DNA from: Methylobacterium sp. 2A
GTDB lineage: Bacteria > Pseudomonadota > Alphaproteobacteria > Rhizobiales > Beijerinckiaceae
Assembly: GCF_009806555.1 (NCBI RefSeq)
Contig: NZ_VUOK01000003.1
Location: forward strand, 186,001 to 250,000
Length of the DNA: 64,000 nucleotides
Direction: 5' to 3'
Positions 1-64,000 of this stretch are shown in pieces. The stretch's first letter is position 1. Each line of letters begins with the position of its first letter. Made by a program: the position numbers and the translations under genes. Below the pieces are notes generated by a model. The model saw only the letters and a list, made by a program, of their open reading frames with translations. It was not told the origin of the DNA and made no database searches.

Positions 1-1049
1 ACCCCGGGCCGGTGCGGCACGAGGTCGGTCCAGTTGGCGCGGCCCGGGTCGTCGAGGGGCGCGGTGACGATCTTGAAATCCTCGGCCCCGTCGGCGTTGG
101 TGCGGATGAACAGCCGGTCGCCGCGATGCTCCACGCCGTAGATCAGCAGCGGCGTGCGCGGCTCGACGAGGCGCAGGGGCGCCCCCGCCGCGTGCCGGTC
201 GAGCAGGCGGATCTCGGAGGTCTCGTGGTCGCTCGCCGTCACGTCGAGGAAGGCGCCGGACTGCGTCTTGCCGATATGGACGAAGTAGCCGGCATCGGGC
301 TCGGTATAGACCGTCTCGTCATCGGATTGCGCGGTGCCGAGGCGGTGGCGCATGACCTTGGCGGGGCGGTGGTTGGCGTCGAGCGCCACGTACCAGAAGC
401 TCTCCCCGTCTCCGGCCCAGACCGCCTCGCCGGAGGTCGCCTCGACCCGGTCGTCGCGGTCGAGGCCGGTGGCGATGTCGCGCACCCGGATCGTGTAGAG
501 TTCCGAGCCCTTGGTGTCGGCGCTCCAGGCCAGCCGCGTGTGGTCGTCGGAATGGACCGCCGCGGCAATCTCGAAGAACGGCAGGCCTTCGCCCTCGCGG
601 TCGCCGTCGATCAGGATCGTCTCGTCCGGGTCGGGGCCCGATTCGGGGACGTCGGGCGAAGCGGCGGGGCGCCGGCAGATCAGCGGGTGCTGTCCGCCCT
701 CCCGGTGGCGCGTGTAGTAGGCGAACGGCCCGTCCGGCTCCGGGACGCCGCTCTCGTCCTCCTGGATCCGCCCGCGCATCTCCGCGACGAGCTGCTTGCG
801 CAGATCCGCGGTCCGGGCGAGCGCCGCCTCGGCGAAGGCGTTCTCGGCCTTCAGGTAGGCGGCGATGTCCTCGGGCAGCGCCGCGGGGTCCTTGAGGACC
901 GTCTGCCAGTTCTCGGCCTTCAGCCAGGCATAGGGGTCGGTGATCTCCTGCCCGTGGACGCTGAAGCGCCGGGGCCGGGCCTCGGCCATCGGTGCCACCA
1001 TCGGCGTACCGGTCGCTTGAGCCGGGAAGCCTCGGCCGATCTCCGTCAT
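1..1049 (-). CDS. ptrB: Oligopeptidase B (S9A serine peptidase), N-terminal part, cut by the window edge
   Basis: The reverse-strand frame from the ATG at 1049 is open to the first base, giving about 350 residues of a family that usually has about 700. It opens with the typical S9A entry (PRRFSVHGQEITDPYAWLK near residue 30, later EGLPFFEIAAAVHSDDHTRLAW), which is the beta-propeller that gates the active site. The catalytic Ser-Asp-His domain lies outside the window. The family hydrolyses oligopeptides after basic residues in the cytoplasm or periplasm. A second possible ATG lies about 16 codons downstream. It stands alone, divergent from the small gene at 1257. The product call is sound from the propeller sequence, but catalytic integrity cannot be judged. 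Confidence 0.85.
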   Translation of the reverse strand, partial: MTEIGRGFPAQATGTPMVAPMAEARPRRFSVHGQEITDPYAWLKAENWQTVLKDPAALPEDIAAYLKAENAFAEAALARTADLRKQLVAEMRGRIQEDESGVPEPDGPFAYYTRHREGGQHPLICRRPAASPDVPESGPDPDETILIDGDREGEGLPFFEIAAAVHSDDHTRLAWSADTKGSELYTIRVRDIATGLDRDDRVEATSGEAVWAGDGESFWYVALDANHRPAKVMRHRLGTAQSDDETVYTEPDAGYFVHIGKTQSGAFLDVTASDHETSEIRLLDRHAAGAPLRLVEPRTPLLIYGVEHRGDRLFIRTNADGAEDFKIVTAPLDDPGRANWTDLVPHRPG

Positions 1050-1256
1050 CGTGTCTCCCGTCGGATCGCGTCGCATGGGGTCAGGGCGTGCGGGTCACGG
1101 GATGTGTCCCGGCGCGCGGCGGGATGCAAGACGGTGCCGCGCGGGGCTGGAGTCCGACCGGCGCGCCCTGCGGGACCCCAATCGGACCTTCGGCGTTGAA
1201 CTGCCGGCCGCGGCGCATCCGCGTGGGCGGCGCCGGTTCGAGCCCGAGGTGCCGTC

Positions 1257-1481
1257 ATGGTCGCAGCCCCCGCGTCCCAGTCCGATTCGCAGGGCGATCC
1301 ATCCCCGCCCGATCTGGAGCAGGTGAACGACATCCTCGCGGAATGGGCCGCCCGCTCGGCCGCAGACAGCGCGGCGCTGATCGATCGGTTCGAGGCGATG
1401 GGCTACGAGGTCCGCGGCAAGTCCGAGGCCGAGATCGCGCAGGTCCTGCACCGGCCGCCGACCCGGGCGGCGACGCGTTAG
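1257..1481 (+). CDS. Small conserved-type hypothetical protein, 74 aa
   Basis: This short acidic and helical ORF starts at an ATG about 6 bases after a GAGGTG ribosome-binding-like stretch. The middle (PDLEQVNDILAEWAARSA, then a segment around MGYEVRGKSEAEIAQVL) looks like amphipathic helices with no signal peptide or membrane segment. It has the high-GC third positions expected of a local coding gene. I do not recognise a family and assign no function. It stands between divergent ptrB and the DUF6456 gene, with 92 bases before the latter. Confidence 0.5.
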   Translation: MVAAPASQSDSQGDPSPPDLEQVNDILAEWAARSAADSAALIDRFEAMGYEVRGKSEAEIAQVLHRPPTRAATR

Positions 1482-1573
1482 CTGGGGATAATAGGTAAAA
1501 ATACCTTGAATTTCTGAGATTTCCTGGCAGGCTGTCCCTGTGCGTCCGAGCCATAGCGCGTCAGGAACAAAAC

Positions 1574-2428
1574 ATGAACAAAAAAGTCGGGCCGGCGTCC
1601 CCCGGCCTTGCCGTGTCGAAGCGTTCCCGGGCGCGGAAGGCGGCCCTGCCCGCGGAGGCCACCCGCCTGCTGGCGCGGCTCGGCGAGCCGGGGGCCTATG
1701 CCCGACCCGACCCGTTCGCCGAGGATTCGCTCCTCGTCCGGCGCGGGGGGGCGGGCATCTCGGTGGGGAGCGGGCGGTTCGCGGCGGCATCCGGCCGGAC
1801 CCTCGTGGCGGCCGATCTGGCGGACTGGGATGAGTCCGGCACGCGGTTGACGATCAGCACCGCCGGGCGGTCGCGCCTGCGCCGGCAGGCGGCGGGGGGC
1901 GAGGCCGCCTTCGCCGCGCAGCACCGCGAGCTGGCCGTGGAGAAGGGGGAGGGAAGCGCGGAGCCGGTCCTGCGCAACGCCGCCGAGAACCCGCTCGCCT
2001 GGATGGTTCGCCGCCGCGGCCGGGACGGCGTCCCGCTGATCGACGCGGCCGCGTTCGAGGCCGGCGAGCGGCTGCGGCGGGACATGACCACCGCCGCGCT
2101 CCTGCCCCGGATGGGCGGCGAGTTCGGCGCGACCCGCGTCGATGGCGGCGGCCCGCGCGATCCGGCCTCGGCGGCGGACCATGTGATCGCGGCCCGGCAG
2201 CGGGTGCGCGGCGCCCTCGACGCGGTCGGCAGCGACCTGTCCGGCCTGCTGATCGATCTCTGCGGCTTCCTGAAGGGCCTGGAGCGGATCGAGATCGAGC
2301 GGCGCTGGCCGGCCCGCTCGGCGAAGGTCGTGGCGCGCATCGCCCTCGGGCGGTTGGCCGAGCATTATGGCCTGGAGCGGGAGGCGACCGGGCCGGATCA
2401 GGCGCGGCTGCGCCTGTGGCGGGGGTGA
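1574..2428 (+). CDS. DUF6456 domain protein
   Basis: A 284-residue protein with a Lys/Arg-rich N-terminus and a conserved C-terminal helical module. The module runs roughly from residue 200 to 275 ([19 protein letters not shown], then [12 protein letters not shown], ending [13 protein letters not shown]) and matches DUF6456, common in alphaproteobacteria. Family members often carry a DNA-binding-like region before this module, so a regulatory or DNA-associated role is possible but unproven. The ATG is preceded by CAGGA at a suitable distance. It reads as a stand-alone core gene with normal local codon use. Confidence 0.75.
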
Positions 2429-2743
2429 GCCGGCCGGCCGACCCTCATCGCCGCGTCCCGCTGGCAGGCGGATCTCGGCCGAGCCCCGGGTCCCGGGAAC
2501 CGGGCGAACCATCCCCGGGGCGCCTGCACCAATCCCGCCTCGCCACCATCCCGGAGGACCGATACCGGGCCTGAGCGCCGCTGTTCCGCGCCCGCGACAG
2601 GGCGAGTCTCGTCTTGGGCTCGGCCCTGTGGGCCACTGGCGGCGATGCCGCGGTGGAGCTCTGACGGGTCCGGCCCATTCGGGCGAAGGTCACGCCGGGG
2701 GCGCGGAGTCATTCCCCATCGCGTCGTATCGGGACCGTGGCCT
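2429..2743. other. Intergenic stretch, no gene seen
   Basis: This 315-base space lies between the convergent DUF6456 and sufE genes. The short open frames in it lack ribosome binding sites and recognisable protein patterns, and I see no clear terminator hairpin or RNA gene. Confidence 0.6.
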
Positions 2744-3172
2744 TCACCCCTCCGCGGCGAGCCGGGTCGCGTCCCGGTGGATGCGCTCGGCCATCGCGCG
2801 CACGCCGTTCGACCGCTTCGACGTCACGTGGGAGCCGAAGCGGAGCTGCCGGAACAGGTCCAGCCCGTCGGTCTCGGCGGCCTCGCGCGGGGTCTTTCCG
2901 GTGTAGAGCGCCACCATCAGCGCCACGAAGCCGCGGACGATGAAGGAATCGCTGAACCCCTGCAGCTTGAGGCGGCGCTCCGGACCGGCCCCCTCGGCGG
3001 CCGTGTCGATCCAGACCTGGCTCTCGCAGCCATGGACCCGGTTGGCCTCGGTCCGCAGGGATTCGGGCATCGGCGGCAGGGCGCGGCCGAGCTCGATCAG
3101 ATATTCGAGCCGCATGTCGTCGTCTTCGACGATCTCAAAATTCTCGATGATGGTGTCGATCGGCGGCAGCAT
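2744..3172 (-). CDS. sufE: SufE family cysteine desulfurase sulfur acceptor
   Basis: A 142-residue protein of the usual SufE length. It has the family signatures: an N-terminal ENFEIVEDDDMRLEYLIELG helix, the sulfur-accepting cysteine at about residue 49 in VHGCESQVW, and the downstream FSDSFIVRGFVALMVALYTGKTP region. SufE takes persulfide sulfur from SufS and passes it to the SufBCD scaffold during Fe-S cluster assembly in the cytoplasm. The suf operon itself is not in the window, so this is a detached copy, as is common in alphaproteobacteria. The start at 3172 places the family N-terminus at its usual position. Confidence 0.92.
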   Translation of the reverse strand: MLPPIDTIIENFEIVEDDDMRLEYLIELGRALPPMPESLRTEANRVHGCESQVWIDTAAEGAGPERRLKLQGFSDSFIVRGFVALMVALYTGKTPREAAETDGLDLFRQLRFGSHVTSKRSNGVRAMAERIHRDATRLAAEG

Positions 3173-3253
3173 GCGGGTCCGGATCCGGGGTGCGTCCGCG
3201 CCGCTATAGGCCGTCCGGGCTTTCGTGGCGACGGGGCCCGGCGACGCGGGCCG

Positions 3254-4279
3254 CTATTGCACGGCCGCGGTCGGCGGCAGGGTCAGTTTCAGGGGATCGG
3301 CCGGGGAGGCGTCACCCGAGACGGCGATTTCGGCCTGCGCCGCATAGGCCGCGATGAGGCGCGGGCCGAGCTTCGGGACGTTGGGCCGGCCGGAGGCCGC
3401 CATCTCGCTCACGCCGGAGACGATCGAGACGCAGAGCGGCTGGCCGGCCGCGGCCTCCAGGCCGATGCTGATCGCGCAGGCGACGTGCTCGGCCGTGGCA
3501 TCCAGGCACTCGGCCACGATCTCGGCGACGATCATGCCGAGCGCGTTGGCGGTGCGCGGCTCCACGAGCCCGTTGCCCGATCCCTCGACCTGAACGCTGA
3601 TCCGGCCGGCCCGGCGGAGCTGGCCGAGGCCCGAGGCCAGGCGGTGCAGGTAATCCCGGAGGTCGATGGAGGCGATGTGCGGCGCCTCGTGGAGGTGCTG
3701 CTGCACCAGCGCGATCGCCCGGACGCGCTGACCCAAGGCCTCGAAGCTGCCGCGGCAGGCGTCCGGCGCCGCCCGTCCGTACAGGCCGATCAGGCTCACC
3801 ATCACCTGCAGGTTGTTGCGGACGCGGTGGTAGACCTCGGCGAGCAGCGTCTCCTTCTCGGCGAGCGCGTGCTCGATACTTTCCTCGGCATGCTTGCGGT
3901 CGGTAATGTCGAAGCAGGAGCCGAGATAGCCCTGGAACCGGCCGTCCTCCACCAGCGGGCGTGCGGTGTCGAGCAACCAGCGATAGACGCCGTCGTGCCG
4001 GCGCAGGCGGAATTCCACCGTGAAGGGCAGGCGCGCCTGGAACGCCTCCGTCACGATCCGCGCGTGCCGCTCGAAATCCTCCGGGTGCAGCCCCTCGCGC
4101 CAGCCGAGGCCGAGTTCCGCGGCGAGCGGACGCCCGGTGAATTCCAGCCAGCACTCGTTGTGGTGGATCGCATGCCCGTTCGCGTCCGAGCGCCACATCA
4201 TCAGCGGGACGACGTCGGCGAAGCGCTTGAAGCTGTCGCTCAGCGCAGCTGCCTCGGCGGTGCCCTGCGTCGGAGCCAT
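3254..4279 (-). CDS. PAS domain sensor histidine kinase, HisKA_2 type
   Basis: The chosen ATG at 4279 has a strong GGAGG about 7 bases upstream. The open frame extends to 4462, but that stretch has no such site. The 341-residue product has a PAS fold at about residues 15-140 (PLMMWRSDANGHAIHHNECW, then RWLLDTARPLVEDGRFQGYLG and DITDRK) followed by a HisKA_2 phosphoacceptor (EVYHRVRNNLQVMVSLI). The C-terminal ATPase region is degenerate: the usual N-box and GTG glycine loops are not obvious, so kinase activity is uncertain. It is cytoplasmic with no membrane segment. No partner response regulator is adjacent. The call as a PAS/HisKA_2 protein is firm; its stimulus is unknown. Confidence 0.82.
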   Translation of the reverse strand: MAPTQGTAEAAALSDSFKRFADVVPLMMWRSDANGHAIHHNECWLEFTGRPLAAELGLGWREGLHPEDFERHARIVTEAFQARLPFTVEFRLRRHDGVYRWLLDTARPLVEDGRFQGYLGSCFDITDRKHAEESIEHALAEKETLLAEVYHRVRNNLQVMVSLIGLYGRAAPDACRGSFEALGQRVRAIALVQQHLHEAPHIASIDLRDYLHRLASGLGQLRRAGRISVQVEGSGNGLVEPRTANALGMIVAEIVAECLDATAEHVACAISIGLEAAAGQPLCVSIVSGVSEMAASGRPNVPKLGPRLIAAYAAQAEIAVSGDASPADPLKLTLPPTAAVQ

Positions 4280-4707
4280 GTCGGAATCCTCCGCAGGACC
4301 CTCGCTCTGCGGCGCAGCCGTTCCGGACCCTGGTGGCTGTCCGACCATACTCTGTTCGACTCGCTCTGACGCGCTGTGTGATGAGAGGACCGTGAGGATA
4401 GCGCCCGTCAACGTGCCGATGGGGGTGCCGTTCCGATCGTCAGCCGCCTTTGGAGCTCTCATTCACAGGGACGGGATGATTGATCCGTCGCCAACGTACG
4501 CCATCGCACAGGATGTCGGCGGCCGGGGCCGGCGGGACACCGTCCGGGACGCCCGGTCCGAGGAGGGCCGCGGCGGCGCTGTTCCGGGGGAGCCGCGCGG
4601 GTTTCGGGTTCGGGCGGGACAGGGATGCGCGGGGGTATCTCCGTCGTGCAGGCAACCGGCTTGAACGGCCCCGGTCGGCGATTCGGCGTGGGCAGCTCCG
4701 CTTCTCT

Positions 4708-4731
4708 CCCTCCCCCGCAAAGGGGGGAGGG
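4708..4731. repeat. Palindromic intergenic repeat (REP-like hairpin)
   Basis: CCCTCCCCC, a short GCAAA loop and GGGGGGAGGG form a near-perfect GC-only hairpin embedded in a pyrimidine/purine-skewed stretch. Repeats with this look recur between genes in many high-GC alphaproteobacteria. With no T-tract it is a poor intrinsic terminator. Confidence 0.5.
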
Positions 4732-4828
4732 CGCAGGGGCCGGCCGGGCTGCCCTTTCTGGCAACCGCACGACGATCCCAGGGCATCTGCGGTCGCGCCA
4801 GAGAATTTGCCGAACATAGGAATTTGAG

Positions 4829-4857
4829 CTTGACACCGACACGCTCCTGGGCTATCC
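4829..4857 (+). promoter_or_regulatory. Sigma70-like promoter for the packaging genes
   Basis: TTGACA and TATCCC are separated by 17 bases, with the -10 box about 36 bases before the ATG at 4894. The -35 box is perfect and the -10 box is weak. A GGAGG ribosome binding site follows. Confidence 0.5.
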
Positions 4858-4893
4858 CTCAGGCACGGTCGAGACGTATGCGGAGGAGCGGCG

Positions 4894-5544
4894 ATGCAGT
4901 TCCGCCCCGCCCTTCCAGCCGCGCAGCGCGCGGAGGTGCTGCAGCTCCTGGGCGAGACCGCCCTGACCATGTCCGAGATTGCGGCCCGTACCGGGGTCAA
5001 GGTGGGCACGGTTCGGACCTGGAACGCCCGGGCCGGCTGGCTGCGGCCGCCGCACTGGCGCTACGTCATCGCGCGATGGCCCGCGCCGCGTCGCAGGGCG
5101 GTCGCCCGGCTTTTGAGCAAGCCCGGCAACGATCCCGTCGACATCGCGGCGGCCCTGAGCTTCGGGCGCAACCGGACGGAATGGCTGAGCGCGGCTCTCC
5201 AGCTGACACCGCTGGTGCGGCGGGCCGGCCGCGGCGCGGCGCACGATCCGGCGCCGGTGATCGATCCCGCGAACCTGCGGGCGCATCTGCGCGCCCATAT
5301 CGCCCGGCAGATCGCCGTCTTCGACGCGGCGCTGAGCGCGGAGGGGGCGGGGGTCGCCGACTCCGCCCGGGTCCTGCGCGACCTCGGCGGTCTGAAACGG
5401 CTGCTCGACGAGCTCGGTGCGGACGGCGTGCAGGATCCGGCGGGGGAGGGCGGCGATGACGGCACGAAGCTCGACCTGCCCGCGCTCCGCGCGGAGATCG
5501 CGCGACGCTATGAGGGCTTTGTCGGCGGCGGGGCGCCTGCCTGA
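4894..5544 (+). CDS. Putative small terminase-like protein of a gene transfer agent or prophage
   Basis: A 216-residue protein with an N-terminal helix-turn-helix (TMSEIAARTGVKVGTVRTWNARAGWLRP, about residues 28-55) and a helical remainder. Its stop lies inside the large terminase gene, with a 35-base overlap, as expected for a small/large terminase pair. In alphaproteobacterial gene transfer agents the gene ahead of the large terminase encodes a DNA-binding small terminase-like protein. An excellent GGAGG ribosome binding site supports the start. Function rests on position and the HTH, not on a strong sequence signature, so a prophage regulator remains possible. Confidence 0.6.
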   Translation: MQFRPALPAAQRAEVLQLLGETALTMSEIAARTGVKVGTVRTWNARAGWLRPPHWRYVIARWPAPRRRAVARLLSKPGNDPVDIAAALSFGRNRTEWLSAALQLTPLVRRAGRGAAHDPAPVIDPANLRAHLRAHIARQIAVFDAALSAEGAGVADSARVLRDLGGLKRLLDELGADGVQDPAGEGGDDGTKLDLPALRAEIARRYEGFVGGGAPA

Positions 5545-6049
5545 TTTCCTGGCGACGCTACCGCCCGACCTGCTCCGGGCGCTCGACGCAGACTGGCTGC
5601 ACCGCGCCCGCGCCGACCAGCTCCCGCCGGCCGATCCGGAGCCCGGTGAGGCCGAGCCCTGCACGGAACCCTGGACGACCTGGGCGGTGATCGGTGGCCG
5701 CGGCAGCGGCAAGACCCGCACGGGCGCCGAGTGGGTCGATGCCCTGGCCCGGGGCGATCCGGCCTTCACGCCCGAGCCGGTCGGGCGCATCGCGCTGGTC
5801 GGCGAGACGCATTGCGATGTGCGCGAGGTGATGATCGAGGGTCCCTCGGGGATCCTGAGCCTGCCCCGGCGCGGCCGGAGTCGGCCCGTCTGGTCGCCGA
5901 GCCGGCGGCGGCTCGAATGGGGCAACGGCGCCGTCGCCCAGGCCTTCTCGGCCGAGGAGCCGGACGCCCTGCGCGGCCCGCAATTCGGCGCCGCGTGGTG
6001 CGACGAAGCCGCCAAGTGGCGCCGGTGTCAGTGTCAGGAGCGCGTTTAA
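5510..6049 (+). pseudogene. Large terminase (DNA packaging ATPase), truncated
   Basis: The start ATG at 5510 overlaps the previous gene. The product has the Walker A loop GGRGSGKTRTGAEWV near residue 60, typical of GTA-type large terminases, a following VGETHCDVREVMIEG segment, and the Walker B/catalytic stretch WCDEAAKW near residue 170. Right after AAKWR the similarity stops and the frame ends in a few unrelated residues. A full protein would be over 400 residues with a C-terminal RNase H-like nuclease that is missing here. The break at about 6020 coincides with repeated sequence resembling a transposon end. The protein could not package DNA as it stands. Confidence 0.82.
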
Positions 6050-6200
6050 CATGCCCCAAATAGGGTTTAACGTCCCCCGGTTGACGGAATAGGCTACCCC
6101 TTCGCCCTTGCAACCCGAGTTGAAGCAGTGCCATCGCCTGCCGCGCCGTTCGAATAAGCTACCCCCAAACGCGGTGCTTGGGGCTATCTCCGACCTGTAT
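6021..6200. mobile_element. Probable end of an insertion sequence, transposase lost
   Basis: At the terminase break lie tandem GTGTCA units (6025-6036), two GTTTAAC blocks (6044-6050 and 6065-6071) and two 14-base copies of GAATARGCTACCCC (6087-6100 and 6152-6165). Paired sub-repeats near an end are typical of transposase binding sites in families such as IS21. No transposase or matching opposite end is visible. The family assignment is a guess, and the rest of the gap up to 6454 holds nothing I recognise. Confidence 0.33.
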
Positions 6201-6454
6201 GCAAGCCATTCGCTGACCTTCCCGGCTCCTCGCCCAGACCAAGGCCGGACGCATCGGGCCGTGGAGCGTCAAGCTCGCCTTCACGGCCGATTCGGAGTTC
6301 GCACGTGAGCGGGGGCGCCCTGAGCGTGTCGATTGACCTCGGTCCTGACGCGTCGATATCCCAGCGCCCTCTCACGGGACCTGACACGGAGTCTAGGCCT
6401 CAAGCCGGGCGATATGAGGCTCGTCTGAGCGACCCAGCCCCCCCCCCGGCCCGT

Positions 6455-6631
6455 TCAGTACAGGCGCCAGGCTCCAGCCTGCTTCCTGGCCTTCTTCAGG
6501 CGGCGCAGGCTCCTGATCGCGCGGACGAGCTTCTTGGCCTGACGCTTCTCGCAGGTCTCGATGACTGGCCGACCGGCGACCTTGACCATGAAGTGCCCGT
6601 CGGCCGCCTTTTCCTTGGTGACGTAGTGCAT
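6455..6631 (-). CDS. Small basic hypothetical protein, 58 aa
   Basis: The ATG at 6631 has a perfect AGGAGG 6 bases upstream, which is why I prefer it over the long upstream extension of the same frame. The product starts MHYVTKEKAADGHFMVKVAG and ends in a Lys/Arg-rich helix (KKLVRAIRSLRRLKKARK). It has no signal peptide or membrane segment. The charge suggests nucleic acid or ribosome contact, but no family is recognised. It lies between the terminase break and the acid phosphatase. Confidence 0.55.
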   Translation of the reverse strand: MHYVTKEKAADGHFMVKVAGRPVIETCEKRQAKKLVRAIRSLRRLKKARKQAGAWRLY

Positions 6632-6806
6632 GGTCGGCCTCCTGTCGTTCGGGGCTCGGACGTCGAGCGGCCTGTCTCCGGGGTAAGTGCATGCGGCGAC
6701 GAAGGGCGCGCGGACGCCCGGGGTGCTTGGAATCGGAGATGGACACGCGGGCGGGCGTCGCAACCCGGCTCCCGCCTTCGTGATCCTCACCGAAGCGGCG
6801 TCCGCC

Positions 6807-7535
6807 TCAACGACCTGACGCTCCCTGGGCCGCGATCTCCGCGGCCGCCCGGTCGAGATCCCGTTCGAAGCGAGGATCGCGGAACAGCACCTCCGCGATG
6901 ACGGCCGCGGCGATCTTCCCGGCTTCGAGGTCTGACGGGAAATGGGTTCCGGCAATCATGCGGTTCTCCCCGTAGGAGGCCGCGAACGCGAACAGCGACT
7001 GGCGTTTCTCGGGCACGAGGCGCGACAACACCGTGGCCGCGAGATACCCGAACGTGGCGTGCCCACTCGGATAGGACGTGCTGTCGGAGCGATGGCCGAA
7101 CGTGGCGAGGTCCGGCTTCACCTTATAGGGGCGCGGCCGGGCGATGGTGGCCTTGGCCGCCAGCACGGCGAGTTCGCCGTCTTGGAACACATGCTCGATC
7201 AGCGCTGCGGTGACCGGCATCGTCTCCGCCGTGAAGGCCGGGCCGAGCACACCGGTGAAGCGGTCGAGGGTGCACGGCAGGTTCGCGGTGATGCGGCGCT
7301 CGTCCTCGGGCGTGCGGGCACGGACGGCGGCTTCCACGGTCTGCAAGTCCACCTTGGCTGCTTCCAAACCGGCCTCGGGCGGGGGCGGTAGGACGCGCTG
7401 GAGCGCCATCGCCTCCGGGTCGATGTAGGTGCTGCGCAGCGTCCCGGCGGCGGCGGCAGGCAGGGCAAGGGACAGGACCACCGCCAGCGTCGCAGTGAAT
7501 CGCTGGCAGCCCCTGACGAAGTTCCGATGTTTCAC
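6807..7535 (-). CDS. Class A nonspecific acid phosphatase (PAP2 superfamily), secreted
   Basis: A 242-residue protein starting at a GTG behind GAGGAGGGG. Residues 1-29 form a signal peptide ending in ALPAAAAG. The three PAP2 motifs are present in order: KATIARPRP (K-x6-RP), SYPSGHAT (PSGH), and ENRMIAGTHFPSD (SR-x5-H-x3-D variant). These make the histidine-phosphoenzyme site that removes phosphate from organic phosphomonoesters in the periplasm. The length fits the PhoN/PhoC group. It lies 19 bases after the MFS gene on the same strand, so the two may be co-transcribed. The substrate range is unknown. Confidence 0.88.
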   Translation of the reverse strand: MKHRNFVRGCQRFTATLAVVLSLALPAAAAGTLRSTYIDPEAMALQRVLPPPPEAGLEAAKVDLQTVEAAVRARTPEDERRITANLPCTLDRFTGVLGPAFTAETMPVTAALIEHVFQDGELAVLAAKATIARPRPYKVKPDLATFGHRSDSTSYPSGHATFGYLAATVLSRLVPEKRQSLFAFAASYGENRMIAGTHFPSDLEAGKIAAAVIAEVLFRDPRFERDLDRAAAEIAAQGASGR

Positions 7536-7554
7536 CGCCCCTCCTCACGCCGTG

Positions 7555-8835
7555 TCAGGTCGTACCGCCCGCAGTCACGTCGCCGGCCAGCTCCAAGGCT
7601 TTCCCGGGGGCGGTCTCCGGCAGCATCACCACGAGCACCCCGAGCGCGACCGCCGCGACGGCGGCGCACGCGAGATAGGCGGCATCGAACCCCGCCTGCT
7701 GGACCAAGGTTCCGGCGATCACGAACGATAGGGAAGCGCCCGCGCCCTGAACGGTCCCGATCAGGCCGTGGGCGGCGTTGTAGCGGCCGGTCCCGCGGGT
7801 GATGTCGGCCATCACCAAGGGCTTCACCGCACTGAGCAGGCCGGCGCCGACGCCGTCGAGGCACTGGACCGCGATCAGCCAATACGGGTCGCGCCAGACG
7901 AGATAAAGCAAGGCGCGCATGGGCAGCGCGGCGAAGCAGATCACGAGAAGAGGCTTACGGCCCCAATGTTCGGCCCGGCGGCCGACGATGAGCCCCATCG
8001 GCACCATAACCGCCTGCGCGCCGACGATGCAGACGGACACGATGACGGACGACCAGTCAGGGCGCGCTTGCCCGATCTCCTGAGCGACAAGGGTCAGCAG
8101 CGGCGCGTTAGCAAGATGGAAAAGACCCACGCAGGCGGCGAAGATCATGAGCGGCCGGCAGGTCAGCAGGGCTCGCCATCCGGCCGGGGCTTGTTCGCCT
8201 TCACCCTCGCCGCCACCGCGGGCTCGACGCGCGTCGATGGCATCGCGCGGGATCGAGTAGAGCGCCGCGGCCGAGACGATGGCGCAGGCCGGGACCAAGA
8301 GGAAGACCGCCCGGTCCGGGAACAGCCAACCGACGAGCCCGATTAGCACGGCGATGGCGACGTTCCCGGTCCGCTCCAGTGCGGCGTTGCGGCCGAAGCG
8401 CCGGGCGAGCCTGTCGGCCGGGAAAAGGCCGAGGGTCAGCGTTGCGATGGCCGGGCTCAGCATGCCCCCGACGGCGGCTAACACGCAGGAAGCCGCGAGC
8501 ACGGGCCAGAACTGCGGGAAGAGCGCGACGAGGAGCGTGGCCAGCGAGAGCGCGACCAGGGCGCCGAGCAGGATGACTCGCTTGTCCCGCACTGCGTCGA
8601 TGGCCGTCCCGATGGGTGTCTGAGCCACGATGCCGACGATGCCTGACACCGTGCTGACCAGTCCGACCGAGGCGTCGTCCCATCCGCGATGCACGTAGAG
8701 GTAGACGTTGAGGTAGGGCTTGATCGCCCCGTTCACGTCGATCAGCAGGAAGTTCAGGAGATCGAGAGGTCTGGAGATGGGCTTTCGCACCTGGGCGGCA
8801 GGCTGCCCGTCATCCTCGCCGCTGTCCTGCTCCAC
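7555..8835 (-). CDS. MFS transporter
   Basis: A 426-residue membrane protein with about 12 hydrophobic segments arranged as two sixes. The cytoplasmic loop 2-3 has the MFS-type DAVRDKRVILLGAL segment. A charged loop around residues 200-220 (RRARGGGEGEGEQAP) separates the halves. The start is a GTG behind AAAGGGAGG. The N-terminus (NGAIKPYLNVYLYVHRGWDD) resembles MFS proteins of unknown substrate. Location beside the phosphatase hints at uptake or export of a phosphorylated or dephosphorylated product, but nothing in the sequence names the substrate. Confidence 0.82.
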   Translation of the reverse strand: MEQDSGEDDGQPAAQVRKPISRPLDLLNFLLIDVNGAIKPYLNVYLYVHRGWDDASVGLVSTVSGIVGIVAQTPIGTAIDAVRDKRVILLGALVALSLATLLVALFPQFWPVLAASCVLAAVGGMLSPAIATLTLGLFPADRLARRFGRNAALERTGNVAIAVLIGLVGWLFPDRAVFLLVPACAIVSAAALYSIPRDAIDARRARGGGEGEGEQAPAGWRALLTCRPLMIFAACVGLFHLANAPLLTLVAQEIGQARPDWSSVIVSVCIVGAQAVMVPMGLIVGRRAEHWGRKPLLVICFAALPMRALLYLVWRDPYWLIAVQCLDGVGAGLLSAVKPLVMADITRGTGRYNAAHGLIGTVQGAGASLSFVIAGTLVQQAGFDAAYLACAAVAAVALGVLVVMLPETAPGKALELAGDVTAGGTT

Positions 8836-9152
8836 GTGGTCGGCCTCCCTTTCAAACTCACCTAGGGCGTCGCCGAACCAAACCGAATGAGGGAGCTATC
8901 CGCGGGCATGAACGATTTGCAGCCGTGCTCGACCCGGTGATCACGGACGGGGCGCTCGCCGTATGACCGCTCGGGGTGGGAAGCAGCTTGGCTGCTTTCG
9001 GTCGCAAGACGTTCTAAAGCGGACCTAGGATGAATCGCCGTCTCCGGATGGACGGTCCAACCCATCTCAGGGTCGAAGTTCGTTAAAGCCGGATGCCGTT
9101 TTCATCAGAGGCGATGCGACCGACGCGAAAGTGCGTTGCCTTGGGAGACAGA

Positions 9153-9791
9153 GTGATTCACGATCGCAAAGCCCCAATCACGCGACGTCTCGTGCTGGTC
9201 CGGCATGGCCAGAGCGTAGCCAACCGATCCGGTCTGTTCACGGGATTGCTGGACTCGCCCTTGACCGAGCAGGGTCGGATAGAAGCCGTGGCAGCCGGGC
9301 GGCGTTTGGCCGAGCGCAGCTGGCGCTTTTCCGATGCCTTCACCTCGACGCTGACGCGGGCCGTCGTGAGCGGCCGGCTTATCCTCGATACGCTCGGGCA
9401 ACCCGGATTAATCCCTCAACGCTTCGCCGCGCTCGACGAGCGAGACTACGGCGACCTCAGCGGGCTCGACAAGACCGCCGCCGATGCGCGCTGGGGGGCG
9501 GAGCGGATCGAGACCTGGCGGCGCTCCTACGCCGAGGCGCCGCCGAACGGTGAGAGCCTGCGCGATACCGTCGCCCGCATCGTGCCATGCTACCTCCGAT
9601 CCATCCTACCGGCGGTCATGGGCGGGGACGTGCTCGTCGTCGCCCACGGTAATTGCCTGCGGGCGCTCGTTATGGCGCTCGACGACCTCAGCCCGGCGGA
9701 GGTCGAGCAACTCGAACTCGCGACGGGCTCCGTCAGGATCTATGAGTTTGCTGCGGACACGACGATCGAGGCCCGCTGGATCGACGGTTGA
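9153..9791 (+). CDS. gpmA: 2,3-bisphosphoglycerate-dependent phosphoglycerate mutase-like histidine phosphatase
   Basis: I choose the GTG at 9153, 7 bases after GGGAGACA, giving 212 residues, close to the family length. The ATG at 9093 lacks a ribosome binding site. The histidine phosphatase motif is LVLVRHGQSVANRSGLFTG near residue 12, followed by DSPLTEQGRIEA, the DERDYGDLSG segment with the acid, and the second histidine in VVAHGNCLRAL. These are features of the cofactor-dependent mutase that interconverts 3- and 2-phosphoglycerate in glycolysis. A related broad phosphatase cannot be excluded. It stands alone upstream of the yeiH-like gene. Confidence 0.8.
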   Translation: MIHDRKAPITRRLVLVRHGQSVANRSGLFTGLLDSPLTEQGRIEAVAAGRRLAERSWRFSDAFTSTLTRAVVSGRLILDTLGQPGLIPQRFAALDERDYGDLSGLDKTAADARWGAERIETWRRSYAEAPPNGESLRDTVARIVPCYLRSILPAVMGGDVLVVAHGNCLRALVMALDDLSPAEVEQLELATGSVRIYEFAADTTIEARWIDG

Positions 9792-9938
9792 ATCCGCCTG
9801 TAGGCCCCCAAGAATGGGTCGCCTCACGCTTCGAAGGGATCCCCATTTGATCTAATTAAGTGATTGGAATTATCTAATCATTCCGTTGGAGTGAATGAAA
9901 GGGAAGTGGGATTCTCCGGCATCACATCGGAGCCACCC

Positions 9939-11036
9939 ATGTCCGCCCCCAGACTTGTCTCCCACCCTCGATCGATGCGTGCCCTGGCCGGCACGAGAGC
10001 CATCCTTCCAGGACTGGGCCTCTGCGTGGCAGTTACCGCCGCAGCGGTCGGCTTCGAAGCCGTCGAGACGCACCTGTTCGGTCGCGCTTGGCTCGAAGCC
10101 CTGGTGCTGGCGATCCTCCTCGGGAGCGCGATCCGCACCGCCTGGACCCCGTCGCAGCGTTTCTTTCCCGGCATCGCCTTCGGGGCCAAGACCGTGCTGG
10201 AGATCGCGGTCGTAATGCTAGGCGCGTCGCTCAGCCTCGCGACGATCCTCGCCGCCGGCCCGGGCCTGCTCTTCGGCATCGCGGGCGTCGTCGTGGTCGC
10301 GATCCTGTCGAGCTACGGCATCGGCCGGGCGCTCGGACTGCATTCGCGCATGGCGATCCTCGTCGCCTGCGGCAACTCGATCTGCGGCAACTCGGCGATC
10401 GCCGCCACCGCCCCGGTGATCGGCGCCGACGGCGAGGACGTCGCCGCCTCCATCGCCTTCACCGCGGTGCTGGGCGTGCTGGTGGTGCTCGGCCTGCCGC
10501 TGCTGGTGCCGCTGCTCGGCCTGTCGCCGATGCAGTACGGCGTGCTCGCCGGCCTCACCGTCTACGCCGTGCCGCAGGTCCTCGCCGCCACCGCGCCGGT
10601 CGCGGCGCTCAGCGTCCAGGTCGGAACCCTGGTGAAGCTCGTCCGGGTGCTGATGCTCGGGCCGGTCGTTCTGATGCTCTCCCTCGGCGCGAGCCGGCTG
10701 CGCGAGGAGACCGACGAGGCCGCCCCCGGCGTCACAACCGGCGACCGCCCGGCCCCCGGCGGCCTCGCGATCCACCGCCTGGTGCCGTGGTTCATCCTCG
10801 CCTTCCTGGCGCTCGCGGGACTCCGCTCGGCCGGGCTGATCCCGCAAGTCGCGCTCGCGCCGATGTCGGAGACCGCCAACGTGCTGACCGTAGTCTCGAT
10901 GGCGGCACTCGGCCTCGGGGTCGACGTGCGCAGCGTCGCCAAGGCCGGGGCGCGGGTGACCCTCGCTGTGGTCGCCTCGCTCCTTGCCCTCGGCGCCGTC
11001 AGCCTCGGCCTGATCCATGTGCTCGGCCTCGTCTGA
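9939..11036 (+). CDS. YeiH family putative sulfate/sulfonate exporter
   Basis: A 365-residue protein with about ten hydrophobic segments and the family hallmark around residues 135-150 (VACGNSICGNSAIAATAPVI). The N-terminus carries FGAKTVLEIAVVMLGASLS, also typical of UPF0324/YeiH proteins. Family members are proposed exporters of sulfate or sulfite-related anions, often induced with sulfite or taurine oxidation. That fits the sulfite dehydrogenase genes 1.4 kb downstream. I start at the ATG at 9939, where the similarity begins. An in-frame ATG at 9864 would add 25 unlikely residues. The cyclase follows after 8 bases. Confidence 0.8.
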   Translation: MSAPRLVSHPRSMRALAGTRAILPGLGLCVAVTAAAVGFEAVETHLFGRAWLEALVLAILLGSAIRTAWTPSQRFFPGIAFGAKTVLEIAVVMLGASLSLATILAAGPGLLFGIAGVVVVAILSSYGIGRALGLHSRMAILVACGNSICGNSAIAATAPVIGADGEDVAASIAFTAVLGVLVVLGLPLLVPLLGLSPMQYGVLAGLTVYAVPQVLAATAPVAALSVQVGTLVKLVRVLMLGPVVLMLSLGASRLREETDEAAPGVTTGDRPAPGGLAIHRLVPWFILAFLALAGLRSAGLIPQVALAPMSETANVLTVVSMAALGLGVDVRSVAKAGARVTLAVVASLLALGAVSLGLIHVLGLV

Positions 11037-11044
11037 TCCACGCT

Positions 11045-12277
11045 ATGGCATCGATCCGACCCCTTGATGGAAGAATTGCCGTGACACGTTCGTCCCAATC
11101 TTCATCCGAGGCAGTCGCGCAGGCGACGGGATGGTTGATGGGGCCGGGTCGCGAAGCGGTGGACGCGGCAGCCCTTCTCGATGGGTTCAGTGCGTGCCTC
11201 TCGGGGCTTGGCCTGCCGCTGGCCCGCGCCACCACCCACGCGCCGACCCTGCATCCGTCGTTCCGGTGGGTGATGCGCGTCTGGCATCCAGGAACGTCGA
11301 GCCTAGCCCTGCGTCGCCGCCACGGCATCGAGGGCACGCCGACCTTCCACGGCAACACCGTCGAGCACGTGGTCGAGACGCGGACCCCACTCCAATGCCG
11401 TCTCGACGGGGATGGGCCGCTGCCGTTTCCCGTGCTTGGCGAGCTTCGCAACGAGGGTCTGACCGACTACCTCATCGCGCCGCTGCATGCCGCGCGTGGA
11501 CGCATGGGTGCCGCCTCCTGGGCCACGGCGAGACCGGGCGGCTTCACGCCGATCGAGATCGAGACGTTGCTAGCGCTGGTCGAGCCGTTCTCGCTGCTGT
11601 TCGAAATCAAGGCGCTCGACGACATGCTTGGCGCGGTCCTGAGCGCCTATGTCGGGCGCGACCCGGCGCGGCAAATCCTGGCCGGCACAGTGCGGCGCGG
11701 CGACGTACGCCTCATGCGGGCCGCGATGATGCTGACCGATCTGCGCGGGTTCGGTGAACTGTCCGACCGGCAAAGCCCCGACCATGTCGTGGCCGCCCTC
11801 AACCGGATGTTCGATGCCATCGTGCCGGCCGTCGAGGCGGAAGGCGGCGAGGTGCTAAAGTATATTGGTGACGGGCTGCTGGCCGTGTTCGATGCCGATC
11901 GCGACGAGGCCGAGGCGCGCCGTGCCGCCTTGCGTGCCGCCGAGGCCGCACTCGATGCGCTTGCGACCCTGCGCGACGGTGACAGGGCTGCCTTTGAGGT
12001 CGGCGTCGCACTTCATGTTGGGGAGGTCGCCTACGGCAATATCGGCGGCGGCGACCGGGTCGACTTCACGGCGATCGGCCGCGATCTCAACGTGCTCGCT
12101 CGCGTCGAGCGCCTGTGCAAGACCTACGACACGCCGCTGATCGCCACCGACACCTTCCTCCACGGCCTGGCGCATGCCCTCGAACCGCTCGGCATTGTCG
12201 CCCTTCGCGGTTTCGCCGAGCGTCACGCCTTGTTCGGGTGTCGCAGGACCGCGCCTGTCGAAGCACCGGCGGTCTGA
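11045..12277 (+). CDS. Class III adenylate/guanylate cyclase
   Basis: The 410-residue product has an N-terminal region of about 200 residues without a clear domain (a GAF-like fold is possible). A C-terminal class III cyclase domain follows from about residue 225. Metal-binding aspartates sit in MLTDLRGFGELSDR and in KYIGDGLLAVFDAD, and the HVGEVAYGNIGGGDRVDFTAIG and NVLARVE segments complete the catalytic pattern. It should make cAMP or cGMP in the cytoplasm. The ATG lies 8 bases after the yeiH-like stop, so the two may be co-transcribed. The link between cyclic nucleotide and sulfite metabolism is only positional. Confidence 0.85.
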   Translation: MASIRPLDGRIAVTRSSQSSSEAVAQATGWLMGPGREAVDAAALLDGFSACLSGLGLPLARATTHAPTLHPSFRWVMRVWHPGTSSLALRRRHGIEGTPTFHGNTVEHVVETRTPLQCRLDGDGPLPFPVLGELRNEGLTDYLIAPLHAARGRMGAASWATARPGGFTPIEIETLLALVEPFSLLFEIKALDDMLGAVLSAYVGRDPARQILAGTVRRGDVRLMRAAMMLTDLRGFGELSDRQSPDHVVAALNRMFDAIVPAVEAEGGEVLKYIGDGLLAVFDADRDEAEARRAALRAAEAALDALATLRDGDRAAFEVGVALHVGEVAYGNIGGGDRVDFTAIGRDLNVLARVERLCKTYDTPLIATDTFLHGLAHALEPLGIVALRGFAERHALFGCRRTAPVEAPAV

Positions 12278-12371
12278 CGTCGAGACGATATCTGGCACCA
12301 CCGGCGCGGAGATCCAAAATTCTCAAATCATCGCATTGGGAGATCGTTCGCATCGCGAAAGACCGTTGGTG

Positions 12372-12396
12372 GGAATTAAACGCATCCCGTAGCATC
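12372..12396 (+). promoter_or_regulatory. Candidate ECF promoter before sorA (GGAAT-N15-GCATC)
   Basis: GGAAT at 12372 and GCATC at 12392 have starts exactly 20 bases apart, followed by TCCC. The -10 half is 78 bases before the sorA ATG. Three other copies with identical spacing occur in the neighbourhood. Confidence 0.6.
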
Positions 12397-12473
12397 TCCC
12401 TAGTCGCAAGGAATCGCCACGGGTCCGGTGCCCTCGAACGCATCGACGCCGACGAACTTTGAAGGGAGAGACC

Positions 12474-13697
12474 ATGCACGGATTGGAAAGACCGACGAAC
12501 CGCCGCCTCCTGTTGGGCGGGCTCGGGCTCGGCAGCCTTGCCGCCGCGATGCCGGCCTGGGCCGCGGGCTCGGTGAAGCTGCCGCTACCCGGCGGCCCGG
12601 ATGTGCGGGATCTCACGACGGCCTTTCCCGGCAAGGGCGAGATGATCCTCCAGCGTACCCATCCGCCGCTGCTGGAGACGCCGTTTGCGGTGTTCGATGA
12701 GGGCGTGTTCACCCCCAACGACCGCTTCTACGTGCGCTGGCACTGGGCCTCGATCCCAACCGAGGTTGATGCCGGCACCTTCCGTCTCAAGGTCCACGGT
12801 CATGTCGAGAAGGAGCTCTCGCTCTCCCTCGATGCCATCGCCGGCCTGCCGCGCTTCGAGATCGCCGCGGTCAACCAGTGCTCGGGCAACTCCCGCGGGC
12901 TGTTCGAGCCGCGGGTTCCCGGCGCGCAATGGGCCAACGGCTCGATGGGAAACGCCCGCTGGACCGGGGTGCGCCTCAAGGACGTGCTCGAAAAGGCCGG
13001 GGTGAAGGCCGGTGCCGTGCAGGTGCGCTTCAGCGGCCTCGATGAGCCGGTCGTGGACGACGCGCCGGACTTCAAGAAGTCGCTCGATCTCGACCACGCC
13101 TACGACGGTGAGGTGATGATCGCCTACGCGATGAACGGCGAGCAATTGCCGCTTCTCAACGGCTTCCCGCTTCGCCTCGTGGTGCCGGGCTGGTACTCGA
13201 CCTACTGGGTCAAGATGTTGTCGGAGATCGAGGTGCTGGACAAGCCCGACGACCAGTACTGGATGAAGACCGCCTACCGCATCCCGGACGTGCCGGGCGC
13301 CAACATCAAGCCCGGCCAGACCGGCTTCAAGACGGTGCCGATCAACAAGATGGTACCGCGCTCGTTCGTCACCAACCTGCAGGATGGCGCCAAGGTGACG
13401 GCCGGCGCGCCGGTGGCGTTGCGCGGCATCGCTTTCGGCGGCGATTGCGGGGTGAAGGCGGTCGACTTCTCCGGCGACGGCGGCGCGACGTGGTTTCCAG
13501 CACAGCTCGGCGCGGACGAGGGCCCCTACAGCTTCCGCCGCTTCGAGGGCAGCCTGCCGGCGTTGGCCGCCGGCACCCACACGGTGAAGGTCCGCTGCAC
13601 CAACACCAACGGCGTCGCGCAGCCCACGGACCGGGTCTGGAACGGGGCCGGCTTCATGCAGAACGGTATAGAAACCGTGTCCTTCCAGGCCGCTTGA
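12474..13697 (+). CDS. sorA: SorA-type periplasmic sulfite dehydrogenase, molybdenum subunit
   Basis: The start at 12474 follows GAAGGGAGAGACC. A twin-arginine signal (TNRRLLLGGLGLGSLAAAM, cleavage near residue 31) sends the folded protein to the periplasm. The sulfite-oxidase molybdopterin domain carries the molybdenum-ligand cysteine at about residue 136 in VNQCSGNSRGLF, and the WANGSMGNARWTGVRLKDVL segment. The C-terminal dimerisation domain contains VDFSGDGGATW. At 407 residues it matches Starkeya SorA. It oxidises sulfite to sulfate, passing electrons to the cytochrome c encoded 11 bases downstream. A candidate ECF-type promoter lies upstream. Confidence 0.92.
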   Translation: MHGLERPTNRRLLLGGLGLGSLAAAMPAWAAGSVKLPLPGGPDVRDLTTAFPGKGEMILQRTHPPLLETPFAVFDEGVFTPNDRFYVRWHWASIPTEVDAGTFRLKVHGHVEKELSLSLDAIAGLPRFEIAAVNQCSGNSRGLFEPRVPGAQWANGSMGNARWTGVRLKDVLEKAGVKAGAVQVRFSGLDEPVVDDAPDFKKSLDLDHAYDGEVMIAYAMNGEQLPLLNGFPLRLVVPGWYSTYWVKMLSEIEVLDKPDDQYWMKTAYRIPDVPGANIKPGQTGFKTVPINKMVPRSFVTNLQDGAKVTAGAPVALRGIAFGGDCGVKAVDFSGDGGATWFPAQLGADEGPYSFRRFEGSLPALAAGTHTVKVRCTNTNGVAQPTDRVWNGAGFMQNGIETVSFQAA

Positions 13698-13708
13698 GGA
13701 GAACAGCC

Positions 13709-14047
13709 ATGACCCCGATCCGCTCTGCAGCCCTCAGCGTCGCGCTCATACTGTCTCCCCTGGTGGCGCTCGCCGCCCCGGCTCCCGAGCCGATGCGCTT
13801 CACCTCGCAATCGATCGAGATGCCGACCTCCGACCGGATCTTCCCCGACGGGCCCGGGGCCGAGGCGGTCAACAACAACTGCCTCGCCTGCCATTCGGCC
13901 GGGATGGTGTTGACCCAGCCCAAGCTCACGAAGGCGCAGTGGACCGAGACCGTGAACAAGATGGTCCACATCTACAAGGCTCCGGTCGATCAGGCCGACG
14001 TGCAGACCATCGTCGACTACCTCACGGCGTTGAAGCCGACCCCCTGA
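13709..14047 (+). CDS. sorB: SorB-type cytochrome c subunit of sulfite dehydrogenase
   Basis: A 112-residue secreted monoheme cytochrome c. It has a signal peptide to about residue 22 (ALIL..LVALAAPAP), one CxxCH heme site at residues 58-62 (NNNCLACHSAG), and downstream methionines (residues 66 and 86) that could be the sixth ligand. GAGGAGAACAGCC precedes the ATG. Placement directly after sorA and matching size identify it as the electron acceptor subunit that hands electrons to the respiratory chain. A GC-rich hairpin follows the stop. Confidence 0.9.
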   Translation: MTPIRSAALSVALILSPLVALAAPAPEPMRFTSQSIEMPTSDRIFPDGPGAEAVNNNCLACHSAGMVLTQPKLTKAQWTETVNKMVHIYKAPVDQADVQTIVDYLTALKPTP

Positions 14048-14057
14048 ACTCCCGAAT

Positions 14058-14092
14058 CCCGAGGCCGCCGCGTTTTTTCGCCGGCCTCGGGG
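14058..14092 (+). terminator. Hairpin after sorB
   Basis: CCCGAGGCCG pairs with CGGCCTCGGG around a loop that contains TTTTTT. There is no downstream T-tract, so termination efficiency is uncertain. The 3' arm touches the next ECF-type site. Confidence 0.5.
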
Positions 14093-14115
14093 AATAGACC
14101 GCCCTCGCTGGCATC
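14091..14115 (+). promoter_or_regulatory. Candidate ECF promoter before the first YVTN propeller gene
   Basis: GGAAT at 14091 and GCATC at 14111 have starts 20 bases apart, again followed by TCC. It is 115 bases before the ATG at 14231 and abuts the sorB hairpin. Confidence 0.55.
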
Positions 14116-14230
14116 TCCTTAAGGCGATGCATGGCCGGACCGGTCCCGCACGACGCAATCCGATTTCGAACCCGCCCGCACGGCTGGCCCCGGCCGCCGA
14201 ACGAGCGCGCATGCCCAAGAGACCCGCTTC

Positions 14231-15214
14231 ATGACCCATATCCGCACCAGTCTCCGCGCCTTCCTCGCCGGAGCTGCCTTGCTTCTCGCCCAGGGCCAGC
14301 CCGGGTCCGCCGCTGGTTTCGACGGCGCGATCAAGAACAACGCCTTGGCGCTGAACGCTGCCGGGACCGTCGCCGCTGTATCGAACAGCGAGGAGAGCGC
14401 CGTCGTCGTCTACGACGTCGCCAAGGGCACGGTGCTGCGCCGCCTCGACGGCTTCGTCACGCCGCGCAACATCGTGTTCGCGCCGGACGGCGCCCGCTTC
14501 TACGTCTCCGACAGCGGCACCGGCCGGATCACGGTCTACGAGACCGCCACCGGCAAGGAAGCCGGCGTTCTCGCCGCCGGGCCCGGGGTCTTCGGCACCG
14601 TGCTCTCGGCCGACGGGGGCAAGCTCTACGTCAACAACGAGGCCGCGAGCACGCTGACCGTGTTCGACACCAAGACTATGCTGGCAGATGCCGTGATTCC
14701 CGGCTTCGCGCAGCCGCGCCAGGGCGTGAAGCTGTCGCCCGACGGCAAGACCGTGTTCGTGACGAACTTCCTCGGCGACAAAATCACGTTGGTCGATACC
14801 GCCACCAACAAGATCACCGGCGAGATCGCTGGGTTCGACAAGCTGCGCGCCATCTCGATCACCAAGGACGGCAAGACGCTGTTTGCCGCCAACAGCGGCC
14901 GCAATACCATCGGCGTGGTCGATATCGCCGCCCGCAAAGTCACCTCCGAGGTGGAGGTGGGCAAGGACCCCTACGGAGCCGCACTGACACCGGACGGTCG
15001 CTTCGTCTATTCCGGCAACCTCAAGGACAACTCACTCTCAGTGATCGACACCGGCACCCTCAAGGTTGTCGCCACGGTGACCGGCCTGAACGAGCCGCGC
15101 CAGGCGATCGCGTTCTCGGCCGACAACGCCCGCGCCTACGTCCTCAACCGCGATCTCAGCGTCGCCGTGGTCGATCGCGCGAAGAATGCGGTGGTCTCGA
15201 CAATGAAGCCCTGA
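14231..15214 (+). CDS. Secreted YVTN beta-propeller protein
   Basis: A 327-residue protein with a signal peptide (to about residue 28, LLLAQGQPGSAAG) and about seven repeats built on patterns such as PDGARFYVSDSGTGRITVYE and PDGKTVFVTNFLGDKITLVD. This is the YVTN/lactonase-like beta-propeller fold of the periplasm. Such proteins bind partner proteins or small ligands and rarely have known activity. It lies between two sulfite-oxidase-fold genes, behind its own candidate ECF site and before a strong terminator. A role as a scaffold or redox accessory for sulfite oxidation is inference. Confidence 0.82.
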   Translation: MTHIRTSLRAFLAGAALLLAQGQPGSAAGFDGAIKNNALALNAAGTVAAVSNSEESAVVVYDVAKGTVLRRLDGFVTPRNIVFAPDGARFYVSDSGTGRITVYETATGKEAGVLAAGPGVFGTVLSADGGKLYVNNEAASTLTVFDTKTMLADAVIPGFAQPRQGVKLSPDGKTVFVTNFLGDKITLVDTATNKITGEIAGFDKLRAISITKDGKTLFAANSGRNTIGVVDIAARKVTSEVEVGKDPYGAALTPDGRFVYSGNLKDNSLSVIDTGTLKVVATVTGLNEPRQAIAFSADNARAYVLNRDLSVAVVDRAKNAVVSTMKP

Positions 15215-15221
15215 GGCGACG

Positions 15222-15251
15222 CGCGCCGGGGGCCTTATCGCCCCCGGCGCG
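15222..15251 (+). terminator. Strong hairpin terminator after the first propeller gene
   Basis: A perfect 12-base stem (CGCGCCGGGGGC with its complement) encloses a 6-base loop, followed by a short T/C stretch. It is eight bases after the stop codon and 15 bases before the next gene. Confidence 0.7.
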
Positions 15252-15265
15252 TTCTCGTCGTCGAC

Positions 15266-16378
15266 ATGTCAAGTACGCAGGACAAAGACCCCATGCTCCG
15301 CCTGTTCCAGCGCAAGGACCGCCTCATCGTCCACGGAAAGGCGCCCTACAACGCCGAGCCGCCGCTCGATCGCCTGCGGGCGGCGTTCCTCACCGAACAG
15401 GCCGACTTCTACGTCCGCAGCCACGGCGACATCCCGGACCTCGACGCCGACAGCTACCGCCTGACGGTAGATGGCATGGTCACCATGCCGCTCGAACTCT
15501 CCCTCGCGGAACTCAAGGCGCGCTTTGCGCACGCCACCGTCACGGCGGTGATGCAATGCGCCGGCAACAGACGGGCCGACATGCTGGCGGTGGCGCCGGT
15601 CTCCGGTGACCCGTGGGCGCCCGGTGCCATCGGCAACGCGGAATGGACCGGCGTGCGGCTCGCCGAGGTGCTGCGCGCGGCCGGCATCGATGCAGATGAA
15701 GAGCGCTACGTCGCCTTCGAGAGCCACGACCGGATCGCGGACACGGACACGCGCTTCGGCGCCTCGATCCCTCTCGCCAAGGCGCTGGCGCCCGAGACGC
15801 TGCTTGCCTTCGCGATGAACGGCGAGCCTCTCGCCCCCGAGCACGGCCATCCGTTGCGCGTGGTGGTGCCGGGATTTGCCGGCATCCGCAGCCCGAAATG
15901 GCTCGCCCGGATCACGGTGCAGGACCGGCCCTCCGACAACCCGATGCAGGCCGACGACTACAAGCTGTTTCCGCCCGACGTGACGGCCGAGACCGCGGAC
16001 CCCGCCCACGGCATCACCATCGAGGCGATGCCGCTCAACAGCGCGATCTGCGAGCCCGCCCGCGGCGCGGCGTTGAAGGCCGGCCGGCACGCGATCCGCG
16101 GCTATGCCATCGCCAGCGACCGCGCGGTCGCCCGCGTCGACGTCTCGACGGATGGCGGCCGCAGCTGGGCGCAGGCCCGGATCGACCGCGATGCCGACGC
16201 GCCCTACGCGTGGACATTCTGGGAGATCGAGCGCGAGCTGACGGCCGGCGAGCACGAACTTGCGGTGCGGGCCTGGGACTCCGCCGGCCAGACCCAGCCG
16301 GCCGCCCCCGACGACACCTGGAACTACAAGGGCTACCTTAGCGCCGCATGGCACCGGGTGCGGGTCACCGTGGCCTGA
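15266..16378 (+). CDS. Sulfite oxidase family molybdoenzyme, cytoplasmic form
   Basis: A 370-residue sulfite-oxidase-fold protein without any export signal. The molybdenum-ligand cysteine is at about residue 98 in AVMQCAGNRRADM, followed by GAIGNAEWTGVRLAEVLRAAG, the HGHPLRVVVPGF substrate-pocket segment and a C-terminal dimerisation domain (RVDVSTDGGRSWAQA). It resembles plant-type and bacterial cytosolic sulfite oxidases more than SorA. No cytochrome gene follows, so the electron acceptor could be oxygen or a soluble carrier. It ends 3 bases from the convergent DUF202 gene. It is the second of three sulfite-oxidase-fold proteins in this window. Confidence 0.85.
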   Translation: MSSTQDKDPMLRLFQRKDRLIVHGKAPYNAEPPLDRLRAAFLTEQADFYVRSHGDIPDLDADSYRLTVDGMVTMPLELSLAELKARFAHATVTAVMQCAGNRRADMLAVAPVSGDPWAPGAIGNAEWTGVRLAEVLRAAGIDADEERYVAFESHDRIADTDTRFGASIPLAKALAPETLLAFAMNGEPLAPEHGHPLRVVVPGFAGIRSPKWLARITVQDRPSDNPMQADDYKLFPPDVTAETADPAHGITIEAMPLNSAICEPARGAALKAGRHAIRGYAIASDRAVARVDVSTDGGRSWAQARIDRDADAPYAWTFWEIERELTAGEHELAVRAWDSAGQTQPAAPDDTWNYKGYLSAAWHRVRVTVA

Positions 16379-16381
16379 TCA

Positions 16382-16753
16382 TCACGCCCAGAGCAAGGCG
16401 GTGGCCGCGAGGCCCGAGATCGCGATCAGCAAGGCCGCGATCCCGATGGTGAGGATGCGCGGCATCATCGGGATCTCGGCATGGGCGAGACGCGCCCGGA
16501 TCGCCCGGTCCCGCCATGCGGCGCCGGCGAACGAGGCAAGCGCGCAGCCGATCAACGTGAGCGACAGCACCTTCAGCGGCCAGACCGCCAGCACCTCCCG
16601 CAGGAAGCGCTGCGCGGCCAAGCCGACGCCCAGAAAGGCGAGCCCGGTTCGAAGCCACGCCACGAACGTACGCTCGGCTGCCAGCACCGTCCGGTCCTCG
16701 GCGAGCCTCACCCGCGGGTCGTCGGGGGGCACTGGTTTCGCGGGCTCGCTCAT
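16382..16753 (-). CDS. DUF202 (YidH-like) membrane protein
   Basis: A 123-residue protein with three membrane segments (about residues 32-48, 58-78 and 98-120) and the family motif RVRLAEDRTVLAAERTFVAWLRTGLAFLG split over the N-terminus. DUF202 proteins are small inner-membrane proteins of unknown function. Its ATG overlaps the LysR stop (ATGA), making it the last gene of the COG4315-sigma-antisigma-LysR operon. Co-transcription suggests a membrane role in the same stress response. Confidence 0.82.
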   Translation of the reverse strand: MSEPAKPVPPDDPRVRLAEDRTVLAAERTFVAWLRTGLAFLGVGLAAQRFLREVLAVWPLKVLSLTLIGCALASFAGAAWRDRAIRARLAHAEIPMMPRILTIGIAALLIAISGLAATALLWA

Positions 16754-17640
16754 TTGATGTTCGCCGTCGCGATCAGGTCGAGAAGCGCGTCGGCGGCCCG
16801 GCTGCGGTAGCGCTCCTTGTGGCGCAGCACCCGGAACGGCCGGCTCGGTAAGTCGAACGCCGCCCGCACCAGGGTCCCGGTTCGAAGCGCTGCGGCGACC
16901 ACGGTCTCGGACAGGACGGCGGCCCCGCCCCCGGCCTCGACGGCGGCGCGCACTGCCTCGTTCGAGGGCAGTTCGAGCATGACCCGGAGCTGGGCCGCGG
17001 CAAGGCCGGCCGCACCCAGGGTCGCCTCGAAGGCCGAGCGGGTTCCCGATCCCGCTTCGCGCAGCACCCAGTCGGCCCCGGCGAGGTCTTCGGGTGCGAG
17101 TGCAGCCGCCCCGGCGAAGGGATGGTTTGGGGCGACCACGAGGACGAGTTTGTCCTGGGCGATGGTCGTGCTTGCGAGCGTCGGGTCGTCCAGCGCCCCC
17201 TCGACGAAGCCGAGTTCGGCCTGCCCCGCGCGCACCGCGTCGGCGGCGTCGGTGGTGTTGCCCACCGCCAACCGGATAGCGATCTCAGGGTAGGCCCGGC
17301 GGAAGGCGACGAGGTGGCGAGGCAGCCAGTCGCTGGCGATGGTCTGGCTGGCAAAAAGCGCCAGCGTCCCGCGTCGTAGGCCGCTGAGGTCGGCGAGCAC
17401 AAGTTCGGCGGCCTCGGCCCGGGCGAGCACGGCGCGGGCCTCGACGAGGAACACGCGCCCTGCTTCGGTCAGCTCGATCCCGCGGCCAACCCGGTGAAAC
17501 AGCTTCGTCGCGTGCCGCCCCTCGATGTTGGCGATCGCCGTGCTGACCGCCGACTGGACGAGGTTCAGCGCCTCGGCGGCCCGCGTCACGTGCTGTCGCT
17601 CGGCCACCGCCACGAAGATGCGAAGCTGATCGAGGGTCAT
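16750..17640 (-). CDS. LysR family transcriptional regulator
   Basis: A 296-residue LysR protein. The N-terminal winged HTH spans residues 1-60 (LDQLRIFVAVAERQHVTRAA, QSAVSTAIANIE), followed by a linker helix and a periplasmic-binding-like effector domain (RRGTLALFASQTIASDWLPRHL). The profile is closest to CysB/CbbR-like regulators. Both ends overlap neighbours by ATGA, so it is translated with the anti-sigma and DUF202 genes. LysR genes beside yeiH-like exporters and sulfite enzymes often sense sulfur compounds, so a sulfite- or sulfonate-related effector is plausible but not shown. Confidence 0.88.
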   Translation of the reverse strand: MTLDQLRIFVAVAERQHVTRAAEALNLVQSAVSTAIANIEGRHATKLFHRVGRGIELTEAGRVFLVEARAVLARAEAAELVLADLSGLRRGTLALFASQTIASDWLPRHLVAFRRAYPEIAIRLAVGNTTDAADAVRAGQAELGFVEGALDDPTLASTTIAQDKLVLVVAPNHPFAGAAALAPEDLAGADWVLREAGSGTRSAFEATLGAAGLAAAQLRVMLELPSNEAVRAAVEAGGGAAVLSETVVAAALRTGTLVRAAFDLPSRPFRVLRHKERYRSRAADALLDLIATANIK

Positions 17641-18446
17641 GGCTGCCGACGATCCGGCGCGAGGTCGCGGACGTGCGCATCGACCGCCTGCGCGACGGAG
17701 AGCAGCCGGGCCTCGTCGGTGCGGCCGGTGACGACGTATGACATGCCACCATCGACCCAGGAGAAGGCAGCGATGTCGCCCTCGCGGGCGAAGCGGAAGA
17801 GCGTGCGGCCGTCGCCGTCACCGACGCGGCTGTAGAGCGTCAGCCGGGTGCCGCGGTCGTCGTCGTACATCAACATCGCCGCGGGCTCGGTGCCGGCCGG
17901 CAACAGGCGCCCGCCCATCAGCCGGAAGCCCTGCGCCGAGAGGTCGGGGGCCGCGACCGCGTGACCGAGACGCTTCGAGAGCCACGTCACGAGGTGGGGC
18001 TTCTCGTCGGCGCGCACCTCCACCGGATGCACCGCCTCGACCACGAAGGTGCGGAAGGCTGCGACCGCGTCCTGCGTCGCCGGTGCCTCCGCCACCGCCG
18101 CCGCCGCGGGCACACCGTGCAGGGCATGGCCAACCCAGCCGCCGGCACTGCCGAGCGCGAGGCAGAGCACGGCCGCAGCCGCCATGGGGAACCAGCGTGC
18201 GCCAGGGTACAGGTGTCGCGAGCGGATGTTGGCCACCCGCAGTCGCGCCGGGATCGCCTCCTCGGCGATCGGCGCGAGGCGGGCGCGCAGGCGCTCGCGC
18301 AGAACTCGGTCCGTCGAGACTTCAGCCGCACGCGCGGGGTTCCCCACGAGCCACGCCTCGACCAGCGCCTGCCGCTCCGGTTCAAGGCGGCCGTCGATCA
18401 GGCCGTGCAGATCGTCCTCGCCGACCGGGCGCGGATCCCCGCTCAT
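17637..18446 (-). CDS. Anti-sigma factor, single-pass membrane protein
   Basis: A 269-residue protein. The N-terminal 60 residues (EDDLHGLIDGRLEPERQALVEAWL) match the helical sigma-binding head of alphaproteobacterial anti-sigma factors. A single membrane helix lies at about residues 86-106 (FPMAAAAVLCLALGSAGG), followed by a periplasmic domain of about 160 residues. The ATG overlaps the stop of the ECF sigma gene, the usual arrangement for a cognate pair. It would hold the sigma factor inactive at the membrane until a periplasmic signal is sensed. No zinc-binding HxxxCxxC motif is evident, so release is probably not redox-zinc based. Confidence 0.83.
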   Translation of the reverse strand: MSGDPRPVGEDDLHGLIDGRLEPERQALVEAWLVGNPARAAEVSTDRVLRERLRARLAPIAEEAIPARLRVANIRSRHLYPGARWFPMAAAAVLCLALGSAGGWVGHALHGVPAAAAVAEAPATQDAVAAFRTFVVEAVHPVEVRADEKPHLVTWLSKRLGHAVAAPDLSAQGFRLMGGRLLPAGTEPAAMLMYDDDRGTRLTLYSRVGDGDGRTLFRFAREGDIAAFSWVDGGMSYVVTGRTDEARLLSVAQAVDAHVRDLAPDRRQP

Positions 18447-18988
18447 TTAACCCTCCTCAGCAGGCCTGTCCGGCCCGTCTCCACAAATCCGCGCATCCGC
18501 GTGCGCGCCCGGCTCAATCGTGACATCACCGTGCCGAGCGGCACCCCGAGCACCTGTGCCGCTTCGGCATAGGACAGGTCCTCCACCGCCACGAGGAGCA
18601 ACACCGAGCGCTGCTCCTCGGGCAGGGTGTCGAGCCCTGCGAGTACGTCACGGGCTCCCAAAGCTGCCCCCGGGTCGGCGCTCGGATCGGGCACCTGCTC
18701 CAACACTTCCGCGCCGAGATCGGCGCCGCGCCGGCCCCGGCGTCGGACGGCGGCGAGGAACAGGTTGCGCTCGATCGTGAACAACCACGCCCGCAGGTCG
18801 CCGTCGCGGCGACGCCCGGACCAGGCGGACAATGCCCGCTCCAGGGTGTCCTGGACGAGGTCGTCCGCCGCTTCGCGATCCCGAAGAAGCGCGACCGCGT
18901 AGCGCCGCAGGGCCGGGATCTGCGGTTCGATCAGGGGGGCGATCTCGTCCAACGACGTGTCCCAATCAGAGGGAGCCGATCCGGGCAT
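18443..18988 (-). CDS. ECF family RNA polymerase sigma factor
   Basis: A 181-residue group IV sigma factor. Region 2 is at about residues 20-85 (LRRYAVALLRDREAADDLVQD, then AWLFTIERNLFLAAVRRR) and region 4 at about 120-170 (LDTLPEEQRSVLLLVAVEDLSYAEAAQVLGVP, SRLSRARTRMR). It directs RNA polymerase to dedicated promoters. It starts 7 bases after the COG4315 gene and overlaps the anti-sigma gene. The duplicated GGAAT-N15-GCATC elements around 19.4-19.5 kb and at sorA and the YVTN gene are its likely targets, which would make it autoregulated. Sinorhizobium RpoE1/RpoE4, which respond to sulfite and control a sor gene, are a plausible functional parallel. Confidence 0.9.
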   Translation of the reverse strand: MPGSAPSDWDTSLDEIAPLIEPQIPALRRYAVALLRDREAADDLVQDTLERALSAWSGRRRDGDLRAWLFTIERNLFLAAVRRRGRRGADLGAEVLEQVPDPSADPGAALGARDVLAGLDTLPEEQRSVLLLVAVEDLSYAEAAQVLGVPLGTVMSRLSRARTRMRGFVETGRTGLLRRVK

Positions 18989-18995
18989 TCACCGA

Positions 18996-19379
18996 TCAGG
19001 GCTTTGCGATGTGCCACGCACCGTTGAGGAAGCCGTCACCGGTGGTGTCGCCCGGCTTGGTGTCCTTGGCGAAGGTGTAGAGCGGCTTGCCCTTGTAGGC
19101 CCACTGCATCGTGCCGTCGTCCCGGGTCACCGTCGTCCAATCGCCGGAGGCCGCCGATCCGGAGGCAGCCGTCAGGGCCGGCCAGTTGGCGGCGCAGGGG
19201 CCGTTGCACATCGACTTGCCGCCCATGTCCTTGTCAAAGGTGTAGAGGGTCATGCTCTTGGCATCCACGAGCGCCGGCCCCTTGGCGGTCTCGGCCGTCA
19301 TGGCGGGCGCGGCGGCCTGGGCGGCCACGGCGGAGAAGGCGATAGCCGCGAAGGCGGTGCGGATCAGCAGATTGCGCAT
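18996..19379 (-). CDS. COG4315 secreted-repeat protein
   Basis: A 127-residue secreted protein with a signal peptide to about residue 22 (AAIAFSAVAAQAA) and two copies of the family repeat (LVDAKSMTLYTFDKDMGGKS and MQWAYKGKPLYTFAKDTKPGD). A CxxxC-like pair lies in MCNGPCAANWPAL. Function is unknown for this predicted-lipoprotein family. No lipobox cysteine is seen here, so it is probably soluble in the periplasm. It is the first gene of the sigma/anti-sigma/LysR/DUF202 operon and sits directly behind a candidate ECF-type promoter. That makes it a probable highly expressed member of the regulon. Confidence 0.85.
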   Translation of the reverse strand: MRNLLIRTAFAAIAFSAVAAQAAAPAMTAETAKGPALVDAKSMTLYTFDKDMGGKSMCNGPCAANWPALTAASGSAASGDWTTVTRDDGTMQWAYKGKPLYTFAKDTKPGDTTGDGFLNGAWHIAKP

Positions 19380-19420
19380 GGGTGAAGTCTCCCGCGGTCG
19401 AGCATGACCGCATCGGGAGG

Positions 19421-19445
19421 GATGCGAAACGGGCGCCTTTATTCC
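19421..19445 (-). promoter_or_regulatory. Candidate ECF promoter driving the sigma factor operon
   Basis: On the reverse strand GGAAT starts at 19445 and GCATC at 19425, with 20 bases between starts. The extended -35 reads CGGAATAAAGGCG, identical to the plus-strand copy at 19502. The -10 half is about 42 bases before the ATG at 19379. Confidence 0.7.
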
Positions 19446-19502
19446 GCTGACACACGAAAAAAGGCGATCCCATCGGCGCGAACGCTTTTTCGGCCCCGCC
19501 GC

Positions 19503-19527
19503 GGAATAAAGGCGGTCCTCTGGCATC
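19503..19527 (+). promoter_or_regulatory. Candidate ECF promoter driving the DUF305-propeller operon
   Basis: GGAAT at 19503 and GCATC at 19523, followed by CC. It is 34 bases before the ATG at 19561. It mirrors the reverse-strand copy at 19421-19445, so both arms of the divergent region carry the same element. Confidence 0.7.
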
Positions 19528-19560
19528 CCTTCCATTGATACCGGATCGCGAGGAGGCCGC

Positions 19561-20013
19561 ATGCGCGGAGCACTGGGATTTGCCGTGACGTCGGCGCTGA
19601 TGGCGAGCGGCCTCGTCGGCGGCCGGATGATGATGCGCCCGACGCTGGCCGCCAGCGAGCCTCCGGCCGCGTCGTCAACGTCGTTCGACGCGATGATGGC
19701 GCAGTCGATGACGCGGATGCACGCCGACATGATGGTCCCGCCCTCGGGCGATCCCGACCGCGATTTCGCCGCGATGATGATCCCCCACCACGAGGGCGCG
19801 ATCGCGATGGCCAAGGCGGAGCTGCTCTACGGCAAGGATCCGGTCCTGCGTCGCCTCGCGCAAGGAATCGTCGTCGAGCAGGGCCAGGAGATCGATGTGA
19901 TGCGCCGTGCGCTCGCCAGTCTTCCTAAAGCGCCGCAGCCATCGACTGGTGCGGCCCATTCCCACGACCACAGTGCAGCCCCCGCCGCCATGCCCTCGGA
20001 GACCCGCCGATGA
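19561..20013 (+). CDS. DUF305 domain protein, exported
   Basis: A 150-residue protein with a hydrophobic N-terminal signal or anchor (LGFAVTSALMASGLVGG). The DUF305 core carries the signature DRDFAAMMIPHHEGAIAMAKAEL, with paired histidines and methionines that suggest metal binding. The tail is His/Ala-rich (AAHSHDHSAAPA). DUF305 proteins are periplasmic, ferritin-like helical and often near copper or redox genes. GAGGAGGCCGC precedes the ATG. The stop overlaps the next start by ATGA, so it is in an operon with the second propeller gene. Confidence 0.82.
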   Translation: MRGALGFAVTSALMASGLVGGRMMMRPTLAASEPPAASSTSFDAMMAQSMTRMHADMMVPPSGDPDRDFAAMMIPHHEGAIAMAKAELLYGKDPVLRRLAQGIVVEQGQEIDVMRRALASLPKAPQPSTGAAHSHDHSAAPAAMPSETRR

Positions 20014-21446
20014 AGACCGCCCTGACTATCCTCGCCCTCGCGCTGCTCTCCGGCCCGGCGCTCGCCGGGCAGGCCCCGGGCGCAGCTTCCGCCCCGGACG
20101 TGCCGGTTAGCGGCAAGGATCGGTTCTACACCTCCGACCAGTTCTCCAACACGGTCTCGGTGGTCGATCCCGCCGCCAACACCCTGCTCGGGGTGATCCG
20201 GCTCGGCGACCCGACGCCGATGAACCTGAGCCCGCTCTATCGCGGGCAGCTTCTGGTTCACGGCATGGGCTTCTCGCCGGACCACAGGACCCTGCTCGCG
20301 GTCTCGATCGGTTCGAACTCCGTGAGCTTCATAGACACGGCGACCAACGCGGTCCGCCACACCGCCTATGTCGGCCGCTCGCCGCACGAAGCCTTCTTCA
20401 CGCCGGACGGCCGAGAGGTTTGGGTGAGCGTGCGCGGCGAGGACCATATCGCGGTGCTCGATGCCGCCACCGCCAAGGAGACCCGCCGGATCACCGTACC
20501 GAACGGGCCCGGCATGACGATCTTCTCGCCGGACGGCGCCTACGGCTACGTCTGCTCCAGCTTCAGCCCCGAGACCGTCGTCATCGACACCAAGACCCAC
20601 ACCATCGTCGGCCGCGTGAAGCAAGAGAGCCCGTTCTGCCCCGACATCGCCGCGACGCCGGACGGCAAGCAGGTGTGGTTCACCCTTAAGGATGTCGGCC
20701 GCACCCAAGTGTTTTCGGCGCGTCCGCCCTTCGCGCCGCTGAAGACGATCGAGACCGGGCCGATCACCAACCACGTCAACATCGTCTCGACCAAGGCCGG
20801 CCAGTTCGCCTACGTGACGATCGGCGGCCTGAACCAGCTCAAGGTGTTCCGCACCGACGACTTCTCTCAGGTCGCCACCATCGCGACCGGCGCCCTGCCG
20901 CACGGGCTCTGGCCCTCGGGCGACGGCAGCCGCGTCTATGTCGGCCTGGAGAACGCCGACATGGCGGCGGTGATCGACACGGCGTCGAACACGGTGATCG
21001 CTGAGGTGCCGATCGGGCAGGGTCCGCAGGGCGTCGCCTACGTCCCGAACGCCGTGCCGGAGGGCGACGGAAAGCAGAACCTCCAGCCGCTGGGTGCTGC
21101 CGGCAAGACCAGCGCGCTGACGCTCACCGGTTCCGATGACAAGCCGGCGACGCAGGTCACCCTGTTCGACCAAGGCGTGCTGCAAACGCTACAGGCCGCG
21201 GTCACAGGACTGCCCGCGAAAATGCCCTTCGTGCTGGCGCTCGCCGCCAATCCGAAGGGAGCGACCGGCCTGGAGCCGCTCGCCGCCTTCATGACCAACC
21301 CGGCCGGCGCGGCCATCGTCAACGCGATCGGCCCGATCCGACAGGTCACCCGCACGGATGCCGGCGCTAGCCGGCGCTACCTCGTGGTGGTCTCGGGCAA
21401 GCCCGGTGAACTCGGCAGTGTCGTCCAGATGCAGACTGTGGATTGA
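20010..21446 (+). CDS. Second secreted YVTN beta-propeller protein with a C-terminal extension
   Basis: The 478-residue product has a signal peptide to about residue 19 (LALLSGPALAG). About seven propeller blades follow (e.g. KDRFYTSDQFSNTVSVVDPA, TPDGREVWVSVRGEDHIAVLDAAT) to about residue 350. The C-terminal 120 residues (ASALTL-like start, GVLQTLQAAVTGLPAKMPFV, PLAAFMTNPAGAAIVNAIGPIR) are unlike a blade and may be an anti-sigma-like or ligand domain of unknown type. It is translationally coupled to the DUF305 gene. It shares its fold, but not its length, with the propeller at 14231, and both lie behind the same type of candidate promoter. Confidence 0.83.
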   Translation: MKTALTILALALLSGPALAGQAPGAASAPDVPVSGKDRFYTSDQFSNTVSVVDPAANTLLGVIRLGDPTPMNLSPLYRGQLLVHGMGFSPDHRTLLAVSIGSNSVSFIDTATNAVRHTAYVGRSPHEAFFTPDGREVWVSVRGEDHIAVLDAATAKETRRITVPNGPGMTIFSPDGAYGYVCSSFSPETVVIDTKTHTIVGRVKQESPFCPDIAATPDGKQVWFTLKDVGRTQVFSARPPFAPLKTIETGPITNHVNIVSTKAGQFAYVTIGGLNQLKVFRTDDFSQVATIATGALPHGLWPSGDGSRVYVGLENADMAAVIDTASNTVIAEVPIGQGPQGVAYVPNAVPEGDGKQNLQPLGAAGKTSALTLTGSDDKPATQVTLFDQGVLQTLQAAVTGLPAKMPFVLALAANPKGATGLEPLAAFMTNPAGAAIVNAIGPIRQVTRTDAGASRRYLVVVSGKPGELGSVVQMQTVD

Positions 21447-22097
21447 TCGAGTGGGGGGCGCTAGTTCGGAAGGCGAACACTCATAAGAGTACCTTGGCGG
21501 CGCGAGCCCAGTTTCGATGTCTGCTTTCGAGAACGACGTCGGACTGCTTCTACGGCGCAGTTGGGTCGATAGGAGGCTGTCCGCTTTTCCCGCGGGAGTT
21601 CTCCGAAGCGGACCAGTCGCTTTCGGCCCCACTTTGTCACGCCGTACCGCTGGAGCGCGCAACACCGGACATTCGTCTTCGCGCCCATCCCGGTCATTCA
21701 GATGGTTCTGACAATATCCCGTAAGTGGACGCTACCAGCTGCGATCGGCCATTCGCATGAGGCGACGCTACGGAACGATATTCCACGGTCGGGCTTGCGT
21801 TTAGCTGGGCACCCATTTCTAAAATGGTCTCCATGCCGCCCTGAAGACGAGGTTCGCGATTGCGTTCGACCTTCGGGACGTGCGCCGACAGTAACCTAGC
21901 CCCAAGGTGCCGGCTGCAGTCGTCATCGAAAAGATCGGCGTTTTTCTTGATTCATGATCTTCGACGATCCCGCATTCTTTAGGTCGTACCCGACAAGTCA
22001 GCCGGGGGTGGCGGGAGAACGACATCAACCCGGAGGGATTAACCGTTCGAGACATGCACCCACTGAGGTGCCCTAAAACTTCGATCAGGGAGGGATC
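21447..22097. other. Intergenic stretch between the sulfite region and the sugar-acid cluster
   Basis: This 650-base space has lower GC than its surroundings in parts and contains the dispersed repeat at 21561-21660. No convincing gene is seen. It probably marks an old junction between accessory blocks. Confidence 0.5.
21561..21660 (+). repeat. Dispersed repeat, copy A
   Basis: This stretch starts TTGGGTCGATAG and contains TCTCCGAAGC. It aligns along about 80-100 bases with 48113-48212 in the same orientation, with scattered differences. No ORF is conserved between the copies, so it is a non-coding repeat or transposon relic. Confidence 0.5.
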
Positions 22098-23042
22098 ATG
22101 AACGCTGAACCCGCGTCGAATCTGCTGCGGCGACCCGGTCCGCCCGAGCCCGTCCACCACGTCGATCCACCCCGGGCGTCCGACCCGCGCTTCACCGAGG
22201 TAGTGCCCTACCACGCCCGTCTCGTCTCGCTCTACGATCAGGCCGTCTTCAGCGAGGGGCCGACCTGGTGGCCCGCGCGGGACATATTGGTCTGGTCCGA
22301 TGTCGAGGGGCGCCGGGTGCTTGGCTGGCACGCCGACGGCTGCGTGCGGGTCGTCATCGACGCAACCCCGTTCATCAATGGCAACACGGTCGACCGGGAC
22401 GGCAACCTCATCCACTGCGAGCACGGCAACCGCCGCCTGTCACGCACATCCCCGGACGGACACTACGAGGCCCTGGTCGAGACCTACGAGGGCCGCCGGT
22501 TCAACGCTCCGAACGACGTGGTCTGCGCCGCCGACGGCGCCCTCTGGTTCACCGATCCAGCCTATGGGCTACGGCTACCCAGGCAGGGGGTGTTGGCCGC
22601 GTCCGACCTGGGCCATCACAGCGTCTACAGATTTGACCCGGCGGACGGCTCCGTCAGGCGCATGGCCGACCTCGGCCAACCGAACGGGCTGGCCTTCTCG
22701 CCGGACGGGCACACCCTGTACGTCAGCGACACTTCACGGACCGAGGGCGGTGACGGGCACACGATCCACGCCTACGCGGTCGTGGATGACCGAACCCTGG
22801 GCGAACCGCGGGTCTTTGCCGAGGTCGAGCCCGGCGTGCCGGACGGGTTCCGCGTGGACCATCGCGGCTGGATCTGGACGAGCTCGGAGGCAGGGGTTCA
22901 AGTCCTCTCCGCGGAGGGGCACCGGCTCGGACTGATTCCCACGCCTCAGGTGTGCTCCAATCTCTGCTTCTCCCCGGAGCAGCAACGGCTGTTCATCACG
23001 TCCAAACAGCACCTGTACGCCCTGGACCTCGCCGCCCAGTAG
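22098..23042 (+). CDS. SMP-30/gluconolactonase family protein
   Basis: A 314-residue beta-propeller hydrolase of the SMP-30/LRE family. The metal-site glutamate is in VFSEGPTWWPARDILVWSD near residue 53, the asparagine in RFNAPNDVVCAADGALWFTDP near residue 145, and the aspartate region in FSPDGHTLYVSDTS near residue 205. Such enzymes open aldonolactones to the acid using a divalent cation. GGGAGGGATC precedes the ATG. No signal peptide is present, so it acts in the cytoplasm. It heads a group with an enolase-superfamily enzyme and a GMC dehydrogenase, consistent with sugar lactone and sugar acid catabolism. The exact sugar is unknown. Confidence 0.85.
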   Translation: MNAEPASNLLRRPGPPEPVHHVDPPRASDPRFTEVVPYHARLVSLYDQAVFSEGPTWWPARDILVWSDVEGRRVLGWHADGCVRVVIDATPFINGNTVDRDGNLIHCEHGNRRLSRTSPDGHYEALVETYEGRRFNAPNDVVCAADGALWFTDPAYGLRLPRQGVLAASDLGHHSVYRFDPADGSVRRMADLGQPNGLAFSPDGHTLYVSDTSRTEGGDGHTIHAYAVVDDRTLGEPRVFAEVEPGVPDGFRVDHRGWIWTSSEAGVQVLSAEGHRLGLIPTPQVCSNLCFSPEQQRLFITSKQHLYALDLAAQ

Positions 23043-23222
23043 ATCGGGGTGAAATCACGGCATCGTCAGAACGCTCCGGAAACTCCTAGGAACCTGGGTT
23101 CCCACGCGAGGTTGGCCTCGGACTAAGGAAGCCGTGTGCCGGTACACGCAGGCTTCATCCCATGCCGCCCCCGACCACGTTCGCCCAGCGGGCGGCACCA
23201 ATACCTATTCCGAGGATCCGCC

Positions 23223-25010
23223 ATGGCCGAAGCCGTCGCCGACTTTTTCTGGAAGCGCCTGGCCGAGTGGGGGGTGAAGAAGATCTTCGGCTATCCCGGC
23301 GACGGCATCAACGGCCTGCTCGGCGCCCTCCAGCGCAACGACCTGCCGTTCGAGTTCATCCAGGTCCGCCACGAGGAGATGGCGGCGTTCATGGCCGCGG
23401 CCTACGCCAAGTTCACCGGCGAGGTCGGCGTCTGCATGGCGACCTCCGGTCCCGGCGCGACGCACCTGCTCACCGGGATGTACGACGCCCATCTCGACCA
23501 CGTGCCGCTTCTCGCCATCTGCGGGCAGCAGGCGCGCAACGTCAATGGCGCCCACTACCAGCAGGAATTCGACCTCACGAGCGTCTTCAAGGACGTCTCG
23601 GCCTACGTGCAGCAGGCGTCCTCGCCCGCGCAGGTCCGCCACATCGTCGACCGCGCCATGCGGATCGCTAAGGCCGAACGGAAGGTCTCGGCCATCATTC
23701 TACCGAACGACCTGCAGGACGTTCCCTACGAGGAGCCGGTACGCAAGCACGGCAACACCTTCTCCGGGGTGGGCTACACCGCCCCGAAGGTCGTGCCCTT
23801 CGACGCCGATCTGCGCCGCGCCGCCGACGTGTTGAACGCCGGCAAGAAGGTCGCGATCCTGGTCGGTGCGGGCGCCTTGCACGCCACCGACGAGGTCATC
23901 GCCGTCGCCAATAAGCTTCAGGCCGGCGTCGCCAAGGCGCTGCTCGGCAAGGCGGCGCTGCCGGACGACCTGCCGTTCGTGACCGGCACCATCGGATTGC
24001 TCGGGTCCAAGCCGTCCTCGGACATGATGGAGGACTGCGACACCCTCCTGATGATCGGTTCCGGCTTTCCCTGGGCCGAGTTCCTCCCGAAGGAGGGGCA
24101 GGCCCGCGGTGTGCAGATCGACATCTCACCGGAGATGCTGTCGCTGCGGTACCCGATGGAGGTGCCGCTCTGCGGCGAGTCCGCCGAGACCCTGCGTGCC
24201 CTGCTGCCGCTGCTGGAGCAGAAGAAGGAGGGTGGCTCCTGGCGCACCGGCATCGAGAAGGGGATGGTCTCCTGGTGGAAGGAGGCCGAGGACCGGGCGA
24301 TGGCCAAGGCCAGCCCGGTCAACCCGCAGCGCGTCACCTGGGAACTCTCGCCGCGCATGCCCGAGCGGGCGATCATCACTTCGGATTCCGGGTCCTGCGC
24401 CAACTGGTTCGCCCGCGACCTGAAGATGCGCCGCGGCCAGATGTGCTCGCTGTCGGGCGGCCTCGCTTCCATGGGCGCGGCGGTCCCCTACGCCATCGCC
24501 GCCAAGGTAGCCCATCCCGACCGGCCGGTGATCGCGCTGGTCGGCGACGGCGCCATGCAGATGAACAACATGGCCGAACTGATCACGGTCTCAAAGTACA
24601 TGCATCGCTGGTCGAACAAGACCTGGATTTGCTGCGTGTTCAACAACGAGGACCTGAACCAGGTGACCTGGGAGCAGCGGGTGATGGAGGGCAACCCGAA
24701 GTTCGAGGCGAGCCAGACTATCCCGAACGTGCCCTATCACAAGTTCGCCGAGCTGATCGGCCTGAAGGGCATCTACGTCGATGATCCCCAGCGCATGGGG
24801 GCGGCCTGGGACGAGGCGCTGGCGAGCCCCGTGCCGGTGGTGCTGGAGGTAAAGACCGACCCCGAGGTGCCGCCGCTGCCGCCGTTCTTCACGCTCCAGC
24901 AGGTGCAGAACTTCATGTCGATGCTCGGCAAGGGCGACCCGAAGGAGCGTCATCTCCTTGTCGACACCGCCCGACAGGTGCTGAGTTCCGTCCTACCGGG
25001 CAGCAAGTAG
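23223..25010 (+). CDS. ThDP-dependent enzyme, pyruvate oxidase/acetolactate-synthase-like
   Basis: The start at 23223 gives 595 residues, the normal length; the frame is open from 23136 but lacks family sequence there. It has the three domains of the POX/ALS family. The ThDP-activating glutamate is in VRHEEMAAFMAAAYAKFTGE near residue 50, a central Rossmann-like domain follows (KKVAILVGAGALHATDE), and the ThDP motif runs from GDGAMQMNNMAELITVS to NNEDLNQVTWEQRV. It resembles Bacillus YdaP and PoxB, which decarboxylate pyruvate to acetate and CO2. Quinone or oxygen as acceptor cannot be told from sequence. It lies 15 bases before the dehydratase-like gene, likely in one operon. Confidence 0.85.
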   Translation: MAEAVADFFWKRLAEWGVKKIFGYPGDGINGLLGALQRNDLPFEFIQVRHEEMAAFMAAAYAKFTGEVGVCMATSGPGATHLLTGMYDAHLDHVPLLAICGQQARNVNGAHYQQEFDLTSVFKDVSAYVQQASSPAQVRHIVDRAMRIAKAERKVSAIILPNDLQDVPYEEPVRKHGNTFSGVGYTAPKVVPFDADLRRAADVLNAGKKVAILVGAGALHATDEVIAVANKLQAGVAKALLGKAALPDDLPFVTGTIGLLGSKPSSDMMEDCDTLLMIGSGFPWAEFLPKEGQARGVQIDISPEMLSLRYPMEVPLCGESAETLRALLPLLEQKKEGGSWRTGIEKGMVSWWKEAEDRAMAKASPVNPQRVTWELSPRMPERAIITSDSGSCANWFARDLKMRRGQMCSLSGGLASMGAAVPYAIAAKVAHPDRPVIALVGDGAMQMNNMAELITVSKYMHRWSNKTWICCVFNNEDLNQVTWEQRVMEGNPKFEASQTIPNVPYHKFAELIGLKGIYVDDPQRMGAAWDEALASPVPVVLEVKTDPEVPPLPPFFTLQQVQNFMSMLGKGDPKERHLLVDTARQVLSSVLPGSK

Positions 25011-25025
25011 GACGGCTTCTACGGC

Positions 25026-26120
25026 ATGCATGACGATCCGAGGATCGGAACGGTGCGGGCGCGAGCCTACACCGTTCCCACCGACGCGCCGGAGGCGGAC
25101 GGGACGTTCAGCTGGGACAGGACGACGCTCGTTGTCGTCCATGTCGAGGCCGGGGGCGAGACCGGCCTCGGCTACAGCTACACCGACGCCAGTGTCGCGC
25201 GCTTGATTGTAGGCACGCTCGCATCGCGTCTTACCGGGTTGTCCGCCTTCGACATCCCGCGGGCCAATGCCGTGCTGTGGGGCGCCGTGCGGAACCTCGG
25301 GCGCTCCGGGCTGGCCGCCACGGCGATCTCGGCATTGGACACCGCCTTGTGGGACCTCAAGGCACGCCTCCTCGACGTATCCCTGGCGAGCCTGTTCGGG
25401 CAGGCGCGGGAACACGCGGAGATCTACGGCAGCGGCGGCTTCACGAGCTACGGCGACCGGCAGTTGCGCGAGCAGCTTGCCGGGTGGGTCGAGCGAGACG
25501 GCTGCCGGGCGGTGAAGATGAAGGTCGGCAGCGCTCCCGAGCACGACCCGGCGCGCATGGCGGTGGCGAAGGCAGCCATCGGCAATGCACGTCTGTTCAT
25601 CGACGCCAATGGCGCCTTCACCCCGAAGCGCGCCGTCGCCCTTGCGCACGAAGCACACCGCTACGACGTGGCGTGGTTCGAGGAACCCGTGTCCAGTGAC
25701 GATCCCGCAGGTATGGCTTCCGTCCGTGCCTCTACGCCTGCCGGCATCGAAGTCGCCGCGGGCGAGTACATCTACACCTTGAACGATTTGCGTGGACTGC
25801 TCGACGTAGGGGCAGTCGACGTGGCCCAGGCGGACGTGACCCGCTGCGGCGGCTACAGCGGGTTTCTGAAGATCGCGGCCCTGTGCGAGGCGGCGCATAT
25901 CGATCTGTCCGGCCACTGCGCCCCCGCCTTGCACCTCCCGGTGGCGGTTGCGGCTCCCCGCTTCCGACACCTCGAATGGTTCCACGACCACGTCCGCATC
26001 GAGCGGATGCTGTTCGACGGGGCGCCCGCACCGCGCGATAGCGTGATCACCCCCGATCTGACCCGGCCGGGACACGGCCTCACCCTCAAGACCCGGGATG
26101 CCGATGCCTATGCCGTCTGA
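25026..26120 (+). CDS. Enolase superfamily, mandelate racemase/muconate lactonizing group
   Basis: A 364-residue protein with the N-terminal capping domain and a C-terminal barrel. The catalytic lysine pair KMK lies at about residues 164-166. Metal ligands are in FIDANGAF (D193), WFEEPV (E219) and GEYIY (E247), and the last barrel strand carries SGHCAPALH near residue 297. These indicate proton abstraction from a carboxylate substrate, usually sugar acid dehydration or racemisation. Beside SMP-30 and a GMC enzyme, an aldonate dehydratase is likely. The gene overlaps the next one by 23 bases. Confidence 0.83.
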   Translation: MHDDPRIGTVRARAYTVPTDAPEADGTFSWDRTTLVVVHVEAGGETGLGYSYTDASVARLIVGTLASRLTGLSAFDIPRANAVLWGAVRNLGRSGLAATAISALDTALWDLKARLLDVSLASLFGQAREHAEIYGSGGFTSYGDRQLREQLAGWVERDGCRAVKMKVGSAPEHDPARMAVAKAAIGNARLFIDANGAFTPKRAVALAHEAHRYDVAWFEEPVSSDDPAGMASVRASTPAGIEVAAGEYIYTLNDLRGLLDVGAVDVAQADVTRCGGYSGFLKIAALCEAAHIDLSGHCAPALHLPVAVAAPRFRHLEWFHDHVRIERMLFDGAPAPRDSVITPDLTRPGHGLTLKTRDADAYAV

Positions 26121-27147
26121 TCGCGGCCCACCCCCGCCGAAACGTCAACATGCGCCAGGCATGAAGCGGCGCGTCGCACCTGTGAGAGTTGAGGCGGCCG
26201 TCCACCCGGTGGTGGTCCTCGCCGCGGTGGCGGCGGGGGCCGGTTTGTTGACCTGGTTCGCCGCCGGGCGTTCCAAGCCCCTAGGTCACGCCGCCGGCGG
26301 CCGCAGCTACAGCCCGCGGGGGCGCGAGGTCACCGCGAGCGCGGCACAGCGCCTGAACCACGCCTCGACGATGCTCGCCGCCTCGGTACTGTTCGATTCC
26401 GGCCTGGAGCACTACCGCGGCCAGTTCTTCAACCGGGCGATGTACACGCCCATCGTCGTGTCCAGCGTCATCCTGGCGGCGTCCCTGCACGGGGCCGGCG
26501 ACACCGACCCCGGCAGCTCCCGCGTCCGGCACGGGGTGCAGGCGCTCGCCGGCCTGACAGGGCTGATCGGCTTCGGCTTCCACGCCTACAACGTCGGCAA
26601 GCGCGAGGGTGGGTATTCCTTCCAGAACCTGTTCTATTCCGCCCCCATCGGCGCGCCGATGGCTCTGACGCTGGCCGGCGTCCTCGGGGTCATCGCCGAG
26701 CGCGTGCGCGACGCCGACCCCGACGAGCCGCGGCTCGGTGGCTTGCCGGCGGGGCGCTCCCTTGCAGTCGCCACGGCGGGCATGCTCGCCGGCACGACCC
26801 TGGAGGCCGGGCTGCTTCACTTCCGGGGTGCTTTCCAGAACCCGGCGATGTTCGTTCCCGTCACCCTGCCGCCGCTTGCCGCCGCCCTTCTCGTCCGCGC
26901 CGCGACCAAACCGGAGGGAGCGAGTCAATCGGGCGCCAAGTGGGGGATGTGGGCGGTCTCGGCGATGGGCGTCGGTGGCGTCGCGTTCCACGGCTACGGC
27001 GTCGCCCGGATGATGGGCGGCTGGTCCAACTGGCGCCAGAACCTCATCGACGGGCCGCCTCTGCCGGCCCCGCCCTCCTTCTCGGGGGTGGCGCTCGGGG
27101 GGCTCGCGGCCCTCGAACTCATCGAACGCAGCCGCTTCCGCTTCTGA
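26098..27147 (+). CDS. Membrane protein with an internal duplication, function unknown
   Basis: This is a 349-residue hydrophobic protein with about eight membrane segments. I do not recognise a family. Its two halves share a repeated motif: LEHYRGQFFNRAMYTPI near residue 102 and LLHFRGAFQNPAMFVPV near residue 239. Pattern HxRGxFxNxAMxxPV is therefore duplicated, with invariant His, Arg, Gly and Met. ATGs at 26098, 26104 and 26161 are all possible starts. The gene sits between the dehydratase and the gluconate-dehydrogenase-like subunit, so it may anchor or receive electrons from the GMC enzyme, which lacks the usual cytochrome partner. That role is inference. Confidence 0.65.
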   Translation: MPMPMPSDRGPPPPKRQHAPGMKRRVAPVRVEAAVHPVVVLAAVAAGAGLLTWFAAGRSKPLGHAAGGRSYSPRGREVTASAAQRLNHASTMLAASVLFDSGLEHYRGQFFNRAMYTPIVVSSVILAASLHGAGDTDPGSSRVRHGVQALAGLTGLIGFGFHAYNVGKREGGYSFQNLFYSAPIGAPMALTLAGVLGVIAERVRDADPDEPRLGGLPAGRSLAVATAGMLAGTTLEAGLLHFRGAFQNPAMFVPVTLPPLAAALLVRAATKPEGASQSGAKWGMWAVSAMGVGGVAFHGYGVARMMGGWSNWRQNLIDGPPLPAPPSFSGVALGGLAALELIERSRFRF

Positions 27148-27161
27148 CCCGAAAGATCATC

Positions 27162-27821
27162 ATGCGTCCGAGACTGGACCTTTATCCGGGCTACGACGTG
27201 CTCGCGAAGCGCGACGGCCCGTCCTGGAACGCCAAGACCCGCGAGGTTTTGGAGGAACGGCTCGCCATCGGACCTGAGACGCGCCGCTTCTTCGACGAGG
27301 CCGAATGGTCGACGATGAAGTCGCTGGCCGAGCGGATCGTCCCGCAACCCGCCGACCGGGGGGATCCGGTTCCGGTGGCCGCCCTCGTGGACCACAAGCT
27401 CGCGACCGATACCCGCGACGGCTACCGCAACGCCGAAATGCCCGGGGAGCGCGAGGCATGGCGCCTGGGACTGCGCGCCCTCGATGCCGAGGCACGGGCA
27501 CGGTTCGGGGCACGCTTCCACGAACTCGGCGCCTGGGCGCAGGACGAGCTTCTGAAGCTTGCTGAAAAGGGTGACCTGACCGGTGCGGTCTGGGAGGGCA
27601 TGCCCTCGAAGCTGTTCTTCCACCAGCGCGTCCTCGCCGATGTGGTCAAGGCGTACTACGCCCACCCCACGGCCTGGAACGAGATCGGCTGGGGCGGCCC
27701 GGCGAGCCCGCGCGGCTACGTGCGCATGGATTTCGACCGCCGCGACCCCTGGGAGGCCGCCGAGGCCAAGCCCGGCCGCGAGGACGAGGCCTACCAAGAG
27801 AACCTTCGGGTCGGTCGATAA
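27162..27821 (+). CDS. Gluconate 2-dehydrogenase subunit 3-like protein
   Basis: The 219-residue product has the subunit 3 signature near residue 45 (FFDEAEWSTMKSLAERIVPQ) and later a helical region (ALDAEARARFGARFHELG) and the C-terminal YAHPTAWNEIGWGGPASPRGY. Subunit 3 is the small gamma subunit that pairs with the GMC flavoprotein. A Tat signal, common in this family, is not visible, so export may depend on its partner or not occur. It starts 14 bases after the membrane-protein stop and ends 14 bases before the GMC gene, a compact operon. Confidence 0.83.
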   Translation: MRPRLDLYPGYDVLAKRDGPSWNAKTREVLEERLAIGPETRRFFDEAEWSTMKSLAERIVPQPADRGDPVPVAALVDHKLATDTRDGYRNAEMPGEREAWRLGLRALDAEARARFGARFHELGAWAQDELLKLAEKGDLTGAVWEGMPSKLFFHQRVLADVVKAYYAHPTAWNEIGWGGPASPRGYVRMDFDRRDPWEAAEAKPGREDEAYQENLRVGR

Positions 27822-27835
27822 GGATACCTCCGTCC

Positions 27836-29533
27836 ATGCGCATCCCCGGCCTCGGCAACGCCGCCGACAACCCCAAGCACGCCACGCCCGGCGACGACCC
27901 GGAGCACCATCCCCGCGCCCGCGACGGCCGCGCGCCCAACGTCATGCGGATCGGCGAATGGGTGCCGATGCGCCAGCACCGGGACGAGGAGGAGGTCGAC
28001 TTCGCCATCGTCGGCACCGGCGCGGGCGGCGGCACCCTGGCCTGCCGGCTCGCGGAGGGTGGCGTGTCGGTGGTGGCCTTCGACGCCGGACCGTATTTCC
28101 GGCCGCTGGAGGATTTCGCCTCGGACGAGAGCCATCAGTCCAAGCTCTACTGGACGGACGAGCGCATCGTCGACGGCGAGAACCCGCTGCAGATGGGCTC
28201 GAACAATTCCGGCAAGGCGGTGGGTGGCTCGACCGTACACTACGCCATGGTCGCCCTGCGTTTCCGACCGGAATGGTTCAAGACCCGCACCCTGATGGGC
28301 TACGGCGCCGACTGGCCGCTCGATTGGCGGGAGATGTGGCGCTACTACGATCAGGTCGAGGACGACCTGAAGATCTCCGGCCCGGTCTCCTACCCATGGG
28401 GACCGCACCGTCGCCGCTATCACCGCCGTGCGCACGAGATCAACGCCGCCGCCAAGGTGCTGGCCCGGGGCGCGGAGGCGATGGGCATCAACTGGACGCC
28501 GACGCCGCTCGCTACGGTCTCGGCGCCGCACGGCGACGCACCGCCTTGCGTCTACCGGGGTTTCTGCACGCTGGGCTGCTCGACCAACGCCAAGCAGAGC
28601 GTGCTCGTGAGCTACCTGCCGCGCGCCCTGAAGGCGGGCGCCGAGATCCGCGACCTCGCCATGGTCGGGCGGATCGAGACGAGGAATGGGCGCGCCACCG
28701 GCGTCCACTACTTCCGCGAGGGGAAGTGGCGGTTTCAACGCGCGAAGAACGTCGTGGTGGCGGGCTACGCCATCGAGACGCCGCGGCTCCTCTTGAACTC
28801 GGCGAACCAGGAGTTCCCGGACGGCCTCGCCAACTCCTCGGGCCTCGTCGGCAAGAACCTGATGGTCCAGGGCAACCAAGCGGTCTGGGGCGTCTTCGAC
28901 GAGGAGATCCGTAGCTACAAGGGCCCGCCATCTCTGGCGATCAGCGAGCACTGGAACTACGACGACAAGGGTCACGGCCCCTTCGTAAAGGACTTCTTCG
29001 GTGGCTATTCCTACATGAGCCAGGGGCCGCTGCCGCAGCTCTGGGCAAACACACAGGCCTCGGCGCACGGCCTGTGGGGGGAGGCGCTCGTCTCGGAGAT
29101 GCAGCGCTACAACCACGTCGCCGGGCTCAAGGTCGTCTCCGAGTACATGCCGCAGGAGCGCAACCGGGTGACCCTCGCGGACGTGAAGGATCAGTACGGG
29201 CTGCCGGTGGCGCGCATCACCTACTCCTGGTGCGACAACGACAAGGCGTTGAACCGGCACGCGCTCAAGTTCATGCGCGAGGCCCTATCGGCCGCGGGCG
29301 GGCGCGAGGTCTGGGACCAGGGTGATGACACCTGCCACCTGAACGGCACCGCCCGGATGGGGTCCGGCCCGCGGACCTCCGTGGTCGATGCCGATTGCCG
29401 GTCCTGGGACATCCCGAACCTGTACGTCTGCGACGGTTCGGTCTTCCCGACGGTTGGGGGGGTCAATCCCTCGCTCACGATCCAAGCGGTCGCGTTGCGT
29501 ACGGCGGACCGGATACTCGCGAGGAGGCGGTGA
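27836..29533 (+). CDS. GMC oxidoreductase, gluconate 2-dehydrogenase flavoprotein-like
   Basis: A 565-residue GMC-type FAD enzyme. The ADP-binding loop is at residues 55-75 (DFAIVGTGAGGGTLACRLAEGG). The GMC segment NNSGKAVGGSTVHYAM is near residue 125, the FCTLGCSTNAKQSVL segment near 245, and the C-terminal catalytic region CHLNGTARMGSG followed by PTVGGVNPSLTIQAVALR. It oxidises an alcohol group of a sugar or sugar acid, passing electrons onward. The third usual subunit, a multiheme cytochrome c, is not encoded here, so the acceptor is open. It is the last gene of the 22-29.5 kb cluster. Confidence 0.87.
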   Translation: MRIPGLGNAADNPKHATPGDDPEHHPRARDGRAPNVMRIGEWVPMRQHRDEEEVDFAIVGTGAGGGTLACRLAEGGVSVVAFDAGPYFRPLEDFASDESHQSKLYWTDERIVDGENPLQMGSNNSGKAVGGSTVHYAMVALRFRPEWFKTRTLMGYGADWPLDWREMWRYYDQVEDDLKISGPVSYPWGPHRRRYHRRAHEINAAAKVLARGAEAMGINWTPTPLATVSAPHGDAPPCVYRGFCTLGCSTNAKQSVLVSYLPRALKAGAEIRDLAMVGRIETRNGRATGVHYFREGKWRFQRAKNVVVAGYAIETPRLLLNSANQEFPDGLANSSGLVGKNLMVQGNQAVWGVFDEEIRSYKGPPSLAISEHWNYDDKGHGPFVKDFFGGYSYMSQGPLPQLWANTQASAHGLWGEALVSEMQRYNHVAGLKVVSEYMPQERNRVTLADVKDQYGLPVARITYSWCDNDKALNRHALKFMREALSAAGGREVWDQGDDTCHLNGTARMGSGPRTSVVDADCRSWDIPNLYVCDGSVFPTVGGVNPSLTIQAVALRTADRILARRR

Positions 29534-29822
29534 CCGGCTTCGCGTGTCGATGACGCAAATTCATACGCCGGTGATGGCTACGCGCCGAACTATAGGTACG
29601 GTTGCCGGGCCTACGGCTACGGTTACTGAGGCATTGCGGAGTCATCGGAGGTTCGAGGCCAAATCGTCAGGATGGAAACGAAAGGGGCGACTGACAGCCC
29701 CTCGGTCGCCATTTTCCGTATGTGGATGGGGCCATCGTTCTTGTAGTTCGCGCCAGGAGACCTGCGACCGTCCATCGCTTATGCGGGTGATCCGATGCCC
29801 GCCTTTCCCGAAAAACACGCCT

Positions 29823-30299
29823 TCAATCTTCGGCGCGTGCCGGAGGCGAAGACAGCTTGCGCCGCAACTCCCCCAACGCCTCATCGCCTTTCCCGAGATT
29901 CAGGCCCATGCCTCCGAGAATCTCGCCCGCCTTCGTAAACTGGACATCCGGGTAGGCGACGATCTCCAGGCGGTTGCCCCAGGGGTCGAGGAAGTTGAAT
30001 GGGCGGTCCAGGACCTTCGCACCCGCTTTCTCGGCGAGTTCCATGACGCCGGTCCGATCATCGACGACGAGTCCGAAATGCCGCTCCGTGTCGGCCGGCT
30101 GTTCCCGCCCGGCCGACAGGACGAGGAACTGGTCGCCCATGTCGAGGAAGGCCATGACCGTGCGGCCTGCCTCATCCTCATGGGTGCCCCGGAGCTCGAA
30201 CGAGAACACGGCCCGGTAGAACCCGAGTGACTCCCCGATATCTCCGACCTCAAGCGCGACGTGGTTCAGCCCGACGAGGCGAGGCTTCGAGGTGGTCAT
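29823..30299 (-). CDS. VOC family protein, alternative internal start within the kinase frame
   Basis: If translated alone, the 158-residue protein begins MTTSKPRLVGLNHVALEVGD and continues with the second strand-helix unit (GLVVDDRTGVMELAEKAGAK) and FLDPWGNRLEIVAYP. This is a typical single VOC unit with the metal-ligand histidine (NHVAL) and glutamate (LEIVAY). Such proteins are often dioxygenases, lyases or resistance proteins. GGGAGATGAGCTC lies before the ATG. The start either marks an old separate gene now fused or a second product. The enclosing kinase entry holds the full frame. Confidence 0.5.
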   Translation of the reverse strand: MTTSKPRLVGLNHVALEVGDIGESLGFYRAVFSFELRGTHEDEAGRTVMAFLDMGDQFLVLSAGREQPADTERHFGLVVDDRTGVMELAEKAGAKVLDRPFNFLDPWGNRLEIVAYPDVQFTKAGEILGGMGLNLGKGDEALGELRRKLSSPPARAED

Positions 30300-32378
30300 G
30301 AGCTCATCTCCCGCATGGATGCCGAGTGCGCGCGCGCGTCGTCGACGGCGCGTCGCCGAACGTAGGGCACCGTCGACCTGGGCGGCGGAATAGGGCTTCC
30401 GCACCAAGTCGAAGCCGTGGGCGTCGTCCTGCGCCAGCACGTGGCTGTAGCCGGACGTCAGGACCACCGGCAGGCCGGGGTGAGTCTCCCGCAGCCGCTT
30501 CGCCAGCTCGAAGCCGCCCATTCCCGGCATGACGACGTCCGAGAACACCGCGTCGTAGCGGGACGGCACCGCCTCGATCTCCGCGAGCGCCGCCTCCGCG
30601 GTCTCCGTCAGGATCGCGCCGTAACCCAGGTCGTGCAGGATCTGCGTGCAGAAGCGCCCGATCTCCACGTTGTCCTCGACCACCAGGATACACCGGGCCT
30701 CGTCGTCGGCCTGTGCGTCGTCATGGACGGCGTCCTCGACGACGTCCATGACCGCCTCTTGGCCCTGCGGCAGGTACAGCGTGAACGTGGTCCCATGACC
30801 GACGACGCTCGCGACGTCGACGTCGCCGCCGGACTGCTTCGCGAAGCCGATGACCTGGGAGAGGCCGAGGCCCGTGCCCTTGCCGACCTCCTTGGTGGTG
30901 AAGAACGGCTCGAAGATGCGGGCCACGTTCTCCGCCGCGATTCCCGCGCCGGTATCGCCGACGCCGAGCGTTACGAACGGCGTCGACAGGCCAGCGTGGC
31001 CGCGGATCGCCGGCTTCTCCCTGCCGCAGGACAGGGTGAGGGTCAGCGTGCCCTCGCCGTCCATCGCGTCGCGGGCGTTCACTGCGAGGTTGACGATGGC
31101 GGTGTCGAACTGGCTGGCGTCGGCGTGCACGAAGCAGGGGCACTCGGGCTTGGTCGTCACGACGCGGATGCGGGCCCCCGTCAGGGTGTCCAGCATCGTG
31201 GCCAGACCGACGAGGCGGGAGCCGACGTCGAAGGTCTCGGGCCTCAGCGGCTGCCGCCGGGCGAAGGCGAGGAGCTGCCCGGTGAGCTTCGCCGCCCGGT
31301 CCACGGTGTCGGACACGGCGTCCATGTACCGAACACGCCGTTCCTCCGGCAGGTTCGGCCGGCGGAGGAACTCGACCGACGACCGGATGATGGTCAGGAG
31401 GTTGTTGAAGTCGTGGGCCACGCCGCCGGTAAGCTGCCCGATGGCCTCCATCTTCTGGGCCTGGATCAGGGCGTCCTGCGCCTGGGCGAGGTCGCGGGTC
31501 CGCTCCTCCACCCGCCGTTCAAGCGCCTCGTTCATGGCCTGGAGAGCATCCCTGAGCCGTCTCTCTCCGACGATGCGCCGCTCGACGTCACGCGCGAGGC
31601 GGAGGGCGAGCGCGGCGAGGCAGATCGCGAGCACCGTGACGAGGAGAGCGGTCCCGGTCTCGGGCTCCAGCAGGTTCGAACGGACGGCGTAGATCTCCAG
31701 CGCCCCGAGCAGCAGCGGTGCGACCACGACGGCCGGCAGGAGGACACGCGCGACCTCGCCGCCGCGGAGTACGGTCGCGACCCACGGCCCGTGCGGCCTG
31801 GAGAGCAACACCCCGGCCGACAGCAGGCCCAGGGCCAGGGCGCTGAGCAGCGACATGCGCGAGAACGGGCCGCCCTGATGGAGGGCGCCGACCCCGTAGA
31901 CGTAGCCCAGGCCGCCGACGGCGGCGGCGACGAAGGCGAAGGCAGCCGTCGCCACGCCGAGGCGGGTGAATGTCCGGCCTCGCGCGTCGCCGAGGATGAT
32001 ACCGGCCGCGGCCCCCAGGACGCAGGCCACGGTCGCGAGCGACATCCCGTTGTCCGGCCCGAGCGGGCCTGACACGAGCCGCTGCAGCCAGTCGTCGAGC
32101 CGGAAACCGTGCGGACTGGCGTACTGGATGCCTCCGCCGGCGGCCACCGCGACGGCGACGACGGCGAGCCAGCGGCCCACAGACCTGTCGACCTCTCGCC
32201 CCTCGGGCTGGGCCGAGAGCAGCAACGAGACCGACAGGATCAGCACCGCGAGGGCGGTCAGCGCCACCATCGGCGCCTCGCCCGGTAGGATCGTCGTCAG
32301 GAGAGGCAATCGGAACGCCCAGCCCGAGGCGACAGTGATCGAGACCGCGATGCCAAAGTAGGCGAGCGCCCGGGACAT
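29823..32378 (-). CDS. Membrane hybrid histidine kinase with REC, fused in frame to a VOC (glyoxalase-like) domain
   Basis: I start at the ATG at 32378, where membrane helices begin; the frame stays open to 32612 with non-hydrophobic, Arg/Pro-rich residues. Eight membrane segments span residues 1-260. A coiled coil (VEERTRDLAQAQDALIQAQKM), HisKA ([20 protein letters not shown]), HATPase ([20 protein letters not shown]) and a REC domain with the phosphoacceptor in [14 protein letters not shown] follow. After REC the frame runs through RRRRRARALG into a complete VOC domain (about the last 158 residues). An internal ATG at 30299 with GGGAG upstream could also make the VOC protein alone. Fusion of this type is unusual, and a lost stop codon or sequence error is possible. 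Confidence 0.78.
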   Translation of the reverse strand: MSRALAYFGIAVSITVASGWAFRLPLLTTILPGEAPMVALTALAVLILSVSLLLSAQPEGREVDRSVGRWLAVVAVAVAAGGGIQYASPHGFRLDDWLQRLVSGPLGPDNGMSLATVACVLGAAAGIILGDARGRTFTRLGVATAAFAFVAAAVGGLGYVYGVGALHQGGPFSRMSLLSALALGLLSAGVLLSRPHGPWVATVLRGGEVARVLLPAVVVAPLLLGALEIYAVRSNLLEPETGTALLVTVLAICLAALALRLARDVERRIVGERRLRDALQAMNEALERRVEERTRDLAQAQDALIQAQKMEAIGQLTGGVAHDFNNLLTIIRSSVEFLRRPNLPEERRVRYMDAVSDTVDRAAKLTGQLLAFARRQPLRPETFDVGSRLVGLATMLDTLTGARIRVVTTKPECPCFVHADASQFDTAIVNLAVNARDAMDGEGTLTLTLSCGREKPAIRGHAGLSTPFVTLGVGDTGAGIAAENVARIFEPFFTTKEVGKGTGLGLSQVIGFAKQSGGDVDVASVVGHGTTFTLYLPQGQEAVMDVVEDAVHDDAQADDEARCILVVEDNVEIGRFCTQILHDLGYGAILTETAEAALAEIEAVPSRYDAVFSDVVMPGMGGFELAKRLRETHPGLPVVLTSGYSHVLAQDDAHGFDLVRKPYSAAQVDGALRSATRRRRRARALGIHAGDELMTTSKPRLVGLNHVALEVGDIGESLGFYRAVFSFELRGTHEDEAGRTVMAFLDMGDQFLVLSAGREQPADTERHFGLVVDDRTGVMELAEKAGAKVLDRPFNFLDPWGNRLEIVAYPDVQFTKAGEILGGMGLNLGKGDEALGELRRKLSSPPARAED

Positions 32379-32938
32379 GGCCCTTGCCCTTGCCGCGGGA
32401 CCCGCCGCAGCCGTGTTGTCCGCTCGTCGAGGAACCTGTGCCAACTCTATTCCCGTCCGCAGCCTGGCCTTGGGAGAACGCACCGGCCCACGCGACGTTC
32501 GCGGTCGCGCCTTCTTGGTGCCGCGGTTGCCCGAATCCCCCAGATCCGGCCGGGGAGGAAGCCGTCCCCTTGTCGGTGGCGAGGCAACAGAAGGAAGGTT
32601 AGTCCGCTCCATTCAGTAACAGGCCAGCGCAGGTCAAGCTGCTCGGCTTCCGGTCCGCTCCCGTCCGTGATGCCAATAGGGTGTAAAATGCCAACAACCC
32701 CATTCATGCCCGGGACCAGATTATTCCCGCCCCCTGAAACCTTCCGCGGCGAGCCTCCGTACAGGTCGGGGTACGCCCGGTTGGGGCGTGGCGCGGCGCC
32801 TCGCCCCGGCGCCCGGAGAGTTGCGCCCATAGGCCACTAATCAAAGAAATTAATTCGATAAATCAGGAACTTGTGACGTATTTCCCTTCTTGCTCCACTG
32901 TGCGAAAGGGAAATTCTACCCTGTAAAGGAGATACCGA
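32379..32938. other. Intergenic stretch before the methionine-rich peptide gene
   Basis: This space between the divergent kinase and peptide genes includes the open but unlikely N-terminal extension of the kinase frame (to 32612) and an AT-richer segment at 32840-32935. The segment probably holds the peptide promoter, but no clear box pair can be fixed by eye. Confidence 0.45.
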
Positions 32939-33172
32939 ATGAAGATCACCACCCTCGCGCTCACCGCCTCGGTCCTCGGAAGCCTCGCGCTTGGAACTGG
33001 CGCCGCCTCGGCCGCCCCGATGGGCCCGAACGGCCTTCAGGCCGGCCCGGCAGGCATCACGCAGGTCCGCATGACGCACAGCGAGCGCATGATGATGAAG
33101 AAGCGCATGATGCATAAGAAGATGATGAAGCGCCGGATGATGAAGCGGAAGATGATGATGAACCGCATGTAA
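32939..33172 (+). CDS. Secreted methionine/lysine-rich peptide, MrpX-like
   Basis: A 77-residue precursor with a signal peptide ending at AASAAP (about residue 26). The mature C-terminus (residues 44-77) has about 14 methionines among 33 residues in runs of MM and MMM separated by Lys/Arg. AAAGGAGATACCGA is an excellent ribosome binding site. Codon use and signal are normal, so this is a real gene, not low-complexity noise. In Azospira suillum a secreted Met-rich peptide (MrpX) mops up hypochlorite and is repaired by a YedY-type Met sulfoxide reductase. The YedY-like gene and a cytochrome lie directly downstream here. A copper-binding role for the Met/His clusters is an alternative. Confidence 0.75.
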   Translation: MKITTLALTASVLGSLALGTGAASAAPMGPNGLQAGPAGITQVRMTHSERMMMKKRMMHKKMMKRRMMKRKMMMNRM

Positions 33173-33248
33173 GCGGCCATCCCGAACGCGGCGGCCCGAC
33201 CCTCGGTCCGGTCGCCGCGCCCCTCGGTCCTCAGGACGAGCCGCCCTT

Positions 33249-34133
33249 GTGCCCCGCACCTACCTGACGCGCTCCGCCCCCGACACCGGAGAGGTCGAGC
33301 ATCGGCGCTGGATGTTCAGGCACCCCGCCGTCATCCGGATCACCCACTGGGTCAACGCCCTGTGCCTGCTCGTCTTGCTGATGAGCGGCCTGCAGATCTT
33401 CAACGCCCACCCGGCCCTGTACTGGGGCAAGGTCTCGACCTTCGATCACCCGCTGCTGTCGATGACCTCGACTGACGACGACCCGCCCAAGGGCGTCACG
33501 ACCTTGCTAGGCCACAGCCTCGACACCACCGGCTGGCTAGGCTCCTCGCCCGGCGCTGACGGCGAGCCGGCCGACCGCGGCTTCCCCTCCTGGCTGACGC
33601 TTCCCAGCGATCAGGACCTCACGGGAGGGCGCTCCTGGCACCTCTTCTTCGCCTGGGCCTTCGTCCTGAACGGCGCCCTGTACCTCCTGTACGGGCTGCT
33701 GAGCGGCCAGCTTCGCTTTCGCGTCGTCCCGCAGCGCGACCAGGTCCGGCATTTCGCCGCCTCGGTGTGGGAGCACGTGACCCTGCGTTTCCCGCAAGGC
33801 GACGAGGCCAAGCGCTACAACGTCATCCAGAAGCTAACCTACGCCATCGTGCTGTTCGTGCTCTTGCCGATGCAGGTTCTGGCCGGGCTGGCGATGTCTC
33901 CAGCCATGGACGCGGCGTTCCCGTTCCTCCTGACCCTGTTCGACGGGCGGCAGTCGGCCCGCACGGTCCATTTCGTCGTGGCGGCCCTGCTGGTTCTGTT
34001 CGTGGTCGTCCACGTTGCCTTGGTCGTGCTCTCGGGGTTCTGGAACAACATGCGCGGCATGCTCACCGGCTGGTTCGTGATTGAGCGCAAGGTCGAGCCC
34101 GCATCGGCGGACCGCGCGGGAGACCGGGCATGA
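33249..34133 (+). CDS. Membrane b-type cytochrome (cytochrome b561/thiosulfate reductase gamma-like)
   Basis: A 294-residue protein beginning at a GTG. Four membrane helices hold candidate heme histidines: RITHWVNALCLLVLLMSG, RSWHLFFAWAFVLNGALYLLYG, and the helix pair ending in HFVVAALLVLFVVVHVALVV. A periplasmic loop with DDPPKGVTTLLGH sits between helices 1 and 2. Such proteins pass quinol electrons to a periplasmic molybdoenzyme. The gene overlaps the MsrP-like gene by ATGA, making the functional link strong. It is larger than, and different from, the classic six-helix MsrQ, so it may be a substitute for it. Confidence 0.83.
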   Translation: MPRTYLTRSAPDTGEVEHRRWMFRHPAVIRITHWVNALCLLVLLMSGLQIFNAHPALYWGKVSTFDHPLLSMTSTDDDPPKGVTTLLGHSLDTTGWLGSSPGADGEPADRGFPSWLTLPSDQDLTGGRSWHLFFAWAFVLNGALYLLYGLLSGQLRFRVVPQRDQVRHFAASVWEHVTLRFPQGDEAKRYNVIQKLTYAIVLFVLLPMQVLAGLAMSPAMDAAFPFLLTLFDGRQSARTVHFVVAALLVLFVVVHVALVVLSGFWNNMRGMLTGWFVIERKVEPASADRAGDRA

Positions 34134-35050
34134 CCCGGAAGCCCAGCCGACGCTCCCTCCTGCTCGGCGCCACCGCCGCGGCCGGAGCAGCGATGCTCGG
34201 AGGCTGCGACCGCCTCGGCGAGGCCGACTGGTTCCGGCGCACGCTCAAGGCCGGCGAGGACGCGAACCTGTTCGTGCAGCGGCTGCTCCTCACGGAGCGA
34301 ACGCTCGCGCCCGAGTACGCCGAGGCCGACATCTCGCCGTGGTTCAAGCCGAACGGCACCGAGGATCCGCCGGACCGGGCCTACAAGGCGCTGGAGCGGC
34401 GCAAGTTCGCGGACTACCGGCTGGAGGTGTGCGGCCTCGTCGAGACCCCGCTGAAGCTTTCCCTGGCCGAGTTGCGCAAGCTCCCTTCCCGGACGCAGAT
34501 CACCCGGCATGACTGCGTTGAGGGATGGAGCTGCATCGGCAAGTGGACCGGCGTGCCACTGTCCGAGATCCTGGACCGGGCACGGCTGAAACCGCAGGCG
34601 CGCTACGTCGTGTTCCGTTGCGCCGACACGATGGACCAGGGCGAGGACGATGGCGCCGAGGGTGACGGGACGGAGGACGCCTCGTCCGGCGGCAACGCCA
34701 ACCCCGCGATGACGAAGCAATCGGGCGGGGGTGAGGACAAGCGGGATTCCGGAGGCCAGCAGGCCGCCGAGGGAAGCTCCACTGGCAACGACGCGCCCAT
34801 TCGCTACTACGAGAGCATCGACCTCGTGGACGCCTTCCATCCCCAGACCATCCTCGCCTACGAGCTGAACGGGAAGACCCTGCCCGTGGCGAACGGCGCT
34901 CCCCTGCGGCTGCGCCTCGAACGCAACCTCGGCTACAAGCAAGCCAAGTACGTGATGCGCATCGAGGTGGTGGAGAGCTTCGCCGACATCGGCGAGGGCA
35001 AGGGCGGATACTGGGAAGACCAGGGCTACGCTTGGTACGCGGGAATCTGA
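34130..35050 (+). CDS. MsrP/YedY-like periplasmic molybdoenzyme, lipoprotein
   Basis: A 306-residue sulfite-oxidase-fold protein. Twin-arginine signal KPSRRSLLLGATAAAGAAM is followed by a lipobox ending at C26 (MLGGC), so it is a Tat-exported lipoprotein. The molybdenum-ligand cysteine is at about residue 129 in RHDCVEGWSCIGKWTGVPLS, which matches the YedY/MsrP type rather than SorA. Odd feature: an acidic, Gly/Ser/Asn-rich insertion of about 50 residues (171-222) interrupts the domain before IRYYESIDL. It is translationally coupled to the cytochrome gene. Likely activity is reduction of periplasmic methionine sulfoxide, inferred from family and neighbours. Confidence 0.82.
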   Translation: MTRKPSRRSLLLGATAAAGAAMLGGCDRLGEADWFRRTLKAGEDANLFVQRLLLTERTLAPEYAEADISPWFKPNGTEDPPDRAYKALERRKFADYRLEVCGLVETPLKLSLAELRKLPSRTQITRHDCVEGWSCIGKWTGVPLSEILDRARLKPQARYVVFRCADTMDQGEDDGAEGDGTEDASSGGNANPAMTKQSGGGEDKRDSGGQQAAEGSSTGNDAPIRYYESIDLVDAFHPQTILAYELNGKTLPVANGAPLRLRLERNLGYKQAKYVMRIEVVESFADIGEGKGGYWEDQGYAWYAGI

Positions 35051-35089
35051 CCCGCTGCGGCGATCAGGGGTCGGCGCATGCGCGGGAGA

Positions 35090-35822
35090 CTAACTCTCGG
35101 CGATGAGATCCTTGATGCGGGTGGCAAGGGTTTCCAGCACGGACGGCTTGGTCAGGACCTGCATACCGGGGCGCAGGTAACCGTTCCCGAGCATGGCATT
35201 TTTTTGCGTAGCCGGTGATGAACAGCACCTTGAGATCTGGGCGACGCTCGCAGCCGGCATCGGCCATCTGGCGCCCGTTCATACCCCCTGGCAGACCGAC
35301 GTCGGTGACCAGCAGGTCGATGCGCACGTCCGACTGCAGCACCTTGAGGCCGGCGACGCTGTCGGCCGCCTCGATGGCGGTATAGCCGAGATCCTCCAGC
35401 ACCTCGGTAACCAGCATCCGCACCGAGGGCTCGTCGTCGACGATGAGCACCGTCTCGCCCTGGCCCGCCTGTTCCACCTCGGCGAGCCTGCGCACGACCT
35501 CGTCCTCGTCGGCCTCGCCGTAGTGCCGCGGCAGGTACAGGCAGACGGTCGAGCCCTCGCCGACCTCGGAGTAGATGCGCACCTGCCCGCCGGACTGCTT
35601 GGCGAAGCCGTAGACCATGGACAGGCCGAGGCCCGTGCCCTCGCCGGTGGGCTTCGTCGTGAAGAACGGCTCGAACACCTTGCCGATCAGGTCCGGGGCC
35701 ATGCCGGTGCCGGTGTCGGTCACGCAGACGCCCAGGTACTGGCCGGGCGCGAGGTCGTGCTGGCGGCCGCCGGCCTCGTCGATCCAACGGTTGGCGGTCT
35801 CGATGGTGATGCGGTGATGTCG
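35090..35822 (-). pseudogene. Hybrid histidine kinase remnant (HATPase + REC), 5' lost and frameshifted
   Basis: Reading leftward, the remnant begins abruptly at RITIETANRWIDE within the ATPase fold, with no PAS or HisKA. It keeps DTGTGM, EPFFTTKPTGEGTGLGLSMV and the REC part (TVLIVDDEPSVRMLV, DLLVTDVGLPGGMNG). A run of seven T (A on the coding strand) near 35199-35205 shifts the frame. With six the frame reads on as AMLGNGYLRPGMQV...KDLIAES to a stop at 35090-35092. The open frame itself ends at 35064 with unrelated residues. Its 5' end is joined in frame to the Crp remnant. Confidence 0.7.
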
Positions 35823-36466
35823 GACGGCGGCATGGCACTCGCAGGACGCGGCTTCCGCGCGTGCACGGTCCGGCAGCGTCAGGCGCCGGTGGCCGATCTC
35901 GATCAAACCCTCCCGATGTATGCGCCCGAGCACTTCCGTAAGGTAGGCGCGGCGCACCCGAGCATGTCGGCTAGGATCTCACGGGACACCGGTAAGTCGG
36001 GCGTGCCGAGGCGGTCCTGCCGGGTCAGGAGCCAGCGCAGGCAGCGTCGCTCGATGGTATGGGCGGCGTTGCAGGCGACCGACTGCAGCACCTGCGCCAG
36101 CAGGCAGTCGGCGTAGCGCACGAACAGGTCGCGGATGGCCTTCGAGGCCTGCTTGGCCTCGGACAGGCGCGCGGCGTCGATCCGGACGACCGGGCCGCCG
36201 ACCTGGACCGCCTGCCCGAACGCCGGCAGGTATCCATGCCTGACGACGCCGCGCATGGCGCCTTCGCGACCGACCGTGGCGGTCTCGACGGACTTCCCGT
36301 CCATGAGCGGCACAACCAGGATGACGACGCAGCCGTGAGCCGGAAAGGTGACGTGGCTGACGTCGTCGCCGGCACGGAACAGGACGTCGCCCCGTTCGAC
36401 CTCGCGCCGCTCGGCGTGCAGAGCCGGCAGGTTGCGGTCGTCGGCATCGAGGGCTTCGAGCAGCAA
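35815..36466 (-). pseudogene. Crp/Fnr family regulator, frameshifted and fused to a kinase remnant
   Basis: The N-terminal cyclic-nucleotide-binding-like domain (RREVERGDVLFRAGDDVSHV, GREGAMRGV) runs from 36466. In the HTH the frame breaks: after VSREILADMLG a single missing base in a G run derails it to a stop at 35903. The other frame supplies VRRAYLTEVLGRIHREGLIEIGHRRLTLPDRARAEAASCE, the expected wing and tail. At about 35815 the sequence changes into a histidine kinase. As it stands the regulator lacks its recognition helix and is probably dead. Confidence 0.75.
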
Positions 36467-36663
36467 GTTGCCGTCGATGAAGGGCGGATGTTCACGGGGG
36501 GATGGTCGCAGCGCTGGTCGTCGGGTTGCGAACTAGCGGATTTCCTGGCGCGAAGAAGTCCGATACCTGACGAGTGGAGCCAAAGTCGTCCAAGGAGGCG
36601 CGACTTTTTCCCGGGGCGACGGACGTTTCGTCACCTCCGAAAGGCCAGGGGCGTTGGAGGAGT

Positions 36664-37836
36664 TCAGGAAGTCGATGCGGCGGAGGCGGGGACCTGTCTG
36701 GCCATGAGCGGTGCAGGCAGACGGAACCGGAAGGTCGTGCCACGGTCGACGGCGCTCGTCACGGTCAGCACGGCGCCCTGTCGCTCGACCAGGTCCCGAC
36801 ACAGCAGCAGGCCGAGCCCGCTTCCCCGCTCGCCAGCCGTGCCGTTCGTGGTGGTCCGCCTGTCCAGCCGGAACAGGTCGTCGACCTTGCCTGGCGGCAT
36901 GCCGACCCCGGTGTCCGTAACGGAGATCTCGACGTCGTCCCAATCCTGGCGGCCCGTGACGGAAATGGTCCCGCCGGGCAGCGTGAACTTGACGGCATTG
37001 CCGACGAGATTGCGCAACACCGTGGTCAGCATGTCCCGCTGTGCGCGAACGATGATCCCGCCACAGGAAACCTCGATCTTCAAACCCTTGTCCGAGGCGG
37101 CCTCCGCCGCGCCGCGCACCACCTCACTGGTCACGGCGTCGAGGTCGACGTCGGTCAGGGTGACCGCCATCGTGTCCATCTGCAGGCTCGCCCAGGAGAA
37201 CAGGCTTTCCAGCAGGGCGTAGGCTTGCGTCGCCGCCTCGTGGATGCCCTTCGCTCGCCGTTCGATGGAGGCGGGGTCGCGGGCCGCGACAGCCTTGCCC
37301 AGCACCTCCGACAGCCCGAGGAGGGCCTGGAACGGGTTGCGCAGGTCGTGGGCGATGATCGAGAACAAGAGGGACTTCTGCCGGTTCAGCGTGTCGAGTT
37401 CGAGGGATTTCGCCTCGGCCTCCCGCCGCGCGGCGGCAAGCTCCGCCTGAAAGGCCCGCCTCGCTTCGGCGTAGCGGATAGCCCTGGCTAGGCCGGACGG
37501 CGTGACCTCGGCCTTGTCGAGGTAATCCAGCGCGCCGGCCCGCATCAGCCGTGTCGCGAGCTCCGGGTCGGCCTCGCCGGTCAGCATCAGCACCGCCCGC
37601 GCATCGCCTTCCGCCGCGAGCAGGGTCTTGAGCAGTGCGAAGGTATCAATACCCGGAAGGCGGTAGTCGAGCAGGACGCAGTCGAAGGCCATCTCGGCGG
37701 CGAGGCGCTGGCCTTCCTCGCCACCCGACGCCTCGGTCAGCGTATGCTTGAGCCCGGACTTGCGCAGCGCCCGGCGCACGGCCGCACGGTCGACCGCATC
37801 GTCGTCGATCAGCAGGATGCGGGTCGGATTCGTCAC
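36664..37836 (-). CDS. REC-histidine kinase
   Basis: A 390-residue cytoplasmic protein. An N-terminal receiver (residues 5-120, ILLIDDDAVDRAAVRRAL, phosphoacceptor Asp in DCVLLDYRLPGID) precedes a coiled-coil (AELAAARREAEAKSLELD), HisKA (LLFSIIAHDLRNPFQALLG) and HATPase (VLRNLVGNAVKFT, DTGVGMPPGK, GERGSGLGLLL). Reversed REC-kinase order is typical of proteins that accept phosphate from an upstream kinase and relay it. It is the last gene of a three-gene set (38253-39377, 37844-38269, this), 7 bases after the response regulator. The stimulus is unknown. Confidence 0.87.
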   Translation of the reverse strand: MTNPTRILLIDDDAVDRAAVRRALRKSGLKHTLTEASGGEEGQRLAAEMAFDCVLLDYRLPGIDTFALLKTLLAAEGDARAVLMLTGEADPELATRLMRAGALDYLDKAEVTPSGLARAIRYAEARRAFQAELAAARREAEAKSLELDTLNRQKSLLFSIIAHDLRNPFQALLGLSEVLGKAVAARDPASIERRAKGIHEAATQAYALLESLFSWASLQMDTMAVTLTDVDLDAVTSEVVRGAAEAASDKGLKIEVSCGGIIVRAQRDMLTTVLRNLVGNAVKFTLPGGTISVTGRQDWDDVEISVTDTGVGMPPGKVDDLFRLDRRTTTNGTAGERGSGLGLLLCRDLVERQGAVLTVTSAVDRGTTFRFRLPAPLMARQVPASAASTS

Positions 37837-37843
37837 GGGTCGA

Positions 37844-38269
37844 CTATGCAGGAAACTCGACGACCTTCCAGTAGTGCTCCAGCAGCGCCACCGCCTCCAT
37901 GAAGGTGTTGGCCGGGTCCCGCTTCACGATGTAGCCGGCGACGTTGTGGCCGTAGGCACGCATCCGGTCCTCGTCGGCCTTCGACGTGGTGATCATGAAC
38001 ACCACCGCCGAGCGCAGGTCCTCGTCGGCGCGCACCGCCTCCAGGAACTCGATGCCGTTCATGCGCGGCATGTTCAGGTCGAGCAGGACCAGGTGCGGCT
38101 TGGGCAGGCGCTCGCGCCCGTTCTGGCCGCGCAGGATCTCCAGGGCCTCGATGCCGTCGCGGGCGACCGTGATCGGGTTGCCGATCTTGCTCTTTTTGAA
38201 CGCCCGCTTCAGCCCCTGCACGTCGACCTCGTCGTCGTCGACCAGCAGGATGTTAACCGTCGATCCCAT
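37844..38269 (-). CDS. Single-domain response regulator, Rcp1-like
   Basis: A 141-residue receiver without output domain. The acidic pair is at residues 10-13 (LLVDDDEVDVQGLKRAF), the phosphoacceptor Asp in LVLLDLNMPRMNGIEFL (about residue 70), Thr/Ser in MITTSKADED, and Lys in YIVKRDPANTF. The longer receiver with an inserted loop (GQNGRERLPKPH) matches Rcp1-type regulators that partner phytochrome-like or PAS kinases. It overlaps the upstream PAS kinase gene by 17 bases and the REC-kinase follows, so the three probably form a phosphorelay. Confidence 0.9.
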   Translation of the reverse strand: MGSTVNILLVDDDEVDVQGLKRAFKKSKIGNPITVARDGIEALEILRGQNGRERLPKPHLVLLDLNMPRMNGIEFLEAVRADEDLRSAVVFMITTSKADEDRMRAYGHNVAGYIVKRDPANTFMEAVALLEHYWKVVEFPA

Positions 38270-39377
38270 CCGCCCGTCCCTTCCGGCCGTCGAGCGGCCA
38301 CGTGAAATGCACCGCCAGCCCGCGCCCGTCCGGCCCGTCGGCGAGCCAGACCTTCCCGCCCTGACGGTCTACCAGCTTGCGCACGATGGCGAGCCCCATG
38401 CCGCTGCCCTCGACCTCGTCGCGGGGCTTGAGCGTCTGGAACATGCCGAACACGCGCTCGCGGAACTGTTCGGGAATGCCGGGGCCGTCGTCTGTCACGA
38501 CGAACTCGACCACGTCCCCTGCCGGCCTCGCCTCGACCCGGATGTGCCCCTCGGCCGGCCGGTCGTGGTGCTTGATGGCGTTGCCGATGAGGTTCTGCAA
38601 GGCCTGGGTCAGCGGTGCACGCGCCGCCTGTAACGTCGGGAGGGACGCATCTGCCGTGATGGCGAAGCCTTCTGGAGGGCTTACCAGCACGGCGAGCTCA
38701 TCGACGAGGGACTTCGTGTCCACCGTGTCCATCGTCGCATCAGCCCGCCCGGCCCGTGAGTAGGCCAGGAGGTCGTCAAGCAGGCTGTCCAGCCGGCGCA
38801 CACGGCTTTTCAGCAACTCCATGTTTGTCTGGACGTCGCCGGTCAGCGAGCCTTCCAGGTCCTCCTCGATCCACCCGACAAGGTTCTCGATGCCGCGCAG
38901 GGGCGCCTTCAGGTCGTGGGAGGCGACGTAGGCGAACTGCTCCAGTTCCTCGTTCGAGCGGCGCAGGTCGATGGCGTGACGGGCGAGGCGGCGCTCCAAG
39001 CCCTTGCGCTCGGTGATGTCGGTGTTGGTGCCGAACCAGCGCAGGATGGCGCCGTCCGGACCGCGGTAGGGTGCGGCCAGCGACAGGAACCAACGGTACT
39101 CGCCGTCGGTGCCGCGCAGCGGGAAAGTGTCCTTCCACGGCTCGCCGGTGCGGAACGCCTCGCTGATGAGCGCAACGACGCGCTCGACATGGTCGGGATG
39201 GTGGACGTCGCGCCAGCCCCAGCCGCGCATCTGCTCGATGGTGGTGCCGGTGTAGTCGTACCAGCGCCGATTGTACCAGATGATGTCGCCGTTCGGCTCG
39301 GCGACCCAGGCCATCTGCGGCAGCGCGTCGGCGAGCGCCCGGAAGTCGTCCGCAGTCAGGTTCGCGGCTCGCTCCAC
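38253..39377 (-). CDS. PAS domain histidine kinase
   Basis: The start is the GTG at 39377, 7 bases after AAGGAGAGC; the frame runs on to 39968 without plausible protein. The 374-residue product has a PAS domain (residues 10-130: MAWVAEPNGDIIWYNRRWYDYTG, DTDITERKG-like end), HisKA (LEQFAYVASHDLKAPLRGIENLV) and HATPase (LQNLIGNAIKHHDR, DDGPGIPEQFRERVFGMFQT, GSGMGLAIVRKLV). It is cytoplasmic, of the phytochrome-kinase type that lacks a chromophore domain. The 17-base overlap with the response regulator suggests a strict pair. Confidence 0.88.
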   Translation of the reverse strand: MERAANLTADDFRALADALPQMAWVAEPNGDIIWYNRRWYDYTGTTIEQMRGWGWRDVHHPDHVERVVALISEAFRTGEPWKDTFPLRGTDGEYRWFLSLAAPYRGPDGAILRWFGTNTDITERKGLERRLARHAIDLRRSNEELEQFAYVASHDLKAPLRGIENLVGWIEEDLEGSLTGDVQTNMELLKSRVRRLDSLLDDLLAYSRAGRADATMDTVDTKSLVDELAVLVSPPEGFAITADASLPTLQAARAPLTQALQNLIGNAIKHHDRPAEGHIRVEARPAGDVVEFVVTDDGPGIPEQFRERVFGMFQTLKPRDEVEGSGMGLAIVRKLVDRQGGKVWLADGPDGRGLAVHFTWPLDGRKGRADGIDG

Positions 39378-39971
39378 GCAAGCTCTCCTTGGTCGATAGA
39401 TTGGCGGGGAAGATGACGCCCGCCCACTTCGGTATAGGCGTGACGCCCCATGCCGTGACAAAGCGGTGGCGGCAAGGCCTGTCGTAGCGTGATTGAATTG
39501 ACTAGCCGTGGTCGCGTCGACATCTCCGCGGCAGCGGGCCCGGCTCACTTGGACCGCGAAGCGACGTGGATCGGGATGCACGACGGGGAATACGGTTCGA
39601 TGCGCCGCTTGCTGGACGAGGCAGTCGGGCGTGAGTTTCATGCCGAAGCCCTGGTGGACCTGGCGGTATGCAGGCCCGGGGACATCCACGTTCCAACCTT
39701 GTGCGTACTGGTTCGCAGCCAGCGCATCCGCGCCATGGAGTTGCGCGGTAATGCGGCCGCCCTGCTTCGACCGCGAGGCGTCGGCGGAATCCCGGTCATG
39801 GCTGAGGGACGCCCGTCGCTCGCGGGGCAGGCAACGCTGGGTCAGCTCCCGCGCAGCCTCGGCAGGTCGCGGCTTGGGTGTCGGGGATGACCGACCTGCC
39901 GAGCGCATCGCTCGTCGATGAGCACCGTAGCCGCCCCCCGTTCGGTCGGTCACGGAGAGGCGGCACACAAC
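39378..39971. other. Intergenic stretch between the PAS kinase and dps
   Basis: Only an ORF at 39489-39890 (+, 133 codons) stands out. It has lower third-position GC than its neighbours, no family resemblance and no good ribosome binding site, so I do not annotate it as a gene. A TTGTCA near 39465 on the reverse strand could be part of the kinase promoter. Confidence 0.4.
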
Positions 39972-40508
39972 TCAGCTGCGGGCGTCGCCGTCCCGCATCT
40001 GGCCTGTCGGCTCCTGGACGTGGGCTTCGAGGAACCACAGTTGCTTGTCGACGGCGCGGGACACTTCCGTGAACAGGTCGGCGGTGTCGGGGTCTCCCGC
40101 CTCATCGGTCTCGTCGATGTTCTCGCGCACGGCGTTGGCGTACACGGCATAGCTGTCTATCAGCGCGGCGATATGGTCAGCGATGGCATAGATGCCGGTC
40201 GGGTAGGCGGGGAGCTTGGTCGATCCCGCCACGACCTGCGCCGTTCCCAGGGCCGTACCGCCGAGCTGAACCGCCCGCTCCGCTACCTTGTCGTTGAGGT
40301 CGCTGATCTCGGCACGGAAGCCGTCCAGCATCAGGTGGATGCCGATGAACTGCGGTCCCTTCAGGTTCCAATGGGCCTGCTTGATCGCGAGGGCGAGGTC
40401 GATGCCGTCGGCCAGCCGTGCGTTCAGCGCCTCGATGGAAACCCTTTTGGCGTTGGAATTGGTGTTGTTGCGGGTCTGGTGAGTACGCGGGGTGCTGCTC
40501 GTCGCCAT
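39972..40508 (-). CDS. dps: Dps family DNA-protection ferritin
   Basis: A 178-residue protein with a flexible Ser/Thr/Asn-rich N-terminal tail and the Dps four-helix core. The ferroxidase ligands lie in KQAHWNLKGPQFIGIHLMLDGFRAEI (His, His, Asp, Glu), and the C-terminal part VDKQLWFLEAHVQ closes the bundle. Dps stores iron using peroxide and binds DNA under stress. The ATG at 40508 is preceded by GTGGAG, and that site lies in one arm of an 8-base-pair stem (see the next entry). The gene is alone on its strand. Confidence 0.92.
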   Translation of the reverse strand: MATSSTPRTHQTRNNTNSNAKRVSIEALNARLADGIDLALAIKQAHWNLKGPQFIGIHLMLDGFRAEISDLNDKVAERAVQLGGTALGTAQVVAGSTKLPAYPTGIYAIADHIAALIDSYAVYANAVRENIDETDEAGDPDTADLFTEVSRAVDKQLWFLEAHVQEPTGQMRDGDARS

Positions 40509-40514
40509 GCCTGT

Positions 40515-40546
40515 GCTCCACTGTGTCGAGGCGGCAATAGTGGAGC
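40515..40546 (-). promoter_or_regulatory. Inverted repeat that could hide the dps ribosome binding site
   Basis: On the dps strand GCTCCACT (40546-40539) and AGTGGAGC (40522-40515) are perfect complements with a 16-base loop. The 3' arm contains the GTGGAG site 9 bases before the start. Closed, the hairpin would block ribosome binding. Confidence 0.45.
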
Positions 40547-40799
40547 GTAAAGGAGGTTCCCCCAGTCGGACACCGCCCTGCAGGTTTGCAGGCCTGCATC
40601 GTCCAGGGTGCATCGGTTCGACGCGGGGTCGTTGCACCAGTTGAAGTGGTCGTTCGGTCCAGGCGCACGCAAACGTCAAGCTTGTGCTCCCCCCGGGGAG
40701 GATCAAGGGAACGGAACTCCCGTCAAAAGGCGGACTTCTCAACTACCGGTCCTGCCGGGCCCCCGGGTGGACCTCCCAAGGATTAACGGAACCGTAGAG

Positions 40800-41606
40800 A
40801 TGGATCTCGGCATCAGCGGACGGGTCGCAGTCGTGACGGGGGCCAAGTCGGGCATGGGCCGCTCGACCGCCGAACACCTTCTGCGCGAGGGCGTCCACGT
40901 CGTCCTGACTGACAAGGAAGGTCCCGAGCTGCAGGCGACGACCAACGAACTGGCGGCGCTGGGCCAGGTTCGCGCCGTTGAGGCGGACCTGAGCACGGCC
41001 AAGGGGATCGACGTGCTCGCCGCCTTCGCCAACATGGCCTTCGACGACAAGCCCACCATCCTCGTCTGCGCCGCAGGCATCACCGGGGCGTCGGGGGACT
41101 TCCTCGAATTGACCGACGACGACTGGCTTGAGGCAATTCAAACTGATCTCATGGCCGGAGTGCGCGCGACCAGGGCGTTCATCCCACACATGCGCAAGGC
41201 CGGCTGGGGCCGGGTCGTGCTGTTCTCCTCCGAGGACGCCGTGCAGCCCTACGTCGAGGAACTGCCGTATGCCGCGGCCAAAGCGGGCGTCCTGAACCTC
41301 GCTAAGGGACTGTCCAAGGCCTACGGGCCTGACGGCGTACTCGTGAACGCGGTCGGGCCGGCCTTCATCGCCACGCCGATGACCGACGCCCAGATGGAAA
41401 AGAAGGCGAGGGAGAAGGGCATCTCCTTCGACGAGGCGGTCCAGGTGACGCTGGACGAGGAGCGCCCCGGCATCGTCGCCAAGCGCCGCGGACGCGCGGA
41501 GGAAGTCGCCGCCGCAGTCACGTTCCTCTGTTCGGAACACGCCAGCTTCATCACCGGTGAGTTCCTACGGGTCGACGGTGGCTCGGTCATGACCATGGGA
41601 GCTTGA
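40800..41606 (+). CDS. Short-chain dehydrogenase/reductase (SDR)
   Basis: A 268-residue classical SDR. NAD(P)-binding TGAKSGMGRSTAEH is at residues 14-27, ADLSTAK near 62, the CAAGITG (NAG-like) segment near 95, catalytic Ser in VVLFSSEDAV, and YAAAKAG (Tyr-x3-Lys) near 158. Asp after the second strand (LTDKEG) favours NAD over NADP. The insertion KKAREKGISFDEAVQVTLDEE is found in SDRs acting on larger or carboxylate substrates. The ATG begins the family sequence; the frame opens upstream at 40608 in sequence without protein character. The substrate is unknown. Confidence 0.87.
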   Translation: MDLGISGRVAVVTGAKSGMGRSTAEHLLREGVHVVLTDKEGPELQATTNELAALGQVRAVEADLSTAKGIDVLAAFANMAFDDKPTILVCAAGITGASGDFLELTDDDWLEAIQTDLMAGVRATRAFIPHMRKAGWGRVVLFSSEDAVQPYVEELPYAAAKAGVLNLAKGLSKAYGPDGVLVNAVGPAFIATPMTDAQMEKKAREKGISFDEAVQVTLDEERPGIVAKRRGRAEEVAAAVTFLCSEHASFITGEFLRVDGGSVMTMGA

Positions 41607-41986
41607 GGCGCTGATAAGCCTGTCTCGTACCGGACGAAGTCGCTGCAGCTCCGAGACGACCTGAGCCGTCAGCCCGGTTAGGACTGCCTTTCGGCGATCC
41701 TGCGGCCGGCTACGGGAAGCGGCTGGTAGAGTCAGGTCCCACGCGTCGTGCGGTGGGCTGGGGCTGGTCTCAGAGCAAGCACCTGCTTCACATGCCCTTG
41801 TCCGTATGGAAGGCAAGCTGCGGCACCGGCGAGGTGTTGTGCAGCCGGCGGCAGCACGGACGACCTCTCCGGTGCGAACGGTCTGGCCGTTTGCCGTTCC
41901 GGTCTCGACTTCTCGGTTTAGGATTGGGCCAGCGACCTTCCGGATACTTCCGCGTTGTCCCTCGCTGTCGAGCGTAGGGCAAGGCG
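41607..41986. other. Intergenic stretch, no gene seen
   Basis: A 380-base region after the SDR. Open frames in it have no family resemblance or ribosome binding sites. No repeat shared with the rest of the window was noticed. Confidence 0.45.
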
Positions 41987-42163
41987 ATGGGAAACGACAT
42001 TGAATCCGGCGAAGTCCCGCCGGTGACCGAGGACATCGGCCTGCCGACGCCTCCCAGCCCCGGTCGGTTGCCCCCGCCGCACCTGCCTCCGCCCGATCCG
42101 AACCAGGGCGGGAGGGGTCAAGAAGGCGACGAACCTGCACCAACTGCTGGTGGCAAGGCGTGA
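41987..42163 (+). CDS. Small proline-rich hypothetical protein, 58 aa
   Basis: ATG at 41987, stop TGA at 42161. The sequence is acidic at the start (MGNDIESGEVPPVTEDIG) and then proline-rich (PPPHLPPPDPNQGG), ending PTAGGKA. It is disordered in character, with no signal. It lies 49 bases before the PAS kinase start, possibly co-transcribed. No family is recognised, and a chance frame cannot be excluded. Confidence 0.4.
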   Translation: MGNDIESGEVPPVTEDIGLPTPPSPGRLPPPHLPPPDPNQGGRGQEGDEPAPTAGGKA

Positions 42164-42212
42164 CAGGCCGTCCGATTGCCCGGCCCACCATCACGGGCGA
42201 TAGCCGCCGCAT

Positions 42213-44777
42213 GTGGCCACTCCTATCGATCTTCCGCTCGCCCGCTCCCGGCGGCGACTTCCGCCGCCGAGGAACGAGCCCTTGCCGGAATGCCCGCCGC
42301 GCCGCGATAGCGGGGTCCGACCCGGCGTGATCGACCCGTTCCAGTTCCTCCCCTCCGGCGGTGTCACCGGCGCCGAGATCCGTAAGCGCGAATGGTCGAG
42401 CACTTCGCTCGGACTGCCCGGGACCTGGTCGCCGGCGCTCAAGGGCACGCTGGCGCAGATGCTCGCGTGCCCCACGGCGATGTTTCTCGCTTGGGGGCCC
42501 GATCTCCTGTGCTTCTTCAACGACGCGTACCGGCCGATCCTTGGCTACCGCGGGGACACGGCGCTGGGACGTCCTTTCCGGGAGGTCTGGGCCAGCATCT
42601 GGGACGAGATCGGCCCGCTCGTCGCCACGACGCTGGCCGGCGAGGGCACAACCGTCACCGACATGCCGCTCGACCTCTCGCGCGACGGCAGGCCGGAGCG
42701 GGGTTGGTGGTCCTTCACCTACTCGCCCGCCTTCGACGAGGACGGTCGGATCGCGGGCCTGTTCTGCGTCACCGCGGAGACGACCGCCCGCGTCGTCGGC
42801 GAGGCGGCGCTCCGGGAGAGCGAGGACCACTACCGGCACACGGTCGAGCTGAACCCGCAGGTGCCCTGGACCTGCGACCCGGAAGGGAACGTCACCTCGT
42901 TCTCGAATCGGTGGCTGACCCTGACCGGCCAGGGGCCGCGCGAGCCCTACGGGTCCGGCTGGATCAAGGCGGTCCATCCCGAAGACATCCCGTCGACGGT
43001 CACGGTCTTCACGGCCTGCCTCGCCTCGGGCGACACGGTCGACGTCGATTACCGCCTGCGCATGGGCTCGACAGGCGAGTACCGCTGGATGCGCGCCCGC
43101 GCCCAGCCGCGCCGGGACGGGACCGGTGCCATCGTCTCCTGGTACGGCGTCGTCGAGGACATCCACGACCGCAAGCTCGCCGAGCGCGACCTGCGCGAGC
43201 TCAACGCGCACCTGGAGCGTCGCATCGAGGAGGCGCTCGCCCAGCGCAAGCTCTGGGCGGACGTGTTCGAGATCACCGACGCCCTCGTCTGCGCCCTCGA
43301 CCCGGAGTTCCGGCTGCTCGCCCTCAACCGGGCCTACGCCGACGAGTTCGAGGCCATCTACGGCATCCGGCCCCAGGTCGGCGACGACCTGATCGGCCTG
43401 CTCTCGCACGCCCCCGACCAGCAGGCCCAGGCGCGGGCCGTCTGGTCCCGGGCGCTGACGGACGATGCCTTCACGCTGGTCGAGGAGTTCGGCGACCCCG
43501 ACCGCAAGCGGCCCTACTACGAACTCGCCTTCACCCCGCTGCGCGACGCGGACGGCCGACGCATCGGCGCCTTCCAGTACGCGACCGACGTGACCCAGCG
43601 GCTGCGCGACCTGGAGCAGCTCGCCAAGGCAGAGGAAGCCCTGCGCCAAGCCCAGAAGATGGAGGCCGTCGGGCAGTTGACCGGCGGCGTCGCCCACGAC
43701 TTCAACAACCTGCTGACGATCATCCGCTCGTCTATGGACCTGCTGCGCAAGCCCGACCTGCCGGAGGAGCGGCGGCGGCGCTACATGGACGCGGTGTCCG
43801 ACACCGTCGACCGGGCCGCCAAGCTCACGGGCCAGCTCCTCGCCTTCGCCCGCCGTCAGTCGTTGATGCCCGAGACGTTCGACGTCGGCGCGCGCATCGC
43901 CTCGACCGCCGACATGCTGTCATCGGTCACCGGGGCCCGCATCCGGGTCGTCGTCGAGGTCCCGACGGCGACCTGCCACGTCTTCGCCGACCCGACCCAG
44001 TTCGACACGGCGCTGATTAACATGGCGGTCAACGCCCGGGACGCGATGGACGGCGAGGGCACGCTGACGCTGCGGCTCGAATGCCGGCGGAGCCTGCCCG
44101 AGATCCGCGGGCACGCCGGCACGCGCGGGCCGTTCGTCGCGGTCTCCGTCATCGACCAGGGTACGGGCATCCCCCCGGCGACGCTCCCCCACATCTTCGA
44201 GCCGTTCTTCACCACCAAGGGCATCGGCAAGGGGACCGGCCTCGGACTCAGCCAGGTCATCGGCTTCGCCAAGCAGTCCGGCGGCGACGTCGACGTCGCC
44301 AGCGTCCCTGGCCGCGAAACGGCCTTCACCCTGTACCTGCCCCAAGCCGACGCCCCCGCCGCCGAGGCACCGGACACGCAAACGGCGGCGTCCGATGGCC
44401 GGGCGCTGCGCATCCTCGTCGTCGAGGACAACCTCGATGTCGGGCGGACCTGCACGCAGATCCTGGAGGAGCTCGGGCATTCCACGGTCTGGGCAAGGAA
44501 CGGCGAGGAGGCCCTCTCCGAGATCGAGCGCGACCCGGACCGGTTCGACGCGGTGTTCTCCGACGTGGTGATGCCGGGGATGGGCGGCATCGCGATGGCC
44601 CACCGCATCCGGGCGATGCTGCCGGACCTGCCCATCATCCTCACGTCCGGCTACAGCGACGTGATGGCCCGGGAGGGCACGCACGGCTTCGACCTCGTGC
44701 GCAAGCCCTACTCGGCCGCGCAAGTCGCCGAGGCCTTCCGGGCGGTACCGGGACGGTCGGAGACCGGCCCGCGATAG
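42213..44777 (+). CDS. Multi-PAS hybrid histidine kinase with C-terminal REC
   Basis: The open frame gives 854 residues from a GTG at 42213; a second GTG at 42327 is where family similarity begins. A first PAS_4-like unit ([31 protein letters not shown], residues 50-190) is followed by two more PAS units ([20 protein letters not shown] near 215; [19 protein letters not shown] near 355). HisKA ([20 protein letters not shown]), HATPase ([20 protein letters not shown]) and REC ([17 protein letters not shown]) follow. The kinase core is nearly the same as in the 29.8-kb protein, so these are paralogues with different sensors. It has no membrane segment. Confidence 0.87.
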
Positions 44778-44819
44778 GCCCGGGTGAAGCGACGCCCCGG
44801 GAGGGCGCAGCTTTCGCGC

Positions 44820-45203
44820 TCAGGCGGCGAAGCCACGGATGGCGGAGATGACCTTGTTCTCCCGAAAGGGCTTGTCGCAGAACACGCCCCGCGCCGGGAT
44901 GGCGTCGAGGTCCGGTGCCAGGGCGCCCGTCAGGACCAGCTCGATGGGCGGCCACCGGTCGCGGATCATCGCCACCAGCTTCAGCCCCGTGGTCGAGCCG
45001 CGAACGTCGAGGTCCGCGAACACGACCCGGATGTCCGTCCGCCCCTCCAGGGTGCGGACCGCCGCCTCGGCGGTGCGGACAACGACGGCCTCGCATCCCG
45101 CCTCCTCGACGAAGTCCCTCATGATCCCCGCCAGGATCGGCTCGTCCTGGAGCACCAGCACGACCGGCTTCGGGTTCGCTCCGTCCGGCTGTCTCGCTGT
45201 CAT
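44820..45203 (-). CDS. Single-domain response regulator with an atypical acidic pocket
   Basis: A 127-residue receiver. The usual DD pair reads VLQDEPILAGIM, the expected phosphoacceptor region is VVFADLDVRGSTTGLKL, and Lys is in FCDKPFRE. The pocket (QDE in place of DDE) is weakened, although Asp at the DLDV position is kept. The stop/start overlap ATGA with the LOV kinase shows it is that kinase's partner. Such single-receiver partners of LOV-HWE kinases carry the signal on to other regulators in the general stress pathway. It is convergent with the PAS kinase ending 42 bases away. Confidence 0.82.
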   Translation of the reverse strand: MTARQPDGANPKPVVLVLQDEPILAGIMRDFVEEAGCEAVVVRTAEAAVRTLEGRTDIRVVFADLDVRGSTTGLKLVAMIRDRWPPIELVLTGALAPDLDAIPARGVFCDKPFRENKVISAIRGFAA

Positions 45204-47923
45204 AGACGCTGCACCTCGACCAGCGGCGCACGCATCGCCGCCACGAGCCCCTCGGTATGATAGGTCACGTCGACCTCGCCCGTTCCCACCAGGCCGGTCC
45301 GGATCAGGCGCGATCCGAAGCCGCGCCGCGTCGGGGCCACCACGGGAGGGCCGCCGTGCTCGCGCCACCGCAGCACCAACCCCGGCTCTCCCGCATCGCC
45401 GTCGATCCACCACCGCACCTTGACCTCGCCCTCCTCGCCGGACAAGCTGCCGTACTTGGCCGCGTTGGTCGCCAGTTCATGGAGGAGCAGCGACGCCGAC
45501 AGCGCGGCACTGGGGCCGAGCGCCACGTCGGGGCCATCGAGCGTGAAGCGGCGCGCCTCGGCCGCGGTGCCCAGAACCTCCCGGCAGACGCTTCGCAGGT
45601 CGGCGGCCGTCCAGTCCTTGCGCAGCAACAGGTCGTGGGCCGAGGCCAGCGCCTGGATGCGCTTCTCGAAAGCCTCGACCGGTCCGCGCTCCGACACGGA
45701 GCGCAGCGTCTGGTGCGCGATGCTCACGACCATCGCCATCGTGTTCTTGAGGCGGTGGGAGAGTTCGTGGTTCAGCAGGTCCTGCCGCTCTTCCGCGCGC
45801 CGCCGCTCGACGGCCTGGCGGGTCAGCTCTGCGATCTGGCGGATGAACGCGACCTCCGGTTCCCCCCAGGAGCGCGGACGGTCGTCGTTCACGTACAGCA
45901 CCGCCACCGTCCGGCCCTTCTCGACGATGGGCACGTTGACCAGCGTTCGCGCGGAGACCGCCTCCAAGGTCGCGGCGGAAGCGGCGGTTCGCGGGTCCTC
46001 GCGCACGTCGCCGATGACGACCGTCCGCCCCTGCCGGAGGTCCTCGGCGTAGAGGCCGTAATCGTCCATGCGGTAGCGGCCGGCGAGCGTCGGGAAGTCG
46101 GGAGCGGTCCAGTCCTCCTCGACCACGAAGCCCTCGCCGTCGGGGCCGACGGTGCCGTAGCCCACCCGACCGACTCCGAGCACACGCCCGAGGATGGCGG
46201 AGGCCGCCATCGCGATCGCGTCGGTGCCGATGGCGCTCCGCAGCCGCTCCCCGAACTCCAGGAGGCCGCTGCGCCGGGCATCGGCCTGCACTCGCTCCGT
46301 CACCTCCATGAAGATCACGCCGAAGCGCCCGCTCCCGAGCGGGAAGGCCCGGCCCTCGTACCACCGCGCCAGGGTGCCGACCTGCCGGACGAACGTTACG
46401 GGCTCCCCGGTCTCGACCACGTCGGCGAACTCGTCGACCCAGGCGTCCTCCACGCCGGGGATCACCTCGCGGACCGTGCGGCCGACGACGTCGGCCGGGG
46501 CGATGCCGACGAGACGGCCCCAGGCGGAGTTGACGTCGACATAGCGCCAATCCGTGATGCGCCCGGTCGTGTCGCGCACGACCTCACCGACGACGAAGCC
46601 TTCGCTCAGGCGCTCGAACAGGCCGCGCCAATGGGCCTCGCTCGTCGCGAGGCGCTCCTCGAACGACCGCCGCTCGGTGATGTCGCGCGACACGGACAGG
46701 ATCCGCTCCGGCCGCCCGTCGGGGCCGAAGATCGGCGTCACCTGGACGTCCCACCACTTGGCGTTACCGAGGAAGGTGTCCGCGCGCCCCTGGAAGTGAC
46801 CGATCCGCCCGTCCCGGGCCGCTGCCAGCGCCGCGAGCGCATCGGCGTTCCCCCGGCCCTGCCAGAAGCTCGGCCATGGGCAGCCCTTGATGTGATTGAA
46901 GTCGCTGACCTCCATCACCTTCCGGCCGCCCTCGCTCATGAAGGTCAGGCCGCCGTCGAGGTCGAGCACCTTGATGCAGTCGGCGGACGACGCCAGGACG
47001 CTGCGCATGAACTCGGCGTCGGCCTGTTCCTTCGTGGCGGCGTTGCGCTCCTGCGTGCGGTCGCTGAACGCCTTGACGAAACCCTGGTGCGTCCCGTCGA
47101 GCCCCCGCAGCGAGGTCATGTCGCCGACCGCGTAGAACCGGCCGCCGTCCTTGCGCAGATGCCAGCGCATGTCCTCGGCATGCCCCTCGTCGAGGACGAG
47201 AGCCATCTCTTCCCGGGCTCGACCCGTCGCCCTATCCTCGGGCGTGAAGATCCGCTCGATGGTCTGCCCGCGCATCTCTTCGGCATTCCAGCCCAGGATG
47301 CGTTCCGCCCCGACGTTCCAGTCGGTCACCTTGCCCGCGGCATCCGTGACGACGATGGCCATCTCGCTCGCACTGTCGAAGATCGCGCGCTGGCGCGCCT
47401 CGCTCTCGGCGAGACGGCGCCGGTTGCGGTGCGCCTCGGTGACGTCGATCTGGCTGCCGAAGCGGTAGCGCAGGCGGCCCTCGCCGTCGAAGACGGGTCC
47501 GATGAACAGGGCGTTGACGAAGGGCGTGCCGTCCCGGCGATGGTTGGTGATCTCGATGGTGAGGTCGCGGTTGTCGCGCAACGCCGCGCGGATCTCGTCG
47601 ACGTGGTTGGGCTCGGTGGCCGGACCCTGGAGGAACCGGCAGTTGCGACCGACGACCTCGTCGATCCCGTAATCCGTGAGGTCGAGGAAGGCGCGGTTGG
47701 TGAAGACGATGGGGTCGTCGTCCTGGTTGGGATCCGTGAGGATCATCGGCAGGCCGGTCTTGTCGACGGCGGAGAACAGCACGTCGGCATCAGATACAGG
47801 AGAGTGGTCACGCCGGCTGAACGCTTCTGCGCCGTGAGCGGTCCGCTCGCCTCGCTCCGCCCGAAGGCGCAGGACCTCTGCCTCAAGTTCCTCGCGCGAG
47901 AGGCCATGCAGATCGTTGTTCAT
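45200..47923 (-). CDS. LOV-PAS-PAS-PAS-GAF HWE histidine kinase, blue-light sensor
   Basis: A 907-residue cytoplasmic kinase. The LOV domain (residues 45-155) has the flavin-adduct cysteine at C95 in [17 protein letters not shown] units follow at about 165-285, 300-420 and 430-555, a GAF unit at about 570-710, and an HWE kinase core ([48 protein letters not shown]) with the H, E and W signature. Blue light should form a Cys-FMN adduct and change kinase activity. It overlaps a response regulator by ATGA. Similar proteins control stress adhesion in Caulobacter and virulence in Brucella; here the target is unknown. Confidence 0.92.
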
Positions 47924-48112
47924 TTAAAACTACGCCCGCCCCCCGGCGAATAATGTCGTCCTTTGAGCGCGCTGATAGCGAAGGGCCATCGCAACGTCAC
48001 TGCGGCGTTCGGTTCAGCGCTTTACGATGGCTCTCTGATCCACGTCGGAGTTGCCATGTGGCCCGCGGATGGCTGCTTTTGGGATGCTCCGGTGGACACC
48101 CGCACCACCGTG

Positions 48113-48212
48113 TTGGGTCGATAGAGGTTGGTCCGCTTGTCCGGCGTGGCCTCTCCGAAGCAGACCGACGGCTTTTGGCGAGACTACGCCATAGCGGATC
48201 GCCGGGCGCGCG
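48113..48212 (+). repeat. Dispersed repeat, copy B, in the 47.9-48.4 kb gap
   Basis: It aligns with 21561-21660 in the same orientation (shared TTGGGTCGATAG, TCCGCTT, TCTCCGAAGC, GACC, GCTTT blocks). It lies in the 450-base gene-free space between the LOV kinase and decayed IS/ATPase pieces. Nothing else is seen in that gap. Confidence 0.5.
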
Positions 48213-48375
48213 AAACCTGTCGTTCGGCTTTGCGGCGAGTGCCGGAAGTCAGATGAAGCCGGCAGCCTCCCGGAAGCAGATGGAGTGGATGGCTCCCGCT
48301 CCGACTGACGGCATGTCGGTGCCAAGATGTGGTTGCTACCGAATCCGCAGCCACGCAGGTGCAGGAGCCATCCCC

Positions 48376-48453
48376 ATGGAGATCACCACTGTCGGCATCC
48401 ATCTGGCCAAGAGCATCTTTCAGGTTCATGCCGTCGATGCAGCTGACAGCGTC
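48376..48453 (+). mobile_element. IS110 family transposase, N-terminal fragment
   Basis: [22 protein letters not shown] is the DEDD-type start of IS110 transposases (usual [21 protein letters not shown]). The catalytic Asp of GIDLAK is replaced by His. Only about 25 codons remain before the sequence changes to a P-type ATPase in the same frame. It is a dead relic of an element that recombined at this site. Confidence 0.7.
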
Positions 48454-48460
48454 GCGGCCG

Positions 48461-48935
48461 CGTGCGCAGGCGCCATCATGCTGACCGGCGATAATGCCCG
48501 CACGGCCCAGGCCGTCGCCAGCGCGCTCGGCATCGGGGCCCGGGCCGAGCTCCTGCCGGAGGACGAGCTGCGCATCGTGCGCGAGCTCCAGGGCGCGGGC
48601 GCCGTCGTGGCGAAGGTCGGCGATGACATCAACGACGCCCCGGCGCTGGCGGCCGCCGATGTCGGGATCGCATGGGTGGCGGCACGGACGTCGCGTAGGA
48701 GACCACCGATGCCGCGATCCTGCACGGACGGGCCGCGGACGTGGCCCGCATGGTCGCGCTCGCCCGTTAGACGCTCGGCAACATCCGGGCGGATATCGCC
48801 ATCGGCCTGAAGCTGGTTTTCCTGGTGACGACCATCGTCGGCATAACCGGCCTGTTGCCGGCGATCCTGGCCGACACCGGGGCGACCGTTCCGGTGACGG
48901 GCAACGCTCTGCAGCTTCTGCGCGCACGAATCTGA
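48461..48935 (+). pseudogene. P1B-type metal ATPase, C-terminal remnant
   Basis: The remnant begins at [23 protein letters not shown] (P-domain MLTGD), continues [19 protein letters not shown], then frameshifts by one base. It goes on in the next frame with two TAG stops (GTDVA[14 protein letters not shown] and LAR-stop-TLGNIR), through the last membrane pair (VFLVTTIVGITGLLPAILADTG) to the stop at 48935. This is about the last quarter of a ZntA/CadA-type heavy-metal exporter. It is joined in frame to the IS110 fragment. It can no longer work. Confidence 0.8.
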
Positions 48936-49070
48936 CCGGCGGCCCACCCGGAGCTGCCATCCATGGCCCCCATGCGACCAGGGCGCCTCGCTGACCAGGC
49001 GCCGGCATCATCGGCGGGGACTGTCCATGGTCGCGCCAGCCGCGGCGCTGTGGGCCGGCAGCCCGGCGGC

Positions 49071-49304
49071 CTACGAACCGCGCGGAGCGAACAGGTTGAG
49101 GGTACCGCCGGGCAGGCACACCAAGCCGCGGGTTACGTCACACCGGTCTCGGCGATGGCCCTCGAAGACGCGGAGCCGGAAGATGGCCGCAACGATGCAG
49201 AAGCCGCCGTAGGCCGCGTCGGCGCGGCCGGCGGCCTCGCCTTCCACAGGCGTGAGCAAGTAGGCCAGCAGCGCCAGCGAGATCAGCCGGGCGCGAGCCA
49301 CCAT
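49071..49304 (-). pseudogene. YnfA/UPF0060 family membrane protein, truncated and degraded
   Basis: The open frame (77 codons) reads LALLAYLLTPVEGEAAGRADAAYGG and then IVAAIFRLRVFEGHRRDRCDVTRG and a final GGTLNLFAPRG. This matches the C-terminal two-thirds of YnfA proteins (usual [25 protein letters not shown] and LFGPRG). The N-terminal membrane segment is missing and several conserved hydrophobic positions have become charged. It is probably a dead relic. It lies beside the ATPase remnant, another membrane transporter. Confidence 0.6.
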
Positions 49305-49501
49305 GGCGCTTTGTCGAGCCGAAGCCTACGCCCCGCTCGATATCACGAACCCTCGGAAGGGCTTGAAGTCAAAAATCTTGCGTGAGGAAACTCTTGGCAT
49401 AGTGGCGCGGAACTCTGCGCGCGAAAGCATATTCCGGGGCCGGGGGCGTTGGCAGGATCCACGGAATCGACGCGTCCCAGTGCATGATGCATTCGGAAGG
49501 T

Positions 49502-50449
49502 TCATGCCGGGCTTGAATCCCACGGGTCCGCGGCATGGCTCAAACCGTCTGCGGGACCGCCGCCGCCGGACGGGATGACCCGCCTGCGGGTCTCCTCCTT
49601 CGCCGCGGCGACCCGCAGGCCGACCTCGGCGAGGTTTTCCAGGCGCAACTGGACCCGCTCCGGCGGCAGGTCGATCAGGTCCAGGTTGTGGCGCTTGATG
49701 AAGTAGAAGGCCATCGACAGACGCACCTCCACCTCCCTGGCGCCGTCGACCATCCCGTAGTCGCGCTCGATCGCCCGGCGCTGGTCGTCCGTCAGCCCGG
49801 GATGCGGCAGCACCCTCAAGGTGATCGTCGTGTGCCACTCGACGTCGTCGGCGGGCTCGTAGCTGGCGGCCTCCGCCCCCCCGAACTCGTCGATCCGGCT
49901 CAGGACGAAGTCCCGGAAATCCTTGTGGTCGCAAGCCCAGGCGCGCACGTGCCACCGCGCACCGTCGAAGGCGAGCGCGTGCGGCGCGATGACCCGCCAA
50001 CGCGAGTTCGTCAGCGACTGGTAGCGGATCCGCAGGGCGCTGCGCGACCGCATCGCGCCGAGGATCAGCCGGAGGCACTCCGGATCCACGTGCCTCGCGA
50101 CGTCCGGCGCCATGTCGATCGCCGGCAAGGTCTTGAACCACACGACGTCCCGGGGGAGGGCCCCGGACATCAGCGCCCGGAGCTGCAGCAGGAGCCTGTC
50201 CGCCGACGGCACGAGGAACCGGGGCCGGATCGCGGCGCCGGGCACGAACGACTTCGCCGTGGAGTCGTACTCGACGTTGCCCTCCGCCAGGCCGCGGTAA
50301 TTCTTGAGGTCGACCGAGGCCTGCGGCGTCGAGATGTCGAAGGCCGCCTCCAGGTCGCTGCGGTTGAGCTGCCCTTCCCAGAACAGCTTCCATTCCATGA
50401 ACTCGTATCGGACGTTCCTCGCCCAGACGCGCCGCTCCGGCTCGGCCAT
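49502..50449 (-). CDS. WYL domain transcriptional regulator (BrxR/CapW type)
   Basis: A 315-residue protein. The ATG at 50449 follows GGAGGGGTAGAC. The N-terminal winged HTH (about residues 12-80, RYEFMEWKLFWEGQLNRSDLEAAF, STPQASVDLKNY) leads into a WYL domain (about 125-200, ALRIRYQSLTNSRWRVIAPHALAFDGARWHVRAW) and a C-terminal WCX extension (HNLDLIDLPPERVQL). This arrangement is the repressor type that guards BREX, CBASS and other defence islands. It diverges from the E2-E1 operon across 164 bases containing a palindrome. A nucleotide ligand is proposed for WYL domains; none is shown here. Confidence 0.85.
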   Translation of the reverse strand: MAEPERRVWARNVRYEFMEWKLFWEGQLNRSDLEAAFDISTPQASVDLKNYRGLAEGNVEYDSTAKSFVPGAAIRPRFLVPSADRLLLQLRALMSGALPRDVVWFKTLPAIDMAPDVARHVDPECLRLILGAMRSRSALRIRYQSLTNSRWRVIAPHALAFDGARWHVRAWACDHKDFRDFVLSRIDEFGGAEAASYEPADDVEWHTTITLRVLPHPGLTDDQRRAIERDYGMVDGAREVEVRLSMAFYFIKRHNLDLIDLPPERVQLRLENLAEVGLRVAAAKEETRRRVIPSGGGGPADGLSHAADPWDSSPA

Positions 50450-50472
50450 GTCTACCCCTCCGCTCACTTGAC

Positions 50473-50491
50473 GGGTATAGCAACAATACCC
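50473..50491. promoter_or_regulatory. Palindromic operator for the WYL regulator
   Basis: GGGTAT, 7 bases, ATACCC. It lies 24-42 bases before the regulator ATG. On that strand it contains a TATACC -10-like box, and on the other it overlaps a TTGACG -35-like box at 50468-50473. Binding could block both divergent promoters. Confidence 0.5.
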
Positions 50492-50613
50492 ATCTATGGA
50501 CTAGACGGGTCGCCGATTCTCGCGCGGCGACCGACGGAAGGATGCCGGCGACCGGCGCGAGGCGGCGTCATCCGGACATAGGTGACACAGGCGGCGAGGC
50601 GAAAGGAGCGGCG

Positions 50614-50976
50614 ATGCAGGACGGAAACAAGCAGGATCGGATCCAGCACGATGCGGCGGACATCGTCGAGGCGGCGACCGACATCGAGCGGCAGCGCGCG
50701 ATCGAGTTGGACGCCCGTTCGGAGACGGCGCGGATCGACGCCGAGATGGCCGAGCTCGCGCGCCGTCGCGTCATCCAGGAGGACGCCGCCACGAAGGCGC
50801 ACGCGGCGATCGCCGCCGACGAGCGGCGGATCGCCGAGGACGACCGCGACATTCGCGATGCCCTGAACGGCGGCGATTGCCCGCCCGCCCATGGCGGTCA
50901 GCCCGTGCCGCCGGCCGCTCCCCCCGCGCCCGGCCCCGGGAACCCGCCGGTGGTCCCCCCGCGTCGCGTCGGATGA
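50614..50976 (+). CDS. Helical protein with a proline-rich tail ending in glycine; candidate conjugation substrate
   Basis: A 120-residue protein behind an AAAGGAGCG ribosome binding site. Residues 10-84 form highly charged amphipathic helix (DIVEAATDIERQRAIELDAR, EMAELARRRVIQEDAATKA). Residues 88-117 are rich in Pro, Gly and Ala, and the chain ends PPRRVG. There is no beta-grasp pattern, signal or known domain. Its stop overlaps the start of the E2-E1 fusion (ATGA) and a JAB peptidase follows, so this small protein sits where the modifier or target should be. The flexible tail with terminal glycine is what an E1 enzyme would need to adenylate. That role is my inference. Confidence 0.65.
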   Translation: MQDGNKQDRIQHDAADIVEAATDIERQRAIELDARSETARIDAEMAELARRRVIQEDAATKAHAAIAADERRIAEDDRDIRDALNGGDCPPAHGGQPVPPAAPPAPGPGNPPVVPPRRVG

Positions 50977-52697
50977 GCGTGCCGGCTCCCATGGCCCGGT
51001 CGGGCGGCCCCGTCGGCGGCGACACGCCGTGCGGGGCGGCCTGGCCGGACCGTTTCACCTGGGAGCTCGCCCGGCTGCGCGAGCGGGGGCGCGTGACCGG
51101 CGCCGGCCGCGAGACCGCGCCGCCCGGATTCCTGGTCGTCCGATACGAGTGGGACCATCGGGGCCGCACGCTTCCGCTGGCGATCATCTACCCGCCCGGC
51201 TTTCCCCTGACGCGACCCGAGATCCGGATGCTGCGGGTCGAGGATCGCCCGCGCAACCACTGCAACCCGGTGAACGGCAACCTCTGTTTCCTGGCGCACG
51301 ACCGGCATGCCTGGCAGCCGGAGACGTCGGTCGCATCCTACATCGAGGATCGGCTGCCGATGATCCTGGACGGCACCCCCGACGGCGAGCCGGTGGCCGA
51401 GCCCATGGAGGATTGGTGGGCGGCGCTCGCCGTGCCGGGCTCGGCCTTCGTGATCGAGTCGGGATGGGAATTGGGCACCCATACCTGCGGCACGTTGGCC
51501 TTGCGGGTCGGGGTGGTGCCCGGCCGCCCCCCCGCGCTGCGAGCGTTCGTGGAAGGGGTCCTGGACGGCGGCGGCGGCGAGATCGCCCGGAACGCCGGTC
51601 CGCTTCCCCTGGAGTTCTCCGCAGCGCGTTCGATCCGTGTCCCGTGGCGACTGCTCGACGAGGAACCCCAGCCGGACGAATACGAACGCGTGTTCGGCGC
51701 CGTGTCGCCCGGCACCGGCACGACAGGGCTGATCCCGCTCGCCGACAGTCTGCGCGCCCGCATCGCGGCCGTGGCGTGCAGGACCGAGATCACGCACGGC
51801 GAGCGCGGCCTGTCCTGGATCCTCCTGGTCCGCACGGGCAGCCGGCGGGCGTTCGAGCACGGCCGCGCGGACCAGATCCATTCCGGCACGGCCCGGACGT
51901 TGCGGGCGGGGTTGGACGACCGCCGCTCACGCTCCCCGTCCGCAGGCGTCATCGCGGGGAAGCGGATCGCGATCGTCGGCCTCGGCGCCGTCGGCGCCCC
52001 GGTCGCCCTCGACCTAGCGCGCAACGGGGCGCGTTCGATCGCGATGGCCGACTTGGACATCGTCACGCCGGGCAATGCCGTGCGCTGGCCGCTCGGCGAG
52101 TCGGCATGGGGACGCTTCAAGGTCGACGCCCTCGCCGACTTCATCGCGGCCAACCATGCGGCCACGCGGACGGCGGTCGCCCGAATGCCGATCGGCAACC
52201 TCGACTTCCGGACGGCCGAGGGGGAGGGGGGCGAGTTCGTCGCCGCCCTCAACCAGGCCGATCTCGTCGTCGACTGCAGCACCTCGTTCGAGGTCGAGCG
52301 GCTCCTCGCCCGACATGCCGGGAGCATGGGTGCGCCGCTGATTTCCGCCTACGGCACGGCGGCGTTCACCGGCGGCGTCGTGGCATGTTTCGCGCCCGGG
52401 GGTGGCTGCCCGAACTGCCTGCTCCACCAATACGGGTCCGGCGCCATCGCGCGGCCGTCCGGCGAGCGGGGGGACGCGCACGCGGTTCGGTTGCCCGGTT
52501 GCGCCGACGCGACCTTCTCCGGAGCCTCGCACGACCTGGGCGAGCTGTCGATGCACGCGGTGCGCGTCGCGGTCCGAACCCTCCGCGCGGCGCCGGCGAC
52601 GTCGTTCGTCGAGACATTGAACTTCGTCGGCGAGGACCGGAGGCCCGCCTGGCGCTTCGATCCATTCGAACGCCATCCGGCCTGCGCCTGCGGTTGA
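50973..52697 (+). CDS. E2-E1 fusion (Cap2-like ubiquitin-type conjugating enzyme)
   Basis: A 574-residue protein. The E2-like N-terminal domain (about residues 25-135) has IIYPPGFPLTRPEIR and the catalytic motif HCNPVNGNLCFL with the presumed thioester cysteine near 105. A linker domain with some E2-like features follows (about 150-320). The E1/ThiF domain begins with GLGAVGAPVALDLARNG near 336, then ADLDIVTPGNAVRW (Asp, Asn, Arg of the adenylation site) and GRFKVDAL. Its own presumed cysteine is in LPGCADATFSG near 509. CPNC near 479 and CAC at the C-terminus could bind zinc. Overlaps on both sides (ATGA, TTGA) couple it to the helical protein and the JAB enzyme. Confidence 0.87.
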   Translation: MSVPAPMARSGGPVGGDTPCGAAWPDRFTWELARLRERGRVTGAGRETAPPGFLVVRYEWDHRGRTLPLAIIYPPGFPLTRPEIRMLRVEDRPRNHCNPVNGNLCFLAHDRHAWQPETSVASYIEDRLPMILDGTPDGEPVAEPMEDWWAALAVPGSAFVIESGWELGTHTCGTLALRVGVVPGRPPALRAFVEGVLDGGGGEIARNAGPLPLEFSAARSIRVPWRLLDEEPQPDEYERVFGAVSPGTGTTGLIPLADSLRARIAAVACRTEITHGERGLSWILLVRTGSRRAFEHGRADQIHSGTARTLRAGLDDRRSRSPSAGVIAGKRIAIVGLGAVGAPVALDLARNGARSIAMADLDIVTPGNAVRWPLGESAWGRFKVDALADFIAANHAATRTAVARMPIGNLDFRTAEGEGGEFVAALNQADLVVDCSTSFEVERLLARHAGSMGAPLISAYGTAAFTGGVVACFAPGGGCPNCLLHQYGSGAIARPSGERGDAHAVRLPGCADATFSGASHDLGELSMHAVRVAVRTLRAAPATSFVETLNFVGEDRRPAWRFDPFERHPACACG

Positions 52698-53179
52698 CCC
52701 GTCTCGCCATCCCCCGACGCCTTCTCGAACTTTGCGTCGCGGCGGCCGACGCGGCCCTGCCGCACGAGGAGGGCGGGATCCTGCTCGGATCGCGGGACGG
52801 CCGCGGCGACCGGTTCGTACGCCACGTCATCGGGTCCGGGCCCGGCGCGCGCCGGGCCCGGACCTGGCTCGAAGTCGACCACGACTGGCAGAATCGCCGG
52901 ATCCGCGATCTCGCGGACCGTGGCGGCGACGTGGCGTTCCTGGCGGACTGGCATTCCCATCCGGACGCCACGGACGCCGCGTTGAGCCGGTTGGACGTCG
53001 CGACCCTGGCGAAGCTGGCTGGCTTCACCCCCTTGGGTTGTCCCGACCCGGCCATGATGATCCTGTTCCGCGGGGCGGACGGTTGGCGCGCCGGAGCCTG
53101 GAGGCTGGCACCCGGCGCCCGGCGGCCAAGGGGCGTCGCCCCCGTCGGGGTCGAGGTCGTCGACGAGGTGACGCCGTAG
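52694..53179 (+). CDS. JAB/MPN metallo-isopeptidase (Cap3-like)
   Basis: A 161-residue JAMM-type peptidase. The zinc/acid motif is EEGGILLGS near residue 28 (Glu) and ADWHSHPDATDAALSRLD (two His, Ser and Asp) near residue 95. The spacing to Asp is one residue longer than the classic count. The start is a TTG that overlaps the E2-E1 stop (TTGA); no strong ribosome binding site exists, so translation probably depends on reinitiation. In CBASS type II, Cap3 removes the conjugate made by Cap2; the same is likely here for the helical protein. It faces the helicase-nuclease gene across 144 bases. Confidence 0.83.
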   Translation: MTRLAIPRRLLELCVAAADAALPHEEGGILLGSRDGRGDRFVRHVIGSGPGARRARTWLEVDHDWQNRRIRDLADRGGDVAFLADWHSHPDATDAALSRLDVATLAKLAGFTPLGCPDPAMMILFRGADGWRAGAWRLAPGARRPRGVAPVGVEVVDEVTP

Positions 53180-53323
53180 CGGGCCATGGCGATCCGGGTC
53201 CTCCGCGCCGGCCGGGGTCGCGGTGAGGGACGCCGTGTCCGCCTTGGCCGCCCGGATCTTCGGCCGGCCGCGCAGGCCGGGCCGGCTCCGCTGCCGGCTC
53301 CCGACGTCAGGCGACGGGGAGGA

Positions 53324-56300
53324 TCATGCGCCGCCGGCGAGTGACGGCGGAGCCTCGGTGCGGCACGCCTCACGTACGGCCCCGGCCAGGGCCCCCGCCG
53401 GGGGAGCTACCGAAACGACCCGCCCGTCCGTGGCAAACACGATCAGGCCGATGCCGGCGCCCGTCGCGGCCATGTAGCGCCGGACTTGGCCCCGGTACCC
53501 CTCGACCGCGGACTCCGTCGGCGCGACGTCGCTCTTCCAGTCCACGACGACCTCCGGCCGCCCGGACTCGTCGTAGGCCATCGCGTCGACGATGCCGGCC
53601 GTCGCGTGGTCCTCGCCGTCGCGTTCCTCCAAGGCGTACACCGGCAGCTCCGGCACGAGGCGTGCGCGCAGGGCCGCGATGGCGGGCACGGCCAAGGCCC
53701 GGGCCGCGCAGGCCGCCACCTCGTCGGGGTCCACGTCCCGGACGGCGAGCTGCATCGCGAGCTGGGAAGCGCGGAGCGCGAGATCGCCGCCCTCGTCGGT
53801 CTCGCCGGTCAGCAGCTCCTCGATGAGCTTGTGCAGGATCAGCCCGCGATCGCGGCTCCCGCGGACGGCCGCCGCGAGGCCGGGCGGCGCGACGGGCGCC
53901 TCGATGTCGGGCGCCTCGATGTCGAGGGCCCCGCCGGGCGCGGCCTCGTCGCCCTCGTGGCGGCTCGGCACGACCCATCTCAACCGGCGGTGGCCTGCCA
54001 CCCGCGCGGCCTCCTCCGCGAAACTCTCGCGCGTCTGGGCGTTGCGACCCGCGGGACCGGTCCTCGCGCCCGGGACCGGAAGCCGGTCCATGTCGATGGC
54101 GGCCAGCCGGTCCAGCCCCAGGCCGACGACCGAGGCCCAGGCGTCGTCGTGGGCCGGGTCGGGGAACCGCGGGATCACCAGGGTCTCGCGCGCGCGGGTC
54201 GCGGCCACGTACCAGAGCCGCACGCGCTCGTTCCCGACCTCGCGGTCCTCGGCGGCCAGGACGGCGTCGTAGCCGGCCGGCCGCACCCCGAAGACCGGGC
54301 AGTAGAGGCAGTTCGAGGCGCGGTCGACCAAGGCGCCGCTCGCCGGGATCGTGAGCGTCGAGGTGTTGATCGGGATGACCACGGGCCATTCGAGGCCCTT
54401 CGACGCGTGCATGGTGAACAGGGAGACGGCCTCGGCCTGGGCGTCCGGACGCCCCTCGACCGCGCGGGTCCGGCCGTCCCAGGCGGCCTGCATCGCGCGG
54501 GCGAACGCGCGCAGTCCGCGCACGGCGTACGGGCGGGACATCTCAAGGTACAGGTCGACGTTGGCCAGGGCGCGCTCGGCGTGGCCGTCGTGACGCCGGC
54601 CCAGGACCGGCCTCAGCATGACGGCGTCGACCGCCCGGCTGAGGATGTCGTACGGCGTGGTCCCCAGCGCCTGCCGCGCCAACGCCTGGAGGCGTTCGAG
54701 GACGGGGCGCGCGACCGGGTGCGCGACGGCGGCCACGTCGATCCCGAGGCGCAGGGGCGGCACGGCGTCCGGCCGGTCCGGGTCGCGCGGCAGGCCGTGG
54801 ACCAGGTCCAGCAGTTCCTCGTCGGTCAGGCCTACGGTCGGCCCGCGCAGGAACGCGCCGAGCGCCAGGGTGTCGCGCGGGTCGGCGAGGACGCGGGTCA
54901 GGGCGATGAGGTCCTGGACCTCCTGGCGACGGAAGAAGCCCTTGCCGGCCTGCGTCGACACGGGGACGCCCCGGGCCTCCAGCGCCTCCTCGTAGCGCCA
55001 CAGGTCGCTCCCGCTCGGCGCCAGCAGGGCGATGTCGCCGGGCCGGAGGGGCCGCGTGCCGTGGGTCTTGCACGTGACCAGCTGCGTCCCGATCAGGCGG
55101 GCGCAGAGTTCGGCGACCGCCTCCGCCTCGGCGTCCCGCAGGGCGCCCGCCTTGCGCTTGGTCCCGTCCGCCGGGCCGGGCACGTCGAGGGCGGCGACGC
55201 AGGGGCCGCGGTCGTGGTCCTCGTGGAACGCCGCGAGGGGGGCGAACCCGGGCTGGCCGGGTCCGGCCAGGATGTCCTGGAAGCACCGGTCGACGAACGC
55301 GAGGATCGACCGGCAGGACCGGAAGTTCGTGGAGATCGGCACGACGTCGTCGGGCGAGCGGGCCAGGATCCGCTCGCGGGCGCGGACGTAGGTCGAGACG
55401 TCGGCGCCGCGGAAGCGGTAGATCGCCTGCTTCGGGTCGCCGACGAGGAACAGGGCGCCGGGCCGCAGCACGCGCGCCGTCCAGTCGTCGGCGGGCGCCC
55501 CCTCCGGCCGTTCCCCGCACAGCAGCCAGAACAGCATCGCCTGCTGCGGGTCGGTGTCCTGGAACTCGTCCACCAGCACGTGCCGGTGCCGCCGCCCCAG
55601 CGCCTGCCGGACCGGCTCGTGGTCCCGGAGCAGGCGCACCGCGGCCTCGACGAGGTCGTCGAAGTCGAGCAGGCCGCCGGCCCGCTTGCGCTCCCGGTAG
55701 CGGTCGAGGACCGTCCGGACCCGGGGCACGAGCCTGGCCAGGAGCTCGCTCGCCGCGGACGCCCGCATGCCGTCCCACGCGGCGCAGCAATCCCCGTGCA
55801 GCGTCTTGGCCGCGGCATGGAGCCTGTCCGCCTCGACCTTCGGGAGCCCGGCGCTCCGGACCGCGGCCTGCCACTTGCCCTTCCCGCCCTTGTAGGCCGC
55901 GAACGCGCCCTTCGACGTGCAGAGCGCCGGGTCGGGCTTCGCCGTCAGGACGCCCAGGAGCTCCGCGTCCCCGACCGGGCCGTGCGCCGGCGTCCGGGAC
56001 GCCATCGCGCCGAAGGCCGCGGCGGCGGCCGCGGTCTCGGCCTCGGCGGGCGACGCCGCGACGAAGGCGGCGTAGGCCGCGACGCTTTCGGCGAAGCCTT
56101 CGGCGAGGCGGGACGACGGCACCGGGGGCGGCGGGCCCACGGCGCGGCCCGCGCGCAGGCAGCCGGCGACGCGCTCTACCGCCTTCTCGGCGGCGACGGG
56201 ATCCGCGAGGAACATCTCCGCCACGAGGCATCGGCCGCCCGCGAGCGTCTCGCGCAGCCAGCCGTCCAGGATGTCGCGGAACAGGCCGTCGGCCTCGGCG

Positions 56301-56737
56301 TCGTCGGCGACGCGCGCCCCGGGGTCCATGTCGGCCTCGACCGGGTACGGCTTCACGAGCCGCTGGCAGAACCCGTGGATGGTCGTGCACACCAGTTCGT
56401 CGATCCGGCCCTGCGCGGCGGCCAGGCTCCCCTCCTGCTCCCGCGTCAGGCCATGCGGCAGGACGCAGCGCAACTCCTCGGGGACCTCCCCGGCGAGGAG
56501 GCGGTGGACGACGTCGCCGATCCGCTCCAGCAGCTCGCTCGCGGCGAGCTCCGTGAACGTCACCGCCGCGATCTCGCGCGGCGGGACGCCGGACGCCAGC
56601 ATCATGGCGATCCGGCCGGAGAGGACCGCCGTCTTCCCGGAGCCGGCGCCGGCCTCGACGAGCATGGAGCGGTCGTGCCGCGCGATGGCCAGGGCGCGCT
56701 GCCCCGCGTCCGCCAAGGCCCTGTCGTGCACGGTCAT
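53324..56737 (-). CDS. UvrD/RecB-like helicase-nuclease (AddA-like)
   Basis: The ATG at 56737 overlaps the stop of the upstream gene (TGATG). The 1137-residue protein has an SF1A helicase: Walker A EAGAGSGKTAVLSG at 28-41, ICTTIHGFCQRL-like segment, VDEFQDTDPQQAMLF (Walker B), VGDPKQAIYRFRGADV, TMHASKGLEWPVVIP and WYVAATRARETLVIP. A C-terminal PD-(D/E)XK nuclease has GIVDAMAYD, EVVVDWKSD and YRGQVRRY (GxxD, DxK and QxxxY). This is the AddA/RecB plan, a DNA end processor. It is paired with the AddB-like gene. The chromosomal AddAB is normally elsewhere, so this looks like a defence-island paralogue. Confidence 0.85.
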   Translation of the reverse strand: MTVHDRALADAGQRALAIARHDRSMLVEAGAGSGKTAVLSGRIAMMLASGVPPREIAAVTFTELAASELLERIGDVVHRLLAGEVPEELRCVLPHGLTREQEGSLAAAQGRIDELVCTTIHGFCQRLVKPYPVEADMDPGARVADDAEADGLFRDILDGWLRETLAGGRCLVAEMFLADPVAAEKAVERVAGCLRAGRAVGPPPPVPSSRLAEGFAESVAAYAAFVAASPAEAETAAAAAAFGAMASRTPAHGPVGDAELLGVLTAKPDPALCTSKGAFAAYKGGKGKWQAAVRSAGLPKVEADRLHAAAKTLHGDCCAAWDGMRASAASELLARLVPRVRTVLDRYRERKRAGGLLDFDDLVEAAVRLLRDHEPVRQALGRRHRHVLVDEFQDTDPQQAMLFWLLCGERPEGAPADDWTARVLRPGALFLVGDPKQAIYRFRGADVSTYVRARERILARSPDDVVPISTNFRSCRSILAFVDRCFQDILAGPGQPGFAPLAAFHEDHDRGPCVAALDVPGPADGTKRKAGALRDAEAEAVAELCARLIGTQLVTCKTHGTRPLRPGDIALLAPSGSDLWRYEEALEARGVPVSTQAGKGFFRRQEVQDLIALTRVLADPRDTLALGAFLRGPTVGLTDEELLDLVHGLPRDPDRPDAVPPLRLGIDVAAVAHPVARPVLERLQALARQALGTTPYDILSRAVDAVMLRPVLGRRHDGHAERALANVDLYLEMSRPYAVRGLRAFARAMQAAWDGRTRAVEGRPDAQAEAVSLFTMHASKGLEWPVVIPINTSTLTIPASGALVDRASNCLYCPVFGVRPAGYDAVLAAEDREVGNERVRLWYVAATRARETLVIPRFPDPAHDDAWASVVGLGLDRLAAIDMDRLPVPGARTGPAGRNAQTRESFAEEAARVAGHRRLRWVVPSRHEGDEAAPGGALDIEAPDIEAPVAPPGLAAAVRGSRDRGLILHKLIEELLTGETDEGGDLALRASQLAMQLAVRDVDPDEVAACAARALAVPAIAALRARLVPELPVYALEERDGEDHATAGIVDAMAYDESGRPEVVVDWKSDVAPTESAVEGYRGQVRRYMAATGAGIGLIVFATDGRVVSVAPPAGALAGAVREACRTEAPPSLAGGA

Positions 56738-59385
56738 CAGGGCGCTTCCCACACCAGGGCGGCGTCGCCGAGCGCCGCCGTCGCCGACGCCCGCTTGCGC
56801 GGGCAGTACACCTCGCCGGCGTTGGCCGGCAGCGCGAAGGCGAGGTCGTTCCACCCGGCCTCGGTGTCGGGTCCGGGCAAGGCGTTGCCCGCCCCGAGGC
56901 TTCGCCCGGCCGCCGCGAGGTGCCGGGCCAGGTCGGCCAGCGCCGCGTCGGGGCGTTCGAGGGCGATGCAGGTCCGCTCGCGCGGGTAGTGAAGCGAGGC
57001 GTCTATGGCCACGTCGCCGCCGAGCAGGACCCGGGCGGCGTAGCCGTAGATGCAGCGCTGCAGCTCCCGGCCTCCGGCCAGCACGTCGTCGGACCCGCGG
57101 GGCTTGCCGGTCTTGTAGTCGCGGACGCGGGCCGAGGCGCGGTCCCCCGAGAGGTCGAGGCGGTCGATGTAGCCGGAGATGCGGAAGCCCGTCCCCGGGA
57201 TCTCCACGGGCAGGTCCGGATCCCACGGGACGGCGCCCCCGGCCCGCTTGGGGCCCCGGCCGCCGAACGGCACCTCGACCCAGCTGGACTGCCCCTCGTA
57301 GGCGTCGTCGGGGTGCGTGAGCGCGCTCCACGACGCGACCGACACGTCGTCGAGGACCCGGCGCCAGACCACCGCGGGCGGGATCGCCCGCCCGCGCTCC
57401 CACGCGTCGGCCACGGCCCGGACCGCGCCCTCCAGTGCCGCCCGCCGCGCGGCCTCGGACGACGCGGCCCCGTCCCCCGCCTCAAGGGCGATGACCGCCA
57501 GCTCCAGCACCTCGTGCATGAGGTTGCCGAACGCGCGATCGTCCAGCGTCAGCGTCTCCTGGCTGGAATCGGCGGCCTGGAGGCCGAGGCCGTAGCGCCA
57601 CACGAAACCGAGGGGGTCGCGCAGCAGCTTGCGCAGGGAGTTGGCGGAGTGCACCCGGCCCAGCACCGACAGGATGACGGGGTGGTCGGGCCGGACCAGG
57701 CCGTCGTGCGGCGTCGGGGAGTGGGAGGCCCACGACGCCCAGCAGGAAGCGGCGGACCGGGCCTGGGCCGTGGACGCGAACTCCTCCGGCCGCGCCGTGA
57801 GCCGGTCGACCTCGCCGGCGGCATGCTCGGGGACGCGGTTCCTCCCGAGGTGCGCGCCGTCGGGGTGGTCGCGCAGAAGAGGGCTGCGGCCGAGGAGCCG
57901 GCCGTCGGCGCCGCGGCGGGCCCGCGACAGCACCACGGCGTCCGCGCTCGTGGCGAGGATCGCGTCGAAGTCGCCCCGGTCGACGGCCGAGCGCGGCTGC
58001 GGATCCAGGACGTGCGAGGGGACCAGATGGTCCGACAGCAGCCGGTCCTCCGTGGCCACCTGCGGCCAGCCGCGCGAGCTCAGCCCGAGGAGCCGGACGA
58101 ACCGCCGCGGGGCGCTCGCCAGGGAGGACGCCGGCACCCAGACCACCGACGTGCCGGCGTCGGCGTCGTCGTCGATGCGCTGCCGTGACAGCGTCAGGTC
58201 GACCACGGCGGGCGCCCCCTCCAGCAAGGCCTTCCGCCAGATCCGGAGCGCGAGCCCGGATAGCAGGGCCTCCCCCGCCCGGGCGGCCCCCGCGGTCCCG
58301 GCGGCCAGGAGCGCCAGGATCGCGCGAAGCCCGGCGGCCAGCGCGGGACCCTCCGAGTGGCCGGTCACTCCCTCCCCGCCCAGCAGGCGCTCCCAGGCGG
58401 GGAGGTCGGAAAGCGGGGCCTCGCGGGGCAGGATCCGCGTCCATCCCTCCGGCAGGGCGGCGAACGGCCCGGGGGCGTGCCGCAGCAGCGCGGCGAGGCG
58501 GCGCAGGCCATCCTGCGTGACGCCCCTCACCAGGATGTCCGCGAGCGCCGCCGCCGCCTGCCCCTCGCGCACCGCCGTCGCAGGGACCCCGTGGACGAAC
58601 CGCACGTCCAGGTTCGCCTCCGCGCGGAGCGCGAGGACGACGTCGTCGTAATCCTCCGTCCTGCAGGACGACACCGCGATCTCGGACGGCCGGGCCCGGC
58701 CGGTCGCCATCAGCCACCTCGCCCAGCGGAAGGCCTCCAGCACCTCGTGGCGTGGCGTCGCCGCGGTGCAGACCTCGACCGCGGGCGCCGAGCGGGGCCC
58801 GTCGACGACGCGAAGGGCCGCCGCCGGCACCCATTCGGGAACCGGGCGCGGCCCCGAGGCCCAGCAAACCGCCACGTGCCGGGCCAGGGCCGCGGCGACC
58901 CCTCGCCAGCAGGGCGCGAGGTCCGCCATACCCTGGAAGGTCGTCGGCCCGAGCACGCGCCCGGCGTGGGCGGCGCGGGCCGTCGCGGCGGCGGCGAGGT
59001 CGGTGGGGCGCATCATACCTGACGGCAGCTTCCCGACGACGGCCGCCTCCAGCCTGGCGAGGGACGCGACGCGGCCGGCGCCCGCGCCGTCCAGGGCGAA
59101 CCCGGCAGCCCAGGCCTTCCGCAGCGTCTCCGCCGCGGCGTCGACCATGCCCGGGAGCGACTTGATCGGGTCGAGCTCGCCGATCTCGACCTCGTCCAGG
59201 GCCTCCTTGAGCGCCCCCCTGAGGGACTCGTCGTCGATGGGGCGGGCGAAGCCGCCGGCGAGGCGCGCGGCCAGGGCCTCCACGGTCAGCACCTGCACGC
59301 CGTGCTCGCCCCGGCGAGCCGCCGCCAGCCGTTCGTCCGCCACGGCCAGTCGACCGTGGACCACAACCGTCCGGCGAAACCCCAT
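56737..59385 (-). CDS. PD-(D/E)XK nuclease with inactive helicase-like part (AddB-like)
   Basis: I use the ATG at 59385, with GAGGTGGGGG upstream. The open frame begins at 59442, but that region carries a promoter. The 882-residue product has a helicase-like first two-thirds without an intact Walker A. A C-terminal PD-(D/E)XK nuclease (about residues 660-810) carries GYIDRLDLSGD, ARVRDYKTGKPRG and ELQRCIYGYA, matching AddB and RecB-type nucleases. A lone CPRK near the end recalls, but does not complete, the AddB iron-sulfur site. Its stop overlaps the helicase gene, so the two subunits are made together. Confidence 0.82.
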   Translation of the reverse strand: MGFRRTVVVHGRLAVADERLAAARRGEHGVQVLTVEALAARLAGGFARPIDDESLRGALKEALDEVEIGELDPIKSLPGMVDAAAETLRKAWAAGFALDGAGAGRVASLARLEAAVVGKLPSGMMRPTDLAAAATARAAHAGRVLGPTTFQGMADLAPCWRGVAAALARHVAVCWASGPRPVPEWVPAAALRVVDGPRSAPAVEVCTAATPRHEVLEAFRWARWLMATGRARPSEIAVSSCRTEDYDDVVLALRAEANLDVRFVHGVPATAVREGQAAAALADILVRGVTQDGLRRLAALLRHAPGPFAALPEGWTRILPREAPLSDLPAWERLLGGEGVTGHSEGPALAAGLRAILALLAAGTAGAARAGEALLSGLALRIWRKALLEGAPAVVDLTLSRQRIDDDADAGTSVVWVPASSLASAPRRFVRLLGLSSRGWPQVATEDRLLSDHLVPSHVLDPQPRSAVDRGDFDAILATSADAVVLSRARRGADGRLLGRSPLLRDHPDGAHLGRNRVPEHAAGEVDRLTARPEEFASTAQARSAASCWASWASHSPTPHDGLVRPDHPVILSVLGRVHSANSLRKLLRDPLGFVWRYGLGLQAADSSQETLTLDDRAFGNLMHEVLELAVIALEAGDGAASSEAARRAALEGAVRAVADAWERGRAIPPAVVWRRVLDDVSVASWSALTHPDDAYEGQSSWVEVPFGGRGPKRAGGAVPWDPDLPVEIPGTGFRISGYIDRLDLSGDRASARVRDYKTGKPRGSDDVLAGGRELQRCIYGYAARVLLGGDVAIDASLHYPRERTCIALERPDAALADLARHLAAAGRSLGAGNALPGPDTEAGWNDLAFALPANAGEVYCPRKRASATAALGDAALVWEAP

Positions 59386-59412
59386 CGCCAACCCCCACCT
59401 CGGATTGCGGGC

Positions 59413-59442
59413 ATTATCGGAGCACGCGATCCTTATGGTCAA
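59413..59442 (-). promoter_or_regulatory. Near-consensus sigma70 promoter for the AddB-AddA-like pair
   Basis: On the reverse strand TTGACC (59442-59437) and GATAAT (59418-59413) are 18 bases apart. The start site would be near 59405, about 20 bases before the ATG at 59385. This suggests the pair can be expressed independently of the upstream Shango genes. Confidence 0.55.
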
Positions 59443-59515
59443 GCTTGCGCCGCCGATCGACGCGTGCGGGGGGCGTCCCGTGTCCCGGATGCCGCGGTCG
59501 GCCGCGCCGACCGCG

Positions 59516-61834
59516 TCAGGCGCCGGGTTCGAGGATGCGGCGCGCGACGTCAGGGACGGCGTCCGCCTCCAGCCGCTCGACCGCCAGCGACCGGGCGAGC
59601 AGGGCGTCGGTCAGGTAGCCGTCGTACTTCTCGCGGACGGGCTTCGCCGCCAGGCCGGCAAGGGCGCCGGCGTCGGGGGGCGGGGAGCCGGCGATGTCGG
59701 TGAGGACGGCGCGCAGGTCGCCCGCGGAGCAACCCCGCACCTCGACGGCGTGGCCGTAGGGCGTGGCCTGCAGGTTGCGGGCCAGGAGCGTCAAGGCCAA
59801 CGTCTCAAGCTTGGCCGCGCCGACCCACGGCAGGACCGTGCAGTCACGCCCGACCTCGACGATGCAGGTCCCGTCGAGGCCGTACCCCAGGAAGGCCGCC
59901 CTGCCTTGGTCGAGCAGCGCGCGAGCCCCGGCGTCGAGGTAGGCGGGCATCCCGGTGCCGGACAGGCATCGCCGCATCGCCGCGGCGACGGCGTCGTGCA
60001 CGCCCGACCATCCGCCGCCGAACCTCGGCGGCAACGCCGACTTCGTGGGAGCCACCACGACGACCTTGGCCCGTGCGTCCAGGGACTCGATCCGCCATCG
60101 GCGGCCATTGAAGATGATCGTCTGCCCGGGCGCCAGCGTCAGGTCGAGCGGCACCGTGCCCAGGACCTTCCCGCCGACGACCATGACCCGGTACTCTTCG
60201 TCCGTCTGGAAGACGGCGTAGAACTGATGGCCCTCCGCGAGACGCTCGCCGGCCGGCCCCAGCATCAGCAAGCCGTCCGGCGACATCTCGACCAGGGCCG
60301 CCTCGGGACGCGCGATCGCCCTTAGCAGCTCGACGAACAGGTCGCGCGAGACGTTTCGAAACGGCCCGCGCCCGCAGAGCGTCCTCCAGGCGGCGTCCGG
60401 CCGCAGGCCCCCCGTCTGGGCGACGAGCGCGAGCACCTGGTGTGTGAGCGTCGAGAGATGCAGCCCGCCCACCCGCGGCGGCTCGCACCAGCGCTCCAGG
60501 AGCAGGTCGACGGTCGCCACGGCCTGCACGAGGTCGAGGCGCAGCCGGTCCGCCGGATGGAGCGTCGGCCCCGCCGCCTCCTCGGCGACGTAGATGCGCA
60601 GGACCGATGGCATGCCGGGCCGCCGGCCGGACCGCCCGAGCCGCTGGCGGAGCGACGACACGGATGGGCCCGGACCGATCTGCGCGACGCTCTCGACGTC
60701 GCCGATGTCGATGCCGAGCTCCAGGGTCGTCGTCGCCACCGCGGTCGTCGGCCGGCCGTCCTCGCGCAGGCGGGTCTCGACCGCCTCGCGCTCGGCCCTG
60801 GCGAGGTTGCCGTGGTGGGCGAAGAACTCGTTGGGGAGCCGCGCGTCCTCGGCGAGGGCGCGCAGGCGGTCCGCATACACCTCCACCCGCTGCCGGGATC
60901 CGGCGAACAGGAGGTTGCGGCGGCCGCGGAGCACCTCGAACAGGTGAGACGCGATCGGCTCGTCGGCCCCGTTCGCGTCCGGGGCCGGCTTCACGGGTTC
61001 CGCGCGCTCCGGACCGTCGGCGTCGGGGGCGCCTTCGCGACGCGCGTCCGCGGCTTCGCTCCCGGTGCCATTTCGCGGCGGGCGCTCGTAGCCGCGGACC
61101 TGCAGCAGCAGGTCGGCGCCGCCCTCGCGGCTCTCCACGAGCCGGACCGAATCCGGGGCGCCCGGCCGCAACGCCTCCCGGGCGAGGCGCATGTCGCCCA
61201 ACGTGGCCGACAGCCCGACGCGGTCGACGTGGTCGCGCCCGCAGGCCACCTCGACGCGCGTCAGGAGGGACTGGAGCTGGCGGCCCCGCTCCGTGCCGAC
61301 GAAGGCGTGCAGCTCGTCCACCACCACCGCGTCGAGCGCCCCGAACAGCCGCGCCGCGTCGGGTCCGCGGCGGACCAGCGTCGCCTCAAGGGATTCCGGC
61401 GTGATCAGCACGACGCCCTGGGGGCGCTCGCGCGCCTTGCGCTTCGCGTCGGCCGGGACGTCGCCGTGCCAACGGTGCAGGGGGACGTCGCAGGCCTGCA
61501 GCAGGCCTTCGAGGCGCCGGTGCTGGTCGTTGATCAGCGCCTTCAGCGGGCAGACGTAGAGGATGGCGAACCCGGGCCTCCCGCCGTCCAGCCGCGGCAG
61601 GACGCGCGTCAGCAACGGCAGGAACGCCGCCTCCGTCTTGCCCGCGGCCGTGCGGGCCGAGAGGATCACGTCGCCGCCCGCCAGTATCGCCGGGACGGCC
61701 ATCTCCTGGACCTCGCGCAGCGCGGTCCAGCCCTGCCGCCAGATCCAGCGGCGCACCGGCTCGGCCAGGGCTTCGAAGGCCGTCGAGGCCGCGTCGGGGA
61801 CGACGTGGGCGCCCGGCGCCCGCGCGCCTGTCAC
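59516..61834 (-). CDS. sngC: Lhr-like DEAD/DEAH helicase, Shango SngC
   Basis: The start is a GTG overlapping the ATPase stop (GTGA), giving 772 residues. SF2 motifs are all present: SARTAAGKTEAAFLPLL (about residues 59-75), PLKALINDQ, ITPESLEA, VVVDELHAF, LSATLGD, TTTLELGIDIGDV and RQRLGRSGRRPG. The C-terminal half holds Lhr-type winged-helix and oligonucleotide-binding regions. Lhr-like helicases occur in several defence systems (BrxHI in BREX, SngC in Shango). The TerB and DUF2791 ATPase genes just upstream decide for Shango. It probably translocates on and unwinds incoming DNA. Confidence 0.85.
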   Translation of the reverse strand: MTGARAPGAHVVPDAASTAFEALAEPVRRWIWRQGWTALREVQEMAVPAILAGGDVILSARTAAGKTEAAFLPLLTRVLPRLDGGRPGFAILYVCPLKALINDQHRRLEGLLQACDVPLHRWHGDVPADAKRKARERPQGVVLITPESLEATLVRRGPDAARLFGALDAVVVDELHAFVGTERGRQLQSLLTRVEVACGRDHVDRVGLSATLGDMRLAREALRPGAPDSVRLVESREGGADLLLQVRGYERPPRNGTGSEAADARREGAPDADGPERAEPVKPAPDANGADEPIASHLFEVLRGRRNLLFAGSRQRVEVYADRLRALAEDARLPNEFFAHHGNLARAEREAVETRLREDGRPTTAVATTTLELGIDIGDVESVAQIGPGPSVSSLRQRLGRSGRRPGMPSVLRIYVAEEAAGPTLHPADRLRLDLVQAVATVDLLLERWCEPPRVGGLHLSTLTHQVLALVAQTGGLRPDAAWRTLCGRGPFRNVSRDLFVELLRAIARPEAALVEMSPDGLLMLGPAGERLAEGHQFYAVFQTDEEYRVMVVGGKVLGTVPLDLTLAPGQTIIFNGRRWRIESLDARAKVVVVAPTKSALPPRFGGGWSGVHDAVAAAMRRCLSGTGMPAYLDAGARALLDQGRAAFLGYGLDGTCIVEVGRDCTVLPWVGAAKLETLALTLLARNLQATPYGHAVEVRGCSAGDLRAVLTDIAGSPPPDAGALAGLAAKPVREKYDGYLTDALLARSLAVERLEADAVPDVARRILEPGA

Positions 61835-63171
61835 AGCCGCAGGCGCGCGAGGTCGTCGGTCCCCGCGGCCTCGCCGTCGCCGTCGTCCGCGGGCGCCGAA
61901 GCGTCGGCGGCGCCGTCCTCGGGTATGGCCACGGCGCCGAGCCGTTCGCGCCAGTCCGCCCCCGGGTTCTGGTCCAGCACGGCCAGGAGGTCCACGAACG
62001 CCTTGACCGTGTTGCGGGGCGTGCGGAAGTAGGCGTCGCCCACCCTGGCCCGGCAATGGTCGAGGAACGCGTGCAGCGCCTCGTCCGGGACCAGGTGGCG
62101 GGCCCGGTCGCCGCCCGCGAACACGTCCCGCAGGCGTTCGAGCAGGACCAGCATCTCCTCGGGGGTCAGGTTCTGCAGCCGGACCACGGGACCGGACAGG
62201 TCCACAAGGCCGTCCGTCGCGAAGCTGTTGCCCGCGAGCCGGGACTGGAGCGCCTCGTAGGAGTAGAGGCCCCGCCGCGTGTCCAGCAGGAACTCCGGCG
62301 TCCCGCCGAGGACGAACCCCAGGCCCTCGACCGTGCCCTGGAGGACGTCGTTGAGGACGCGCAGGATCTGCTCGTAGTTCTGGTTGCGGGCCTGGGGGCT
62401 CTGGAGCTTGTAGAGGTTCACGAGCTCGTCGAGGCAGACGAACAGCCCGTCATAGCCGGCGAGGCGTACGAAGCGGGCGAGGAGCTTCAGGCTGTCGTAG
62501 ACGTTCCCGTCGTCGATGATGCCGCGGACGCCGAGATCCTGGCGCGCCTCGGTCCGCGTCGCGTACTCGCCCCGCAGCCAGCGCAGCGCGTTCGCCTGCC
62601 GTGCCTCGTCGCCGTCCTCGTGGGCCGCGGCGTAGGCGGCGACCACGGTGGCGAAGTCGTAGCCTCCCACCTGTTCCTGCAACTCGGCGAGGCCGGCCCG
62701 GATCGCGTCCTCGGTCGCGCGCCCGGGGCGCTTCCCGTCCTCGACGGCCCTGGCGACGAAACGTTCGAGGACGTTGCGCATGGCCCCGCCGTCGGGCGCC
62801 GCGCGGGTCGCGAGGTTCCGGGCGAGCTCCGCGTACAGCAGCCGCGCCTGGCCCCCCGTCGCGTGGAGCCGGCGGTCCGGGGCGAGGTCGGCCTGCATCA
62901 CCACCAGGTTCTTGGCCAGGGCGAGCTGGCGCACGAGGAAGAGGAAGAACGTCTTCCCCGCACCGTACTCGCCGACGACGAAACGCAACGCCGCGCCGCC
63001 GTCGGCGACCCGCGAGACGTCCGCGAGGAGCGCCTCGATCTCCCTTCGGCGCCCCACCTGGATGTGCTGCAGGCCCAGGCGCGGCACGACCCCCGCCCGC
63101 AGTGCGTTGACGATGGTGTCGCGGTCCCGGGGCCTGATGTTCGGCGCGGGCTTGGTGACGGTGACGGTCAT
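61831..63171 (-). CDS. sngB: DUF2791 (BrxD-type) ATPase, Shango SngB
   Basis: A 446-residue P-loop protein. The Walker A loop is VVGEYGAGKTFFLFLV at about residues 66-80 and Walker B is GLFVCLDELVNLYKL near 250. The GGTPEFLLDTRRGLYSYEALQSRL segment typical of BREX-associated DUF2791 ATPases is near 300. The C-terminal tail (about 405-446) is acidic and disordered. It overlaps both neighbours (ATGA with the TerB gene, GTGA with the helicase). BrxD is the closest named relative, but no other BREX gene (PglX, PglZ, BrxC) is here. In Shango this protein is the ATPase that works with the TerB protein. Confidence 0.84.
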   Translation of the reverse strand: MTVTVTKPAPNIRPRDRDTIVNALRAGVVPRLGLQHIQVGRRREIEALLADVSRVADGGAALRFVVGEYGAGKTFFLFLVRQLALAKNLVVMQADLAPDRRLHATGGQARLLYAELARNLATRAAPDGGAMRNVLERFVARAVEDGKRPGRATEDAIRAGLAELQEQVGGYDFATVVAAYAAAHEDGDEARQANALRWLRGEYATRTEARQDLGVRGIIDDGNVYDSLKLLARFVRLAGYDGLFVCLDELVNLYKLQSPQARNQNYEQILRVLNDVLQGTVEGLGFVLGGTPEFLLDTRRGLYSYEALQSRLAGNSFATDGLVDLSGPVVRLQNLTPEEMLVLLERLRDVFAGGDRARHLVPDEALHAFLDHCRARVGDAYFRTPRNTVKAFVDLLAVLDQNPGADWRERLGAVAIPEDGAADASAPADDGDGEAAGTDDLARLRL

Positions 63172-64000
63172 GCTGTTTCCAAAAGGTGGGCCGGGATCAG
63201 GCCGACGTTCACGAGGACCGGGTCGCCCTCCTCGACGAGCGGGTCGTCGAATCGGTCGAAGGACCACGCGTTGAGGTCCTCCATCGCCGCGCCGGGCATC
63301 AGCCCGCGCTCGCGGGCCAGGCGGTCGAACGCGTCCCTCGGCCACTCGGGTCGCCCCGCGAGGGCGCGCATCAGGCCGGCGAGCCGGGCGTCGAGGCCAT
63401 CGAACCCGCCGTCGGGGGCCCCGGGGGCGGCCATCGGGGCCGGTTCGGCCTCGGGGGGCGCCCCCTGCGCCTCACGGATGGGGTCGGCGTCCAGGTCGAA
63501 CACCCCGGCGAGGACGGAGCTCACCGCCTCGGTTTCCGACCTGATGGCGGCCAGGCGCTCCGCATCGACGCGTCCCGCCGGCGCGGGCGGTCCCCGTTCC
63601 GCCCGTCGGGACGCGTCGGCGGCCGCACGGCCCGACGGCTCCCGCCCGTCCTCGGGGCCGCCGGGGATGAGGAAGGCCGCCTCGCGCGCCGGGCCGCGCG
63701 CGACGAGCACGGGCCCGTCCGGCGCCGCCGCCGGCGCGGCCCCGTGCAGCGCCGAGTACAAGCCGTTGAGGTCCAGGCCCATCTGACGGAACGCCTTCTC
63801 CAGCAGCGCGATCTCGGCCCGGTGGTGGCGGCCGTCGCTGGACGCCACGCGCACGAGCGTGTCGGCGACGGCCCGCTTCCGCTCCGGGTCCAGCCCGGCG
63901 AGCCGGGCGCGCATCGAGGTGAGCTCGGTCGGGTGGGCTTCGAGCCACGATGCGTCGGCACCCAGCCGCAAGCGCTCGTCCGGGCCGAGGCCCGGCGCAT
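63168..64000 (-). CDS. sngA: TerB domain protein, Shango SngA, C-terminal part (cut by the window edge)
   Basis: The frame is open to the last base, so the start is outside the window; about 277 residues are visible. The TerB domain (LDPERKRAVADTLVRVASSD and AEIALLEKAFRQMGLDL) occupies the first visible 60 residues. A disordered Pro/Ala-rich region follows, and then a TerB_C-like region (AAIRSETEAVSSVLAGVFDLD and the C-terminal DPVLVNVGLIPAHLL). TerB proteins bind metal and sit at membranes in tellurite and phage stress systems. Its stop overlaps the ATPase start (ATGA). It is the first gene of the Shango set, so its promoter lies to the right. Confidence 0.82.
   Translation of the reverse strand, partial: APGLGPDERLRLGADASWLEAHPTELTSMRARLAGLDPERKRAVADTLVRVASSDGRHHRAEIALLEKAFRQMGLDLNGLYSALHGAAPAAAPDGPVLVARGPAREAAFLIPGGPEDGREPSGRAAADASRRAERGPPAPAGRVDAERLAAIRSETEAVSSVLAGVFDLDADPIREAQGAPPEAEPAPMAAPGAPDGGFDGLDARLAGLMRALAGRPEWPRDAFDRLARERGLMPGAAMEDLNAWSFDRFDDPLVEEGDPVLVNVGLIPAHLLETA

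Follow-up and report, generated by a model that had tools for sequence, protein, structure and literature searches.

A Cap2/Cap3-type operon of Methylobacterium with a putative proline-rich, Val-Gly-tailed modifier in the place of the CD-NTase

The usual picture of ubiquitin-type conjugation is that a folded beta-grasp protein is transferred. Bub operons use ubiquitin-like modifiers, and Pup is a disordered protein modifier, like the one described here, but with other ligase chemistry and no E1, E2 or JAB. In type II CBASS the protein bound by Cap2 as a thioester is cGAS, through its C-terminal Gly; cGAS has no beta-grasp, and Cap3 cleaves at its conjugated C-terminal end (PMC10097602). Conjugation to PspA, reversible and scarless, has been described for a CBASS cyclase (PMC11153139). 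Operons with E2-E1 and JAB were tabulated as types 6a-6c by Iyer et al. in 2006 (PMC1779556). Bub operons can be under CapW, CapH+CapP or CapK+CapS, and both CapW and CapH+CapP release immune operons upon DNA damage (PMC13373217).

We analysed a stretch of 64,000 nucleotides of Methylobacterium sp. 2A (the window), in which a three-gene operon of this kind is found next to a divergent regulator gene (Table 1). The three overlapping genes of the original prediction were borne out, with an ATGA overlap between the modifier and E2-E1 genes and a TTGA overlap between the E2-E1 and JAB genes. A good ribosome site, AAAGGAG, precedes the 120-aa gene. A promoter scan of the operon found nothing, and the candidate operator was absent from the output of the repeat tool.

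Table 1. Features of the operon and its regulator in the window.
Feature	Position	Strand	Remarks
Modifier gene, 120 aa	50614..50976	+	helical module (aa 1-88) and proline-rich tail, end PPRRVG
N-terminal helical (coiled-coil-like) module, lineage-specific	50614..50877	+	codon GC, AlphaFold2
Proline-rich putative conjugation tail with terminal Val-Gly, conserved	50878..50973	+	shared with relatives; function predicted
E2-E1 fusion (Cap2-like), 574 aa	50973..52697	+	domain matches, alignment, predicted structure
Residues of E2-E1: His96/Cys105 in E2; Cys510 in E1; Cys479/Cys482; Cys571/Cys573			cysteine roles predicted
JAB/JAMM isopeptidase (Cap3-like), 161 aa	52694..53179	+	Glu25, His87, His89, Ser98, Asp101
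CapW (WYL) transcriptional regulator, divergent from operon	49502..50467	-	family and structure-profile match
Candidate operator GGGTAT-N7-ATACCC	50473..50491	.	shared intergenic region, read by eye

Of the characterised systems, the Cap2/Cap3 machinery of type II CBASS comes closest. The window operon and CBASS both have an E2-E1 fusion followed by JAB, a first gene encoding a protein without beta-grasp whose C-terminus can, or here may, be conjugated (PMC10097602), and regulators of the CapW or CapH+CapP type (PMC13373217). They differ in that no CD-NTase was found by Pfam (E<=1e-5) in the four locus proteins or the 9 larger neighbouring ORFs of the window, that no nucleotide-activated effector was seen among the 9 neighbours scanned or recurred in the loci of relatives, and that the modifier would be a proline-rich peptide, either bare or with a small payload. 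The same Pfam scans of the same proteins gave no ubiquitin-like family and no DUF6527, both of which had been predicted to be missing. Bil and Bub also have E1, E2 and JAB-type enzymes, but Bil has a ubiquitin-like modifier (PMC11354881), of which none was seen at the window locus, and its E1 and E2 are separate genes, whereas they are fused in the window operon. The earlier statement that neither type II CBASS nor Bil as known fits the locus agrees with these results: the proteins scanned include no CD-NTase and no ubiquitin-like modifier, and E1 and E2 are fused. The domains of E2-E1 and of JAB are related to those of the 6A-MBL system (NCBIfam NF058523; E=7e-20 and 1.5e-10, respectively), but the scores of 71 and 40 bits are far below the cut-off of 320 bits. 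In row 6a of Iyer et al. E2, E1 and JAB form one protein beside a metallo-beta-lactamase (PMC1779556), whereas the window JAB is a separate gene and no metallo-beta-lactamase was present among the 9 neighbouring ORFs scanned.

The window E2-E1 protein matched ThiF (E=1.4e-20) as well as E1-E2 models of PADLOC. Its E2 half was weak when taken alone (Prok-E2_B, E=0.023, below cut-off); Prok-E2_B was matched by 17 of 35 family members at E<=0.01, the best at 4e-39. For alignment, 8 of 52 relatives with broken frames and 5 without a suitable start were dropped, and 34 of the remaining 39 were aligned, leaving out 5 near-copies. His96 and Cys105 in the E2 part were invariant in all 35 aligned proteins, as were the nucleotide-binding glycines, Asp360, Asp362, Arg371, Lys383, Asp434 and Cys510 in the E1 part, and Cys479, Cys482 and Cys571 were nearly invariant. 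Judging from the alignment, Cys105 and Cys510 are the probable catalytic cysteines. The family profile matched Cap2 (7to3) at E=8e-25 in its E1 part and human UBE2L3 at about 7e-6 in its E2 part. An AlphaFold2 model of the fusion (mean pLDDT 79, below 50 in the loop round Cys510) could be superposed on Cap2 7to3 along residues 23-565, with a Z of 22.5 and an rmsd of 6.3 over 489 residues; against this model the scores of single E1 domains reach that of Cap2. The fusion is Cap2-like over nearly its whole length. The fusion of E1 with E2 is present in the window as well as in all 39 relatives from which a full ORF was extracted, and one locus annotated as two genes (L011) is split inside the E2-E1 protein. 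The window JAB matched Prok-JAB (E=2.6e-10) and a JAB model of PADLOC and has the JAMM residues, while its match to the NCBI Cap3 equivalog model was far below cut-off. Among relatives the JAMM pattern was intact in 47 of 52, the other 5 having no pattern match.

Relatives of the operon were collected with the E2-E1 protein in a first draw. A tblastn search of plasmids gave 34 records, and another 44 loci came from a scan of a genome collection (84,980 species), for which eight E2-E1 proteins were aligned. The genome scan rested on one E1 motif and favours one subfamily; most loci are alphaproteobacterial, and members of the family come from several phyla. Of the first eight loci opened, seven have a short ORF directly upstream of E2-E1 that is rich in proline and has Val-Gly at its end (followed by Gln-Gln in L008), and in the eighth (L009) the peptide is present and overlaps a mis-set gene start. 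After these eight loci had been seen we wrote a pattern for the peptide (proline-rich, end [RKHQ]x?[VI]G, 0-3 extra residues), which was set against 10,614 six-frame ORFs of >=25 codons across all 53 loci (52 relatives and the window). Exactly one ORF matched the pattern in 50 of the 53 loci and all 50 adjoin E2-E1, a count that is descriptive, since the first loci were already known when the pattern was drawn up. In two of the pattern-negative loci (L024, L047) only the E1 part of the enzyme had been matched, and the third (L055) has the same peptide in frameshifted form. The predicted non-ubiquitin partner ending in glycine is well supported in that the same tail adjoins E2-E1 in every intact locus found.

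In distant relatives the slot mostly holds a proline-rich and probably unstructured peptide of 39-70 residues that ends in Val-Gly, often overlapping E2-E1 or lying a few bases from it (spacings are rough). Val-Gly was present in all of the 44 distinct peptides (51 loci); Gly is required by the pattern, and there was no intact locus without it. Arg or Lys stands at -4 in 42 of the 44. The original prediction had asked whether homologues next to E2-E1 keep the glycine, or occur unlinked and vary freely at the last residue. Val-Gly was invariant at or very near the end in intact relatives, and no unlinked homologues were found within the loci; the very last residue does vary to some extent, as four of the 44 peptides have one or two residues after Val-Gly and L108 has six. 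These extra residues fit a maturation step by JAB. At the end of the peptides each of the four Val codons occurs, and so does each of the four Gly codons. Over 19 related pairs, synonymous change was about 7 times denser than nonsynonymous change (pS 306/653, pN 124/1840), which is an indication of purifying selection at the protein level, and no more than that as the pairs overlap.

The 44 peptides contain 35% proline and 14% glycine, and few hydrophobics besides valine. Ribosomes stall at proline runs, and a short ORF of such composition right upstream of or overlapping E2-E1 could be a leader peptide through which stalling controls E2-E1 translation, with no role as a protein. We regard this as very unlikely, since Val-Gly is conserved, sometimes with residues beyond it, and N-terminal modules have been added to the peptide in the window (helix), in L032 (DUF1508 pair) and in L109-L111 (His-rich stretches). 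A leader peptide would also leave E2-E1 and JAB without a modifier, and CBASS has a conjugated CD-NTase in the same slot. The L032 modifier (Hymenobacter MAG) is 162 aa from its ATG, with two DUF1508 stretches N-terminal to the tail (E=1e-21). His-rich stretches were also found in L116, and there, as in L109-L111, the tails end RRVG as in the window. Most peptides have no N-terminal module.

In the window the tail follows a helical part, whose codon-position GC (0.77/0.43/0.91) is similar to that of E2-E1, JAB and CapW. The first 88 codons thus have the pattern of a real gene in frame, which argues that the helical part is coding. An AlphaFold2 model of the 120-aa protein alone, a rough guide as it was made from a single sequence, has a single helix at 3-85 followed by an unstructured tail and shows no beta-grasp, in agreement with the original prediction. 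The protein had no significant match among Pfam, PADLOC and NCBIfam models. Apart from the window, a single strain was found to have the helix; it is 99.87% identical at the locus, and its assembly has the E2-E1 frame interrupted by small indels; the helical module therefore represents one independent locus. The helix had been proposed as the essential partner of the enzymes, and this was not borne out: most relatives have the proline-rich tail alone, and the helix was rejected as a conserved partner. A search with the helical part gave matches in 16 of 199 genomes, 14 of them besides the window's own and the near-identical strain, but these were rejected as homologues, since of eight loci inspected most had antisense-like frames and one a long coiled coil. 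The 120-aa protein gave no match in a plasmid search. A single-protein genome scan likewise gave none, and neither did searches of viral contigs and phages. A second PPRRVG-stop in the window's genome was also rejected, as its frame has a GC3 of 0.52 and looks non-coding. As relatives mostly have the bare tail, and CBASS-type operons have in the same slot the CD-NTase, which is conjugated by its own C-terminus, the conserved part of the modifier would be a disordered conjugation tail. The helix appears to be a module added in the window's lineage, like the DUF1508 pair or the His-rich stretches elsewhere.

Apart from E2-E1 and JAB, no ORF of >=90 codons was found in more than 7 loci. Shorter ORFs near the operon (819 of 30-130 codons) were clustered from 30 loci picked without near-copies, after taking out the Val-Gly peptides, and no cluster spanned more than 2 loci. 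Thus no beta-grasp protein, which had been named as a possible true partner, and no other partner recurs within the loci, and the recurrent unit is three genes. Row 6c of Iyer et al. has the NGR234 megaplasmid as its prototype and E2+E1, JAB and a predicted metal-binding protein as members (PMC1779556). Both E2-E1 loci that we found in pNGR234a belong to the Val-Gly family. The family has E2+E1 and JAB in common with row 6c; its sole third widely recurrent gene is the peptide, and no proline-rich modifier is named for these types in the section and table of PMC1779556.

Another reading has something else conjugated, with the small protein acting non-covalently on E2-E1 as an adaptor or regulator that recruits targets. 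Proline-rich peptides often bind non-covalently. We hold this to be unlikely: the peptide has a Val-Gly end with extensions compatible with JAB, no other gene recurs beside the operon, and the one SMODS match in the window's genome lies on another contig in an ORF ending GRRW, with neither Gly nor Ala at its end.

Nine further plasmid loci were opened, of which L058 and L064 belong to the Val-Gly family and have the peptide. L059, L062, L063, L065 and L066 have an annotated nucleotidyltransferase as the gene preceding E2-E1, and L060 (a short ThiF gene beside an insertion sequence) and L061 (unannotated) have neither peptide nor nucleotidyltransferase. By pattern scan the Val-Gly peptide was absent from all seven non-family plasmid loci, and relaxing the pattern (to 6 prolines) yielded a single match in the control loci, on the opposite strand in L063 and with an end other than Val-Gly. 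Of the five CD-NTases, four have a proline-rich stretch followed by a PGGFA or PDGFA end, and one ends RTFG; a Klebsiella plasmid has a DncV-like gene in the same slot. By analogy, the plain reading is that the peptide would take the place of the cyclase as the conjugated object.

Additionally, a second draw was made from 242 genomes of one other genus, that of G746, whose own locus had already been met. Among the best few candidates per genome, at least 20 of the 242 had a match (28 match rows). The peptide was found in all 17 loci with an intact E2-E1 5' end, although some are near-copies of first-draw loci and the 17 are not 17 independent events. In L108 the peptide (PPPRRVG and six residues) falls outside the pattern and was found by eye, and L107, which is broken at its 5' end, lacks the peptide. 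Fragments of broken genes make up the remaining ten rows, seven of them with the peptide within the stretch examined; L114, L118 and L119 had no pattern match, the L114 peptide being frameshifted. With the best few candidates per genome considered, matches were found in at least 1 of 385 genomes of a class sample (the window's own), and in at least 2 of 398 genomes of a phylum sample and at least 2 of 297 genomes of an order sample (in both, the window's own and G746). Within these samples the system is rare.

In a tree of E2-E1 proteins the 37 family members were split from 3 CBASS Cap2 proteins on a 100/100 branch. Its rows were 31 of the 39 relatives, 5 second-draw loci (4 with new tails, 1 near-copy), the window and 3 of 5 Cap2 rows. 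The window protein forms a long, divergent branch in an alphaproteobacterial group of 12. A quick first tree (41 family rows, 5 Cap2 rows) had the same split with a support of 89, together with a warning of long branches meeting. These data bear on whether the operon is an eroded type II CBASS that lost its CD-NTase and kept a functionless tail, to which the shared slot, the similar proline-rich CD-NTase tails and the Cap2 and Cap3 homologues could point. Such erosion is extremely unlikely in view of the separate branch, the members in several phyla, the conserved catalytic residues and the apparent purifying selection on the peptide, which together speak for an old and maintained system.

The window CapW matched a solved CapW structure (9c5g) at E=5.7e-125. 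Upstream of L028, L041, L045, L046 and L049 we found HTH and Peptidase_M78 genes, which are of CapH+CapP type by domain only. These domains were present in 8 of 10 chosen upstream proteins, and the other two were AbiEii and OLD-like. By PADLOC models a Shango defence system appears to lie near the operon, with SngC (7.1e-252), SngB (3.4e-173) and SngA (3.6e-72), the last of which runs beyond the end of the window. An anti-phage defence role of the operon is probable, based on its association with defence genes and immune-type regulators. For a comparison with empty sites, 61 genomes were searched with the neighbouring helicase gene, which had a long match only in G011 and G019 beyond the window's genome.

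Taken as a whole, the operon is likely a Cap2/Cap3-type conjugation operon in which the CD-NTase is replaced by a disordered, proline-rich, Val-Gly-tailed modifier, with a chemistry that we infer from the CBASS enzymes. CapW would repress the operon and be released by DNA damage, as CapW is elsewhere. The few tails with residues after Val-Gly would be trimmed by JAB. As in Cap2, the E1 domain would adenylate the terminal Gly and form a thioester at Cys510, and the E2 domain would take the modifier on Cys105 and join it to a target lysine. JAB, like Cap3, would reverse the modifier-lysine bond. In the window, where the tail carries the helix, the attached object would be a helical payload.

In the open-access literature, with subscription papers and preprints outside the search, we found no description of a proline-rich modifier of this kind, and a prior description elsewhere is possible. 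We lean slightly towards the broader view that Cap2-like enzymes have a general and portable conjugation handle in the disordered, proline-rich Val-Gly tail, which serves as a bare tag or is fused to a payload. If so, its payloads would include a helix, tandem DUF1508/YegP, His-rich stretches and, by analogy, the CD-NTase of CBASS, and E1-E2-isopeptidase chemistry of the ubiquitin type would operate without any beta-grasp modifier. In CBASS an enzyme can be the cargo, and the Val-Gly family suggests that a short flexible tail suffices for the machinery and that the modifier can be a disordered peptide on its own. The tail of the CBASS cyclase and stand-alone modifiers may be linked, and the Val-Gly tail may be older or younger than the cyclase tail. 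For tails ending RVG, such as that of the window, the predicted mass-spectrometry signature is Val-Gly on lysine, +156.09 Da after trypsin. With about 45 residues and two enzymes, the family offers a very small testable system and a means of studying how phage or host proteins are affected by a conjugated disordered tag.

The Val-Gly tail of the modifiers was also found behind other N-terminal modules. In the modifier of a Hymenobacter MAG (locus L032) the same tail as in other modifiers is joined to a pair of DUF1508 (YegP-like) stretches, and PMC13373217 places YegP homologues also after capK+capS. Upstream of E2-E1 in loci L109, L110, L111 and L116, RRVG-type tails carry His-rich N-terminal stretches, which possibly bind metal. 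Several tails continue past Val-Gly, with CDSADK in L108, QQ in both L008 and L026, R in L018, Q in L021 and QG in L044. These extensions resemble those of precursors that JAB, the Cap3-like isopeptidase, would trim.

Relatives' operons were found to have a RES-family gene directly upstream (L009, L025, L029, L030, L035, L036, L058, L064), accompanied in the annotated loci (L009, L058, L064) by an Xre/MbcA/ParS antitoxin gene. In the window, the GGGTAT-N7-ATACCC repeat is a possible operator for the WYL regulator CapW, and the ORF upstream of CapW is perhaps a P-type ATPase remnant.

The window's genome (G000) also encodes a CD-NTase separate from the operon; an E2-E1 search of this genome matched the window's copy only. 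Downstream of the operon, SngC, SngB and SngA together are a Shango anti-phage system close to the conjugation operon.

Features of the window, its genome and locus L032
Feature	Coordinates	Strand	Remark
Hymenobacter MAG modifier	L032:1602-2090		two DUF1508 stretches, Val-Gly tail
ORF upstream of CapW	window 47953-48810		partial HAD-hydrolase match
Inverted repeat	window 50473-50491		between CapW and operon; found by eye
UvrD-type helicase	window 53324-57403		between operon and Shango genes
PD-(D/E)XK nuclease	window 56737-59442		between operon and Shango genes
SngC	window 59516-62056	-	Shango component
SngB	window 61831-63345	-	Shango component
SngA	window 63168 onwards, to G000:C1 about 252578	-	Shango component
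CD-NTase (SMODS)	G000:C2:173854-174195		product ends GRRW
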